The notes beneath the pieces were generated by a model. That model did not search any database, was not told where the DNA came from, and saw only the letters and a list, made by a program, of their open reading frames with translations. A program made the translations under genes and the position numbers. Below, piece after piece: positions 1-64,000 of a stretch of 64,000 bases of DNA; position 1 is the first letter of the stretch; the number at the start of each line of letters is the position of its first letter. The stretch is from Prostheceraeus crozeri (Eukaryota > Platyhelminthes > Polycladida > Euryleptidae): assembly GCA_907163375.1 (NCBI GenBank), contig CAJQUW010002996.1:1-64000 (forward strand). Reading direction: 5' to 3'.

Positions 1-965
1 TGTTGCTTATTAATCACCTCATTTAAATAATCTACAACCAATTTAACTGAAGTAATAATGCGAGGCATCAACACTCTTGTTTCATGTAAGATACCGCCTA
101 AAGGCTCTACACACTTTCTGTATAAAGATATGGTCCATTCTGTATCAAATTGATTTGACCTTTCACATGGCAAATGTTGCATATCAAATTTTCCATGAAA
201 AGCTGCAGAACGATGTCGTAAGAACTGATGAAAATCTTTTGAACAAACTAATACTAGATCATCATCATTTAATTTACTTATTGCAATATGATTAGATGAT
301 TTGATATAAGTCAATGTTGCCACTTGTTTACCATCAACTCGAAGGAGATAATTAAATTTCTTCAATAATGTTTCAGGAGTCATGTCTGTCTTTCTTGGCT
401 TAATCACAATCTTCTTCACCAACGTCTTCTCATTTTTTGGAATAAGATCTACATAATAAGCTTCCTCTCGATATATTAACTGTTTATGACCACTTGGGTG
501 GTAATTAACGTTATAATTATCATAGCTTGTTAAGGCGCTAGCGAGGTATTCTAAATCATTTCTTAAACTTGGACTTAAACCAACAATCCAATCTTTATCA
601 ACTACATGATGTACATAATTATGATCATCATTGTGCGGAGTAAATTGGACAATATGTTTACACGCTTTAGTCAGGAAATCATATATAAACTTTTTACATG
701 ATAAGAGATCTTTCTTTGGCCACTGTGGAATGTATACTCGGCAGCCGTTTTCACATTGGTAAGCAGCTGTGCGTCTCATATTAATAGTCATCACCTCATG
801 ATCAAAAGTATAGACACAGTTGCTATGAACAAGTTGAGTGACACCCACTTCCCACTTTCCATTTAGCTGTTGTGTATGATCAATGGGAGTAGAAAAGAGT
901 GCGGCTCGATTACTAGCAAATCTATTTGCAGCCGCATTGCTAAGCAAAATATGATAAAACGACAT
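1..965 (-). CDS. Polinton-type conserved protein, probable virion component (partial, runs off the left edge)
   Basis: An open frame of at least 321 codons runs without a stop from an ATG at 963-965 to the left edge, so its C-terminus is outside the window. The N-terminus reads MSFYHILLSNAAANRF and is followed by LNGKWEVGVTQLVHSN. This kind of N-terminus (a short beta-rich start, then a G-x-WEV motif) recurs in a protein commonly found in Polinton/adintovirus-like elements. I recall it as structural, but its exact role (penton-like, fibre-like or other) is not established by what I can see. It is transcribed away from the plus-strand PC4-like genes, with only 32 bases between the two start codons, so they may share a divergent promoter. 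No TATA box is obvious. I am sure of the open frame and fairly sure of the family, but unsure of the function. Confidence 0.6.
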   Translation of the reverse strand, partial: MSFYHILLSNAAANRFASNRAALFSTPIDHTQQLNGKWEVGVTQLVHSNCVYTFDHEVMTINMRRTAAYQCENGCRVYIPQWPKKDLLSCKKFIYDFLTKACKHIVQFTPHNDDHNYVHHVVDKDWIVGLSPSLRNDLEYLASALTSYDNYNVNYHPSGHKQLIYREEAYYVDLIPKNEKTLVKKIVIKPRKTDMTPETLLKKFNYLLRVDGKQVATLTYIKSSNHIAISKLNDDDLVLVCSKDFHQFLRHRSAAFHGKFDMQHLPCERSNQFDTEWTISLYRKCVEPLGGILHETRVLMPRIITSVKLVVDYLNEVINKQ

Positions 966-997
966 TTTGATATTGCTGATCTGCGGCTTTGCATAAC

Positions 998-1357
998 ATG
1001 ATGAAGACGTGGATTTTGGACTCTCTACAATATATCAGAGTTGATCGTAATGGAAACGTACATTTCAAAAATTCTCATGGTCATACATCAAGAGGTATTA
1101 CATTAACATGGCGACAATTTGTCAACCTCAATGATATCATGAGGGATTTGGAATATTTTGAAACATTAAGATTCATCTCCTTGGGTGATCAAGTTTGGCT
1201 TCAACATTACAGAAATGAAATTCAAATCTGCCATTCTCATTCCGCAAACTGTTTTTCCTTTCACAAATACAATTGGGAGAAGTATAGAAGATACATACAT
1301 CGCTCCATCATGACATTTATTCGTCGTGAGTTCATCGCCCTACTATGCAAATCTTAA
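998..1357 (+). CDS. PC4-like (p15 coactivator-like) small protein, copy 1
   Basis: A 119-residue ORF starting at tandem ATGs (998 and 1,001); an upstream in-frame TTG is not needed. The protein has the layout W-x-LDSLQ-x-I, then D-x-NGNVHFKNS, then RGITLTWRQF, then GDQVWL and WEKYRR. The strand-strand-strand-helix order, with 'hydrophobic-x-F-K' followed by 'I-x-L-x-W/Q', resembles the PC4/p15 single-stranded DNA-binding coactivator domain. That assignment is by eye and remote. Family knowledge: PC4-type domains bind ssDNA and assist transcription or replication. The next ORF is a paralogue in tandem, and a TBP-like ORF follows, which supports a transcription role. It could instead be an unrelated viral DNA-binding protein. 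Confidence 0.5.
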   Translation: MMKTWILDSLQYIRVDRNGNVHFKNSHGHTSRGITLTWRQFVNLNDIMRDLEYFETLRFISLGDQVWLQHYRNEIQICHSHSANCFSFHKYNWEKYRRYIHRSIMTFIRREFIALLCKS

Positions 1358-1379
1358 TCAGACATGACTACCACGCACC

Positions 1380-2030
1380 ATGAGTTGGAAATTAGATTCC
1401 CTACAACGTATTGAAACGGATCATGATCGAAATGTCTATTTCAAAGATTCAACTGGAAATGTGGGAAGAGAGTTTGCTTCATCTTATCGTCATTTTCAAT
1501 CTCTACATCATATCATGAAGGATTTTAAATACTTCTATATGAAAAGACATTCACGTATTGGAAATCGCATATGGTTGCGCGTCAACAATCGGCGAATTCA
1601 ACTCTATCATTCCCAACTCCATACTAACTTCACATTTCATCAAGGTAGTTGGGAAAAGTATAAAAGGAAGGTACATTGCTCAATTTATTCATTTTATCAT
1701 CATGAAGCGCCATCGCTACACCATCGTCAACATTCTCCGTCGCTTCAGACTCTGCACCAAAATCGATTTCACAACCTTACAACAACACCTTCCAAACAGC
1801 AAGTATTACCCGGGCCGACCTCAAATGTTAGTGGTGAAGATGAACAATACACGGAATCTTCAACTCTTCCCAAATGGCACTGTACAGATTCTCGGCGCCC
1901 TTTCTCATTCATCGGCGCAGTCAATGCGCTTAGAGCTACAGAGACTACTACGTCGGATATGGAAGAGGGAGAGGTGTGTGATGTCGAATCTGACTGTGGA
2001 CAATATGGTGATCTCTACTCAATTGAGTGA
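1380..2030 (+). CDS. PC4-like small protein, copy 2, with long acidic/polar tail overlapping the TBP-like gene
   Basis: A 216-residue ORF. Residues 1 to about 108 are a clear paralogue of the preceding ORF: the same W-x-LDSLQ-x-I start, NVYFKDS, HIMKDFKYF, IGNRIWL, QLYHSQ and WEKYKRK in the same order. Copy 1 stops soon after this domain, while copy 2 reads on for about 108 more residues (rich in S/T/Q/H, with an acidic end containing MEEGEVCDVESDCG). That extension lies wholly inside the TBP-like ORF in another frame (1,702-2,030). The tail may be a genuine overlapping extension, or copy 2 may have lost its stop codon. Spacing to copy 1 is 22 bases. The duplication is certain; the PC4 assignment is tentative. 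Confidence 0.5.
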   Translation: MSWKLDSLQRIETDHDRNVYFKDSTGNVGREFASSYRHFQSLHHIMKDFKYFYMKRHSRIGNRIWLRVNNRRIQLYHSQLHTNFTFHQGSWEKYKRKVHCSIYSFYHHEAPSLHHRQHSPSLQTLHQNRFHNLTTTPSKQQVLPGPTSNVSGEDEQYTESSTLPKWHCTDSRRPFSFIGAVNALRATETTTSDMEEGEVCDVESDCGQYGDLYSIE

Positions 2031-2247
2031 AAGTGTATCATTTTTGAAGATTCGTACCAGCAGTTACAATTTGTGTTATGAGCCCGAACTTCATCCTGCA
2101 GCTCTCATTAGTTGTTGGTTACCTGTGCATGTTGCAATCTTTCATAATAGTAAAGTGATCATTACTGGACTAAAATCTCATGTACAAGCAAATGCGATCC
2201 TAGACTATCTCATCGAGTATGTACGTACCCAGCGGATTGTAAAATAG
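1702..2247 (+). CDS. TATA-binding-protein-like factor
   Basis: A 181-residue ORF; the frame is open further upstream, but the ATG at 1,702 removes the part that overlaps the PC4-like domain. It consists of two similar halves, as in TBP. Half 1 (about residues 5-88) has YTIVNILRRFRL, KYYPGRPQML and a hydrophobic strand ending in LFPNGTVQILG before a helix. Half 2 (about 92-175) has NMVISTQLS, CYEPELHPAALI and VAIFHNSKVIITGLKSH before a final helix. The 'Y-x-P-x-x-(F/H)P' plus '(I/L)F-x-(S/N)-K/T-V-x-(I/L)-(T/L)G' pairing in each half is the TBP signature. TBP binds the TATA box and nucleates transcription initiation. Here it would give the element its own initiation factor, paired with the PC4-like proteins. 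The alternative is another two-repeat saddle fold. It converges on the protease gene, with 26 bases between stops. Confidence 0.6.
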   Translation: MKRHRYTIVNILRRFRLCTKIDFTTLQQHLPNSKYYPGRPQMLVVKMNNTRNLQLFPNGTVQILGALSHSSAQSMRLELQRLLRRIWKRERCVMSNLTVDNMVISTQLSESVSFLKIRTSSYNLCYEPELHPAALISCWLPVHVAIFHNSKVIITGLKSHVQANAILDYLIEYVRTQRIVK

Positions 2248-2272
2248 AAAACATTTTTTCCAACATGATGTT

Positions 2273-2278
2273 TTTATT
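2273..2278 (-). terminator. Poly(A) signal AATAAA overlapping the protease stop codon
   Basis: On the minus strand the protease ends AAA TAA, directly followed by A residues, so the canonical AATAAA hexamer shares bases with the stop. It would end the minus-strand late block immediately after its last gene. The plus-strand TBP-like gene ends only about 26 bases away on the other side. Confidence 0.6.
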
Positions 2279-2735
2279 TCAAATCATGATAGAACTTACA
2301 AATCATTTTTTCATTAGAGGATGGATTACATGAAAAGTTTTGAATAACAGATATAAATCGCGATACATGTAAACGTTTTAAGATGAAGTACAGTACAAAA
2401 GCAGAACACGTTGATGAAAGTGGATGTTGTAGTATGCGTTCATTTCGCTGATATTGACGCGTATGTTTTCTCAACCACTGCTGTGTTGGTATATTTGGAG
2501 GTTGACCAAGAGAGTCAAATAGCTCACCACGTCGGTCTTCTCTAATAAAGATCACTTTCCAATGCTCACCGCCCAAATTCTGCGAATGAGTGTTTAGCAC
2601 AATAAAGATGGGATAGTGATTTACTGCAGGTGGTAAGGTATCGAGCGAATAGACATTATCGAAAGCTTTCAACGTCGCTTCGTCTGCATTACGCTGCACT
2701 TTAGTCTTAATATCGTCAGCAGTCAACCAACTCAT
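2274..2735 (-). CDS. Adenain-like cysteine protease
   Basis: A 153-residue ORF resembling the adenovirus protease (C5) family found in Polintons and adintoviruses. Visible catalytic elements in order are His58 in GGEHWKVIFI, Asp74 in ELFDSLGQPP, Gln103 in LQHPLSS and Cys110 in STCSAFVLYF. The order His-Asp/Glu-Gln-Cys and the family length both fit, so it looks intact. It would cut capsid and core precursors during virion maturation. Two proteins of this element carry a shared Q-(K/R)-G-G site that may be its substrate. Its ATG overlaps the capsid stop by one base, so it is probably the last gene of a polycistronic-like block. The stop codon lies inside an AATAAA-type poly(A) signal. Confidence 0.88.
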   Translation of the reverse strand: MSWLTADDIKTKVQRNADEATLKAFDNVYSLDTLPPAVNHYPIFIVLNTHSQNLGGEHWKVIFIREDRRGELFDSLGQPPNIPTQQWLRKHTRQYQRNERILQHPLSSTCSAFVLYFILKRLHVSRFISVIQNFSCNPSSNEKMICKFYHDLK

Positions 2736-4012
2736 TAACGATTATACTGAAGAATCACGTCACGATACCTTGTAATTTCAATGTTTGAATCGAAGACTGC
2801 ATAAATTAATACATTGATCGTCTCAGGTAGTGTTCTTTTGAACGTCAAATCCAAACGAATATTATGAGGCACGTTCGCTTGACGATAGGGTGCACTAATA
2901 TCGCTGTCAGCAGTCAAATCAAATGCATAAATATTATATCCACTCTTAAACTCTTTCATAGTGAGTCCGTTGGTGTCATCCGTATTGCAAAAGCCAAAGA
3001 CATCCATAAAATCAACATTACTGCGCATAAATTGATCCGCAGCAAAATCTGGTTTGTAGGGTGGACCAGGATGACTCACACCATTTACACGTAAAGCAAT
3101 TTCACTTAACTGATTGTGTTTAAAATTGAAAGGATTCTTCTTTATATTACCATTAAATGCATCATTTTCAACCATTGCCACCATGAGGAGCTTCGGTGCT
3201 TCCGATGGAAAGAGGCCATCTTTCATGAAACTCTTTTGATCCTTCGGAATTGTAAAGGTGAGAAGCTTTGTATGCTGAACGGGGTAAATGGCATTTTGGC
3301 GGTTAAGACCTTTAGCATGTCCTCTAATGACACTTGGATTCGGTACTACTCGACGAATGTAAAGTGCAATATCTTCCACATGAATTCTAAAATTGTCAAC
3401 TTTACCAAATGCATTCAGCGCAAATTCAGGCTTATTCAATGTCAGCTTGAGTCGCATGCTGGTATTACAGAGTAAAAACTTTGACTGTCTAAAGAAGTCT
3501 AAATTCAGCGGACCATATAGCTGACATACTTTACTATCTTTAATCATAGCAGATCGCTTTACAAAGCCACTGTTTGTTTCAGCATCAAATTTTCCTGCTT
3601 CATCTCTGTATCATCCCATGGCTTCCATATGACTTTTTTGTGCTGCTGGATGAAACTGTGATACATGATTGAAATGTGATTTATAGGGATAATTGCTTTG
3701 ACCACCTTCCACCTGCTGCTCTCCAATCGTTAGAGAAACATCGCGAAGTAATGTAGTCAATGGTAAATTGTTCAGTCCAACTATATGTGTATCGTCAATA
3801 GCAGTTCCATCTGCTTGCTGAATTCTAAACCTCAAATCAACCATCGAATAACTCAAATCTATGCAGTCATCACTACCACCAGGAATAACAAATTCAATGG
3901 GGCCAGCATTCTCAGCTGTTCGAGGATAATAATCTACAATACTTGAACTAAGAATATCTGTCTGTATGGCTTGTTGATCAAACAAACAAAACCCGGACGT
4001 TTTACACTCCAT
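2735..4012 (-). CDS. Major capsid protein, double jelly-roll type (one frameshift)
   Basis: Two frames together cover one Polinton/adintovirus-type major capsid gene of about 425 residues. The 5' part (4,012 to about 3,611) has YYPRTAENAGPIEFVIPGG, a DLSYSMVDL strand, DGT and the N-x-x-LTTLLRDV segment, then a NYPYKSHFNH motif. These are typical of the first jelly roll. Its frame then stops at 3,611-3,613. The gene continues at once in another frame, with no gap, into the 270-residue ORF at 2,735-3,547. One single-base indel near 3,608-3,614 explains the switch. Function (family knowledge): forms the icosahedral shell. The ATG lies two bases after the stop of the upstream core-like gene, and the 3' end overlaps the protease ATG. 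It may be a true pseudogene or a sequencing error. Confidence 0.85.
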
Positions 4013-4014
4013 GA

Positions 4015-4470
4015 TTAGAAGTTATGGCAGCGTCGTCGTTTAGCGCCTGATGAATGATTAGAGCCTCTGCGACGTTTGCGTGAATAACTTTTGACTGAAG
4101 ATCGCACCTTACCAGCTCCGCGATGTTTCCTTCTTCCTTTATTCATTCGTTTAGGCGATTTCCTTCCTTGAGTAACACCAGCAAAGGTCTGCTTCAATGT
4201 TTTTAAACCGCGTTCCTTCCAACGATTCAACAAACTGCTCTTAAAACTTCTACCTCTGGAAAGATCACTAGCAACATCACCAGCAAAGCCAACGGCATTA
4301 CTTAAAACATTTCGTTTTAAAGATCTTCCGACATTGGATATGAGAGGTGCTACAACAGATTTCAGTGCACCAAGTATGCTACCTCCACGTTGGCGGCGAG
4401 CGCCGATGTAAATTTGTCCTCCACCACTTACATAGGAGGGTCGTGAATAAAATGAGGCAGTTGGATTCAT
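4015..4470 (-). CDS. Basic core/minor-capsid-like protein with internal GG processing site
   Basis: A 151-residue ORF. Residues 1-30 are Gly/Tyr rich and end in QRGG (27-30). An amphipathic, Ala/Val/Leu-rich stretch follows (about 31-65, starting SILGALKSVV). The C-terminal third is very basic, with runs of K and R (KRRRG, GAKRRR), suited to DNA packing. The layout resembles the adenovirus-like pVI/pX proteins of adintoviruses: a protease site, an amphipathic helix and a nucleic-acid-binding tail. It sits directly before the capsid gene (two-base gap) in the late block. The reading frame is intact. The family is inferred from position and composition, since such proteins conserve little sequence. 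Confidence 0.6.
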   Translation of the reverse strand: MNPTASFYSRPSYVSGGGQIYIGARRQRGGSILGALKSVVAPLISNVGRSLKRNVLSNAVGFAGDVASDLSRGRSFKSSLLNRWKERGLKTLKQTFAGVTQGRKSPKRMNKGRRKHRGAGKVRSSVKSYSRKRRRGSNHSSGAKRRRCHNF

Positions 4471-4511
4471 AGCTCAAACCCTAAACATTGTTAGTTACAA
4501 CTTTGCATGAA

Positions 4512-5731
4512 TCACTGTCGATCACTTAGATGAAAGATGTCGGCACGACGCATCCAAGAGTTCATACTTGAAGGATAACCAGTCCATTTAACAAGACACC
4601 ATTCTTCACCTTGTCGTTTTTTACATCGAATGATTTTCTCTACCAAATATGTTTCACTTTCAGTGACTACCTCAATCTCATCGCGGTAAAAGCTACCCTC
4701 AATTTCTTCATTATCGTAATCTTTCAACTTGTAGATGGTGGGAGAATCTTTTTGATCAATCCTTGATACTGTAAATACCTCCTCTGTCCAATTCGAAGGT
4801 ACCCTTTAGCAAAAACACTCTTCACTTTTGAGATACGAACTTTATCACCAATTTTCACATCACTTTTCACATGAGTGCGTTTACGTTGGAATGATTCGCG
4901 CACTTTATCTACATTGTCAGCATTTACATCTACTGGTCTGAGTCCAATAGAACGATGGATAGAGTGATTGTAGGCATGGAGTGTATCTTGTAGAACCTTT
5001 GTCCAATTTTGTGTCAAGTTGGCAGTAAAATGTCGCCACAAGCGATTTTTTAATGTGCGATTAAAACGTTCAACGAGTGCAGCTTTATAAGCACTCTTTA
5101 CACTAAACAACTCAATGTCATGCCTCTCAAATAATCTTCTCACATGCTGATTTTCAAACTCTTTTCCTTGATCACTCTGAATTCTTTTTGGAATGCAACC
5201 TTCTCGAAAAATTGTTTGGAATGCTTTTGCTACTCCTTTCCCTTCTTTAGTTTTTAAAGGTTGAGCCCACGCATGACGCGAGAAAATATCAATGACGGTT
5301 AAAATAAAATTATTGCCCGAGTTATTTTTTGAAATGGAGGCAACATCACACAAATCTGCTTGCCACTGTTCATCGATGTCATGAACAATATAATGGCGGG
5401 TGCGGTACTTCTTTTTCGCTTGTTTGTGGAGTGTATAGGTAGCCTGACCCTTTAACCCTCGTTTCACTTGTGATTGTGGAAGACCACTCGCTTTTGATAA
5501 TTTCTTGATCGATGCAAATCCTGCCGGATGTTTTACATCATAATAGATTGACTTCAAACGTTCAGTCGATGACGACTGACTCTTTTTCCTCCTTCTCATC
5601 TTTTTGTTTTCTTGCCTTTCTACATTTACAACAACTGCAGCATTTAGCTTTAGCGGTTTTGCGATCGTGTTCACATTGCTTAGGGGTTTCATTATGAGAG
5701 CTGGCGCAGCAAGTGCAAGTGACAACGACAT
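4512..5731 (-). CDS. Retroviral-type (rve) integrase with C-terminal chromodomain (one frameshift)
   Basis: The main frame (4,724-5,731) carries a Polinton integrase: a helical N-terminal part with KSIYYDVKHPAGFASI, then the DDE core with Asp126 (QADLCD), Asp187 (IQSDQGKEF) and Glu221 (VERFNR), followed by GDKVRISK. Near 4,793-4,797 the frame shifts by one base. The 71-residue frame at 4,512-4,727 continues it with FYRDEIEVV and a chromodomain (YLVEKIIRCK, WCLVKWTGYP, NSWMRR). The protein joins the element's ends to host DNA, and the chromodomain probably guides it to chromatin. The ATG at 5,731 lies inside the Cys-rich ORF; the ATG at 5,599, just before the conserved region, is an attractive alternative start. 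It is either a recently broken gene or a base-calling error. Confidence 0.87.
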
Positions 5732-5777
5732 TCACCTCTGGCGGCTCATTACATTGCAAGCAACACATCTGCTTCAT
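5562..5777 (-). CDS. Small Cys-rich, probably zinc-binding protein
   Basis: A 71-residue ORF with an ATG one base after the stop of the preceding gene, the same tight spacing seen throughout this block. It holds several Cys pairs: MCCLQC, CTCC, CEH and CCSCCKC, followed by a K/E-rich tail (KARKQKDEKEEKE). This looks like a zinc knuckle or treble-clef type protein. It overlaps the 5' part of the integrase frame in another phase. If the integrase really starts at 5,599, the true overlap is only about 38 bases. I do not recognise the family. The Cys spacing and gene-like position argue against a shadow ORF, but it could still be one. Confidence 0.45.
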   Translation of the reverse strand: MKQMCCLQCNEPPEVNVVVTCTCCASSHNETPKQCEHDRKTAKAKCCSCCKCRKARKQKDEKEEKESVVID

Positions 5778-5778
5778 A

Positions 5779-6471
5779 TTAATAGTCTGAGAACATGTAT
5801 TTCTTGGGAGGAGCTGTTTTACGTTTTCCTTTTACCAGTTTTAGTGGTGGCGTAGATCTACGTCGAGTTCTTCCTCTTGTTTGCTTAGTGAGTGTGGGAG
5901 GGGATGTAGCAGGTGACGTCTTAAACCAATTTGTTGGCATTTTCATCGTCTGAAGCATTGGAGCAGTAGCCACTGTTGAATCAAGTTCTTTCAATGTCTC
6001 ATTATTCAAAGCAAATTTTGGCACATTATGCTTTTTCAATAGTTTAAGAAAGTATGTCCAACCAGGTGGAACATAGCCCTGACGGCGCTTTCTACGTGTC
6101 GCATACTGAATCAAGTCTTCATAACGTGAAGCATCAATCACTTTATTTTCATCTGTAATGATTTCTCCTCTATCATTTACATTGAGATGGGGTTCAATAC
6201 TATTGAAAAGAGATATGGCATGTGCGCGAGATGCTAGAGGTGTAGCAGTCGATACAGAGTCACGCATCTTATTCTTCAAGTTTTTCAATTGCTCAACAGT
6301 TTCCGATTGTAATAATACAGCACGATGTGGATCTTTGATGTGAACATTTTGCTGATAATCTATTTCTTTCCTATACATTTGATTTGCAAGAGGTTGCTTT
6401 ACTTGCTGCATGGCAGTCAATTGTACATATTCATCCTGAGGAATAACAATCATGCGAGAATAAGAACTCAT
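5779..6471 (-). CDS. Polinton-type conserved protein of unknown function
   Basis: A 230-residue ORF whose ATG overlaps the ATPase stop (ATGA). A helical N-terminal half (QDEYVQLTAMQQ, KNLKNKMRD) is followed by a conserved-looking middle: RYEDLIQYATRRKRRQGYVPPGW, then TYFLKLLKKHNVPKF. The C-terminus is Pro/Thr/Lys/Arg rich with TRGRTRRRST and KGKRKTAPPKK, which probably act as nuclear targeting or DNA-binding tails. Proteins with a 'basic cluster-GYxPPGW' middle, next to the ATPase and integrase, are familiar from Polinton-like elements. I know of no proven function; a minor virion protein is a guess from its place in the block. Confidence 0.6.
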   Translation of the reverse strand: MSSYSRMIVIPQDEYVQLTAMQQVKQPLANQMYRKEIDYQQNVHIKDPHRAVLLQSETVEQLKNLKNKMRDSVSTATPLASRAHAISLFNSIEPHLNVNDRGEIITDENKVIDASRYEDLIQYATRRKRRQGYVPPGWTYFLKLLKKHNVPKFALNNETLKELDSTVATAPMLQTMKMPTNWFKTSPATSPPTLTKQTRGRTRRRSTPPLKLVKGKRKTAPPKKYMFSDY

Positions 6472-7085
6472 AGTTTGTAGATAATCATGGGCGTTTTCAA
6501 AATATCACTTCGAAATCTAAATTCTTCCGGACACTCTTGCGTAAAGTCAATGAATAAGTAACCGTGTGGTTTTTCAGTAGCTGCTTGAAAAATTTCAATT
6601 AAGGCTTTTGATCCTCTTGGTGCAACTTGTCGCGCTAAAATTTCAAATTGACTTTTATCTCGCGGATTCTTGAAAATAGCATAATAGTGTGTATTCAGGT
6701 TTCGTGTACGAGCTTCTTTTCCATCAGGAAACAAATTTTGTGTGATATAGATGATAAAGCACCTTTTATGATGTGCTGCGCGAGTGAACATATCTGTAAC
6801 ATCTTTTGAATTCTTACTTTCTTTTAATAAATCATCCAATACAACAACATCATTAGACTGAAGTTTATCCACTGCAATAATTCCTTCATGTCGAATAAAG
6901 TTGCGACTTTGCAATTCCTGAAACAGCGACGGTTGATAAATACCATAACACCAAATCACTCGATTGATAGGTTCCTTAAACAACTCCCTTCTTTTATCCA
7001 ATAAATTCAGCGTGAAAACAGTTTTACCTGCATGAGATGGACCTGATACAGTCAGAACTTTATCACATTGAAGTCTGAAATCCAT
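6468..7085 (-). CDS. Genome-packaging ATPase (FtsK/HerA-A32 type)
   Basis: A 205-residue protein from the ATG at 7,085; the frame is open to about 7,133 but only a TTG is available there. Counted from the ATG, the Walker A motif GPSHAGKT lies at residues 15-22, Walker B VVVLDD at 80-85, and the sensor-like IYITQN at about 112-117. The region FTRAAHHKR before the sensor also fits A32-like packaging ATPases of Polintons, adintoviruses and large DNA viruses. The enzyme would pump DNA into the capsid. The gene is uninterrupted. It follows the basic 116-residue ORF by 31 bases and overlaps the next gene by four bases (ATGA). Confidence 0.88.
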   Translation of the reverse strand: MDFRLQCDKVLTVSGPSHAGKTVFTLNLLDKRRELFKEPINRVIWCYGIYQPSLFQELQSRNFIRHEGIIAVDKLQSNDVVVLDDLLKESKNSKDVTDMFTRAAHHKRCFIIYITQNLFPDGKEARTRNLNTHYYAIFKNPRDKSQFEILARQVAPRGSKALIEIFQAATEKPHGYLFIDFTQECPEEFRFRSDILKTPMIIYKL

Positions 7086-7116
7086 TATAATACTTTGAGA
7101 TTCAACATTTGCATAA

Positions 7117-7467
7117 TTAACGTCTAGAGCCAAAGATATTACCCAATACGTTGCCCACGATAGGAGCTAGCATCGGTAGTAACGCTGGAAGGAAACCGCC
7201 CTTTTGTGTTAGAGTTTCCCTCTTTCTTTGAAGGGTGACATTAGGATTGGAGATGAAGCGCAATTTTGTGGCATATCGCTTAAGTAACTTTCGTTGTTTT
7301 GGTGCTAATTTCTTCGTCCTCAACTTTCTCACATGAGAAATAATTTCACAAATGAATTTATCGTTAGCATGTCGTATAGCATTGGATCGCTGATTTGCTT
7401 TCATTCGTCGGAGAGCTTGAATGGCTGAAGAAAACTTTGAAGACTTTTGACTTTTACGTTTCGCCAT
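7117..7467 (-). CDS. Small basic protein with GG site and hydrophobic C-terminus (minor-capsid-like)
   Basis: A 116-residue ORF with an ATG at 7,467. Residues 1 to about 86 are strongly basic and helical (AKRKSQKSSKF, RRMKANQR, KRYATKLR). QKGG at 88-91 is followed by a hydrophobic, Pro/Leu/Gly-rich tail (FLPALLPMLAPIVGNV) ending in SRR. A basic body, a protease-like GG site and a membrane-active-looking tail recur in adintovirus/Polinton minor virion proteins. The same Q-basic-G-G motif occurs in the core-like protein at 4,015-4,470. It lies immediately upstream of the ATPase. The role is inferred; a packaging or membrane-penetration accessory is plausible. Confidence 0.5.
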   Translation of the reverse strand: MAKRKSQKSSKFSSAIQALRRMKANQRSNAIRHANDKFICEIISHVRKLRTKKLAPKQRKLLKRYATKLRFISNPNVTLQRKRETLTQKGGFLPALLPMLAPIVGNVLGNIFGSRR

Positions 7468-7518
7468 TTTCCGTGTTAGTCTTTGCTAAAACTTGTCTTT
7501 ACCACATTTGCATAGGTA

Positions 7519-7842
7519 CTAACTATTGCGGCATAAGTGACACTCGAAATGAGCAATATCACAGTGGTTACATTTGCAAAGTTGAATGCAATTACGTATG
7601 AAACAGCGTTGACAAAAAGCATGCTTACATCTCTTGAAGATGCGCTTTTCATCTCCATCCTTTCGCTTACATACATCGCAACACCTAGTTTCACCGTTAC
7701 TGATGTCTATAGCAAGTCTTTTTGAAGATATGAATTTGCTAGCCTTTTCTAAATAATAGACGCATGTACAGAAGGAATATACTTCGAGAGTGAGCAGACA
7801 TAGTTCGAAAACCAGTTGTGCTACAATCAAGTACCACTGCAT
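7519..7842 (-). CDS. Membrane-anchored RING-finger protein
   Basis: 107 residues from the ATG at 7,842; the frame extends six bases further to a TTG. The N-terminus is a hydrophobic segment (WYLIVAQLVFELCLLTLEV), likely a signal anchor. The C-terminal half has a RING-like spacing: C-x2-C, 13 residues, C-x-H-x2-C-x2-C (RCKHAFCQRC), then further Cys pairs (CKCNHC and HFECHLC). RING proteins are usually E3 ubiquitin ligases, and virus-encoded ones often alter host proteins at membranes. The start overlaps the stop of the upstream ORF by a few bases or abuts it, as elsewhere in this block. The target is unknown, and the fold call rests only on Cys/His spacing. Confidence 0.5.
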   Translation of the reverse strand: MQWYLIVAQLVFELCLLTLEVYSFCTCVYYLEKASKFISSKRLAIDISNGETRCCDVCKRKDGDEKRIFKRCKHAFCQRCFIRNCIQLCKCNHCDIAHFECHLCRNS

Positions 7843-7844
7843 TT

Positions 7845-8108
7845 TCAATTTTTCTTTATAGAAAGTTGAATGTGAATATCTGAAATCGCTTCAATCACTA
7901 GACTGCTGCCATGATGGTTAACTGCGTTAAGACGTTCAGCAAATTTTATCATATGTCTTTTAAAAAATTCTTCGGGGTGATCTACCACTTCCGTTGAATA
8001 AGAAGCAAAATGGAAAGAGCGACTTTCCACCTCTTCCTTTCCAAAATGACTAAACTTAATTTTCGCAACTAATCGCGCCATGACAATGCTATCAGAGAAT
8101 GTATTCAT
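7845..8108 (-). CDS. Unknown viral protein
   Basis: 87 residues from the ATG at 8,108; the frame is open to a GTG at 8,144 just after a stop. Visible features are FSHFGKEEVESRSFHFAS, a helical stretch with EEFFKRHMIKFAERL, and the end HHGSSLVIEAISDIHIQLSI. The last part resembles, faintly, segments found at the N-terminus of large replication proteins in Polinton-like elements. It could therefore be a stand-alone version of such a domain or the stump of a deleted gene. I do not assign a function. It sits between the exonuclease-like and RING genes. Confidence 0.4.
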   Translation of the reverse strand: MNTFSDSIVMARLVAKIKFSHFGKEEVESRSFHFASYSTEVVDHPEEFFKRHMIKFAERLNAVNHHGSSLVIEAISDIHIQLSIKKN

Positions 8109-8342
8109 TAACTCTAGAAATAGAGTGCTGGCATCATCGACCACTGCTTTGATGTCGGTCTAATCTTTATGAAAATTTATCACATAATCTTGAACAGCTC
8201 CTTTTAAACTTTGCCTATAAAAATGTAATGTTCCGCAGTCGTTTAAGAAAGACATGATCGCCCTTTATCTAACCCATCCATTGCATGAAAACAACAACTC
8301 TTCTCATAGTAACATTTATTGAATAACTGTAACAAGCATGCA

Positions 8343-8873
8343 TTATAAATCAATGGTTTGAAAGAGATAAAATAGATACAGCTGGTAACTATCATACAGC
8401 GAGCAATGATAACCATACAGGACTTTGGCAGTGTTGAGGTAAGGAGGAAAGAAGCATTGGTTATGAACGTAGCTACTACAACGAACAGACAAAATAGGAA
8501 CAGACAAATCCTTAAAACGTTTCGTGACTTCATGATAATGTTGATTCACTCTACTATCCCAAGGCGGGAGCAAAATGTCATCAATGATTAGATTGGGAAA
8601 TACTTTCCTCTCCTTGCCAGGATTATTACAAAAGATGCGTATAACATTGAAAGCAGCTAACCATCGTTTAAAGTCAATAAGAAGAGCACTCTCACAAGAA
8701 AAGCCGTGGTCTTGCAAATATTTCAGGTTAAGTCCATGAATGTGTTTTCTCGCCGATTGATCAACATTGGGATCGCAGTTGGCATGTTGATGATAGACAC
8801 TAACAATCTGATATGTCCAATTGTTCATAGCAATAGCACTGAGCTCCTGTACAGGTTCACCCTCACAATCCAT
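8343..8873 (-). CDS. Exonuclease-like (DEDD superfamily) protein, tentative
   Basis: A 176-residue ORF with an ATG at 8,873. It starts MDCEGEPVQELSAI, with an acidic D-x-E at residues 2-4 on a first beta strand, as in DEDD 3'-5' exonucleases. NLKYLQDHGFS and ALLIDFKRWL follow (a helix where such enzymes carry their second site), then NLIIDDILLPPWDSRVNQHYH with further acidic and His residues. Similar D-x-E-G proteins are common as accessory genes of Polinton/adintovirus-like elements. A nuclease role in replication or recombination is inference. The C-terminal 30 residues (SLYDSYQLYLFYLF) look ordinary, so I see no truncation. It is the first gene of the long minus-strand block. Confidence 0.45.
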   Translation of the reverse strand: MDCEGEPVQELSAIAMNNWTYQIVSVYHQHANCDPNVDQSARKHIHGLNLKYLQDHGFSCESALLIDFKRWLAAFNVIRIFCNNPGKERKVFPNLIIDDILLPPWDSRVNQHYHEVTKRFKDLSVPILSVRCSSYVHNQCFFPPYLNTAKVLYGYHCSLYDSYQLYLFYLFQTIDL

Positions 8874-9085
8874 AAAAATGATGATAGAAGCCTAAAACGG
8901 AAATTTACACATCTAAGGAAACGTTCTATAACATATTACAAAATGAAGAATTACATCGATGCTTTTCACGACAAAATACACAAATGATATGATGTCAACG
9001 AAGAAGTAAAATGTATCTAATAAGACCACGTCTACGACACTCAAAGCACATAAGCGAATTGTCATAGGGTAGAGTTAGGAAAGGA

Positions 9086-9860
9086 CTAGTAATTCTCCTT
9101 CTTTGATTTGCGTTTTGAGGCAGCATTCTTCTCCGACTTGCGCTTCGTGCCACTGCTGTTAAGGATTTGATCAATTATGTCGTCCACGTTGGGTGGTTTT
9201 GGAATATATAGGATGGATTCCATATGCATGGAGAGAGAGGCTATTTTATTATCCTTGTGCCGACCATAATATAGCCCATTCACTTTGAAAAGGATATCCC
9301 AAGTACCTTCTCCGAGCTCGTCGCATGTGATGGGTGTTGAATGATCTCCCTCCTTCTTATAGTAAGTGCACCAATGTGATACCGGTAGGCAAATTTGATT
9401 ACCATCCCAAATCTTTCTATAGGGAGTATCCTTGTCATCTCTCGCCTTCCACTCTTGAGCAAGAGGAGTAGGAATGTCCATATTTAATGTCACGTACTCC
9501 TCAATAATATCAAGTTGGCGGCGAATGTACGGACTCACGGGGATCAGTATGTAGTCCCCATACTGATTGTGCATTGTCTTGACATCCGTGGAAGGGAGCA
9601 TTCCCGTTTGGAGTACTACGCTATGATCATCATAACGCAAGACTTGTTTAAATTTACGCTGTAGCGGTGAAGGATTATGTACCTTGGTTGTTTCTTCCAC
9701 TGGCCTCAGTTGTAGATGATCTGATCGTAGCGAACCTTGCAACGTTTGACCACCATTTTGTCCTACTAGTGCAGCAGATGGAGTAGATGCCTAGAAATGA
9801 AAAAGATTGTATTAAGTTTACGTTCAAGGGAGGAGAGGGAGGGAAGTAGCGACTTACCAT
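9086..9860 (-). CDS. Spliced viral gene of unknown function (start codon alone in exon 1)
   Basis: A 235-residue protein. The downstream frame (9,086-9,790) has no suitable ATG at its 5' end. An intron fits exactly: ATG at 9,858-9,860 is followed at once by GTAAGT, and the acceptor TTTCATTTCTAG ends at 9,791. Splicing puts the ATG in frame with ASTPSAALVGQNGGQTLQGS and the rest. The middle has HNQYGDYILIPVSPYIRRQL, ILFKVNGLYYGRHKDNK and SMHMESILYIP. The C-terminus is a basic, nuclear-localisation-like tail (KRKSEKNAASKRKSKKENY). I do not recognise the family. With its own TATA box it is probably an independently transcribed, perhaps early, gene. Confidence 0.6.
9791..9857 (-). other. 67-base spliceosomal intron directly after the start codon
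   Basis: The donor GTAAGT abuts the ATG, and the acceptor is a pyrimidine-rich TTTTTCATTTCTAG. Removing it joins the ATG to an otherwise ATG-less frame in phase 0. The 5' untranslated region before it is CT-rich (a GA repeat on the plus strand at 9,881-9,899). Confidence 0.75.
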
Positions 9861-9960
9861 TTCAGTTGGATAATAGAATAGAGAGAGAGAGAGAAAAAAT
9901 GTGCGTCCGTCACTCGTGTGATTCAACGATGGAATGATTCTCACTGTGGAAGGCTCGCTA

Positions 9961-9968
9961 TTTATATA
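9961..9968 (-). promoter_or_regulatory. TATA box (TATATAAA) of the spliced viral gene
   Basis: On the minus strand TATATAAA lies about 100 bases upstream of the ATG at 9,860, in a stretch otherwise free of such motifs. Transcription would start near 9,930-9,940. It is the only strong TATA element I see in the viral part. Confidence 0.65.
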
Positions 9969-9969
9969 G

Positions 9970-10500
9970 AAATGCTTGATTCTCATTGGATGATGATCCT
10001 CATTGGACAATAACATCATGCTGATTCCAAATCTGGCCTCCGTTTACCAATCCGAGCCTTCATTCGTCCGCTGGAGCTGTTTCTTGGGAAATTCTAACTC
10101 TGTCGTTTTTTCGCCAATCTCCCAAGTCTTAAATGGCGTCTCACATCTAAACGAAGACAGATATGAACAAGCCGTTTCTTTCACTGAATTTGTCTTACTC
10201 TTAGCTTTCAAACGAGCTATTGCACGACTTTCTACGATCACTAGAACGAAATTGGAAGATCGGTGCCGGGGGGGTCAGTGAAATTTGATGAAAAATGTTT
10301 TGGTAAAGGTCCCAGGTCGAAATGCGACACTTTGGAAAATTTTCAAAATTTTGTCCATACAAAGTCACTCTGACACTTAGGATTTTTTCAGGTGAGCTCC
10401 GACACCGACATTCCACCCTCCCAACCTGGCCGGCACACCACGCCAACCTGGAGAGCGCATCACAAACCACCTCTCGCTACGTCGTCGGGCCAGAGAGGGG
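9970..10500. other. No gene recognised; probable right flank or end of the viral element
   Basis: The sequence becomes more GC-rich after about 10,260 (a run of seven G near 10,267). The ORFs here have no recognisable motifs. The end of the Polinton-like element should lie in or near this stretch, but I could not find a terminal inverted repeat because the partner end is outside the window. Confidence 0.4.
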
Positions 10501-10503
10501 GGG

Positions 10504-10645
10504 CGTCAGACTCGAAGCAACACGGTGGCGGACCACGGCCGACTCGTCTGACAGGAGGGGGCGGACGTCAGACTCGAAGCAACACGGCGGCGGACCACGG
10601 CCGACTCGTCTGACAGGAGGGGGGGACGTCAGCGACGGCGGCCAT
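10504..10645. repeat. 62-bp GC-rich tandem repeat (two copies plus a partial third)
   Basis: Copies begin CGTCAGACTCGAAGCAACAC at 10,504 and 10,566. A third, divergent start (CGTCAGCGACGGCGG) begins at 10,628. Copies 1 and 2 differ at very few bases. Long ORFs cross it in several frames with low-complexity products, as expected for a repeat with few stops. It is strikingly GC-rich compared with the surroundings. Confidence 0.85.
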
Positions 10646-10689
10646 CTTGCGCGGTCCAGTGGTGTAGATTTACTCACTACTATAGTGAC

Positions 10690-12360
10690 ATGCTAAATCC
10701 TGTCTTCTTACCGGATACTGCATTTGATGTAATTTCCAAGCTCCCTAATTCAACCAGCATGGATGCAGACGGATTATATTACTTAATGATAAAGAAATGT
10801 GCCCTTTAACTATCACCATTATTATCAAGAATTTTTAAAGTGTAGTATGATTCTCTAGCTATTCCCAGTGGGTGGAGAACTGTCGCGATCACTCTTGTCT
10901 TTAGAAATTAGGTGTAAAGAATTGTATTCAGAATTACAGACCCATTACAATCTCTTCTGCATTGTGAAAAGAATCCTCAGGCAAGCTATTACTGACTATT
11001 GCTTCGCCAACAACATGCTGTCTTCTTCACAACACGGCTTCGTACCCAAAAGATCAACCGAAACAGCAAATCTTGACTTCTATGAGGTCATTACTAAAAC
11101 CGTTGACATGCGGAATACTGTTGATATCATGTTTCTAGATTACAGCAAAGCGTTCGAAAGAGTTCCACATGAACGTTTGATCTCTAAATTGCAATATTAT
11201 GGTTTTGACAATCGACTGATGGATGAATTGGCTAATTAATTATTTCACAGATCGCGAGCAAATGGTACTTTTTGATGGTTTCGAATCCTCCTCACGTTGC
11301 ATACGCAGTGGTGTTATCCAGGCCTCAGTAGTGGGTCTAACACTATTTGTATTATACATGAATGATTTCGAGGAGAATATAATGTCTTCAAAAGTTATCA
11401 AGTATCCGGATGACGTTAAAGTTGCATGCCTTCGACCGACTTCCACCCTAAAACCTTTACAAAGTGACATCCAAACAGTCGAAGAATGGAATGATTTTCA
11501 ATCAGCAAAAATGTGATATTATGCAGCTAGGGAATTCTGAAAGCATGGAGTCCTATTATCTGGGATGAATGCTCCCTTTGTGCAGTCTTACAAGGATCTT
11601 GGAATTTTGGTGATGAATGATCTTTCTTTTGACAATCATATCAACAGCATTGTAAATTGCGCAAGAAGACAGTGGGGCTTAATTCGGCGCACATTTAGCT
11701 ATTTGGAAGCAAATGCTATAGTTTTGTTATACAAGCCTCATGTTCGCAGCATAATAGAGTATGGCAATGCATTATGGAATCCTTACCAAGAAAAAACAGT
11801 AATCGAGAGTGTACAAAGGCGCATGTCTAAGAGTAACTGCCAAACGAAGCATTTGTCATATTGTGAGAGACTCAGAACTCTGGATCTGTTATCACTTAAG
11901 GCTCGAAGATTGCGATATCATCTCATTTTTCTTTATAAAATTGTTCATAATCACATTAATTTAAATGTTCATGACTTCTTTGAAATTTCAAATGAACCTA
12001 GAATTCGAGGCAAGTCTTCGCATATATCCAAAGCGTCATTGTCATCAATATAGATAATTTTTCTTCACAGTGTAAATCTTCAAATGCTGGAAATGCAGAC
12101 TGCCACTGAAATTAATTATAATAAATCTCCGTCAGTAAATATTTTTAAAAGGGTTGTCCATGAAATGTTTCATAAGCTTGATATCTGGTAACTATTTTTG
12201 TATACACATGAATGTGAAATTTATTGGACGGTTGAGTGCAACTGTACTGCACTCCAAGTGTAATTCAAATTTTGTTAAAACAGTTTTGTCGTTGTCTTGC
12301 CCTCGATTTGGGCCTTGTATTTTCTTTGATGAAATACAGATATTATTATTATTGTCAATA
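10690..12360 (+). mobile_element. Degenerate non-LTR retrotransposon (LINE) reverse transcriptase and 3' end
   Basis: Frames at 10,868-11,239, 11,223-11,516 and 11,565-12,053 together give a LINE reverse transcriptase: QHGFVPKRSTETANLDF, VDIMFLDYSKAFERVPH, the catalytic box changed to YPDD (normally Y/F-A-D-D), then YKDLGILVMND and a thumb-like HVRSIIEYGNALWNP. Traces of the upstream 'IPS.WR' region appear near 10,860. The 3' end finishes in an ATT-type microsatellite (about 12,334-12,358), usual for CR1/L2/jockey-like lineages. Multiple frameshifts and the altered catalytic box mean it is dead. The 5' end is missing. Confidence 0.85.
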
Positions 12361-12731
12361 TGAACATGTTGAATATGTGCCTTATCAGAATGAGGCCCAA
12401 AATGATAAGATTTAAAATCAAAAATGTTGCAACGTTAGGTTCGATTTTATGGAATTGTTACGATGATGGCATTTAAGATATTCTAGTTGGACTTCCAGAA
12501 GTAAGCAATTTCATTGAAGAAAAAAAGAAAAGTGAAAGAGACTAGCTGAGATTTTCAACGTGATTGGCTTTAACTGGGTCAGCTCTCACTTATTAGTTAT
12601 TGCTGCAATTATTTGGCCTCACTTCAGGTGCCCGTCGTAGCAATATGCTCTTGTGAATTAACCGCTGGAAATTCTTGCTGACTACAATAATTAAAAACAG
12701 CTTGAACAATTTTACAACACTTCTGGGGTAC

Positions 12732-12737
12732 TTTATT
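12732..12737 (-). terminator. Poly(A) signal AATAAA of the claudin-like gene
   Basis: AATAAA on the minus strand, about 210 bases downstream of the stop codon at 12,948-12,950, in the right orientation. No competing AATAAA was seen nearer. Confidence 0.5.
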
Positions 12738-12947
12738 CTCATATACATATAAAAGTAATAAAAATGACGTGAAATGTCTTTTGATGTGGTTCTCTTAATG
12801 CCACGTTCAAATATATTTTTCGGAGTGTTTTATCCACAAAATGCATGCAGAACACTCTATCTTGTTGATGCATGAATAACTGGTCCGAAACTTTGTACCA
12901 AGTTGATGTCTGTCAAATTATCTTCCTTCATGTAAGAAGAGGACCAC

Positions 12948-15900
12948 TTATTGATTGACAATCCATTGAGCGATATGAAATACACAAGCTTCGCATGTGA
13001 AGATGCAGGCAACACTGAAGATGACGTACGAGTCCGAGACATGAAGGGTCCAGGCACCGAAAACACCGCATCCAATTAAGAAAAATATACCTGAGGATAT
13101 GAAATGAAAAAGGTGAAATGTAATTGTTTCAATTTATGATCCCATGAAAACTTACCCGCCAAAACGGCAGTGACCAGAGAAGTTATGTGAACAGCCAGTG
13201 CATCATGGACACGCTCGATAGTTTGAATAAGAATTTCCATGATAATGGATGAGATTGTCAACACCAGTCCCAGCAATAAGCATGCTTTCGCAATAGTGGC
13301 AGATGTGGCTGTTGAGAGAAAATATTTTATGTACAGATCAGGAAATCGGCAGCGAATTGCACTTAAGCCCACCACATGTTGTGATAGTCCTGAGAGTGTA
13401 AGTATATAAGAGTATAAGTATTAAGTAGCCTATATAGTAAGTAGGTAGAGTGTCGATTCAAAAAATGCCTACATACAGTAAAAATGTTTCAAAAGATTCA
13501 GTGTTTTGTGTATGGATTACTCCTGCGGTCCAAAAAATTATCTGATAAATTTTCAAGAAGCTAAATTTTTGCAAATTGCGCCTTTGTTTATATAATAGCG
13601 ATTTGGTACCTCCACACAAGTAGTATGAAATTTATTAAATATCAAAGAGATGAACATTTGCTAACAGATATTTTGATTAAGCGGAAATTGTACTAATTAT
13701 CTAGGAAATTTCATGAACTGCATTATAATGCAAGTCTTCTTGAATTCTCATTGTGCTTGTTGGCTAAAATTTCATGTTTTAGACCGGGTCATGATGCTAC
13801 CTTATGTATTTACCCTTCTGCAGTATCAACTTGCAACTTTAATTTGTAAAATTTTACTCAACTTTCATTTTCTTGAACCGAGCATAATATCAGTTTGTGG
13901 CATTTGTCACATCGAATTGTAGACGATACGAAACCTCGAACTATTAATCGAACGATGCTTGTTGTTTACATAGAGTGAACAGTTGTATATTAGGTAGAGG
14001 TAGAGTTAACTCAGTATTAATGACGTCGCCGAGTAGCAATTTCGACTTCATTAAATGAATTCCTGTTGTTGTTTTGCGACAGATGTAGGATGGCGTTTTT
14101 ACTGTTTTGGATAAATTGCCAAGGAATTGAGTGATTTGAGGAAGGAACTGATTTTGTCAGTGTTTTCTAGTTTCCCGTCTTATATCAAAAATCAATGTTA
14201 CAATTCCCAAACATCGGTGAATTTTTCATCTGCGTTTCCGTCTAATTCAGCTGAATAATGTAATAACAATGGAACATGCAATCGAACGTTGAATTAATCG
14301 GTTGTGCCCCAGTTCTATCACATCCTCAACCCATGTTCGAAGCAGAATTCTTGTGAGGACATTCTATTGCGCATTACTTAAGAGATTGAATTGCACTTAA
14401 TAAAGAGATGATGATCTACCCATTTTCAAGATCGATCAATAAATCTGAATAATCGAAGAAGGCGAAGACAATCTCTGAAGCGATGAAGACAATGGAAAGA
14501 AATCTGCAAAGAGCTGTTGCAGAATCTTTGTAGAAAATGCAGGCGTAGAGAAATAGTCCAGTCATACCAAATAACATTTCATCAACTGAATTCGTACTTC
14601 GATCATCTTCAGCTTAGTTGCGGTCATGTTCTAAACATTCCACCAACTTCAGTGGAAGCGTAGAGTGGCTTTTTGTGGCAAGCTATGCAGTCATCTGTCA
14701 GGCTGAACAACAGATGTTTAAATTGATTTGCTCTGACATTTGTGAAGAGGAACATTTTCGTAATTTACGGTTGTGACTATTTTTATCATGTAATCCACCG
14801 GACACCGGCAATGTTTGGAAGATCTCGCACGAATAGCGAACAAGCTAGACTTACGAAGGGAATTCCAAGCTAATCGAAGTCAACCTATCGAAACATTGCA
14901 TTTTAGATTGGACTATTGCGTCATATGCTTCGCAATATATAATCGATAAGTAGCACGCACCTTGACACAGATCAATCATTGAGATGAGTAAACCAGGTTG
15001 GACCGAAGAGAAACAGTGTTAGACAGTGAGTTGTAAATAACAAGTAACTGTTAGAGATTTGTCGGCTTAACACTGTTTCTCTGCGCTCGCCCAAAATTGC
15101 TTCTGTACTGCAGTGTGACAAGGAGCTAGTATTTTCAATGTTTCTCCTTTTGAGATATTCATTTTGTTTCAGCCATTCACAATTTTTCAAAGAAAGGTGA
15201 AGTAGTCATCGTTTCCACATGCTAATTACAACAGTGATGCTGGTTTTCCAGGAATCAGATAAACCGCTTCTACAATAAGAACCTTTTAAAATTTGCATTA
15301 TTTTCATATTTTATTTCTTCAATGTTTCCTCAGTCAAGCTATCTTTCGAAACTACCTTAAATTTTTGTCGATATTACAGGGCAAATTGTGATCCACGTTC
15401 TTTACAACAGGAATACTGGCTTTTCTATCATAAGTTCTGAAATTAGCATTTAAAAATTGATTTTTAAGAAAGTCACATCACACCATGATGAAATTGATAA
15501 TAGATGCATTCATTGGTAATGTCAGTGTATACCAGATGCCTACTACTATGTCTACTCAGCGAATATCTTCATGACGTTTATAAGGATATGTAAACTTGTC
15601 TAATTAATGGGCTATAGCGCTACATACTTCAAAGCAATGCAATCGTTTTATTTAAGGCTCTTAAGTTTATTTTTTATCAAGCCAGCTCGCTCTGCTCATC
15701 AGATAAAAAATTAAATCTTAAATTTTGCCACAGTTCTCTTGACAATCGGAAGAAGAAGTTGTGGAATATCAGATTCCTGTGTTTAGGTTGCATAAACTTA
15801 GATAACCATGTTCTTGCAGAAGGAGAAAGTATTAAAAAAATAGGCCTACTACAATATCACTTTCTAAACTGTCTATCCATACTAAACTGTGCGAGTTTTA

Positions 15901-16475
15901 TTATGCTAAGTTCTTAAGGTTGCTTACATATCAAGATGTACAAATTCTTGCATTTGTATTTCAACTGAATAGTTTACTTAACCAGTAATACTAATCCCGA
16001 CTTCGAAAAAGTCAAAAAAGTCACCTTGTACTAATACAACTCCTGCATACAAGTTTACAGTGGAGTCCTAAATTATCCAGTGATATAAAAATAAATGAAT
16101 CGGTGATTCATCCGGCAATTTACGGACAAGCAACCTAAGCCACAGAGAATGTCCTATGCCGCTAAAATTTGCGCAAGGCATGTATCTTTGGTAAGGAATA
16201 ACCCATTGCAGTGAAGGTTATATTGAGCTTATTAAATCGTTAATAAGCTGCAATTAAGCTTATTTAATCGTTGATTCGAAACCTTATCGTTCATTTTGCA
16301 ATGAATCCATACCTGAGAATGAAAGTAAATTGCCGAGACTACTGGCCAAATTGATATTATTTCCATTGACCCAGTAAGACGTAGCGATCCCAATTATATT
16401 GAGAAGTAGACCAAACACCAACAGACATGATATGATAACTCTCCGCACACTCGGTAGTTGTAGTTGCTTCTTCAT
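12948..16475 (-). CDS. Claudin/PMP22-like four-transmembrane protein, three exons (probable host gene)
   Basis: Three exons join in phase 1: exon 1 16,313-16,475 (ATG at 16,475; donor GTATGG), exon 2 13,156-13,308 (acceptor TTTTCTCTCAACAG, donor GTAAGT) and exon 3 12,948-13,090 (acceptor CATATCCTCAG, stop TAA). The product has 152 residues. Four hydrophobic segments are visible: VIISCLLVFGLLLNIIGIATSYW, a second at AKACLLLGLVLTISSIIMEI, a third at HITSLVTAVLAGG continuing to FLIGCGVFGAW, and a fourth at YVIFSVACIFTCEACVF. Short N- and C-termini and the TM1-end Trp fit claudin/PMP22-type proteins of cell junctions. The first extracellular loop is short and lacks the GLWxxC motif, so it is either divergent or missing an exon in the 3-kb intron. 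TATA and poly(A) signals flank it. Confidence 0.55.
13309..16312 (-). other. Intron 1 of the claudin-like gene, containing a MITE
   Basis: About 3.0 kb. The part at about 13,430-14,190 belongs to the dispersed CATAGAGT/GGTAGAGT repeat family. The remaining 14,200-16,300 shows no ORF with recognisable motifs. An undetected small exon for the first extracellular loop could be here. Confidence 0.45.
13430..14190 (+). repeat. MITE-like dispersed repeat (CATAGAGT / GGTAGAGT family), copy 1
   Basis: It shares GGTAGAGTGTCGATTC, TCAAAAGATTCAGT and ATTAAGCGGAAAT with copies at 19,420-20,880 and 54,280-54,640. It also has a second junction CATAGAGTGAAC...TATTAGGTAGAG near 13,968. No coding capacity was seen. 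The boundaries are approximate. Confidence 0.6.
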
Positions 16476-16479
16476 AGGC

Positions 16480-17400
16480 GATGCAGGTGTGCTTTATGCA
16501 AGATGAGCTAACAGAATGAGCAAGTTAACCACTTGTGACATTTAACTGAATTTCAAGGTGAAATTACATCGAACTTGTGAGTTATTCAGAGACGAATTTC
16601 CAGTCGAATTTGATCAGTGTATATATACTCATCACTGAGTTAACACGCTCTTCGATGATAAATAAACAGAAGGCATTTGAAAACCATATCTGCTGCCAAT
16701 GGTAATGTAGACAAATAACTGAAAATATATTTTCAACGTGTGGAAATTGTGACTGATTAAGAAAACAAGTTCACAACTGTCGTGTTGACTCACAATTCTA
16801 TAGCATTCTCATGAAAGTTGATAATCTGGCTGATTTTAAAATTGAAAGTGCAGCGCTCATACGCGAAGTTATATAGAAAAATAAGAAAATATAATCAAAG
16901 CTATTTTGCATTTTGACATCTTATAAATAAAAAATGATTCGCCGAAACATTAAACGAGTAAAGCCACGACCTGTTTCGTGTGGTATTTCACAAAATCACC
17001 AACAAAAATTCCTATCTCAGAACCATTTTGTGTCATTCAATGTACAGGTCTGTAAGGGCAGATCAACTGACAGTATATTAGCAGGACGAATCGAAATTTG
17101 ATTGGGAGCATATTCCTAAGTGGCATGTGTGTATATGGAGAAAATTGTGCAGTGGAAGATCACAACGTGCCACATCTGCTGTTGGCTAGACATTTGACAC
17201 TGCTAGCCTAATCGACACTGCTAAATTACTAACATCGATCAGAAAGCAATTTCTTAATTATCCAAATTCAACAACACACATCTACAGGATTTGTACAGAA
17301 AATCTCTCAAACCGGCCCTTTGTGTACAGGAGGATGGAGGATTTAGTGTACAGTGTTAGTTTACCGTGGTGAATTTCTTATAGCATTTAAAATGCTTATT
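16480..17400. other. No gene recognised
   Basis: AT-rich sequence upstream of the claudin-like gene. It contains only short ORFs without motifs and the TATA element described separately. Part of it is probably promoter. Confidence 0.4.
16619..16627 (-). promoter_or_regulatory. TATA box of the claudin-like gene
   Basis: GTATATATAC on the minus strand, about 145 bases before the ATG at 16,475; no upstream ATG-led reading frame of note lies between. It is the only TATA-like run in the 250 bases upstream. Confidence 0.45.
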
Positions 17401-17406
17401 TGTCTT

Positions 17407-17595
17407 TTATGTTTTTAGAATATTTTTCAGCAATTCTTTATTTATCTCTATGACGTCGACAGCTTCCACCAAGGGTGAATTGGTAAAGAGCAAAGTGACA
17501 TCAAATGAGTAGAAAAATTTGACACTTAAATCAATCGGAATTACACAATTGATGAAATCAAGCGAATCTGCGAATCTTGAATCGTATGATTGCAA
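17407..17595 (-). pseudogene. Penelope-type reverse transcriptase fragment
   Basis: A 62-residue frame with DSLDFINCV followed by KFFYSFDVTLLFTNSPLVEA. The 'SFDVTxLFTNxPL' block is the typical first catalytic region (carrying the first Asp) of Penelope-like and GIY-YIG reverse transcriptases. Nothing else of the element is recognisable around it, so it is an old, truncated fragment. It belongs to a different PLE lineage from the one at 21,810-37,646. Confidence 0.55.
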
Positions 17596-18282
17596 GCCGC
17601 CTTACGAATAAGTGCAAGAATATCAAAAAGCCATCTAGCTAATTAATGGTAAGTTTTTTTACGTTTTACCATACTGATTATATACTTCTAAACATCACTG
17701 TAGGCCTAAGCACATTGCTTGCGTCCAATTAGAATCTGTCGGAATAATTATTTTATTAAATCAACCAAAAAGCGCCGAAGCACGCGTAAGAGGCGATAAT
17801 GACTTTGATCATCTCAACTTCTTGTTAATTGAACGGATGATCTCGCTAAAAGTCGCTGATGCCTACGCGATGTACGAATCTGCGGACCATCCTTGCAAGA
17901 CTTCCTTTTGAACCGTCTTCTGTGCTTCTTCGCATTTTTCAAACGTTATTGCGTAGGAAATCACACACTGTTACTTCTTCATTTGTTATGTCGTCCATGG
18001 AGATAAAATTAAAATTCAACCACTGTGAATTCAAAATTGAATAGTTTGAAAACTCACATTCGCATTGTGTGAATGATGGCCATTGATATCTACCACAAGC
18101 GTGTTATGCAAGAAAAACTAATCAAATTAACAATGGCAAATGCTATACATATATATGTTGACTTAAAATGAAGTCACTCTAGGCTTCTTCAAAGAACGGC
18201 CCAGAAAAGTGAGACACCCTCTATAAATCCCATATAACAATCTATGAAAATAATCTGCACAGCAAAGACAATGGATAATGTA

Positions 18283-18385
18283 TACCGTGTTTCTTCGAAT
18301 ACTAGCCGCGGCTACTATGAAAAACTACATTTTGGGTGCGGCTACTATTCGAGGGCGGCTACTGTTAAAAAGTCCCATGATCAGT
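18283..18385. repeat. Inverted-repeat terminus of a DNA transposon/MITE (GCGGCTACTATTCG type)
   Basis: ACCGTGTTTCTTCGAATACT, then GCCGCGGCTACTA, then GCGGCTACTATTCGAGGGCG: repeated 'GGCTACTATTCGA' blocks typical of the ends of MITEs widespread in invertebrates. I did not find the other end, so this may be one terminus only. Confidence 0.45.
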
Positions 18386-18389
18386 AACT

Positions 18390-18960
18390 TAACTGATTCG
18401 ATGAGACGAAAATTTTGACTTGCAATTGATTTCCTTGTTCACCTGTTGACCACTGGTAAAACATGTGTATTGATTTTAACGCTCATTGTTTGGATAGCTA
18501 GAGCTGAAATTCAGCGAAATTCGCGGTACACGAGCAGAACGTGGACAGAAACACTGAACTTCACACAGTTTGAATAGGAGAATTTTTCCATTCTCAACTT
18601 ATAGTCGGTGTAGATTCGACTCAGATTGTCGTGCGTATCTGGTTTCTATTATCAGAAAGTTAAGTGTATTGAGAACAACCTTCGTCGATAAACCATATGT
18701 ATGTCACATAACCGGAAGTTACACTATCAGATTTTAGCATGGAAATAAACATGTCCATCTTTCACATTAAGTGCTTTCCTTTTGCTTCAAGGAATTTTGA
18801 TTTGTGGGACTTTGATTTGGGATCAGAGGTAGAACCTACAGTGCATAAATGTATATTAGAGTATTAGAAGTCGATTAATGCTTGTAGGCCTACATAAATT
18901 ACCAGTATACCTAGTCTAAATTTCGAATTTAAAAATACACACAAAATATGCCTCGTTATT
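18390..18960. other. No gene recognised
   Basis: Unique-looking AT-rich DNA with no ORF of interest, between the MITE terminus and the next dispersed repeat. Confidence 0.35.
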
Positions 18961-19435
18961 TTTAAATGAACTCAAGGGAGATACAGGTGGCATTATCACC
19001 AGATGTGAGATATGCAAATTTTTTGCAGTTTTGTAAAAAACTGCCACGGAATTGAGTAATCATGATTGTAATGCAGAAGGAATGATGGTATTTCACAGAT
19101 TCACATGACAGCCTTGGATAGGTCATGTTTGTTAAAGTAGCAATTCGATGGGTTCCAATTACTTTCATGCTCAACCTCAAGAGTATTTTCTTAAGCGTGA
19201 TCGTATCACAGGCAACCTGCAGCTGGCCGAGCAAGATCACATAATCAATGACAATGATTTCATTTAACTTTGAAAGATGTAAATGGCTCCACATCATTCA
19301 GATTCAAGAAATGAAACATAAATTTAGTGAATCATAAAATCATGGCGGTGAAAATTGAATTAAGCTTGAAATTTCAGCCACGAAAGCACGAATAATATCG
19401 CGACTTTTTCATGAAGACCATAGAGTAATATATTA
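18960..19435 (-). repeat. MITE-like dispersed repeat, partial copy in direct orientation to the next
   Basis: A short minus-strand frame encodes MMWSHLHLSKLNEIIVID and TLKKILLRLSMK, matching the related frames at 19,641-19,826 (-) and 20,602-20,787 (+). This is conserved repeat DNA rather than a gene. The copy ends at the CATAGAGTAATATATTAGGT junction near 19,422. Confidence 0.6.
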
Positions 19436-19548
19436 GGTAGAGTGGTAACTCCGCATTTATTATCCCCAATGTGTATACACTTTCGATTTTATTAAATGAA
19501 CTCAAAGGAGATGCAAGCGGAATTGTTTCCAAATATGAGACATAGCAC

Positions 19549-20881
19549 ATTTATGCAGTTTTGAAGAAATTACAACGGAATTGACTGATCATGATAGCAT
19601 AAAGCAGAAGGAAATGATATTATTTTACAGATCTTCCTTGTCATGACAGCCTTAGAGAGGCAATGTTTGTTAAATTAGCAACTGAAGGACCTGCTATTGC
19701 TTTCATACTGAACCTCAAGAGTATTTTCTTAAGCGTGATCAGGCAGCCTGCCACTGGCACAGCAAAATAACAATCAAAGACAATGATTGAAATTACCTTG
19801 AGAAGATGTAAATGTGTCCACATCACTTTTCAGATCCAAGAAATGAAACATGAATTCAGTGAATCATAGAATCATGCCGGTGAAAATTGAATTAAAAACT
19901 TGACATTTCAGCCAAGAAAGCCCGAATAATATTGCGACTTTTTCATGAAGACTTCAACTGTAATGCGGAGCATGAAATTCCCTTCATAATCAACTTGATT
20001 TCCGCTTAATTATGATACTTATTGGCAAATATTCATTCCTTTTGATATTCAACTTGCTTTATACTACTTACAACGGGGAGTCATCTCGGTAGTATTTAAA
20101 TTGACAAAATTTTTATTTTAAAACTGCTCAAATAATTTTTTGGACACAGGGAACGCAATCTCCGCAAGAAACTGAATCTTTTGATATAAAAATTTCCACT
20201 GCATACATATACTTTTTTGAGTCGACACCCTACCTATATACTTACTCTATGGATTCAGTTTTTGCGCTGTTACGTTCCCTGTGTCCAAAAAATTATTTGA
20301 GCAGTTTTAAAGTCAAAATTTTGTCAATTTAAATACTACCGAGATGACTCCCCGTTGTAAGTAGTATAAAGCAAGTTGAATATCAAAAGGAATGAATATT
20401 TGCCAATAAGTATCATAATTAAGCGGAAATCAAGTTGATTATCAAGGGAATTTCATGCTCCGCATTACAGTTGAAGTCTTCATGAAAAAGTCGCAATATT
20501 ATTCGGGCTTTCTTGGCTGAAATGTCAAGTTTTTAATTCAATTTTCACCGGCATGATTCTATGATTCACTGAATTCATGTTTCATTTCTTGGATCTGAAA
20601 AGTGATGTGGACACATTTACATCTTCTCAAGCTAATTTCAATCATTGTCTTTGATTGTTATTTTGCTGTGCCAGTGGCAGGCTGCCTGATCACGCTTAAG
20701 AAAATACTCTTGAGGTTCAGTATGAAAGCAATAGCAGGTCCTTCAATTGCTAATTTAACAAACATTGCCTCTCTAGGGCTGTCATGACAAGGAAGATCTG
20801 TAAAATAATATCATTTCCTTCTGCTTTATGCTATCATGATCAGTCAATTCCGTTGTAATTTCTTCAAAACTGCATAAATGC
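19549..20881. repeat. Large palindrome: two ~607-bp inverted arms with ~117-bp spacer
   Basis: The left arm (about 19,549-20,155) and right arm (about 20,273-20,881) are near-perfect reverse complements. For example, GGACACAGGGAACG at the inner left edge matches CGTTCCCTGTGTCC at the inner right edge. The short frames in each arm are almost identical (61 codons, one inverted). The spacer contains the family junction GGGTGTCGACTC in reverse and CTACCTATATACTTACTCTA. It consists of two head-to-head copies of the MITE-like repeat. Confidence 0.85.
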
Positions 20882-20889
20882 GTCTATCT

Positions 20890-21350
20890 AGTAATACTTT
20901 TTTCAAAATTTTCCGGAAAATTTTCCAATGGTAAATTTTGAAATTTATTTTTCGGTGATTGGCGTTTTTCCTTTGTTTTGGAGACTTATTATAGTAGTTT
21001 GAAGAGACTATGCAATATTCAAAGACCGAAAACTTCTCTGTATGTTAACTTTTGGAACCTACAACTCCACTTTTTCCATGTCTATTTCAGATCTTTCCAA
21101 ATGAATTTCAGACATTAGATGGATTTCAGGTTTCTCTAGCTGAATTTCAGATATCTGTCAGAAGCACAACTTTGAAAAGATATTGAATTCAACTGGAGAT
21201 CACCAATTCATCTGGATTATATCTGAAATTAATTTGGGCAGATCTGAAATCGATTTGGAATAATCTGAACCATCTGAACTAGAAATGGAGGATGTGCATC
21301 CTTCAGGGCAATTTCATTTAGTAACTGACGCTCGTTCGGAAGCTTTTAGA
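20890..21350. repeat. hAT-type MITE fragment (AAAATTTTCC family)
   Basis: It begins near TAGTAATACTTTTTTC, followed by AAAATTTTCCGGAAAATTTT. The internal region has repeated ATCTGAAAT / ATTTCAGAT blocks, as in the complete copy at 35,377-36,431. It is truncated at its far end. Confidence 0.6.
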
Positions 21351-21793
21351 AGCTGTGACCGCTTTTAAAAACATTACAGCTTGCTTATTTTGCGGATATA
21401 AATGCGTCCCACCCATCTCTATATACCACCAAAAACTCAAATAGAAATTCGTACTGCAGCGAATTCTACAACCCAAAATGTAGCCGTAACGGACGCTCGC
21501 GGAGAAAAACGATATTTGACTTTTAAATTTTAAATTGCAAAACTCTGCGAATTGACATTAATTAATAAATCCAAATAAATTGCATTTTTCTAAAACTAGA
21601 AACAATAAACTTCAAGAATATGCTTTTTGTTAGATGATAAACAAAGATGGCTTGATTTTACAGACCTGAATTCAACGTTACGGACGCTCGTTTTGTCCAA
21701 GTTCCTAATTTTGTAGATAATTATACTTTTAACCAACTTTTTTCCGACAAAACTTTATGATAGCATTGTGCTACACAGCTTTGATGATTTTCT

Positions 21794-21809
21794 AATAGAT
21801 TTTTGCAAG
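21794..21809 (+). repeat. 16-bp target-site duplication of the Penelope-like element (left copy)
   Basis: AATAGATTTTTGCAAG here and identically at 37,647-37,662 bracket the element. It shows that everything between arrived in, or was later inserted into, a single PLE insertion. Confidence 0.7.
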
Positions 21810-21904
21810 TAATTGTTCAACGTGGTCATACTTAATCAATAAAATAGGACTAAGCTTCCGAACAGAAACCACGTAATAAAAAAGCAACAGTTTTTTGCAA
21901 GGCC

Positions 21905-21933
21905 TTTCACCTGCGTCTTACAGGCATCTTCAG
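21905..21933 (-). ncRNA. Candidate hammerhead ribozyme core in the PLE terminal repeat
   Basis: On the minus strand CTGAAGA is followed by a stem-loop (TGCCTG...CGCAGG) and GAAA, matching the CUGANGA-stem II-GAAA core of hammerhead ribozymes. Established knowledge: PLE pLTRs commonly contain such ribozymes. Stem III and the cleavage site could not be drawn with certainty. The inverted copy at about 37,550-37,585 has CAGAAGA instead, which would break the core. Confidence 0.4.
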
Positions 21934-22187
21934 GCAATTGTGTTATTCTTCACATTTGAGATAAGACATATACATCGTCAATTAACTTTCAAACATCACT
22001 GTCCAAGCATGTCAAATCAATTAGCACATGATATGAAAGGGAATCTTTTCATCAAGTCTTAACAATAGGGAGTCACACCTGCAGAAGTAACTGATCCCTC
22101 GTACCCGCCCCTCACACCAGAAGACCTTTCCATGCTTGGCTAATCTCCCACCTGTTGTTGAAACTGGCCGTCCTCTCAGATATTGTA

Positions 22188-24280
22188 ACACCGCTTATTC
22201 CACGAGAAGGGAATAAGTGACCACACCGTGCGACAACTAAAATCTCGGTTAGTTATCCTTTCATCGATGTAAATTGATCATCTCTTTATAGCGTTGGATG
22301 ACAACTTGTATGAATAGTATGAAAATCCAGATTTCCCTTTTCACGTTGCGCAATGTTACATTTCAGACTCCATAATGTCTGCAATTGACCAGAGCCCAGG
22401 TTTCTCTTACCTAATAATTTCCTCGTCTACAATCAAACAGGTTGGCCGTCTCACAAGTTTCATTACGCAATTTCTACAAAGAGGGACGCTATCTGTGTTT
22501 CCTCAATGAAATTATTTCTGTAAAGACACTGAACAAGTTACGGAGAATACTCGCGTTAGTCAATAAATGGCCACCGCTAATAAATAATCAAGTGATCTGG
22601 TTGGTTTTATAAGGATGTTGAAATTAACACTCCAATAAGTGTCTCAAACGACTGCCGTGTGACCCAAATATATTTATGAAATATAACTGAATACACAGTG
22701 CTAATCAAGCCATAAAAAAGCAAAAGAAATCAATGCAGTATTTGAATAGAATAAGGATTTTATGTTCGCCGTTCGCTGAAGTAGAAACAGAAATGAATGT
22801 TCGAATCATTGTATCATTTGAATAGTCCAATGTTATGCTAGTTGGTTGTTGGAGTAGATCGGTGCAACTATCAATTTAAACGAAGTCCAACATCAAGTTT
22901 TTCAAGTTATTTTCCATTCCAAATGAATAGAAGCGATTTATTTAATTGATACAACTTATATTTGAAAAAGCCTTTCAATTGATACAAATTTTTGGACATA
23001 ATTAGACGAAGGTGAAGGGAGATAACGCGTGGAAGACAACACGTGTCTTAAAAGTATCATTTTCCAGCTCGATTCCAGCTTGCGTAATGTCTTATGAATC
23101 GAGCTGGAAAATGATACCGCATTACGCAATTTTAAAATGTTTGAGTGAGGGGAGACTATTGATGTAGAGACACTTTCGCCGTTAGTATTTCCCCAACTTT
23201 AACAATGTAGTTTATTCCACGAGAAGGGAATAAGTGACCACACCGTGCGACAACTAAATCTCGGTTAGTTATCCTTTCATCGATAATTAAATTGATCATC
23301 TCTTTATAGCGTTGGATGACAAGTTGTATGAATAGCATGAAAATCCAGATTTCCCTTTTCATGTTGCGCAATGTTAAATTTCAGACTCCATAATGTCTGC
23401 AATTGACCAGAGCCGTGCCAGAGCTCAGGTTTCTCTTACCTAATAATTTCCTCGTCTACAATCAAACAGGTTGGCCGTCTCACAAGTAATAGTTATAGCA
23501 CAGTACGCTACAGTAGCGTACTGTGCAATAACTAACTTATTCCACGAGAACGCAATTGTAGAGGCGCACGCATCTTCATACTTTCATACATACTACACTG
23601 TTAAAGTTGGGGAAATACTAACGGCGAAAGTGTCTCTCCATCAATAGTCTCTCCTCACTCAAACATTTTAAAATTGCGTAATGCGGTGCTAAGTGGAAAA
23701 GAGAAAACTCTCTGTTAGGGCATCCCTGATATGGTCACAGACCGACGATAAAAGAGCAACAGAACCACAGAAAATCAATAATTACGTAATGTCTTATGAG
23801 TCGAGCTGGAAAATGATGCTTTTAAGACACGTGTTGTCTTGCACACGTTATCTCCCTTCACCCTCGTCTAATTATGTCCAAAAATTTGTATCAATTGTGG
23901 CCATTTATTGACTAACGCGAGTATTCTCCGTAACTTGTTCAGTGTCTTTACAGAAATAATTTCATTGAGGAAACACAGATAGCGTCCCTCTTTGTAGAAA
24001 TTGCGTAATGAAACTTGTGAGACGGCCAACCTGTTTGATTGTAGACGAGGAAATTATTAGGTAAGAGAAACCTGGGCTCTGGTCAATTGCAGACATTATG
24101 GAGTCTGAAATGTAACATTGCGCAACGTGAAAAGGGAAATCTGGATTTTCATACTATTCATACAAGTTGTCATCCAACGCTATAAAGAGATGATCAATTT
24201 ACATCGATGAAAGGATAACTAACCGAGATTTTAGTTGTCGCACGGTGTGGTCACTTATTCCCTTCTCGTGGAATAAGTAA
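22188..24280. repeat. Long inverted modules of the array unit
   Basis: About 375 bp at 22,188-22,567 reappears inverted at about 23,910-24,280, with a shorter direct copy at 23,210-23,485. Each block starts or ends at the same CTTATTCC-ACGAGAAGGGAATAAG palindrome. Such foldback organisation suggests an unclassified DNA transposon with long, modular inverted ends. Equivalent blocks recur in the second unit. Confidence 0.7.
23486..23535. repeat. Hairpin module, short form
   Basis: AGTTATAGCACAGTACGCTA and its near-exact inverted partner GTAGCGTACTGTGCAATAAC with almost no loop, followed by CTTATTCCACGAG. The same hairpin recurs at 28,797-28,847. Confidence 0.75.
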
Positions 24281-24346
24281 TAGTTATTGCACAGTACGCT
24301 AAGTCGAGCGCGAAGCGCGAGACTTTGCGTAATGTGCAATAACTAA
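24278..24346. repeat. Hairpin module, long form with GC-rich tip
   Basis: AGTTATTGCACAGTACGC pairs with GCGTAATGTGCAATAACT around a tip containing GAGCGCGAAGCGCGAG. Copies occur at about 29,587-29,660 and, inverted, at 33,969-34,033, where it marks the outer edge of the array. Confidence 0.8.
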
Positions 24347-24657
24347 CTTATTCCACGAGAACGCAATTGTAGAGGCGCACGCATCTTCATACTTTCATAC
24401 ATACTACACTGTTAAAGTTGGGGAAATACTAACGGCGAAAGTGTCTCTCCATCAATAGTCTCTCCTCACTCAAACATTTTAAAATTGCGTAATGCGGTGC
24501 TAAGTGGAAAAAGAGAAAACTCTCTGTTAGGGTATCCCTGATATGGTCACAGACCGACGATAGAAGAGCAACAGAACCACAGAAAATCAATAATTGCGTA
24601 ATGTCTTATGAATCGAGCTGGAAAATGATGCTTTTAAGACACGTGTTGTCTTCCACG

Positions 24658-26862
24658 CAGTGGCGGATTCAAGGGGGGGGCCTACCCGGCCGTGGCCGGG
24701 GGTGTGATACTCAGAATACAAATGTCCATCAGTTAAGTTATTGTTCGATCTCTTTTTGATTTATCAATCAATGATGACTGATGAGAGAAACATGCAAGGA
24801 AATCTGATGACGTAAGGCATTTTCTGTCTTCATCAGATCATGGACTTCCAGATGATAAAAGAAATAAAATAAAAGCGAAGCTGTGTTTCAACAGTCTATA
24901 ATGCTACTCCACCACCGTTCGTTGTTACTGTAAGTTTCAATCGATCAAGTTATTTTTGACAGTCGTGCATGCCGTGTGGAGTGGATGAGGATTGAAATAA
25001 CTGATATCGTTTACAGCAGCGCTGGCCTCCACTTGCCAAGTCCAAGTCGGCCGTTTCTCATCCATCACTTTCATGTCCAGGTGCTATTATCTAGAAGTCC
25101 ATGATCAGACTTAACATTTCAACGCCGTCAGCGATGTACTATTGAATGGCGATTCGCTTGCACACGCGGAGGTTTCTTTGTTGGCAATTGCAATGACTTG
25201 TAAATATTGTGTGCATATGCTTGCGAGACTGCGAACTGCTGATTCAGATGTAGATGATTAATGACTAAGAAGGAAACGCTATCCCTCTCTTATATTACAT
25301 TTAGCTGCTTGTTGTTGACATACATCCAAGTCAAAGTCCACTGTGAACATGAGTGAGAGACCGCCAACGAAACGAAGGAAAATATCTGATTTCTTTGAGT
25401 CTGTGAAGAAAACGGATGCTACTTCTACAAATCAAATACTATGAGCACGTCATCGTATAATTTGTCATCTCAAAATCTCTCCTGTTAGTCCTCGTCATCT
25501 AAAATAGAAATACAAGGAGAGTCGAAAAATACATCCTCGTCTTATTCGACGTCATCACCCAAAACGCCAGAATTGAAGTCTCAAAGTTTCGAGGTCGACG
25601 GAAATGGAATAGGAGAAAGCGACATTACTCGAGCATTACAACATCCTGGTGGACCAGTCCAAAAAATGAGCAAAGAGAGAAGTACATATTCTTCTGATGC
25701 TTGCAGTATTCATTCCACAATAACTAAAGTTGATTTTATTGTTTCTCTAGTAATACTGAACTCAGTGATGACTGTAACCAAACGTCTCGCATGCGTATTA
25801 CAATCTGCCTCAAATGACTTGATTTCCGCTCTACAACACGTCGACACAGTGATAGATTTACTCAAATCAAGAAGGAATGAAGAGTTCTTCTCTGAATTGT
25901 TCGAAAAGATTGACAAGCTGACAACAAGACCGATACAAACTCCGAGAACAGTTGGAACGCAGGTACATCGAACGAACGTACCATCCACCACACCAATTGA
26001 ATATTATCGCCGAGGAATATATTACCCTTTTCTTGATGGACTGATTTCCCTACTACATGATCGTTATAGTGGTCATGCTGCTAGTGTGATGCACCTCTCC
26101 AAGCTGCTTTCTAACAATGTAACTAATACTGCGTTTGAAGATATTCTTCCTGCTGTGGAATTGTATTCTGAATATCTAAATGGAAACTTGGACGAATTGG
26201 AAGGGGAATTAAGACTTTAGTTGGAACATTAAGACTTTACTTAAAATCTTCGCCTTATGACCGGTTTCATCTGCAAGCGCCGAAAGGACATTTTCAGTCT
26301 TGAAACATTTGAAAAGTTATCTGCGATCTAACATGTCAGAAGAGCGCTTAACTGGTCTGACATTAGCTTGCATTCATCGTGACATGGACTGCGAAAAAAC
26401 CGTTGATGCCGTCGTACAATTATTTGCAAGAAAGCAAACAAGAATATCTATGTGACCCGACCCCTTCACTTCTAAGACTGTAAGTACGAACTTTTCCTTC
26501 TTGACTCTATATTCACGATGTGTAGAAATTATAGGCGTTTCACGAATAAACATGAGCGTTTCATATTAACATATTGTGTGACGTTTTGCATAGGCTACTA
26601 ACATTAAGTCTGTTGGCCTACATATATGAGAGAATTAAATTTTATACAAATTGACTAAACCAAGTATTAATTATAACTATTTCTGCTTTCGGTTTTACAT
26701 GTCTTAAAACGTACAGATTGATATCATTTCAATATTTTATTTTTCATTACTTTGTTGAATGACAGTATTTTCGAAACCCATGACTGTAAGTAAAAGCCCC
26801 AGAACTTAAATTCAGGATCAGCCGCTGGGCCCCCCTGTGGTCGAATCCTGGATCCGCCACTG
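24658..26862 (+). mobile_element. Defective hAT transposon, copy 1 (8-bp TSD CTTCCACG)
   Basis: The ends CAGTGGCGGATTCAAGG and (reverse) CAGTGGCGGATCCAGG are inverted repeats, and CTTCCACG flanks both sides (24,650-24,657 and 26,863-26,870). An 8-bp duplication and CAGTGGCGGAT ends are hAT features. The 2.2-kb body holds only part of a transposase gene. Confidence 0.88.
25349..26454 (+). pseudogene. ZMYM/TTF-type hAT transposase remnant, copy 1
   Basis: It starts MSERPPTKRRKISDFFE, the usual nuclear N-terminus of this transposase group, then a Ser/Thr-rich linker with a stop. The C-terminal region follows (25,573-26,220: LNSVMTVTKRLACVLQSAS, RNEEFFSELFEK, ILPAVELYSEYLNG). After a further frameshift come traces of the dimerisation domain near 26,230-26,450. 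The middle, where the catalytic Asp residues lie, is absent. The copy in unit 2 (30,661-31,765) differs by several indels. Confidence 0.7.
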
Positions 26863-29800
26863 CTTCCACGCGTTGTCTCCCTTCACCTTCGTCTAATTAT
26901 GTCCAAAAATTTGTATCAATTGAAAGGCTTTTTCAAATATAAGTTGTATCAATTAAATAAATCGCTTCTATTCATTTGGAATGGAAAATAACTTGAAAAA
27001 CTTGATGTTGGACTTCGTTTAAATTGATAGTTGCACCGATCTACTCCAACAACCAACTAGCATAACATTGGACTATTCAAATGATACAATGATTCGAACA
27101 TTCATTTCTGTTTCTACTTCAGCGAACGGCGAACATAAAATCCTTATTCTATTCAAATACTGCATTGATTTCTTTTGCTTTTTTATGGCTTGATTAGCAC
27201 TGTGTATATTCAGTTATATTTCATAAATATATTTTGGTCACACGGCAGTCGTTTGAGTCACTTATTGGAGTGTTAATTTCAACATCCTTATAAAACCAAC
27301 CAGATCACTTGATTATTTATTAGCAGTGGCCACTCGATTATTGCCACTTACTTGAAGCCCGCATTTATTGACTAACGCGAGTATTCTCCGTAACTTGTTC
27401 AGTGTCTTGACAGGAAGAATTTCATTGAGAAAACACAGATAACCTCCCTCTTTGTAGAAATTGCGTAATGAAACTTGTGAGACGGCCAACCTGTTTGATT
27501 GTAGACGAGGAAATTATTAGGTAAGAGAAACCTGGGCTCTGGTCAATTGCAGACATTATGGAGTCTGAAATGTAACATTTCGCAACGTGAAAAGGGAAAT
27601 CTGGATTTTCATACTATTCATATAACTTGTCATCCAACGCTATAAAGAGATGATCAATTTGCATCGATGAAAGGATAACTAACCGAGATTTTAGTTGTCG
27701 CACTGTGTGGTCACTTATTCCCTTCTCGTGGAATAAGTTTCATTACGCAATTTCTACAAAGAGGTACGTTATCTGTGTTTTCTCAATGAAATTCTTTCTG
27801 TCAAGACACTGAACAAGTTAAGAAGAATACTCGCGTTGGTCAATAAATGTGGGCTTCAAGCAAGTGGCAATAATCGAGTGGCCACCGCTAATAAATAATC
27901 AAGTGATCTGGTTGGTTTTATAAGGATGTTGAAATTAACACTCCAATAAGTGTCTCATACGACAGCCGTGTGACCCAAATATATTTATGAAATATAACTG
28001 AATACACAGTGCTAATCAAGCCATAAAAAAGCAAAAGAAATCAATGCAGTATTTGAATAGAATAAGGATTTTATGTTCGCCGTTCGCTGAAGTAGAAACA
28101 GAAATGAATGTTCGAATCATTGTATCATTTGAATAGTCCAATGTTATGCTAGTTGGTTGTTGGAGTAGATCGGTGCAACTATCAATTTAAACGAAGTCCA
28201 ACATCAAGTTTTTCAAGTTATTTTCCATTCCAAATGAATAGAAGCGATTTATTTAATTGATACAACTTATATTTGAAAAAGCCTTTCAATTGATACAAAT
28301 TTTTGGACATAATTAGACGAAGGTGAAGGGAGATAACGCGTGGAAGACAACACGTGTCTTAAAAGTATCATTTTCCAGCTCGATTCCAGCTTGCGTAATG
28401 TCTTATGAATCGAGCTGGAAAATGATACCGCATTACGCAATTTTAAAATGTTTGAGTGAGGGGAGACTATTGATGTAGAGACACTTTCGCCGTTAGTATT
28501 TCCCCAACTTTAACAATGTAGTTTATTCCACGAGAAGGGAATAAGTGACCACACCGTGCGACAACTAAATCTCGGTTAGTTATCCTTTCATCGATAATTA
28601 AATTGATCATCTCTTTATAGCGTTGGATGACAAGTTGTATGAATAGCATGAAAATCCAGATTTCCCTTTTCATGTTGCGCAATGTTAAATTTCAGACTCC
28701 ATAATGTCTGCAATTGACCAGAGCCGTGCCAGAGCTCAGGTTTCTCTTACCTAATAATTTCCTCGTCTACAATCAAACAGGTTGGCCGTCTCACAAGTAA
28801 TAGTTATAGCACAGTACGCTACAGTAGCGTAATGTGCAATAACTAACTTATTCCACGAGAACGCAATTGTAGAGGCGCACGCATCTTCATACTTTCATAC
28901 ATACTACACTGTTAAAGTTGCGGAAATACTAACGGCGAAAGTGTCTCTCCATCAATAGTCTCTCCTCACTCAAACATTTTAAAATTGCGTAATGCGGTGC
29001 TAAGTGGAAAAGAGAAAACTCTCTGTTAGGGCATCCCTGATATGGTCACAGACCGACGATAAAAGAGCAACAGAACCACAGAAAATCAATAATTACGTAA
29101 TGTCTTATGAGTCGAGCTGGAAAATGATGCTTTTAAGACACGTGTTGTCTTGCACACGTTATCTCCCTTCACCCTCGTCTAATTATGTCCAAAAATTTGT
29201 ATCAATTGTGGCCATTTATTGACTAACGCGAGTATTCTCCGTAACTTGTTCAGTGTCTTTACAGAAATAATTTCATTGAGGAAACACAGATAGCGTCCCT
29301 CTTTGTAGAAATTGCGTAATGAAACTTGTGAGACGGCCAACCTGTTTGATTGTAGACGAGGAAATTATTAGGTAAGAGAAACCTGGGCTCTGGTCAATTG
29401 CAGACATTATGGAGTCTGAAATGTAACATTGCGCAACGTGAAAAGGGAAATCTGGATTTTCATACTATTCATACAAGTTGTCATCCAACGCTATAAAGAG
29501 ATGATCAATTTACATCGATGAAAGGATAACTAACCGAGATTTTAGTTGTCGCACGGTGTGGTCACTTATTCCCTTCTCGTGGAATAAGTAATAGTTATTG
29601 CACAGTACGCTAAGTCGAGCGCGAAGCGCGAGACTTTGCGTAATGTGCAATAACTAACTTATTCCACGAGAAAGCAATTGTAGAGGCGCACGCATCTTCA
29701 TACTTTCATACATACTACACTGTTAAAGTTGGGGAAATACTAACGGCGAAAGTGTCTCTCCATCAATAGTCTTCCTCACTCAAACATTTTAAAAGTGCGT

Positions 29801-29967
29801 AATGCGGTGCTAAGTGGAAAAAGAGAAAACTCTCTGTTAGGGTATCCCTGATATGGTCACAGACCGACGATAGAAGAGCAACAGAACCACAGAAAATCAA
29901 TAATTGCGTAATGTCTTATGAATCGAGCTGGAAAATGATGCTTTTAAGACACGTGTTGTCTTCCACG

Positions 29968-32175
29968 CAGTGGCGGATTCAAGGGGGGGGGGCCTACCCG
30001 GCCGTGGCCGGGGGTGTGATACTCAGAATACAAATGTCCATCAGTTAAGTTATTGTTCGATCTCTTTTTGATTTATCAATCAATGATGACTGATGAGAGA
30101 AACATGCAAGGAAATCTGATGACGTAAGGCATTTTCTGTCTTCATCAGATCATGGACTTCCAGATGATAAAAGAAATAAAATAAAAGCGAAGCTGTGTTT
30201 CAACAGTCTATAATGCTACTCCACCACCGTTCGTTGTTACTGTAAGTTTCAATCGATCAAGTTATTTTTGACAGTCGTGCATGCCGTGTGGAGTGGATGA
30301 GGATTGAAATAACTGATATCGTTTACAGCAGCGCTGGCCTCCACTTGCCAAGTCCAAGTCGGCCGTTTCTCATCCATCACTTTCATGTCCAGGTGCTATT
30401 ATCTAGAAGTCCATGATCAGACTTAACATTTCAACGCCGTCAGCGATGTACTATTGAATGGCGATTCGCTTGCACACGCGGAGGTTTCTTTGTTGGCAAT
30501 TGCAATGACTTGTAAATATTGTGTGCATATGCTTGCGAGACTGCGAACTGCTGATTCAGATGTAGATGATTAATGACTAAGAAGGAAACGCTATCCCTCT
30601 CTTATATTACATTTAGCTGCTTGTTGTTGACATACATCCAAGTCAAAGTCCACTGTGAACATGAGTGAGAGACCGCCAACGAAACGAAGGAAAATATCTG
30701 ATTTCTTTGAGTCTGTGAAGAAAACGGATGCTACTTCTACAAATCAAAATACTATGAGCACGTCATCGTATAATTTGTCATCTCAAAATCTCTCCTGTTA
30801 GTCCTCGTCATCTAAAATAGAAATACAAGGAGAGTCGAAAAATACATCCTCGTCTTATTCGACGTCATCACCCAAAACGCCAGAATTGAAGTCTCAAAGT
30901 TTCGAGGTCGACGGAAATGGAAATAGGAGAAAGCGACATTACTCGAGCATTACAACATCCTGGTGGACCAGTCCAAAAAATGAGCAAAGAGAGAAGTACA
31001 TATTTTCTGTTGCTTGCAGTATTCATTCCACAATAACTAAAGTTGATTTTATTGTTTCTCTAGTAATACTGAACTCAGTGATGACTGTAACCAAACGTCT
31101 CGCATGCGTATTACAATCTGCCTCAAATGACTTGATTTCCGCTCTACAACACGTCGACACAGTGATAGATTTACTCAAATCAAGAAGGAATGAAGAGTTC
31201 TTCTCTGAATTGTTCGAAAAGATTGACAAGCTGACAACAAGACCGATACAAACTCCGAGAACAGTTGGAACGCAGGTACATCGAACGAACGTACCATCCA
31301 CCACACCAATTGAATATTATCGCGAGGAATATATTACCCTTTTCTTGATGGACTGATTTCCCTACTACATGATCGTTATAGTGGTCATGCTGCTAGTGTG
31401 ATGCACCTCTCCAAGCTGCTTTCTAACAATGTAACTAATACTGCGTTTGAAGATATTCTTCCTGCTGTGGAATTGTATTTGAATATCTAAATGGAAACTT
31501 GGACGAATTGGAAGGGGAATTAAGACTTTAGTTGGAACATTAAGACTTTACTTAAAATCTTCGCCTTATGACCGGTTTCATCTGCAAGCGCCGAAAGGAC
31601 ATTTTCAGTCTTGAAACATTTGAAAAGTTATCTGCGATCTAAACATGTCAGAAGAGCGCTTAACTGGTCTGACATTAGCTTGCATTCATCGTGACATGGA
31701 CTGCGAAAAAAACCGTTGATGCCGTCGTACACTTATTTGCAAGAAAGCAAACAAGAATATCTATGTGACCCGACCCTTCACTTCTAAGACTGTAGTACGA
31801 ACTTTTCCTTCTTGACTCTATATTCACGATGTGTAGAAATTATAGGCGTTTCACGAATATACATGAGCGTTTCATATTAACATATTGTTGTGACGTTTTG
31901 CATAGGCTACTAACATTAAGTCTGTTGGCCTACATATATGAGAGAATTATATTTTATACAAATTGACTAAACCAAGTATTAATTATAACTATTTCTGCTT
32001 TCGGTTTTACATGTCTTAAAACGTACAGATTGATATCATTTCAATATTTTATTTTTCATTACTTTGTTGAATGACAGTATTTTCGAAACCCATGACTGTA
32101 AGTAAAAGCCCCCAGAACTTAAATTCAGGATCAGCCGCTGGGCCCCCCTGTGGTCGAATCCTGGATCCGCCACTG
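29968..32175 (+). mobile_element. Defective hAT transposon, copy 2 (same TSD)
   Basis: Same ends and same flanking CTTCCACG (29,960-29,967 and 32,176-32,183) as copy 1, 2,208 bp long. Identical position within the unit and an identical duplication show that it was copied with the unit rather than inserted independently. The transposase remnant starts at 30,661. Confidence 0.88.
30661..31765 (+). pseudogene. hAT transposase remnant, copy 2
   Basis: As in copy 1, from MSERPPTKRRK through FFSELFEKIDKL to the decayed C-terminus. It carries extra frameshifts: the long frame now ends at 31,356, whereas copy 1 stays open to 26,220. No catalytic middle region is present. Confidence 0.65.
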
Positions 32176-33966
32176 CTTCCACGCGTTGTCTCCCTTCACC
32201 CTCGTCTAATTATGTCCAAAAATTTGTATCAATTGAAAGGCTTTTTCAAATATAAGTTGTATCATTAAATAAATCGCTTCTATTCATTTGGAATGGAAAA
32301 TAACTTGAAAAACTTGATGTTGGACTTCGTTTAAATTGATAGTTGCACCGATCTACTCCAACAACCAACTAGCATAACATTGGACTATTCAAATGATACA
32401 ATGATTCGGAACATTCATTTCTGTTTCTACTTCAGCGAACGGCGAACATAAAATCCTTATTCTATTCAAATACTGCATTGATTTCTTTTGCTTTTTTATG
32501 GCTTGATTAGCACTGTGTATATTCCGTTATATTTCATAAATATATTTTGGTCACACGGCAGTCGTTTGAGTCACTTATTGGAGTGTTAATTTCAACATCC
32601 TTATAAAACCAACCAGATCACTTGATTATTTATTAGCAGTGGCCACTCGATTATTGCCACTTACTTGAAGCCCGCATTTATTGACTAACGCGAGTATTCT
32701 CCGTAACTTGTTCAGTGTCTTGACAGGAAGAATTTCATTGAGAAAACACAGATAACCTCCCTCTTTGTAGAAATTGCGTAATGAAACTTGTGAGACGGCC
32801 AACCTGTTTGATTGTAGACGAGGAAATTATTAGGTAAGAGAAACCTGGGTCTGGTCAATTGCAGAACATTATGGAGTCTGAAATGTAACATTTCGCAACG
32901 TGAAAAGGGAAATCTGGATTTTCATACTATTCATATAACTTGTCATCCAACGCTATAAAGAGATGATCAATTTGCATCGATGAAAGGATAACTAACCGAG
33001 ATTTTAGTTGTCGCACTGTGTGGTCACTTATTCCTTCTCGTGGAATAAGTTTCATTACGCAATTTCTACAAAGAGGTACGTTATCTGTGTTTTCTCAATG
33101 AAATTCTTTCTGTCAAGACACTGAACAAGTTAAGAAGAATACTCGCGTTGGTCAATAAATGTGGGCTTCAAGCAAGTGGCAATAATCGAGTGGCCACGCT
33201 AATAAATAATCAAGTGATCTGGTTGGTTTTATAAGGATGTTGAAATTAAACACTCAATAAGTGACTCAAACGACTGCCGTGTGACCCAAATATATTTATG
33301 AAATATAACTGAATATACACAGTGCTAATCAAGCCATAAAAAAGCAAAAGAAATCAATGCAGTATTTGAATAGAATAAGGATTTTATGTTCGCCGTTCGC
33401 TGAAGTAGAAACAGAAATGAATGTTCGAATCATTGTATCATTTGAATAGTCCAATGTTATGCTAGTTGGTTGTTGGAGTAGATCGGTGCAACTATCAATT
33501 TAAACGAAGTCCAAAATCAAGTTTTTCAAGTTATTTTCCATTCCAAATGAATAGAAGCGATTTATTTAATTGATACAACTTATATTTGAAAAAGCCTTTC
33601 AATTGATACAAATTTTTGGACATAATTAGACGAAGGTGAAGGGAGATAATGCGTGGAAGACAACACGTGTCTTAAAAGCATCATTTTCCAGCTCGATTCA
33701 TTAGACATTACGCAATTATTGATTTTCTGTGGTTCTGTTGCTCTTCTATCGTCGGTCTGTGACCATGTCAGGGATGCCCTAACAGAGAGTTTTCTCTTTT
33801 TCCACTTAGCACCGCATTACGCAATTTTAAAATGTTTGAGTGAGGAGAGACTATTGATGCAGAAACACTTTCGCCGTTAGTATTTCCCCAACTTTAACAA
33901 TGTAGTATGTATGAAAGTATGAAGATGCGTGCGCCTCTACAGTTGCGTTCTCGTGGAATAAGTTAG

Positions 33967-35301
33967 TTATTGCACAGTACACAAAGTCTCGCGCTTCGCG
34001 CTCGACTTAGCGTACTGTGCAATAACTATTACTTCCTTCACCTTTCTCTTATACCAATGCCCCTCACCAGCTAAAATCCGCCCTTCCCGCCACGCCATCC
34101 TATGACCTTCTTCCCAACAATGTTTCGCTATCTCAGAGGTAGTAATACTTGCTTTTTCAACATTTTTCTTGTGCTCTTTTGTTCTCACCTCCAGACCTCT
34201 TTTTGTCTCTCCGATGTAAACTTTGTCACAATCTGAGCATGGAATACTGTAAATTATCTCTTTCCTTTCTATTGCCTCCCTCTTTCTTATGAGTCCTTTC
34301 CCGATAGAACCGGAATTCTTCTCGAACACTTTTATCTTGTGCCTTCTCATAATGTTGTAAATTCTCTCAGACAAATTATTTTGGTATGGTAAACAGACTA
34401 CTCCTTCCCAATCATCATCTTTCACATCTACATGTATTTTCTCCTTCCTGACTGATCGAAGGCATCTCTCTATGAAACCCCTGCTGTAACCATTCTGCCG
34501 AAAAGCCCACTTCAGATGTTCAAATTCCTCCTCTCTATTGTCTCCGTCACATACCTTCATCGCTCGTCTTATCAAACCTTTCAAAACTCCCGACTTGACC
34601 CGTTCGCTGTGATTCGATCGTTCATTAATATATAAATCCGTGTGTGTTTTCTTTCTGTAGACCTTGGTAATAATTCTTTTTTCCTTTTTCTCTAGCTCTA
34701 CATCCAAGAATGCCAAACTCCCTGTATTCTCGTTTTCTGTTTCGTACGTGAATTTTATATCGGGATGAACCGAATTCATAAATTCCACCAACTCTTCTAT
34801 GTCTTCCCCATTGCCCTCCACTACATCCAAACAGTCATCTACGTAGCGAAGATGCTTCTTTGGTACGACCAGACCTAGTGACCTCGCATTCTCAAATATA
34901 GACTCCTCGAAGTCAGCCATAAACAGATCTGCCAACACTGGAGCAAGACAACTGCCGATGCTCAGACCCTTGACTTGCTGATAATTCTCTCCATTAAATT
35001 GGAAGAAAGAGGATTTCAAAATTTTCTCAAGCAAGTCCAGAATACTCTCTACTCCCCAACTGCATCTCTTCTGTAAAGTATCATCCGATCTCAGTCTCTT
35101 TTCTACACTCTTGATCGCTCTTTCAATCGGCACTGACGGATACATGGCTTTTACATCTAACGAAATCAAACGATCTGCTTCCTCAAGTTCCCATTCCTTC
35201 ACTTGCATGCACAGTGCCTCTGTATCCTTGACCCTGCTGACCACACCTTTCCTATAAACATTCAAAATCTCCACAAGCTTCTTAGAGAGCGGAGAAGTCA
35301 A
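33967..35301 (-). CDS. PLE reverse transcriptase with GIY-YIG endonuclease (interrupted at both ends)
   Basis: A 444-residue frame. The RT fingers/palm include ADRLISLDVKAMYPSVP (first Asp) and KGLSIGSCLAPVLADLFM, and the catalytic box LRYVDDCLDV is at 153-156. The GIY-YIG endonuclease follows at about 349-380: IYSIPCSDCDKVYIGETKRG, then the conserved R and EH residues (KEHKKNV). This RT plus GIY-YIG order defines endonuclease-positive Penelope-like elements, which prime cDNA at nicked target DNA. The 5' part is separated by the MITE, with FGLPKVHKEGTP visible just upstream (35,300-35,365) in a shifted frame. The last residues (from about IAQ to LCTVQ) are encoded by the array's hairpin, not by the PLE. 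Confidence 0.85.
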   Translation of the reverse strand: MTSPLSKKLVEILNVYRKGVVSRVKDTEALCMQVKEWELEEADRLISLDVKAMYPSVPIERAIKSVEKRLRSDDTLQKRCSWGVESILDLLEKILKSSFFQFNGENYQQVKGLSIGSCLAPVLADLFMADFEESIFENARSLGLVVPKKHLRYVDDCLDVVEGNGEDIEELVEFMNSVHPDIKFTYETENENTGSLAFLDVELEKKEKRIITKVYRKKTHTDLYINERSNHSERVKSGVLKGLIRRAMKVCDGDNREEEFEHLKWAFRQNGYSRGFIERCLRSVRKEKIHVDVKDDDWEGVVCLPYQNNLSERIYNIMRRHKIKVFEKNSGSIGKGLIRKREAIERKEIIYSIPCSDCDKVYIGETKRGLEVRTKEHKKNVEKASITTSEIAKHCWEEGHRMAWREGRILAGEGHWYKRKVKEVIVIAQYAKSSAKRETLCTVQ

Positions 35302-35368
35302 ACTTCCGGTCGTACTGCTGGTCGCATTGGAGTTCCTTCTTTGTGCACCTTAGGAAGGCCAAACATGT

Positions 35369-35376
35369 ATGGCAAG
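35369..35376 (+). repeat. 8-bp target-site duplication of the MITE (left copy)
   Basis: ATGGCAAG at 35,369-35,376 and again at 36,432-36,439 flanks the AT-rich insert and restores continuity of the interrupted PLE domain. Confidence 0.85.
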
Positions 35377-36431
35377 TAGTGATGAAAATTTTCCATGGAA
35401 AATTATGGAAAAAATTGGAAAATTTTGGAAAATATTGGAAAATTATGGAAAATTTTGGAAAATTTTGAAAGTTTTGATTTTTGTGATGCGCCATATAATT
35501 TGGACGCTTCCGCAGCCGAGGCAGGTACATACCAATAGAATGGGTCTAAAACTCTTGATTTCATCATTATTTCGATTAAAGCGATCGCAGCACTGCGAGT
35601 TCCGTCCGCGGATTTTTGAACATTCCTTTGCCACCAGTGGCTTGTGCTAATTTGTTAGCATTTTTGATTATCACACAGACACCGTTTGGGATAACGTGAA
35701 TCTTGCTTTAGAATAGAGGTATAATTTCATGCAATGTGAAAGATCTGGAGCAAAAATAATTTTGGAGTTTGCTTGTTAGCTTGAAAGTTAAGCTTTATTG
35801 TGCAGCCTTGATCATAGTGATACAAATTCTCCATATGTTGATGAATATGTGAAGAATAAGCACACAGTCCACGCAGCATTATACATGAGCGACCATATTG
35901 GAAGACTGTAAACTCTCATGAGATATTTGGAAACTAAAGATATCTGTGATGAGTAGAAGAATATCTATGACAGTTTCTAAGTTCTGGCATATTGTCCGAT
36001 CTTCGTTGAGGACAAACTGCATGCGCATCTTCCATTTCTACCTCATGGTTCAGATCTAGTTCCAAATCGATTTCAGATCTACTTAAATGAATTTCAGACA
36101 TTTCCAGATGAATTGTAGATTCTCCAGTTGAATTTAAGATCCTTTCAAAGTTGGGTTTCTGATAGATATCTGAAATTCAACTAGAGAAATCTGAAATCCA
36201 TCTAATATCTGAAATTCATTTGGGATGATCTGAAATAGACATGGAAAGGGTGCAGTTAGTTCCAAAAGGTAATGCAGGAATGATAGAGAAGTTTTCGGTC
36301 TTTGCATATTGCATAGTCTTTTCAAACGACTACAACAGGTCTCCAAAACAAAGGAAAAAATGTCAATCACCAAAAAAAAATTTCAAAATTTTCTGGAAAA
36401 TTTTCGGGAAAATTTTCCATTTGCATCACTA
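35377..36431. mobile_element. hAT-type MITE (TAGTGATG ends) inside the PLE
   Basis: 1,055 bp with ends TAGTGATGAAAATTTTCC and (reverse) TAGTGATGCAAATGGAAA, flanked by ATGGCAAG. An 8-bp duplication fits hAT. One end has many repeats of GGAAAATTNTGG-like units. The interior has a degenerate minisatellite of ATCTGAAAT blocks (about 36,040-36,240). It has no coding capacity. Relatives lie at 20,890, 38,712, 53,130 and 53,650. Confidence 0.85.
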
Positions 36432-37461
36432 ATGGCAAGGCATAGGTCGCCGGTAGAAGTCGCTTTATTTCCGAATCTTTTAACTCTCCCTTCGTACACA
36501 TGACTTTCAATTGCTCAATGATCTGTTTTCTATACTCTTTCCAAGGATCTTTCTTTCCAGTCACTCTTCTATAATTGTCGTCCCTTAAAATGTCTTCCAT
36601 CTTCGCTTGGTAATCAGATTCATTTAAGACCACGGTGACCTTTCCCTTGTCAGCATTAAGAATCCTGATCTCTTTGGCTTTAACAGACTTACGCAACCCC
36701 TTCAGAGCTTCCGACTCTTCTCTAGTCAGATTTCTTTCGATTTTTCTTTTGTCTCTCTTGATAGATCTCATCACCTCGTGGAGTATCTCTTCCTTTTCCG
36801 TATTGATTTTCCTGTAGGTAGTTCATCAGACCGGACCTAACTCCTGCTCATGATCTCATCTACTTCAGCTTTATTATTTTCTACTCAAAACCCCCTCAAA
36901 ACCCAGGTCTAACTCCAAAAACCCCTCTCTCTGTCACCGACAAGCCCCTTAGAACTCTCATCCACTACCAGACGACTTCTCCAACTGAGTTCCTGACTGT
37001 CCTTGACAACTTTTCCCCCTCCTTTCCACCCCTTCCTTCCTCTCTAGATTCCTTAACCGCTTACAGTGTAACTCCCTCCACCTGTTTTAGCAGTTCGATC
37101 ACAAGACGTCTGCAAAAAGTCGTAATTTCTCCATATCTTCAGTCGTGAATTTCAATTCCATGTCCAACTCCATCTTTCGCAAGTTTGTCCTCGAATTCTC
37201 CACCTCTGCTTTTAGTTGCTTCTTCTCCTCATTTAGCAAACGCATGCCGAAGTCGTGTTGTAGTCTCTCGCGATTCTTCACTTGTTTTGGCACCTGCACC
37301 CTCAACGTTGTAGGTATCAGTCCCTTACTTCGGCAATCTCCAAGGAATTGGAGTTTTTCTATCTTCTTTGTGACGCGTATATTCTCTTTCTCCCAAAGGC
37401 GAAACACATCTCGATGCCCCTGTCCGTATGCATTGTCTAAGTAATTGTTCAACGTGGTCAT
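36432..37461 (-). pseudogene. PLE N-terminal region
   Basis: The frame 37,099-37,461 starts MTTLNNYLDNAYGQGH and is a charged, coiled-coil-like domain (KKQLKAEVENSRTNLRKM). The frame 36,432-36,774 has SVKAKEIRILNADKGKVTVVL, the block that precedes the RT core in PLEs, then LLPATYALP just before the MITE. Frameshifts separate the two. The protein start overlaps the pLTR, as expected for PLEs. Confidence 0.7.
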
Positions 37462-37646
37462 ACTTAATCAATAAAATAGCACTAAGCTTCCGAACAGAAA
37501 CCACGTAATGTATATATCTTATCTCAAATGTGAAGAATAACACAATTGCCAGAAGATGCCTGTAAGACGCAGGTGAAAGGCCTTGCAAAATACTGTTGGT
37601 TTTTTATTACGTGGTTTCTGTTCGGAAACTTATGCTATTTTTATTG
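37449..37646 (-). repeat. PLE 5' terminal repeat with inverted partner
   Basis: TTCCGAACAGAAACCACGTA and its reverse complement lie about 130 bp apart, enclosing sequence that also appears in the 3' copy (21,830-21,990). This head-to-head arrangement at the 5' end is a known PLE configuration. Confidence 0.65.
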
Positions 37647-37699
37647 AATAGATTTTTGCAAGTTGACGTTACGGACGCTCGACTTTTTGGTGTTTACGT

Positions 37700-38700
37700 G
37701 TGATTTCTAAACATCCATTTTATATTCGACTCAGTCAAGATCTTCACATTCCATTTGAATCCATGTGTATTTAGGAAGCTCAGCACACGTTGTACTGTAA
37801 ATCTACAGTGTTGTAGGCCTACATGCACCCGAAGATCACAAAGTTTTGATAATGTTACACATCACACGTGTAGCTTTCCCAGTCTTCTTTGCTATCAATG
37901 CAAGATTGATGAGCCCACTCCTTACAGCGCAGACACTGAATCCATTTCTCTGCTGGTTGAGAGTTACTCCAGTAGTCCTCACATACGAGACATTGGACGG
38001 CAGGGCTTGTATCATTCCATAGCTGGCCCGATCAGTTGCTTCTTCAGTTGTCTGCGCAACTTTGTCTGTAAAGGAATATTAAACACAGTACGCACGCAAG
38101 CGTGTGCTACATACATGTTATTTTGCTTTGTCGCGGACATGTGATCTTCAGCTTGTGTGACCTGAGCAACTCACCCAAAACACGTCGTTTCTTTCTTGGA
38201 GACTTTGGCAAGGCGTCCTGAGCTCTCTTCACTGCCTTACCACGTGCCTGTGGGTGTTGCTGTAAGGATCATTCAGGCTGATCTATCGTTAAGATAGACC
38301 TTCTTCTTCATCCAATCTGTTTTCTTGTGTCGCTCACTTCTCCTTCATCCTGTGTTGTCTTGACATTTCACCTCCATTCGATTTGATTTTCTCCCTTGCA
38401 ATTCGCTTTCTCTCTCTTTCTTTACGTCGATGTTGCTCGTCGGCGCGTATAGAATCTCAGTATCGCTTTTGACGGATCGCTGCTTTGCTCTTATGACCAT
38501 CCATCGACGCAGTCAAGCAGAGTAATGATGGAGTTTGTATCGACTTGATTCTGTTGACTTCAAAGTTAGGCGAATCAAAGCCTGGGAATTTAGGTGACAT
38601 CGGTTACTTATTGTCTGTCATGCAGATCATCAGACGCGGCTAGTTGACTACTCGTAATTCAACGCTGCTGACAACAATGAAATCAAGCCGTCCTGCTCCA
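37700..38700. other. No gene recognised
   Basis: Short ORFs only (for example 37,755-38,144, Cys-rich without a clear pattern). CT-rich stretches lie near 38,330-38,430. I see no repeat family shared with the rest of the window, so this may be unique host DNA. Confidence 0.35.
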
Positions 38701-38711
38701 TCGACCATCGA

Positions 38712-39600
38712 TAGTGATGCAAATGGAAAATTTTCCAGAAAATTTTCCGGAAAATTTTCCAATTTTTTCAAAATTTTGAAATTTTTTTTTTCGGTGATTG
38801 ACGTTTTTGCCATTGTTTTGGAGACTTGTTGCAGTCGTTTGAAAAGACTATGTAATATTCAAAGACCGAAAACTTCTCTATCATCCCTGCATGTCAACTT
38901 TTGGAACCAACTGCACCCTCCATGTCTATTTCAGATCTTTCCAACTGAATATCAGACATTAAATGGATTTCAGATTTCTCTAATTGAATTTCAGATATCT
39001 GTCGGAAACTCAACTTTGAAAGGATCTTAGATTCAACTGGAGAATCTCCAATTCATCTGGAAAAGTCTGAAATTCATTTAAGTAGATCTGAAATCGATTG
39101 GGAAACTATCTGAACCATCTGGAAAATGGAATGTGTTAGTTTGTCCTCCACGAAGATATCGGACAATACGCCAGAAGTTAGAAGCTATCATATAGATATT
39201 CTTCCTAATCATCACAGATATCTTTAGTTTCCAAATATCTCAGAGTTATGAGTTTTATTATTTTCAAAATATGGTCGCGCATGTATAATGCTGAGGTGGA
39301 CAGTGTGTTGAGTTAATGCTCATAAAATGGAGACTTGTATCATTGCCACTGAATCAAGGTGATCGTAAAGCTTAAATTTAAGATAAAAAATAAATAAAGA
39401 GATTATTTTTGTCAGATCTTTCACAATGTCGAAATTATACCCTTTGGTAAAGGAAAAAAAATTACGTTGTACAAAAGATGTCTGTGTATAATATTAAAAA
39501 TGGCCAACAAATTGAGCAATGTGGCAATAGGAATGTGGACAATGCGGAGGGTTCGTATTGCTACGATTATTTAATCGAAATGATGAGATGAAATCTAGAT
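38712..39600. repeat. hAT-type MITE, truncated copy
   Basis: It starts TAGTGATGCAAATGGAAA and continues with the same interior as the copy at 35,377-36,431, in reverse order: ATCTGAAAT blocks (38,930-39,130), then CGAAGATATCGGACAATACG. The far terminus is missing. Confidence 0.7.
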
Positions 39601-41990
39601 TTATAGAACAATTCTATTGATGAGTTATGCTCGGCTGTGATAGAAAAGTCACATTTTAAATCACAAAATAAAATTTTCTTTTTCAAAAGTTTTATTAAAA
39701 TAATGATCAAACTCACAGTTTTATAGACCATCCAAGTACAAATGACGTTTTTTTCAAACGGTTGAAAATCATCGTTGAAAAATAAACCAACATTCAACTT
39801 GGTGTGAAAAACTTTGAAAAAACGTTGAATACACGTTGAATTAAAACATTTTAATTGTTTTGCGGATATAGCCTGATGGACGTTTTTTGGATATAAAATG
39901 GATATGATGCAATGGATAACCCTATCAAGAAGTATCGTTCTATTAAGTAAAATTGACTTTTCTTTGGGAATAAGAATGGCTATACGCTATATAAATATTT
40001 AAACTGTGAAGATGTGGGTAAGTTTATCGAATTTGTTAAATAAAAAATTTGGAACTTTGTAATGGTTAAAACATCGATCACATGTACGTGGAATAAATCT
40101 TAAATAATGAGCGTTTCATTTAAGAAGAATTGTTCCATTGAATGATACCGATTTAACTAAAAATATTGATGCTGTAAGAAGTGACATCAATGATTTAAAT
40201 AATCAAAGAATGCCATGGCTAACAACATTGAATATGAAACATGGTAATTACTATTTATTTCGAGTATTTCATATAATGTGTCTTTTTATTTGATGAAATT
40301 TGTAGCCCTAAGAAAAAAAATGAAGCAGTCACCGCATATTAGTAGCCTGTATAAAATAGATATTGGGTGATTCATATATTCCTTTCTTTCTACCTATTGT
40401 CCCTTTTCTTCTTCTCTCATTTTTCATCATCGTTTCACACTCACTTAATGTAAACTGTATAGCTACTATAGCAAACATCAATCAACATGACGAGCGTCGG
40501 TCAAACAATTACACATGACATATAAACATCTGTCATATGACTATCTCAAAGGGAGTAAGCAAATTTCTATGACACACATTTTGCTTCTCAAAATCGAAAT
40601 ATTGTCAATTGAAATTATAAGCTACGTACGTACCCCTGCAGCATGTCGATTCTTGATCGATTTTGCTGTGTGTTCGCCAAATTGCTAGGCTATTCTTTTG
40701 CAAACTTGTGATTTTAATTCGGTGGTGTAACTGGACCAAACAATTGCATAAGCATCCAGCTCTTGCGTAATCGTATCTGTTCTATTATAACTTTCCGTCA
40801 TTAAGGAAATTCGATCGCCCACGCGCACGCAGCTGAGGGAGTTCAGTCACAATGTTGTCAGTGTGATGGCGTGGGCGCATCTGCGTGCAGATGAGAAGTA
40901 GTGGTCGTAATATTTCCGCTGTAATTGTTGATGCCTGTGAGATCATCGTCTGCCTATAATTATTGGCGCATGACGTGAAACAGAACGCTGCACAGTCAGG
41001 CGCAGTAGCTTGTGCACTTTCGAACTATCTTGGGTCTATGAACGTAGTTACGGTGTGCTGTTGCTATTACAAAATCAGGCATTCAAGAGGATAATTTACT
41101 CACAACCGTTATTTAGTCATCGTCGGTTTTTTGATCTACGTTTTTCATATTTACTTCGCAATATGCAAATAATAGCGACCATTATTTACGATACCTCTGA
41201 TGCATGTGGTCCCAGTTATATGATTTACTTCACTTTCTTTCATTTATCAAAAATCGAAAATGAAAAGCACTGTATGTAGTCTGTGCGTTGTTCTATCAAT
41301 GAAGATCAGTTCTTCATGTATCGAATTATTGAAAAAAAATGATTATTGGAATCAGATACAGAAAAAGGGTTTAGTTTTTGAATGTTTTCAGATTTAGCTT
41401 GTCAATTTGTGTTTCGCATTAGCTGCAAGTTATGGTACTGTATTGGAAATCAAAAACAAAAGCGATGGAGAGGTTTGGGCATGGATTAATTGGGTTCATT
41501 GATCTGAAGTATAGACCTTTCTATTATTGATTATGTTATATTGCTTTTTACTTTTAACTAATGCTATAAAAAGTTATATGCGTCCATACTAGTATTACTT
41601 ACTGGTGGTAACAAAAAATATCTCAATTACTCTTAGCTGTGTGCAGAGACTTTACAAGGAGTCTACCAATACTTTGAATTATTGTGTGATGAAAAACAAT
41701 GATGACAATGCTTCAAGGGCTTATTTAGTTGAATTCAATATGAGAAATTGCGTTTGTGAATGTTTATCGTTTAAAGTCGACGTTTTGTTGAAAAATCGAT
41801 AAAAAAGTTGATTGTGTGTGAAAAGATTATAATTTAACTGGAATTATGTTGAAAATGATAAACATTATTTTAAATCCGTATTTTGGCCTTGTATTTAAAC
41901 TAGCACAAACATCTGGGCATGTTGAGACAGAGTTGATGCATGCTAAAATTTGAGGAAACTAAGAGCATGTAAGATTTGATTTAGCGATTA
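39600..41990. other. No gene recognised; AACGTTGA-type repeat pieces
   Basis: Around 39,760-39,850 short ACGTTGAAT/CACGTTGAATT motifs recur, like those at 52,940-53,110. The rest is AT-rich with small ORFs (the longest near 41,010-41,279) showing no motifs. Confidence 0.35.
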
Positions 41991-43799
41991 AAAAATTTAG
42001 TCGGGAGCCAGCGCAAAGATGTGCACGGGAACGAGGTAGTAAATATCTTCATGCTCAGACGAGTTTGTATAAGAGAGGAGTTCAGATACAACGTCTGCCG
42101 ATGTCAGTTCATTTGCACCTGTTAGTACAGGCCTGTTAACACCGAAAACTACCTCAAACTACATGTGAAGAGGTAGCATAAGTCCTTATTCATGTACAAG
42201 CAAAAGTCAGCTGATTTATGACAGAAAATAAACAGACACCGTAGGAATTTGGTAAAATCCTTAACAGACCTGAAGCACGACGAACATACGGTTTTGCGGA
42301 TCGGACAAGGTAGAAATAAAAGATTACAAAAGATTAAAATGCGCAGTGCCTAGTATTTTTTCATGAAGACCTAAACAGCACATTTAGTAGTTGAATAATT
42401 GAAACGACACTTTTAAACATGCGAAATATGCCCATTTTTCGATGAAACAATCAAATTTGTTGCTGAAAAATATTCCACGCTTCATACATCTCAAAATGAA
42501 AGAATGCCTCTACCTTGATATACTGCTTTTGGAATGGCTGTGACGGAGCAATTAAGAGCCTTTTTATCGCTGTGAAACTAAATTTGTGGTTAAGTTTACA
42601 ACAATATCAAGAAATATGTATTAAAACTTAAAAATATCATTAAGAAAATTAGTGCTTCTATAATACAAATAACGGATCTCCTGTTCACAAATACACGTTT
42701 CCGGCAAATTGTTGTTTTTTCACGACCTTATAAACATTTGCTTCATTTTCTTATCGCCCCTTTCCCATGACTGCGTGCCTAGGTAAGTAATTTGGATCTT
42801 TGAATATAATAGAGCACTGCATGACGGCTGCTTCAGTGGAGTCACTACAGACTGTCTGTGTTTCGTGAGGCTATACAGCCTAGCTGCCGGTCGGACAGGT
42901 ACGAAGATGGTATGAGTTTTCACGTGCACAGTAACTTTTCCACTGTTCTCGTTGAATTACGCAAACAAAGTTATGATTCTGTATCTCATTGGCGACAAGT
43001 CAGGCACAGTTAATATTTAATTCGGTGTAATCAACAATATATCATACAGAAAAAGACACTGATGTCATAATAATGTGATTGTGTGTGATGAATATTTCAG
43101 TGTTAGCAAACTTTGGTCATGGAAAACAACTAAAAATTTTTGGATGAATGAGAAATGCTTTCAATTTTTAGAGCGAGTTATTTCATGGATTTTGTTTTTC
43201 TCCGTAGAGGTCGTTGCTATGTTACTCGAAAAAACATCCAACAGAAATGTTAAAATGTTTTGGAAGTGTAGAGACAACTCAATTTTTGCGGAGAATTTTC
43301 TTCATTCATAGTCTGAATCATCCGTTAAATATCACTGTCTCCGGAATCTTCTCGACATCATGTCGCTTTCACTGGTCATCGTTTATCATCTTCGAAAGAC
43401 TGAAATCAAGTATTGTTTGAATAATGAAATACTGGTAGCTGAACATCTAATTGTTGTATGATTCACGCCAAAATTCCGCGTAATGTACTATCACTGTGGT
43501 AGTGTGCCAATAGAGAATCTTTTGCATTTAAGAATCTGTTTTCAGCATAATCAATATTGTAACCAGATGTGATCAATATTGTTATTTGAGATCATATATT
43601 GTAAGTGAGATCAATGATTGTAAGTAATATTTAGACGTACTAAATGGATGCTAGTATTTTTACGTGATAGTATGTTTTAACGTACTTTTCAAAAATAAAG
43701 TGAAAATTATCACGAACATGGCATGCAATGTATTATGTAAAAAAAATCCTCTAGGACTTTTGGATTTATTTGTTGAAGAATTAGATTGATACATGATCC

Positions 43800-46700
43800 C
43801 GTAATACATACCTGTGTGTTGCCGTCAATGTTTGTTAGGCACTGGGTGGTCCCATTGAAACCACACCAGGTTCATCACAACCCGTAGACCAAGTCCAATC
43901 CGAAGTTCTCTGGGACGAGTTCCAATTGGTTGGATTTGGGAGATGGAGATCTATTCCACAGGATTGATACATATTGAGCTCGAAGGATCTTTTGTCGCAA
44001 GGTTCGCCAGCAATGGCCGGAAGTAGGGCGGGGTTTAACCTTTTCACGTTGGACGAGAGGGGTAAGACGTCCTGTAAATGAATACGGATTTTTAAGTTAT
44101 TCCAAGAAAGAATTCCTTCTCAAAGTGATTTCATAGTCTATAGCATTTGTGTAATTTTAATATTCTTTGAGAGGATGTACTGTTGAGTTAATGCCAAGGA
44201 AGTAAGACATGTATATAGATAATATATTTATTATTATATATATATCTATATTATATATATATTATATATATATAACTATAAAATATATATATATATATTT
44301 TATGTTTAAAAATAATATATATATACCAGTTCATATCGGTCTATTGAAAAGATTTATAAAATATTCAATTACCTGATGAAAATTGTCCAGTCAATCGACG
44401 ATAAACAGCGTTATCGAGCTTATTCAATATCTGCAAATGAGGGATGACCGTATAATTGGCACAAAATGAAGGAGGAAACTAACCCTTCATAATCCGGCTC
44501 TTTCTGTTTGTTGAAAGCTGAATAAGGGCAGAGGACAATTTCTACGACCTCTGACTCGTCTTTTTCAACTAAAATCTAATGCTTTTTCGATTTTCCCTTG
44601 TTAAAAAAGGAAGAAGTCACGTCTGACCCGGTAAGTGCATGAAGAGCTAGGAGTGCGGAAGTTTAACCTTGTCTCCTTCCTTCAAGGGCTTGCAGCATAT
44701 ACTAGATATGTCAATAAATCTTCTATTGGAAGGAAGATTCAAAAATCCATGATCAATTTAGATATGGCATCATTTGCTCCACTGCCAATTTCCAAAAGAA
44801 GAATGAAGACATCTGTGTCAGTTGACTTATTAACAGCAACTTTCCAGACAAAGTTGAAGCATGGAATATGATGCGTAGTGTCCTGCCTCCACATGGTTTC
44901 CCCTTGGAGAGAACATTGGATGATCGTTGAGTCAAACTCTTATTTTGCTGTCAATCTGGTATATCTTGATACAAACACCACCGTGTGATACAAAAAGGGA
45001 TTTTCTTCTCGAAAAAACATCTGTATTCCTGTTTTTTCCATTCAGAACCATTAAAAAATCAACCAAAGAATCTTTGAAGCTGCCATTCTTTAAAAGATTT
45101 GACATCATCTGTAAAGGACTTTGGTCAGGTCCAAGAATAGAATGAGGTCGATTAAAACTCTCGCTCTTCTTCCTCCTTTCACTCTCCTTCAAGGATGTGT
45201 CAAGGTAGGTATCAAAGAGAAGATGAATTTCAGTACCCTGAGATTTCATCACCGTGGATAGCAACTCTTTAGCAATTGCAACCGTAAGGTGCGGGATCCC
45301 TTCATATTTGGTAAGTGGACTCTCAGCAGGTGCCCACCATCGATTAGTGGGTCCACGTACTATATCAGTTTTTTGGCTTCACAATCAATATGGGAAATGC
45401 TCTTTCTCTTCTAAAGTTTTCAGAAGAACTGCTTTAGAAGTACGTAAAGGAGAGCCATCAGAGTGAGCTAAAGACAGAGGGACATCAGTGAGTGGATACG
45501 AAAGAAGATATTTCATATCAACAAAAGAATAGCTTTGACTTGCAAGTAGAACCACATCCTCCCGAAAACATCCAACAATATCTCTACAGTGTCGAACCGA
45601 TCCTACGCAATTCTCTGTATTTCACATTCTCTTTGGAGAAATTCTGCACCTTCAGTCGCTTCAGTGGTTGTAGGAATCTTTTCTGGTCGCGCTCGCAATT
45701 CCTGCAGAAAGATTTTTCTTTGCTCTTCTCCCCGCGATAATGTATCGGTTAGGTACTTTTGCGTTTGTAATGACGCTGTTTTTCCGGTTACGACGTTCAC
45801 CAAACTCGACTTTGGTATTTCATCGAAAATGGGTTGCAAGTCTGTATAATTGCATCAATGAGTCTCGACAAATCATCGTTATCGCGTTTTATGCGATGGG
45901 GACAGTTTTGCTTAGATGGATCGTGAGATGAATTCAAACCTAAAAATAGCTTCAATTCAGAAACAGCGAAACCACGCTGAGCAGATGTCAAACACCAACG
46001 TCTGACTGCATCTTTGGAGTTGGCAAAAGCAACAATGCCCGCTGCTTTGGATGACGCATTTTTATTAACAGTTTGCTCCAAACATAAATCAATGGATGTC
46101 CTGGAAAAATGTTTGGGTGTACGCCTTATAGAAAAAGCACCCATTTCTAATAGTTCCTTGCATCGACTAGGCATGTCACCAAGTTTTTGTTGAAATAATG
46201 CGCTCCAACGCGCCATAGTTTGGCCTGTTCAGAGCAAAAAATACGTTCATGACATTAGAAGAACAGATAGAAACCCATCAACATCATTCATTTTGATGGA
46301 TTTCTGAAGCTGTCTATATAAACGATTTATCAAGTAAATGTAAATGCCCCAAAACGCCGGCGTTGAACCGTATCATCCTTCAAGGACATCACACAAGAAA
46401 GTGTCATAGAGGCGCATAATTCGTAAGAAATCATCGTTATTCTGCAGATACTCTTCCATATCGGATTCATAACTGTCGGAAATGTTTATCAATGACTGCA
46501 CATCAGGGAAATCAGTTTGTTGGAGAACCTCGGACTGGAAACGTCGGAATAGAAGAGACTCCATGGCTGTGGCAAGCAGCTGGTGAACACGTGTACATCT
46601 GTTATAGAATTTTCCACGAAGAAAACCAGGAAGGCGATCCCTCAGCAAAAATCCCAGCCTGAATAAGAAGATATTCTACACCACAATCTGCTATGTATGT

Positions 46701-48904
46701 TCCTAGTGCTCCAAAGTACGCAAGCTCGAGATGGAAACATCCTAGCAAAATGAGAACTTTGTCAAAGATTGGTTGTTCCATCGCTTGTATAGTGTATGCC
46801 TTCAGGGCAATGGCCAGGTCATATGTTACAATCGCATATTCTTGATTGGTTTCATTCGCAACTTCTAGGCTACGCTTTAGCGTTTCACGAACAACGTCAT
46901 TTTGGGTGGGCGACTTCAAAATTGGTTCCATGTATCTTACTTTCTGTTGAGGTAGGAAATCTCTAACATAGGTTGAATAAAATCCAAAGAACATGGGGGG
47001 AGAAAAAACTGAATGTCTGAAGGAGCCAATAAAAGACCAATACTTCTAGTGGAATATCTTCACGTTCTAGAAAACTTAAGACAAGTTTTGCCTTTTGGAC
47101 GGGTTTCACAAATGGAGTCAGCGCTCTATCTGATCCTTGACATCGTCTCCGTTTTTCGGGACATGTCATGGACTCATTCTCATGTGAATGATCTCCCTGA
47201 TCTTGGTTCTGATAACAAATACCGAATGTAGCATGAAATGTTCCTCTTCCGTCAACAGTCTCAATCTGAGCGTCAAAGTTTATCCCATGCTAAACCTGTA
47301 GCCAAGTTTGGCAGAGTCTGTAAACCATCGGGAGTCTGTTTGTCATTTTTTGCAATTGTATACAGCGAATTCGCTTTCTATCTGCTTTACCTCCGAGTAA
47401 TTAATTGAGTGACCAGCTCGATTGAGTAATTGCACAACAGTCTTAGATCCAGTGAGACTGCTAATACCTAAGCCAAAATTGATATTTTTCCATGGTTTCA
47501 CGCTGCCGTGACTGGTGCTGTCAAAATACAACATCAGAAGCAAGAGAACTAACTTTACAGTCTATGTCACCACTAGTACTTCTTACTCCATCAATCAGAT
47601 GTTTGAAAAAAATAGACTAACTCAGGTGGAATGTCGGCTGCCGCTCGCTTCAAAGAATCAACAGTGGTAGGGGTAGGGTAATTTTGTAACTTGCAATTGC
47701 AATATTAGAGCACGCAATTTCAAAGCAACACTTCGTAACTCAACCTATGAATTGATAGCTTTTATCACCGAAGAACATCATCTTAGCGTCTTCGAGACTA
47801 ACATTTGCATTGTGAATTAGCATGCCATCGCGCTTACTAGAAAAGAAATTGTGATTTCATCCCTGAATTTCTTTTTGATTTTTTCAAGGAGGGCACTTTT
47901 TCTATATAACTCAATATCATCTGAATTTCCCCCTAAAGAAAATGAACTCAGATGTATAATTGCTGTAAATTGATGAACAGGAAAGAACATTATTATATCG
48001 TAAAATTTCATCGGTAATAAAGTCCTTCAATTTTTCAAATGCTATTTCGTGGAACTTGCGCGTACTGGGCATCGAACTATCTGGGGCAGAGTTTTCTGTA
48101 ATCTTGACAAATTTGCGACGACAGGACGGATGGTAATGTGCTTCTTGAGCTAAAAGATCTCCGCCTGAATTGAGAATGCCGAGAACACGCCGTGAAGCTT
48201 CAGTGTCTTGCATACGAGCTGCACTTTCAATCCTTGCGCAAGCATCAAAGGTGGAGCAGGCAGATAGATTCTCAAAACATCCGTTGTAATATTTGCGACT
48301 CTTATTGCAAATCAGACAGCATTTCTCAAGAACTCCTCTATTTGTCGTTACAGGGAATGGTATTTTGCGAGCGAGTAGGCCTGTCAGAAGTACTTTTCCT
48401 CTGAGGTGTATCTGACAAAATCTTAGGTCTTTTTACAGCCGTGAATCTTCTCAAGCATGAAGAGTGATAACAATCAACTGAGGGATGGTGCATCACTACA
48501 TAGCTGATTCTTGATGTGGCTTCACGGAAATGAGTCTCTCGTAAATTCCGATCTCAATGAGCCGCATTTCTAATATTATTCCAGAAACTGCTTTGAAAAC
48601 ATTTCAGTGATTCCGATGAGGATTTCCTACATATAATACACCTATTTTCTAGAACGTCGCTATTGATGCTCATATTGCCTAGCGACTGCTGAAAATTTGC
48701 TGAGTAAAAAAAGTTTGTAAATAGCACGTGCTTTTCGTAGACTGTTAGCCTTAGTAACGCTTGAATGAATACATCATTAAAACAGCAGAATTCCATTTGC
48801 TCAAAATTGAGGATATTCTTTAATTTTACCAGTTTCATGTGCATAGTTCCAACATGCCATGCTGCATTCATCACACTCAATACACAATTATTATGAGCAT
48901 GCAA
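43800..48904 (-). pseudogene. Decayed transposon protein gene (large invertebrate family, unassigned superfamily)
   Basis: Fragments in order on the minus strand: ENRCIICRKSSSE zinc-finger-like start (48,554-48,904); LAQEAHYHPSCRRKFV (47,917-48,213), a Cys/His block; MTCPEKRRRCQGS (47,169); a long helical part with EYAIVTYDLAIALKAYTIQ and GCFHLELAYFGALGTYIADC (46,602-46,994); FLRGKFYNRCTRVHQLL (46,373-46,648); MARWSALFQQKL with FSRTSIDLCLEQTVNKNA (45,797-46,216); EIHLLFDTYLDTSLKESERR (44,932-45,264); and a terminal LHLPNPTNW piece (43,835-44,047). The same series of blocks occurs in a large, mostly unannotated protein family repeated in cnidarian and mollusc genomes. Many stops and frame changes show it is dead, though some breaks may be introns. 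Confidence 0.55.
44219..44325. repeat. AT microsatellite
   Basis: About 105 bases of (TA)n with a few interruptions, in the noncoding part of the 8-kb transposon. Confidence 0.9.
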
Positions 48905-49979
48905 GTGTCTTTTTTCTGTATGAGATATGTTGATTACACCGAATTATATTAAGGCTGTGGCTGGAGCTTGTCGCCAATAGGATACAGAATCATAACTTTG
49001 TTTGCGTAAATCAACGATGAAAGTGAAGTTACTGTGACGTGAAAACTCATCCATCTTCGTACCTGTCCGACCGGCAGCAGGCTGTATAGCATCACGGAAA
49101 CACAGACAGTCTGTAGTGTACTCCACTGATGCAGCGTCATGCAGTGCTCTATTATATTCAAAGATCAAATTACTTACCTAGGCACGCAGTCATGGGATGG
49201 GGCGAGAAATTGTAGCAAATGTTTTATGATAGGTCGTGAAAAACAACAATTTGCCGGTAACGTGTATTTGTGAACAGGAGATGCCGTTTGTTTGTATTTA
49301 TAGAAGCAATATTTTCTTGGAGATGATATTTTTAATTTTTATCATATGTTCTTGATATATGTTGTAAACTAACATACAAAATTTAGTTTTACAGCGATAA
49401 AAAGCTCTTAAGTGTGCTTGTCACACCCATTCCAAAGGCAGTATATCAATGTAAGGTCAGTTCTTTCATTTTGATGATGTATGTGAAGCGTGGAATATTT
49501 TTCATCAACAAATTGATTGTTTCATCGAAAAATGGGCATTTTCGCATGTTTTAAGTGTCTGTTTGCAATTATGCAACTAGCTAGATGTCTGTTAGGGTCT
49601 TCATGAAAAATACTAGGCACTGCGCTTTTTATCTTTTGTAATCTTTTGTTCTACTCCGATCCTGCAAAACCGGTATATTTCGACGGTGCTTCGAGGTGTC
49701 TGTTAAGGATTTTACCAAATTCCTACGTGTCTGTTATTTTCTGTTCATAAATCAGCTGAGCTTTTGGCTTGTACATGAATAGAGGACTTATGCTACCTCT
49801 TCTCATGTATTTTGAGGTAGTTTTCGGGAGTTAACATGGGCCTGTACTAGACAGGTGCAAATGACTGACATCGGCAGACGTTGTGATCTGAACTCCTCTC
49901 TGTATAGCAAACTCGTCTGAGCATGAAAAATTTACTACCTCGTTCCCTGCACATCTTTGCGCTGGCTCCCGGACTAATT

Positions 49980-52880
49980 GTAATTTAGCACTTCAATAAT
50001 TAGATGTGTATCAGGCTATAGGTCTACTTATGCTATAGCATTAATATTTGGATGACAAATAATTGAAAAAGTTTTTGAAACAGTTTAACATGCGTCAAGA
50101 CCTAAAAATTCTATTTTCAGGACCGCAAAAAGTTTAGGTGGATAATGTTTTTATCAATTTCGACAATTATTATTGCTATTCGATTTCTGCTTAAGTTGTA
50201 TAATTTTTCTATTGTTTCTTAAAGATGCATCCATCAAGGAAACATGTTTAAATAGGTCATTATTTCCATTTTAATTTACATTGAATTGAAAACCTGTAGC
50301 TATTGCCTGTGGTAATTACTTATTTCAGAATTGCCACATTAAAAAATACCATCAATTTGATATTTCGAGTCGTTTAAGAAAAATAATCAAGCACACAAAA
50401 GGTATAAATGCTACACCACGAACTACACGTTGTATACGGCTACATGCACACCGTATAATTATGCGCACAAGACTAGTTTTGTGTTAAAGCCCTACAATGG
50501 GTTTAGTTGTGCAATTTAATCAATAATTCTTCATGCTTTACGACAAGTATAAAACAATCAAAATGCAAACTCATTGCTACTCTTTCATCTGAATTTGTGT
50601 TGACTTATTACACATTATGCTTCGCACTTTTCAATATTATTGTAGGCCTATAGGTATTATGGTCACATGTTTGCTGTATGCCCATATGTCACCATGAATT
50701 ACTTGAAGAGATGTCATATAAATAGTAGAGACAAGAGGATATTATGTGTGTATGTGTTTGTAGATTGTGTTTTTAAACAAACTGTTTGGATATCAAAATA
50801 AATTTACATGTATCAATTTTATAATCAAAATTCAAGCGCTCCTGAATATCTTCATCGCATGAACTGTTGAAAAAGCGGTCGGCAATAGGCTACATACTCC
50901 GTTTTTATTTGCAGATCACATTTTTCTAAAAAAAGTTAATTGAATATCAGAATGAAATTGATAAATACTACGAGTATTGATTAGAAAATTATTAATAAAT
51001 TGATAGTGATCACAATTTGGTCACTCCTGAATTTCTTCATTTGCTATCAAAATTCCTGTGAATATCGCATGCCACATTGTCAAAGATTAAATGATCCAAA
51101 AGCAATTTTCTTAATTATCTTTACTATAACACCCAATATTACTATAAATGATTTCTCCTTTAAAACTTTGAGTAGGCCTACCATGGAATGTTAATTGAGG
51201 GTAGTTCAGTTTGATAATTCTGCTATTGCACATCAGCACAGAAGTTGTCTTCTTTTTACAGGTGTTGATTGCTGAGGCTGTGCAAGCTCGTCTTATCTGT
51301 GCATCGATGACTCAATACCTGACAAACGTTCGGCTGTTTTTCTGTCTTGTTATTTGAGCTAATTAGCCCCGAAAGCTACTGGAATTTTATTTACCCATTA
51401 GTCTCTCATACTCGCAACGTCCAAGTGATCATCAGATTCGGACAACCGCCTTGTGATCCAACCAAAGATGCTATTGAGTGACCTCGCATCATCGCCTCAA
51501 ACTTCATTTGAGTAGTGAATGTTTCTCTTTTGAACTGTAACAGAGAAAGTGGTATCATCTCTATTCTTAAAAATGTGACTGATAACGGCGCGACGACGTG
51601 TTCGACTCGAAATGACAGTGTACCAGATGACATGAAATGCGCATTCGGGCTGTGGGCATGTTTTCTGTTTGGAGGGATTTTCAAATGAAGGATGATCAAA
51701 TCCGGATAGAGAAATTTCCCATATATGTTGATAAAAGTGATTTTCATCAAGATTATTTGTATCTGATCGTTCGATGTGTGCTACTATATAAACATCATCT
51801 TGTATGGTGGTAAAGCTTTCTTCATTTGCTAAATTCTTAGTGGATGAAAAATTGTGTTTTTGAAAGATGTCCATTGAAAGATGGCTCAGTTTTTGTAATC
51901 TCGATGAATATTATCCTACAAAGTAAAATTTTAGTAGGAATATTTTACCAAATGTATAGGCCTAACTACTGTTTTACTGCGAGGTTACTATTGTGCGGAA
52001 AGACGATCATGTCTGAAATTTGAATAAAGAACACTTACTTCAGCTTAAAGCACTATATTCTGTAGGCCCTATAGAATATAAAAAGAAGCGCATCGTGCCA
52101 TAATGTATTTGTTTTAATCAGAAGAAAGCTCCATAAGCTGAATGATTGTTTAATCGTTTTTTATTCAAATTTCAAATATCTTTTAACTATTACTCAATAA
52201 ACTGTGATGGCACCCTTGCGGTCGACAAGGCTGCATCAAGAAAATATCGAAAGAATATTTTCAGAGTAGCATTTTTCGAATAATCGTTTGCACTGCCATT
52301 TTATATAGGTTTGTTATCAGGGATCGCAATTTTCCGATTTTTTATTTACGAAATTAAACTAATGTAAATATTTCAAATTTACGCATTCAAACCCGGTTTT
52401 TCCCGATTTTCCGTTTTATGTAGGTCACCTTGTTTCATTTTCGTTTTAAGTCGCATAATCGTCACACAAGCAATGATCAGCAAAATTTAGAGCATGTAAG
52501 AGTTTATGAACCTCAAATATGAAACATTATCTTTTACAACTATTCTACCAATTCCCGGTCAAAACATTGCAAGATTAATTCACAATGCTGCTGCAAATTA
52601 CTTAATTGCATTTTTATATTCAATCACCATAATAGGTACGTGCCTAAATCAAGCGAAATTTCGTGCCCTACAGTTTACAGTGCGGAAATAGGATGATTTT
52701 ATGTGTTTAATGCATGACTCCATATTGCATGAAGCCCGATATTTTCAGCGGATGTTCTACGTGAGCTAGCAGTTTGTGATTCCAGTTTTATGTCATTTTT
52801 CTCATGGCAAATTACGTCATTGAAATGTAAATAGATATGCCTATCAACAATTGCGATATTTTCCTTACTTATATCGTTGA
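49980..52880. other. No gene recognised
   Basis: AT-rich DNA with only short ORFs. The overlapping minus-strand frames at 51,406-51,874 (CPQPECAFHVIW, SSRTRRRAVISHIF) look mildly gene-like but carry no family signature. The only recurring short motif is TAGGCCTA. Confidence 0.35.
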
Positions 52881-52934
52881 ACGGGTAATGAGGATGAAAG
52901 GTTGAAAATCAGTTTAAAGAAGGTTTTATATTAA

Positions 52935-53115
52935 CAGAAAGTGGTTGATAAAACGTTGATCAACCCACTTTCTTCAACGTTTCTAAGTAACGTTGAATCA
53001 ACGTTATATCAGCGGCCAAAGCGTCACGATATCAACCATCCACCAACGTTGAATCAACCGTTTATCAACCAAAATCTCGTTGAATATCAACGTTTTTCCA
53101 CTGTTGATTCAACGT
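52935..53115. repeat. AACGTTGA/TCAACGTT short-motif repeat cluster
   Basis: At least eight occurrences of AACGTTGA or its reverse within about 180 bases (for example TTGAATCAACGTT), many in palindromic pairs. A related, weaker cluster lies at 39,760-39,850. It is probably the subterminal region of a DNA transposon. Confidence 0.7.
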
Positions 53116-53129
53116 TATCTTTTTAATTG

Positions 53130-53328
53130 GGATTCTATTGGTGTGTAGCTGCCTCGGCTGTGGAAGCAGTCAAAGCATCGCCTATCACAAAAAATCAGAA
53201 TTTTCAAAATTTTCAAAATTTTCATAAATTTCCAAAATTTTCCGATTTTTTCCAAAATTTTCCAATATTTTCCAAAATTTTCCATGGAAAATTTTGATTC
53301 AAAATTTTCCGGAAAATTTTCATCACTA
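53130..53328. repeat. hAT-type MITE terminus
   Basis: Dense TTTTCCAAAATTTTCC units ending in GGAAAATTTTCATCACTA, the same terminus as the copy at 35,377. Only about 200 bp of the element is present. Confidence 0.75.
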
Positions 53329-53649
53329 ACCATCGGTACCTGTGAGAAAATTAGTTGTTCGCAGGTTTTCTACAACTTGACTAACTGCTCTGTGTGACAT
53401 AAAGCACCTAGCTTTTATCAGATGTTCAAGATGGGAACAGATTATACATAAAAACAAAGGGCAATTAATATTTTTGAAATTTGGCACAACGCGTAACGGA
53501 CGCTCGCAATTTCAAACTAAAATTGTGACTCGGGAATTACTTCATTCGCTAATTAACCATCATAATCAATAAATCTCTTCAAATAAATCAAGCTTCAAAA
53601 TACTTCTATTCATCAAAAAGTATTTTTTCATCGAGGTTGATGCTTACGT

Positions 53650-54258
53650 GACATTGCCCTTCAACGAAGATATCGGACAATGCGCCAGAAGTTTGAAGAT
53701 ATCATAGATATTCTTTTGCTCATCACAATCTTCAGTTTCCAAATATCACGAGTTTGCAATCTCTATATCTTCCAATATGGTCGCTCATGAATGCTGCGTG
53801 GACTGTGTGCCTATATTTCATCACATGTTCATCAACACATGGAGAAATTGCATCACTATGATCAACGCTGCATAATAAAGCTTAACTTTCAAGCTAACAA
53901 TTAGCAAACTCCAAGATGAAGTATATTATTTTTGCTCCAGATCTTTCACATTGCATGAAATTATACCCCTATTGTAAGGCAAGATTCACGTTATCCCAAA
54001 CGGTGTCTGTGTGATAATTAAAAATGCCCAAAATGTTCAAAAATCCGCGGACGGAACTCATATTGCTACGATCGCTTTAATCGAAATAGTGATGAAATCA
54101 AGAGTTTCAGACCCAATTTATTGGAGCGTAGGTGCCTCGGCAGTGGAAGCACTCAAATTATTGGGCCTATCAAAAAATCAAAACTTTCAAAATTTTCCAA
54201 AATTTTCCATAAATTTCCAATATTTTCCATAATTTTCCACGGAAAATTTTCATCACTA
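53650..54258. repeat. hAT-type MITE, truncated copy
   Basis: It contains ATATCGGACAATGCGCCAG, TGGTCGCTCATGAATGCTG and other blocks in the same order as at 38,712-39,600. It is complete at the ...TTTTCATCACTA end and lacks the other. Confidence 0.75.
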
Positions 54259-54279
54259 CGTGTATCTCACATTTCGAAA

Positions 54280-54640
54280 CAATTCCGACTGTAATCTCTT
54301 TTGAGTTCATTTAATAAAATCGACAGTGTATGCACATTGGGATTTAATAAATGCGGAGTTAACTAACACCACTCTACCTAATATACCTACTCTATGACTG
54401 AATCTTTTGATATAAAAATTTCTATGTATACAGATACTTTTTTGAGTCGACACTACCTATATATCCCTACTCTATGATGAAGACTTTCATTATAATACAA
54501 TTCATGAAGTTCCCATGATAATCAGCTTGATTTCCACTTAGTTTGGATGCTTATTAGCAAATATTAATTCCTTTTGATATACAACTTGCTTCATACCAGG
54601 TCAACACTCTATCTACTATATCCTTGCTCTATGGTTTATT
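54280..54640. repeat. MITE-like dispersed repeat (CATAGAGT family), rearranged copies
   Basis: Several family junctions are packed together: CTCTACCTAATATACCTACT near 54,371, GAGTCGACACTACCTATATA near 54,444 and a third CTCTATCTACTATATCC near 54,608. This suggests two or three nested or truncated copies. Confidence 0.6.
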
Positions 54641-54917
54641 GCATTGCGGTGCACAGCAAAAGTATACTGTGCACAAATCATTGAACTTTTTGAAGTTTGT
54701 TTAATTGCGTTGGAAATTTCACAGTCATATTTTTGTTCAATTGGAATTTTGTTTCAGTTAACCTGAAAAATTTTTAGTTTATCAGAGCATACACGAAGAC
54801 TGACTTTATCGAACTTCCGGACCATTATTCGGGCCACTCACACTCTGAGGCCTATTCTGCATTTAAATTTTAGAAGGTTAGTCTAATTCAGAATAGAACG
54901 GAAGCAGGGTTGCTATA

Positions 54918-55015
54918 CGTCCGGATTTTTCGACAGAATCTGCTGATGTCCGGATTTTTTGACAAAATCTGCTGAAGTCCGGATTTTTTGTCAAAACCAT
55001 CAAATTTCCGGATTA
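54918..55015 (+). repeat. Subterminal tandem repeats (GTCCGGATTTTT units)
   Basis: Three units of about 29-30 bp starting GTCCGGATTTTT, plus a partial TTTCCGGATTA, immediately inside the left end. A matching GTCCGGATTTTTTTCTGG lies at the right end. hAT transposases bind subterminal repeats, so these are plausible binding sites. Confidence 0.75.
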
Positions 55016-55282
55016 TTATCGAATCCATACTAGCGTTCGTCAGTTATTTCTTTACCCGTTGAAAATCATTCAACTACTTATTTTGGACTAAAGCTGATTC
55101 ATCCCTATCATTTTAGCCAACTGCTTTTTTCACAGACTGCTTTCTAGGGTCCAATTTGGGTAATTTTATGCATGCACTATGCTGTTGTCATAACAGTTTA
55201 CTTCTTGGATTTTCACAAATATATTTTGACTTGTCAATGTGTTTGCAAATTGTATTGTATAGAAGAATTCATTCTACCGTAA

Positions 55283-56874
55283 GTGTTCTTCAGAGGCAGC
55301 GCGGCCAGAACAATGAAGCTCGGATTTGCATGTTTGTTCACACTTTGCCTAGATGAGACGAACAATTCATCTGGGTATAAGCAGCTCGATTTGACTGCTA
55401 TTTTCTGGTGCTCCAATCACCAAAGAATCCGTGTAGAATTCCTGACCTCGATTTACATGAAAATAGACTGGAAAGATGTGATTGAGGCTTTTGCAGGAAA
55501 CCGAGCGCCACCCAAACTTTGTAGTGCTCAGATAATTCATGCTGAAGTAATGAATTTTCTGAAAACCGTGAACATCTCAGCCAAAAACGTACTTGCCATC
55601 AACCGCGACGGGCCGCATGTTATGACAGCCTTCATAAAACTGTTCTCATCTTCTAATCCGGATGTTGTAGACTTTGGTTCTTGCAAGCTACATACATTGC
55701 ACAACTGCGTGGAAAAAGCTATGGGCAAACTGAAATTCAATGTGCTTCAATTTTCACTCGACATTAAGTATTTCTTTTAAGGGCAAGCTCTCAGATCCGA
55801 AGAATTCGCTGCTCTGCGAGACGAGCTGGATTTACCGAACATGAAACTAATTGATCATATGGGATGAGGTTTTTGACCTTACTTCATTTTGTGAATCGAG
55901 TTCTCACACTCCTTGATGCGCTTCGAACCTATTTCGTCCACTATTTGCCCAAAAAAGGATTGGCAGATTTGGCAAAGAATGATCGGTATTTGCATCAAAG
56001 AAGACAGACATCTACCTCCTTTTTCTATCGGAAGCACTTCCCCTATTTCAAGAAATGCAATTATTTTTACAGAGAGACGATCCCATTGGGCCGGAGTAGC
56101 CCATGTGTATAGAATTTGTGGTATGATGGCTTCTCTAGGCGGACGATTTTTGCTGCCTTCTGTCTGTGAAGACATCGTCGTGTCGAAGATTTCAACATCA
56201 AGCATGGCCCCTGAAAATCACTCATCAGACGTTGACATAGGCCACCGAACCGAACGTTTATGTCTGAAAAATTTGCAGTCGGCCGAAATGACCCATTTCA
56301 AACTCGAAGCGAAGGCTTTTTATTTGGAGGCTTTCCACGCAACCATGAGCAATCTCAAACTTGATCAAAAAGAACACATGCGTTTGTGGCGAAAGTTGAC
56401 ATTGCTGTGTCCACAAAACCGCACGTTTCAGTCGGATAAGGACAAGACAACAAAATTGAAAAACTTGACGTTTGTTGCAGGTCTCATTCCCACAATAAAA
56501 GTTGATGACATGCAACCATTAATCGAGGAATGGAAACAGCTGGCAATCAACAATGATATTCAGCCACTCAAAGAAGAACGGCTAGATGCTTATTGGAGCA
56601 AGATATTCGAAAAACACAAATATCCGCTGATTAAAGTTCTTGTGCAGGCATTGCTTTGTATTCAGCCACACAATGCTGCTGAGGAAAGAGGATTTAGTGT
56701 AAATGCAGCTGTAGTCACAAAGGAGAGAAATCGTCTCCAACCCGAAACTCTGAACGGTATCCGGCGAGTGCGATCTCACTTGAAAAATATCGATGGATTA
56801 CAACATCTTTCAGTAACTCAGTCCCTCATCGACTTAGCTCGAAGCTCATCCCGGCGATACTTCCAATCATATGA
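55283..56874 (+). pseudogene. hAT transposase (interrupted)
   Basis: The frame 55,283-55,780 has FTLCLDETNNSSG (first catalytic Asp region), then NRDGPHVMTAFIKLF and CKLHTLHNCVEKAMGKL (second-Asp and Cys/His region). Stops lie at 55,780 and 55,864. The frame 55,913-56,908 continues with the helical insertion and the C-terminal dimerisation domain NAAEERGFSVNAAVVTKERN. The last part is cut by the nested element at 56,875 and appears to resume after 58,958. The domain order is that of hAT transposases. Stops and the insertion make it nonfunctional. Confidence 0.75.
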
Positions 56875-57389
56875 CAGGGTGTCTACAAGGCCTGGATATC
56901 CTGGATAAATCCTGATTTTGAAAATTTGGCCTTGATATCCTCGATATCCTGGATAAATCCTGATTTCGTCGAAATTAAAAGTTGTGAAAAACGTCCTGAG
57001 CCACATTTTTAACGTTTGCAATAATGTAAACAAAATGTAATTATGCTTTTCGATGAATTAATCTTCGTTTGTGCTTTTCGATTTCATTTGATAGCGTAAA
57101 ATAATGTTCGTGTGTGTTTTCTTTCTGTTTCAGGTTACTTGTGTTAATTTAAGGTTTTTTCGTATACATGAATTTTCGAACTCGGTGGGTGTCTCAGACT
57201 TCGCAAACAGATTAGTGACTCCTATTTTGTAGTTGCATCCAATGACTATCAGTTAGTGAATCTTGTTCGTCGTAGTGTCGACGTTTCCACATCCTTGACT
57301 TCAACTACATCATCTTCAATGAATGCTGATGCATCTTCATCGAATCACACAAGTAAAATTTCTACAATTAACCCGGAAACGAGAACGGC

Positions 57390-58630
57390 TCCTATTACGG
57401 CAGCTATGAAAAAATGAAGTATATCAAAGCAGAAATAATTTGGGCCTTGGATATAGTAAAGAAACACCGTTCACAACGATAATGTGATGATCAACAATCT
57501 ATATTTCAAGCGATGTTCAAGAGCCACCGTGTTGTTGACAACATCCAAATGGCCAAAGATAAGTTAGGCTACGTTGTGACTTTCGGACTATCTCCACATT
57601 TTCAGAAAGAGATACTAGCCAGAGTACATACGTCCAAGGAGTTTAGCATACCTTTCGATGAGGCATTAAACAAAATTGTTCAAAGGGGACATCAAGATCT
57701 GTGGATTAGATATTTCAACGAGCACTGGTGTTATGGTTAGTGATTATGTAACGTCAGTATTTCTCACTCACTCGAAAGCTGAAAACATATTTGTGTCAAT
57801 AAATAAGTTCAATAAAGCATTTGATAAAATTAGTGGCTCATTTGTTGATGTCTTCAACAGATTGTTGCAAATCAGCATGGCAGTCAATCATTTCACCGAA
57901 GATTTTCTGAAAAATTTCAGCACAAGTATGGGAAGGAATTGCTCCAAACAGGTACATGCTCGCTACGTGTCATTCGTGAGTGGAGCATTGCAGTATGGAT
58001 TGAAAAAAGTACTTGGGATTTGTCAACTGTACTGCAAAGCATGTACTACCTTTTCAAAGATTCTCCTGCACGCAGGGCTGATTAACGGCCACACATATTG
58101 CAGGTTCAACCGCATTTCCTAAGTTTTTTTGCAAATGCGGTTAGGTACAAAACAAAGATGTATGTAACAGATCAATAGAGATTCTACCGAACATTGAGAA
58201 ATATTGCGTCGATGTGAAACCTCAACTGCATGTAGCATCATTCTCAACAGTCGTTGACGCAATCAATGACCCATTGCCTGCAGCGAAGCTGTATTTTTTC
58301 AGCTTCGTAGCGTCTCAGTTTGAGCCATTTCTACGGCGGTTTCAACACGACAAGCCTATGATTCCATTTTTACACGGTTTTCTGATGGGCATTGTCAAAG
58401 ATAATGTACATTGAAAAGATTCGTTAAGGCATCGGTCATGCAAGAGGTGGGGACAGACGCTTCCAAAATTCTGATACGTGATCTGAATAACGATGCAAAT
58501 CTGAAGGAAATATCGCAAGTGGATCTGGAATTCGGAGCCAAACGCAGTATCCCAAAGAATTCTCATCCACGCAGAATGTTGGAGTTCGGTGAAGCCCCTC
58601 GCTATTGCCTAATACCTAGTAGGTAACGGC
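57390..58630 (+). pseudogene. Second, different hAT-like transposase remnant
   Basis: Fragments in order: IKAEIIWALDIVKKH (57,417), then KLGYVVTFGLSPHFQKEILA and FDEALNKIVQRGHQDLWIRYF (57,513-57,740). The frame at 57,676-58,122 has FLTHSKAENIFVSINKFNKA and LLQISMAVNHFTEDFL. A further frame (58,214-58,414) has AAKLYFFSFVASQFEPFLRRF, as in the C-terminal part of this family. The family is a common, mostly unannotated invertebrate transposase type. Frameshifts throughout show decay. Confidence 0.6.
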
Positions 58631-58721
58631 ACTGTTAAAATGGCGATGACACGAGATGGTCATTTTATGACCATCATAAAAATTTCGATAGGCTCCTTGA
58701 TTTCTGCAATAATATCGCTTG

Positions 58722-58890
58722 GATAATAATAATAATAATTATTATTTCTTTATTGTCTCAAACGGTACATTCTTTGAGCACATTACAAAATCCGAAGAAA
58801 TACATATAAAGACAGAAGGGAATACATAGGCTGCAAAAGTCATAAAAATCTAAAAAAAACATCACATAAAACTCACTATTTACAGAACCT
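58722..58890 (-). mobile_element. 3' tail of a LINE, inverted
   Basis: On the minus strand the sequence ends ...GAGACAATAAAGAAATAAT followed by (ATT)n, the typical 3' end of L2/CR1-like non-LTR elements. Only about 170 bp is present. It sits inside the nested hAT, making a third nesting level. Confidence 0.55.
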
Positions 58891-59151
58891 TATGAACGAT
58901 TTGATTCAAACTGGATATCTCCTGGATTTGAAAATTCCTGATGTAGTAGACACCCTGATATGAGCACGATAGTGCTAGTGATGATGAAGAATCATGAACG
59001 TAAATTTTTAGACTATTTAAAGAATTGTTTTTGCCAAAGAAGAATTTTTTATCGGATTGTTTTTATGGACAGATTTCAGTGAGCTAGATTGTTTATACTT
59101 GACGTGTTTTTATTGATAGTGATCATTTGTCTATCAGTGATGTATGATATA

Positions 59152-59790
59152 TAGACTTGCTTTCTGGTAACGCAATCACAGATGCAACATTGTATTCTTT
59201 ATAGATTTGTTGATTCATAACCCAACCATAGGCGCACTGATGTACTTTTATGAAGATTTGTTTTTTCTGGTAGCGCAACCATAGTCGCACTGTTGGATTA
59301 TTTATATAGATTTGTTTTTCTGGTAACGCATCATAGACGTACTGATGTATTTGTATATAGATTTATTTTTCTGGTAACGCAATCATAGGCGCACCGTTTT
59401 ATTCTTTATAGATTTGTTGATTCATAACCCAACCATAGGCGCACTGATGCACTTTTATGAAGATTTGTTTTTTCTGGTAGCGCAATCATAGGCGCACTGA
59501 TATATTTGTATATAGATTTGTTTTTCTGGTAGCGCAATCATAGGCGTACTGATGTATTTGTATATAGATTTGTTTTTCTGGTAGCGCAATCATAGGCGCA
59601 CTGATGTACTTTTATAAAGATTTGTTTTTCTGGTAGCGCAATCATAGATACACCGCTGTATTCTTAATAGATTCGTTGATTCTTAACACAATCATAGACG
59701 CACTAATGTATATTTTTATAGATTTGTTGATTCAATCATTTAACGAAATCATAGACGCGCTGATCAATTTTTATATAGCTTTGTACTGCC
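59152..59790 (+). repeat. 51-bp minisatellite, about 12 copies
   Basis: Units run AGATTTGTTTTTCTGG, then TAGCGCAATCATAGGCGCAC, then TGATGTATTTGTATAT. Divergent variants (TTGATTCATAACCCAACC) recur at the second and sixth units, hinting at higher-order duplication of about four units. It lies within the outer hAT element, after its transposase. Confidence 0.9.
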
Positions 59791-60089
59791 TATATTTGTT
59801 AAAAGGATTTGTGAAATATTCTCAGGCCTTCTGAGATTTATTGATGTATTTGTTAATTGAATATATTGCGGGTTCATAAAAGCTGCGATTTTTCATTCAA
59901 AATCACCTGTCATTTATGAATGACGAGGAAAAGAGATACGCATGATATTGATGACAATCTTGCGCATAATGACTATTTTCCATTCACAGTTAAGTATAGA
60001 AGGCAATTAATGTTTATATTTACTCTGATGATATAACATTATAATATTAGAGCGTCCGGATTTTTTTCTGGACGAGTTTGGCAACCCTG

Positions 60090-60700
60090 CGGAAGCAAAC
60101 GCATGTGATCCATAGGCCTTGCGTTGTCCCGCGATAGAGCATGACCACTCGCATTGCGCGCATAGATTAATATTGCAATTTTTTTACCGACGTTTGGCAC
60201 ACTACTACATAGCACTCAAAGCTGTCAAAAACAAGAACGACTTTGTAAGACTCAGCCTTGTCAATATTGTTTTTCAAGCAGTTACCAAGACGGACTATTT
60301 TGAGCCTGATATTATCTTTACTTTCTCCGACCAGTTTCAAATTCACGGCTGAGTATGAAGACGGTTGAATGTTGTTTATCATGTAACGATGTTCTCAGGT
60401 TGATCGAAGGTTATTCTGTTGATCTATCTTGGATAATGACTTATCTAAAAGTTATCATCAGCATCAAAGTGGACCTCATCGCAAGTGTGATAAAATTAGT
60501 TATGGACCATTTTTTGAGACCACATAGACCTTCATTCTGCATTCATAGAAGTCGGGAATAAACGAAGCTGAGTCACACGATTGTCGGAACCAAATTACAG
60601 CTTGGATCTATTTTTCGCAGACTAGTCTTAGGTTCCAGAACCCAAATACACTGTATAAACTTCTTAAAAATTCGAATAAATCAAGGCCAAGCAAGTGACC
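60090..60700. other. No gene recognised
   Basis: Short overlapping ORFs on both strands (60,119-60,352; 60,167-60,382) with no motifs, between the hAT element and the Gypsy fragment. Confidence 0.35.
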
Positions 60701-60724
60701 TTCACGATGGAATTTTTACGAAAT

Positions 60725-61719
60725 ATTTTGGATTTCTCTACTTGACAATGTATCCGCATTTCCATGTTGCACACCCGCTCGATGTTCAATGTCAAAATCA
60801 TATTCTTGTAATGACACCAACCAGCGCGCTGTCCTTCCATATCATTCAGATTTGAGTCATTTTAATGACGCATGATCTGTCCGTATAAGAAAACGTGTAC
60901 CCAACAAATACGTCCTGAACACTTTACAGAAATGGACAACTGCGAGCAACTCTTTTCTGGTGGTGCAATAATTTCTTTGATGTTTGTTTAACGTTTTACT
61001 TCCATTGGCTATCACTTTCTTTTCACCATTTATTTCTTGTGACAATACGGCCCCAATTGCCTGGTCGCTAGCATCAGTGTCGAGAACAAACTTTCCTGCA
61101 TCTTTACCTACTTGAGGAAACGACAAAATAGGCGTAGAAGTCAAGAGTGATTTCAACTTTTCGAAGGAACCCTGGCATTTGTCTGACCAGTTAAACTTTT
61201 CATCACCTGATAACTGTGTGATGGGTGTTGAAATCTCCGCGAAATTCCGTATGAATCGCCGATAGCATCCTGCTAACCCCATAAAAGATTTCACATCAGA
61301 CTTCGGCCAGTTGCTTATTTTGTCAGTCTTTTTAACATCCACTAATGCCGTTGTCAGATACTAAATGGCCCAAGAATGCCACTTCTCTCTTAAGGAACAC
61401 ACACTTCTTCGCATTTAATGTCAAACCTGCATCTTTGAATTTTTGAAATATTGAGCGTATTTGTCTCAAATGCTCTTCAAAAGTTTTACTAAAACATATT
61501 ACGTCATCAAGATAAACTAAGCATCTATCCCCGCATATCCCATTAAGAACTACCGACATAAGACGTTAGAACGTAGCTGGAGCATTGCACAAACCCATAG
61601 GCATCCGCAAAAATTCAAACAGGCCTTTATGAGTTGTAAAAGTCGTCTTCTCTACATCATCTTCATGAAGAGGTACCCGCCAATAGCCAGAAGCCAAGTC
61701 CATAATACTGGAATACTTA
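60725..61719 (-). pseudogene. Gypsy/Ty3 pol fragment: RT palm to RNase H (3' part)
   Basis: In minus-strand order: DLASGYWRVPL and FLRMPMGLCNAPATF (to 61,566), then CLVYLDDVICFSK with the YLDD catalytic box (61,332-61,559). The RT connection follows with SFMGLAGCYRRFIRNF, then RNase H with FVLDTDASDQAIGAVLSQ, the KELLAVV motif and IRTDHASLK (60,857-61,342). Beyond this, stops appear and the sequence fades (DFDIEHRAG-like remnant to about 60,725). No integrase or LTR is visible. A stop or frame change sits at about 61,560 and another at about 61,335. It is separated from its 5' half by a Tc1-like element. Confidence 0.85.
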
Positions 61720-63538
61720 CAGTGTGCGAAAAAAAGTATGGAATAATTCATCGTTCCTTGATATTTTTCAAGCTACATACAATTCCTTGCCCCTGACATT
61801 GATACAGTTGTATAGATTGTACTCTACTGTCTTATTTATTGTTCGACTGTTCTCTAGGCTCAACAAACAAGGTACTTGAGCACTATTTACCAATTTTCAT
61901 GCTTAGTTATAATGAATTTCGATATTCAAATATTATCTCTCTATTTACCAGAATTTGCGTGAAAAGTAAAAACTATCAAGTTGCATTTCAATTGTAATAA
62001 AAACAAATATTTTCATCATATTTCAAGTTTGCATCTCAAATAATAGATCAATAACTCTCCATGCTTGCAAAAATATTTCAGAAATATAGAGAATCTCACT
62101 GGAAAACAACATCATGATCAGTACTTGGTAGGGTAGCCGTGGTTCTTTAACACAGCTTTCATTCTTCTGGGCATCGAAGCCACCAGCCGTTGACACTCCT
62201 CCAATGTGACATTCATGCACCAAATTCGTTGGATCTCCGTCTTGAGTTCACCGACATTGCGGTAAGTCCTTGAATGAAGCTTTCTCTTCATCATTTGCCA
62301 AAGATTTTCTATTGGGTTTATGTCAGGACTGTTGCCTGACCAGTCCAACAACTGCACGTTATGCTGTGAAAACCAAGATTTCGCCTTTTTCGACACATGA
62401 CATGGCGCCGAGTCTTGTTGAAAAATTGTAGTTTGGTGGATGGTCATAAACTGGAACAATTTGTCATCCAGGACTGCCAGGTACTTGTTCGTGTTCATCC
62501 GTTCACCTTTGTTCAGGAATGTTATGGCACCGCGCCCTTGACAGCTGAAGCATCCCCAGACCATCACAGAATCCGGGTGCTTCAATGTCTTGGTTGTGTA
62601 TCGAGGAGATAGTGGTGATGATCCCATCGGTCGTCGAACATGCTGTCGGACATTGTGATGCACTTGGAAAGTTGATTCATCGCTAAATATCACCTTCTTC
62701 CACTGCTCAACTGTCCATGTTTCGTGAGCTTTACAGAACGCGAGTCGTTTCCGCCTAGCAGCTTGCGTAATGATAGGCTTTTTGACAGGACGCTTTGATG
62801 GTAATTTGAATTTATTCTTCAACCTCATTTGAATTGTTCTTGTTGTAACATTGTCCAAATGTGGAGTCAATTCTTGCTTTATTTCCAACTTGATCCGTGG
62901 TTTTCCTTGGGCGACCAGTACGATGTCTTGATGCTGTTGATCCTGTTTCACGTTGTCTCTTTAACACCTTGCTTACACTGCCTTGAGTCAGACCCGTTCT
63001 TTTTGCAATCTCGGTCTTGGAAAACCTTGTATGTTTGTGTAATGTAACAATTTGCGCCTTGATCCTTTCACTAAGCTCTCTCGTCTTCACCATCTCGTCT
63101 ACAATGGATCCCAGTAGAATGAATCACATTAAGGAAGTTGACCTCGGAATCTTCACTCTACATTGTAATCCAATCAAAAGCTCGTCACTAAGCCGCACTC
63201 CTCATCAGCAACAGGTATGCAGCCTTATTGGCCACTTGTACGTACGTAGCATTGTACGCTGGCAATGACGAATGCCAATAGTAGGCAAATGTCTGATAGC
63301 CGATGTCATCCTGCTTTGACCTTCCTATCGAGAATGAGTAGCAAACATAGAAACTATTTATTAAAGGAGCTGACGACTCGAAATGCTGATATTGAGACTC
63401 AGAATACAAAGTTGAAGCGTGAACATAACAATAACAATGTTATATAGTCAGTTTGCTGGCCAGCTAGTCTCATCAGAATGACTTCGTTAGAGAAACAGCG
63501 AGTGAAATAAAATTATTCCATACTTTTTTCGTACACTG
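61720..63538 (-). mobile_element. Tc1/mariner element (TA target duplication)
   Basis: The ends CAGTGTGCGAAAAAAAGTAT and (reverse) CAGTGTACGAAAAAAGTATG continue into GGAATAATT, about 28 bp of near-perfect inverted repeat. TA flanks both sides (61,718-61,719 and 63,539-63,540). Length is 1,819 bp with one transposase gene. It is inserted in the Gypsy RT domain. Confidence 0.92.
62118..63093 (-). CDS. Tc1-like transposase, DD34E (one frameshift)
   Basis: The N-terminal frame (63,093-62,812) starts MVKTRELSERIKAQIVTLHK with two helix-turn-helix regions (EIAKRTGLTQGSVSKVLKRQ) and the AT-hook-like GRPRKTT. The frame 62,118-62,951 holds the second paired-type helix region and the catalytic core: Asp91 in VIFSDESTF, Asp180 in FQQDSAPCH and Glu215 in NPIENLW. 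That is 34 residues between the last two, a DD34E triad. A single indel near 62,880-62,910 links the two frames. Function: cut-and-paste transposition at TA sites. All catalytic residues remain, so it is a young copy with one break. Confidence 0.9.
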
Positions 63539-63540
63539 TA

Positions 63541-64000
63541 GAACCAAAAAGTGCATCAAATGTTTCATCAATATTTGGCAGAGGAAAACTGTCTTTGACC
63601 GAAATGGAATTCAATTTTCGATAGTCAATGCATATTCTCAAACTACCGTCTTTTTTTGCACCATAACGATGGGAGCCGCCCATGGTGAAGACGAGGGACG
63701 AATAATTTCTTTGTTCATCAACCACTCTAGCTGTTCCTCTACTTCGGGCTTGTATGCATGTGGCATTCTTCGAACCGGCAGGCGAATCGGAGGATGATCT
63801 TTGGTATCAATTCTATGGTGAACAACACTAGTTTTCCCGAGTTCTTGCTTGGAAAATGCAAATATTGACCTGTATTCATCTAGTGGATCGTAAAGTTGAA
63901 CTTTGTTGACATTCTCTAGGTCACCTACAGAAATGAACTTTTCCCATTCGACGCTGGAATTTTCAATTTCATTATTTGAGCTTTCGTTTTCATAAGAATA
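63541..64000 (-). pseudogene. Gypsy/Ty3 pol fragment: protease-RT linker and RT fingers (5' part, runs off the right edge)
   Basis: Minus strand from the right edge: ELGKTSVVHHRIDTKDHPPI, then EWLMNKEIIRPSSSPWAAPI and, after a frameshift in an A-run near 63,655, KKDGSLRICIDYRKLN with SFPLPNIDETFDALFG. This is the standard start of a Gypsy RT. The gene resumes at 61,719 after the Tc1-like insertion. The rest of gag-pol is outside the window. Confidence 0.82.

Follow-up and report, generated by a model that had tools for sequence, protein, structure and literature searches.

Few DNA-binding proteins are as highly conserved as TBP. It is already known from giant viruses, many of which carry an RNA polymerase of their own, and from mirus-like elements, both of which we take to be large, whereas the element described here is a small one of Polinton type. 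Structural matches to the element-encoded TBP include proteins of Heterosigma akashiwo virus, Terrestrivirus and others, at identities of at most 21%; a previous sequence-only reading of this DNA had stated that TBP homologues occur in some large DNA viruses. TBP genes have also been reported in mirus-like elements of Cymbomonas (PMC10675990). With the cellular protein, a subunit of TFIID, the element TBP shares the two repeats, the saddle fold, the canonical C-half contacts and the TFIIB stirrup, but it differs in its replaced N-half contacts, in forming a clade of its own and in being encoded by a mobile element.

In its layout of rve integrase, Ulp1 protease and capsid-, ATPase- and polymerase-type ORFs, the element resembles Polintons/Mavericks and adintoviruses, from which it is distinguished by an overlapping pair of genes for a PUR-type protein and a TBP. 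No report of a TBP in Polintons or adintoviruses was found in the literature searched; since coverage was partial and took in neither the paper that first described adintoviruses nor the Polinton review of 2024, this negative is not proof of absence. The terms TATA, TBP and PC4 gave no match in PMC11071296 and PMC11071308, and the TATA match visible in PMC12220804 and PMC13037468 is an author's name. The pair would add a transcription module to this virus group, none having been found for the group in the literature searched, and the combination of an own TBP with a shared promoter-like motif other than TATA suggests that the element may choose its own transcription starts.

Copies and lineages of the element family

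The window, that is, the whole 64,000-nucleotide stretch of Prostheceraeus crozeri DNA that was analysed, begins inside one copy of the element, whose left end lies outside it (Table 1). The family is present in hundreds of copies in this one animal genome (assembly size, 2.05 Gb). When the window TBP served as query, all 150 scored places, the best of 11,781 first-look candidates, were full-length, at 95-100% and free of stops, a result that favours intact copies because the scored places were the best-scoring ones. Among the best 150 rows obtained with yeast TBP, the top three were two exons of the host TBP (C9306) and one TLF-like exon (C3829), and the remaining 147 score like element copies; the host has a canonical TBP of its own besides those of the element. 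Beside that canonical gene, a TLF/TRF2-like TBP relative of the host lies at G000:C3829:151570-151920 (40% to yeast TBP), in keeping with an animal host.

Forty-eight copies were fetched, 25 from the window-TBP search and 23 from the yeast-TBP search, and grouped by identity to the window into lineages A (38 copies, 93-100%), B (8 copies, 81-85%) and C (2 copies, 42%); of the 48, 46 have a full-length TBP frame. A database relative used as query had 150 of 150 places among the matches listed at 47-50% to that query, and ten fetched places from this search constitute lineage D (41-44% to the window), seven with a full-length TBP frame. Lineage D TBP places often form inverted pairs, 4-9 kb apart on the same contig (G000:C6222, C1764, C12105, C3532). 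A capsid search led to further copies, E, F and G. The capsid type of lineage E (G000:C8677, about 90 similar places) is 58-60% identical to that of lineage C, and the one copy fetched has no core, integrase, ATPase or TBP match nearby. The mean TBP difference is 1.6% among 34 A copies and 2.8% among 7 D copies, values small enough to indicate that both expansions are recent.

The protein database searched contains 16 direct relatives of the TBP and 207 found by profile, 120 of which were listed and used. In a tree of 42 rows (30 of these 120, six genome copies and six cellular sequences), all element TBPs group together behind a 100/100 branch (length 3.23), and A/B and C/D occupy separate parts of the element family, with sequences from other sources between them. 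IMG/VR scans returned no relative of the TBP (single query, A1, A2), the ATPase, the integrase or the C-part of the capsid.

Table 1. Features of the element and its surroundings in the window
Feature	Position	Strand	Remarks
Divergent ORF	3..965	-	open at window edge; 32 nt between its ATG and that of PUR1
Motif AAGCAA	942..947	+	56 nt before PUR1, inside divergent ORF
Motif ATGCAAA	988..994	-	29 nt before divergent ORF
PUR1	998..1357	+	PUR/Whirly-type fold protein; first of the ORFs earlier called PC4-like
Motif ATGCAAA	1345..1351	+	35 nt before PUR2, inside PUR1 frame end
PUR2	1380..2030	+	PUR1 paralogue, 40% identical; C-terminal tail runs over TBP gene
PUR2 tail/TBP N-half overlap	1702..2030	+	out of frame, 109 codons; stop-codon test
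Element TBP	1702..2247	+	181 aa, two TBP repeats; Pfam, predicted-model fold matches, residue table
Ulp1-type protease	2274..2735	-	Pfam C48 E 0.013, below cut-off
Major capsid-type protein	2735..4012	-	53% identity to 426-aa lineage C ORF
Basic protein	4015..4470	-	probably core or minor virion; name by resemblance
Motif ATGCAAA	4502..4508	-	38 nt before ORF 4015-4470
Retroviral-type integrase	4724..5731	-	Pfam rve 1.8e-10
Packaging ATPase-type protein	6468..7133	-	AAA_14 and Pox_A32 matches weak, below cut-off; 65% identity to lineage C
Adenovirus pX-like small protein	7117..7467	-	Pfam Adeno_PX E 0.00096, 19.4 bits, below cut-off 25
Motif ATGCAAA	7507..7513	-	46 nt before ORF 7117-7467
Transposon remains	10868-12053, 33967-35301, 60857-61342, 62118-62951		by eye

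An asymmetric TBP and the PUR-type gene that overlaps it

A TBP-like ORF with two similar halves had been noticed from the letters alone, with profile search and structure prediction proposed as checks, and both bear it out: the TBP profile PF00352 matches the ORF in both repeats (E 1e-19, two stretches), and the predicted model of its product has a saddle fold of TBP type. The element protein is a TBP homologue and not necessarily a TATA binder. Residues were tabulated in yeast TBP numbering for up to 121 rows, with the residue roles known for TBP and with the L205 column, which was unaligned, left out of the judgement. The DNA-contact set, which spans the two halves and includes four Phe and two Asn, is incomplete: it is kept in the C-half and mostly replaced in the N-half. 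The C-half retains N159 and V161 (120/120 each), F190 (119/121), F207 and T215 (121/121 each), together with the glutamates of the TFIIB stirrup, E186 (119/121) and E188 (121/121); the window copy has His at the Phe190 position. The N-half keeps N69 (101/101) and F116 (121/121), and carries Pro for F99 in 115 of 116 rows, Gln for L114 in 111 of 121, Gln for V122 in all 121, and Leu, Met, Phe or Ile for T124, again in all 121; V71 is retained in just 5 of 106. On the TFIIA side, Glu stands at K133 in 55 and at K138 in 69 of the 121 rows. In four of the five alignments shown, the two cellular TBP repeats both align with the viral C-half. By sequence, the N-half has exchanged most of its contact residues for other, nearly invariant ones, the C-half being canonical. 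Values of dN/dS for the TBP (0.16-0.43 in four A-B lineage pairs; 0.05 in the overlap part and 0.33 in the rest for one B-B pair) indicate that its frame is under purifying selection. A large natural family in which one DNA-contact half is canonical and the other replaced, with a candidate promoter box besides, makes the reading of DNA by TBP testable.

The two ORFs upstream had been taken for tandem PC4-like proteins. The tandem arrangement was seen in two lineages, A and B, whereas a single PUR-type gene was found in each copy read of C, D, F and G; by fold the proteins appear nearer to PUR-alpha than to PC4. At the sequence level, these ORFs gave no match to the PUR-alpha/Whirly/PC4 fold superfamily, nor did a PHROGs search with them as queries return anything significant. 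PUR2 differs from that superfamily by its tail, which runs out of frame through about 109 codons of the TBP gene and spans the entire TBP N-half. The tail is also present in the relatives P0121, P0123 and P0125, and its end is alike across lineages (..LYSIE, ..VCSIE); the whole protein is 22% identical between C and A. The PUR2 frame stays open for at least 107 codons beyond the TBP start in 44 of 48 A-C copies and in all 10 D copies. Six copies from four lineages have no stop in this frame within the overlap, where synonymous recoding of the TBP, our null, leaves a mean of 5.0-6.5 (P 0.0002-0.0018); the same recoding reveals no such depletion in the third frame or in the rest of the TBP gene. 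Codon-position rates did not separate overlapping from non-overlapping stretches, so dual coding rests on the stop-codon test and the conserved tail. Among database TBPs with an N-terminal extension, a PUR helix is compatible in the shifted frame in 11 of 33 (p < 0.05) and in the control frame in 2 of 33. As the overlap covers just the N-half, it may have helped to shape it. The arrangement would amount to an overlap of roughly 110 codons between two protein genes that is maintained by selection.

At 11 of the 150 listed TBP places the frame measures 292 aa instead of 234 and is open far upstream over PUR2. In the fetched examples, L008 and L046, the PUR2 match shifts frame near PUR2 residue 93-97, which places PUR2 and TBP in one frame.

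A promoter-like motif and its possible readers

The divergent ORF/PUR pair of lineage A recurs in B and C, and the gap between the divergent ORF and PUR1 reads as a very compact two-way promoter region. Across lineages A, B and C, about 32-42 nt separate the start of the divergent ORF from that of the first PUR gene (window 966-997; L031; B copies).

The upstream regions (70 nt) of 14 A genes and 15 C genes were searched for oriented words, with 400 randomisations. The top words, ATGCAAA in A (7-mers) and AAGCAA in C (6-mers), were each reached in none of the 400, family-wise, and other word lengths gave family-wise P of 0.005-0.0425. The motif, at first ATGCAAA from A, was widened after C to A[ATG]GCAA; as it was chosen and widened on A and C, these are discovery sets, and F and G were tested with the motif fixed. 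Counted within 100 nt upstream, the forward motif occurs at 6 of 14 A genes (expected 1.45) and 9 of 15 C genes (expected 1.73), the reverse at 3 and 1, respectively. Within 70 nt, the held-out genes have it at 5 of 10 in F (expected 1.06, P 0.002; reverse 3/10, P 0.08) and 5 of 8 in G (expected 0.64, P 1.5e-4; reverse 1/8). In C, F and G it takes the form AAGCAAA or AGGCAAA, and in 21 of the 25 site-bearing genes of A, C, F and G a site starts 28-47 nt before the start codon. Forward TATAWA shows no enrichment upstream of element genes (A 1/14, C 4/15, D 1/6); it is found at 3 of 10 F and 2 of 8 G genes.

The 14 A genes remain from 18 upstream stretches after the ATPase, 7848, 8144 and 9742 were dropped because their starts are uncertain; the dropped ATPase does carry a site, 14 nt before its assumed start. 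Also dropped were ORF 6831 and the 239-aa ORF of C, and the first ORF of L058 and the exonuclease-like ORF of D. Lineage E (C8677) was excluded, its contig being of low complexity on one side and giving no match to core, integrase or ATPase on the other. One lineage F start codon is not ATG. Several sites, such as that of PUR2 in PUR1, fall within the coding frame of a neighbouring gene. In lineage B some sites are kept and others lost: that at 4502..4508 is retained in a B copy despite diverged flanks, and that at 7507..7513 in one of two.

The best explanation, in our view about as likely as not, is that the element encodes, in its half-rewired TBP, its own promoter-recognition factor. The C-half would still grip the 5' 'TA' end of the site and dock host TFIIB, and the changed N-half would accept a G/C-containing 3' half of the box, the pairing of halves with ends being assumed here from TBP crystal structures. 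Boxes of the TANGCAAA type, mostly 28-47 nt before element start codons, would replace TATA, and host TFIIB and Pol II would then initiate at element genes, with the PUR-type protein probably binding DNA that is opened or single-stranded, whether for promoter melting, for replication or for both. As far as its letters go, TANGCAAA resembles TATA at its 5' end and departs from it in the middle and in the 3' part, which fits a saddle that is asymmetrically altered. More tentative is the fuller proposal of an orthogonal core-promoter system in animal Polinton/adintovirus-type elements, in which a TBP N-half, rewired while coding part of a PUR-type protein, would read TANGCAAA rather than TATA, giving selective starts by host TFIIB and Pol II at element genes. 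No RNA polymerase gene was recognised in the element pieces read; it would also become testable how an integrated virus of this kind could redirect Pol II.

The earlier suggestion of initiation at the element's own promoters is partly and indirectly supported: the oriented, non-TATA motif, mostly 28-47 nt before start codons in A, C, F and G, the conserved TFIIB-contact residues and the purifying selection on the TBP frame speak for it. The main contrary results come from lineage D, where 1 of 6 genes has the motif though the lineage has a TBP, and from lineage G, whose copy has the motif and a PUR gene but, in the pieces read, no TBP match, be it between PUR and protease or outside that interval. 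Also counting against it are the reverse-strand hits in F, the sites inside neighbouring coding frames, the octamer-like motif of A and the choice of the motif on A and C. Lineage G could have lost its TBP recently; in the lineage F copy, PUR and TBP are both present, the latter split in two pieces.

The G copy is also what would be expected if the TBP served element promoters merely as a docking factor for host TFIIB and TANGCAAA were read by a host POU-type factor or by the PUR protein, which we think rather unlikely: the lineage A motif resembles the POU octamer, ATGCAAAT being, we presume, that octamer, but the forms in C, F and G are no octamer, and the position and orientation of the motif are core-promoter-like. 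A role of the pair in replication, with the TBP bending origin DNA and the PUR protein coating single strands, appears improbable. PUR/Whirly folds bind single-stranded DNA, and in a lineage D copy the pair accompanies polymerase, exonuclease-like and SSB-like ORFs (L068, L058, L069; C4198), and about 18 kb of that copy contain no match for a capsid, integrase, ATPase or protease, the copy being perhaps a capsid-less derivative; the conserved TFIIB-stirrup residues, however, would have no part in replication, and the pair adjoins the divergent ORF in A, B and C and the protease and capsid ORFs in A and C. That the TBP is a decoy drawing TFIIB from host promoters and lowering host transcription is very doubtful, since, although the stirrup is retained and the N-half DNA surface altered, the C-half DNA contacts, needless for a pure decoy, are nearly invariant too.

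Remaining genes of the element

The gene set named from the letters alone was capsid, protease, packaging ATPase and integrase. The integrase, the sole window ORF among the non-TBP element genes above its Pfam cut-off, is borne out and is 64% identical to that of lineage C, which has a chromodomain (rve 1.5e-13). The protease is upheld through its lineage C sister (L071:19-498, E 7.7e-05, above cut-off), to which it is 39% identical. Capsid, a double jelly-roll in Polintons and adintoviruses, and ATPase are named by resemblance or from matches below cut-off, the capsid-type ORFs of the window and of lineage C having no Pfam match and their name being our presumption. One lineage C copy has the same layout as the window, its 426-aa capsid-type ORF uninterrupted; that of the window is broken between 3547 and 3611, and the window copy, with its His at the Phe190 position, is decaying.

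Left of the cassette, a sister copy carries a 1260-aa ORF that shares 55% identity with one of 955 aa in lineage C. Both contain GGDTDSFF (DTDS motif), and Pfam gave a weak endonuclease VII match and no polymerase for them, 'polymerase' being a name by resemblance.

An exonuclease-like ORF (window 8343-8873 and just upstream; L071 near 7319; L072, L073) is preceded in lineages A, B and C by a pyrimidine-rich stretch ending in AG; an intron-like start would imply host splicing. On its flanks the element has remains of common transposons, which by eye resemble LINE, Penelope, Ty3 and Tc1 types.
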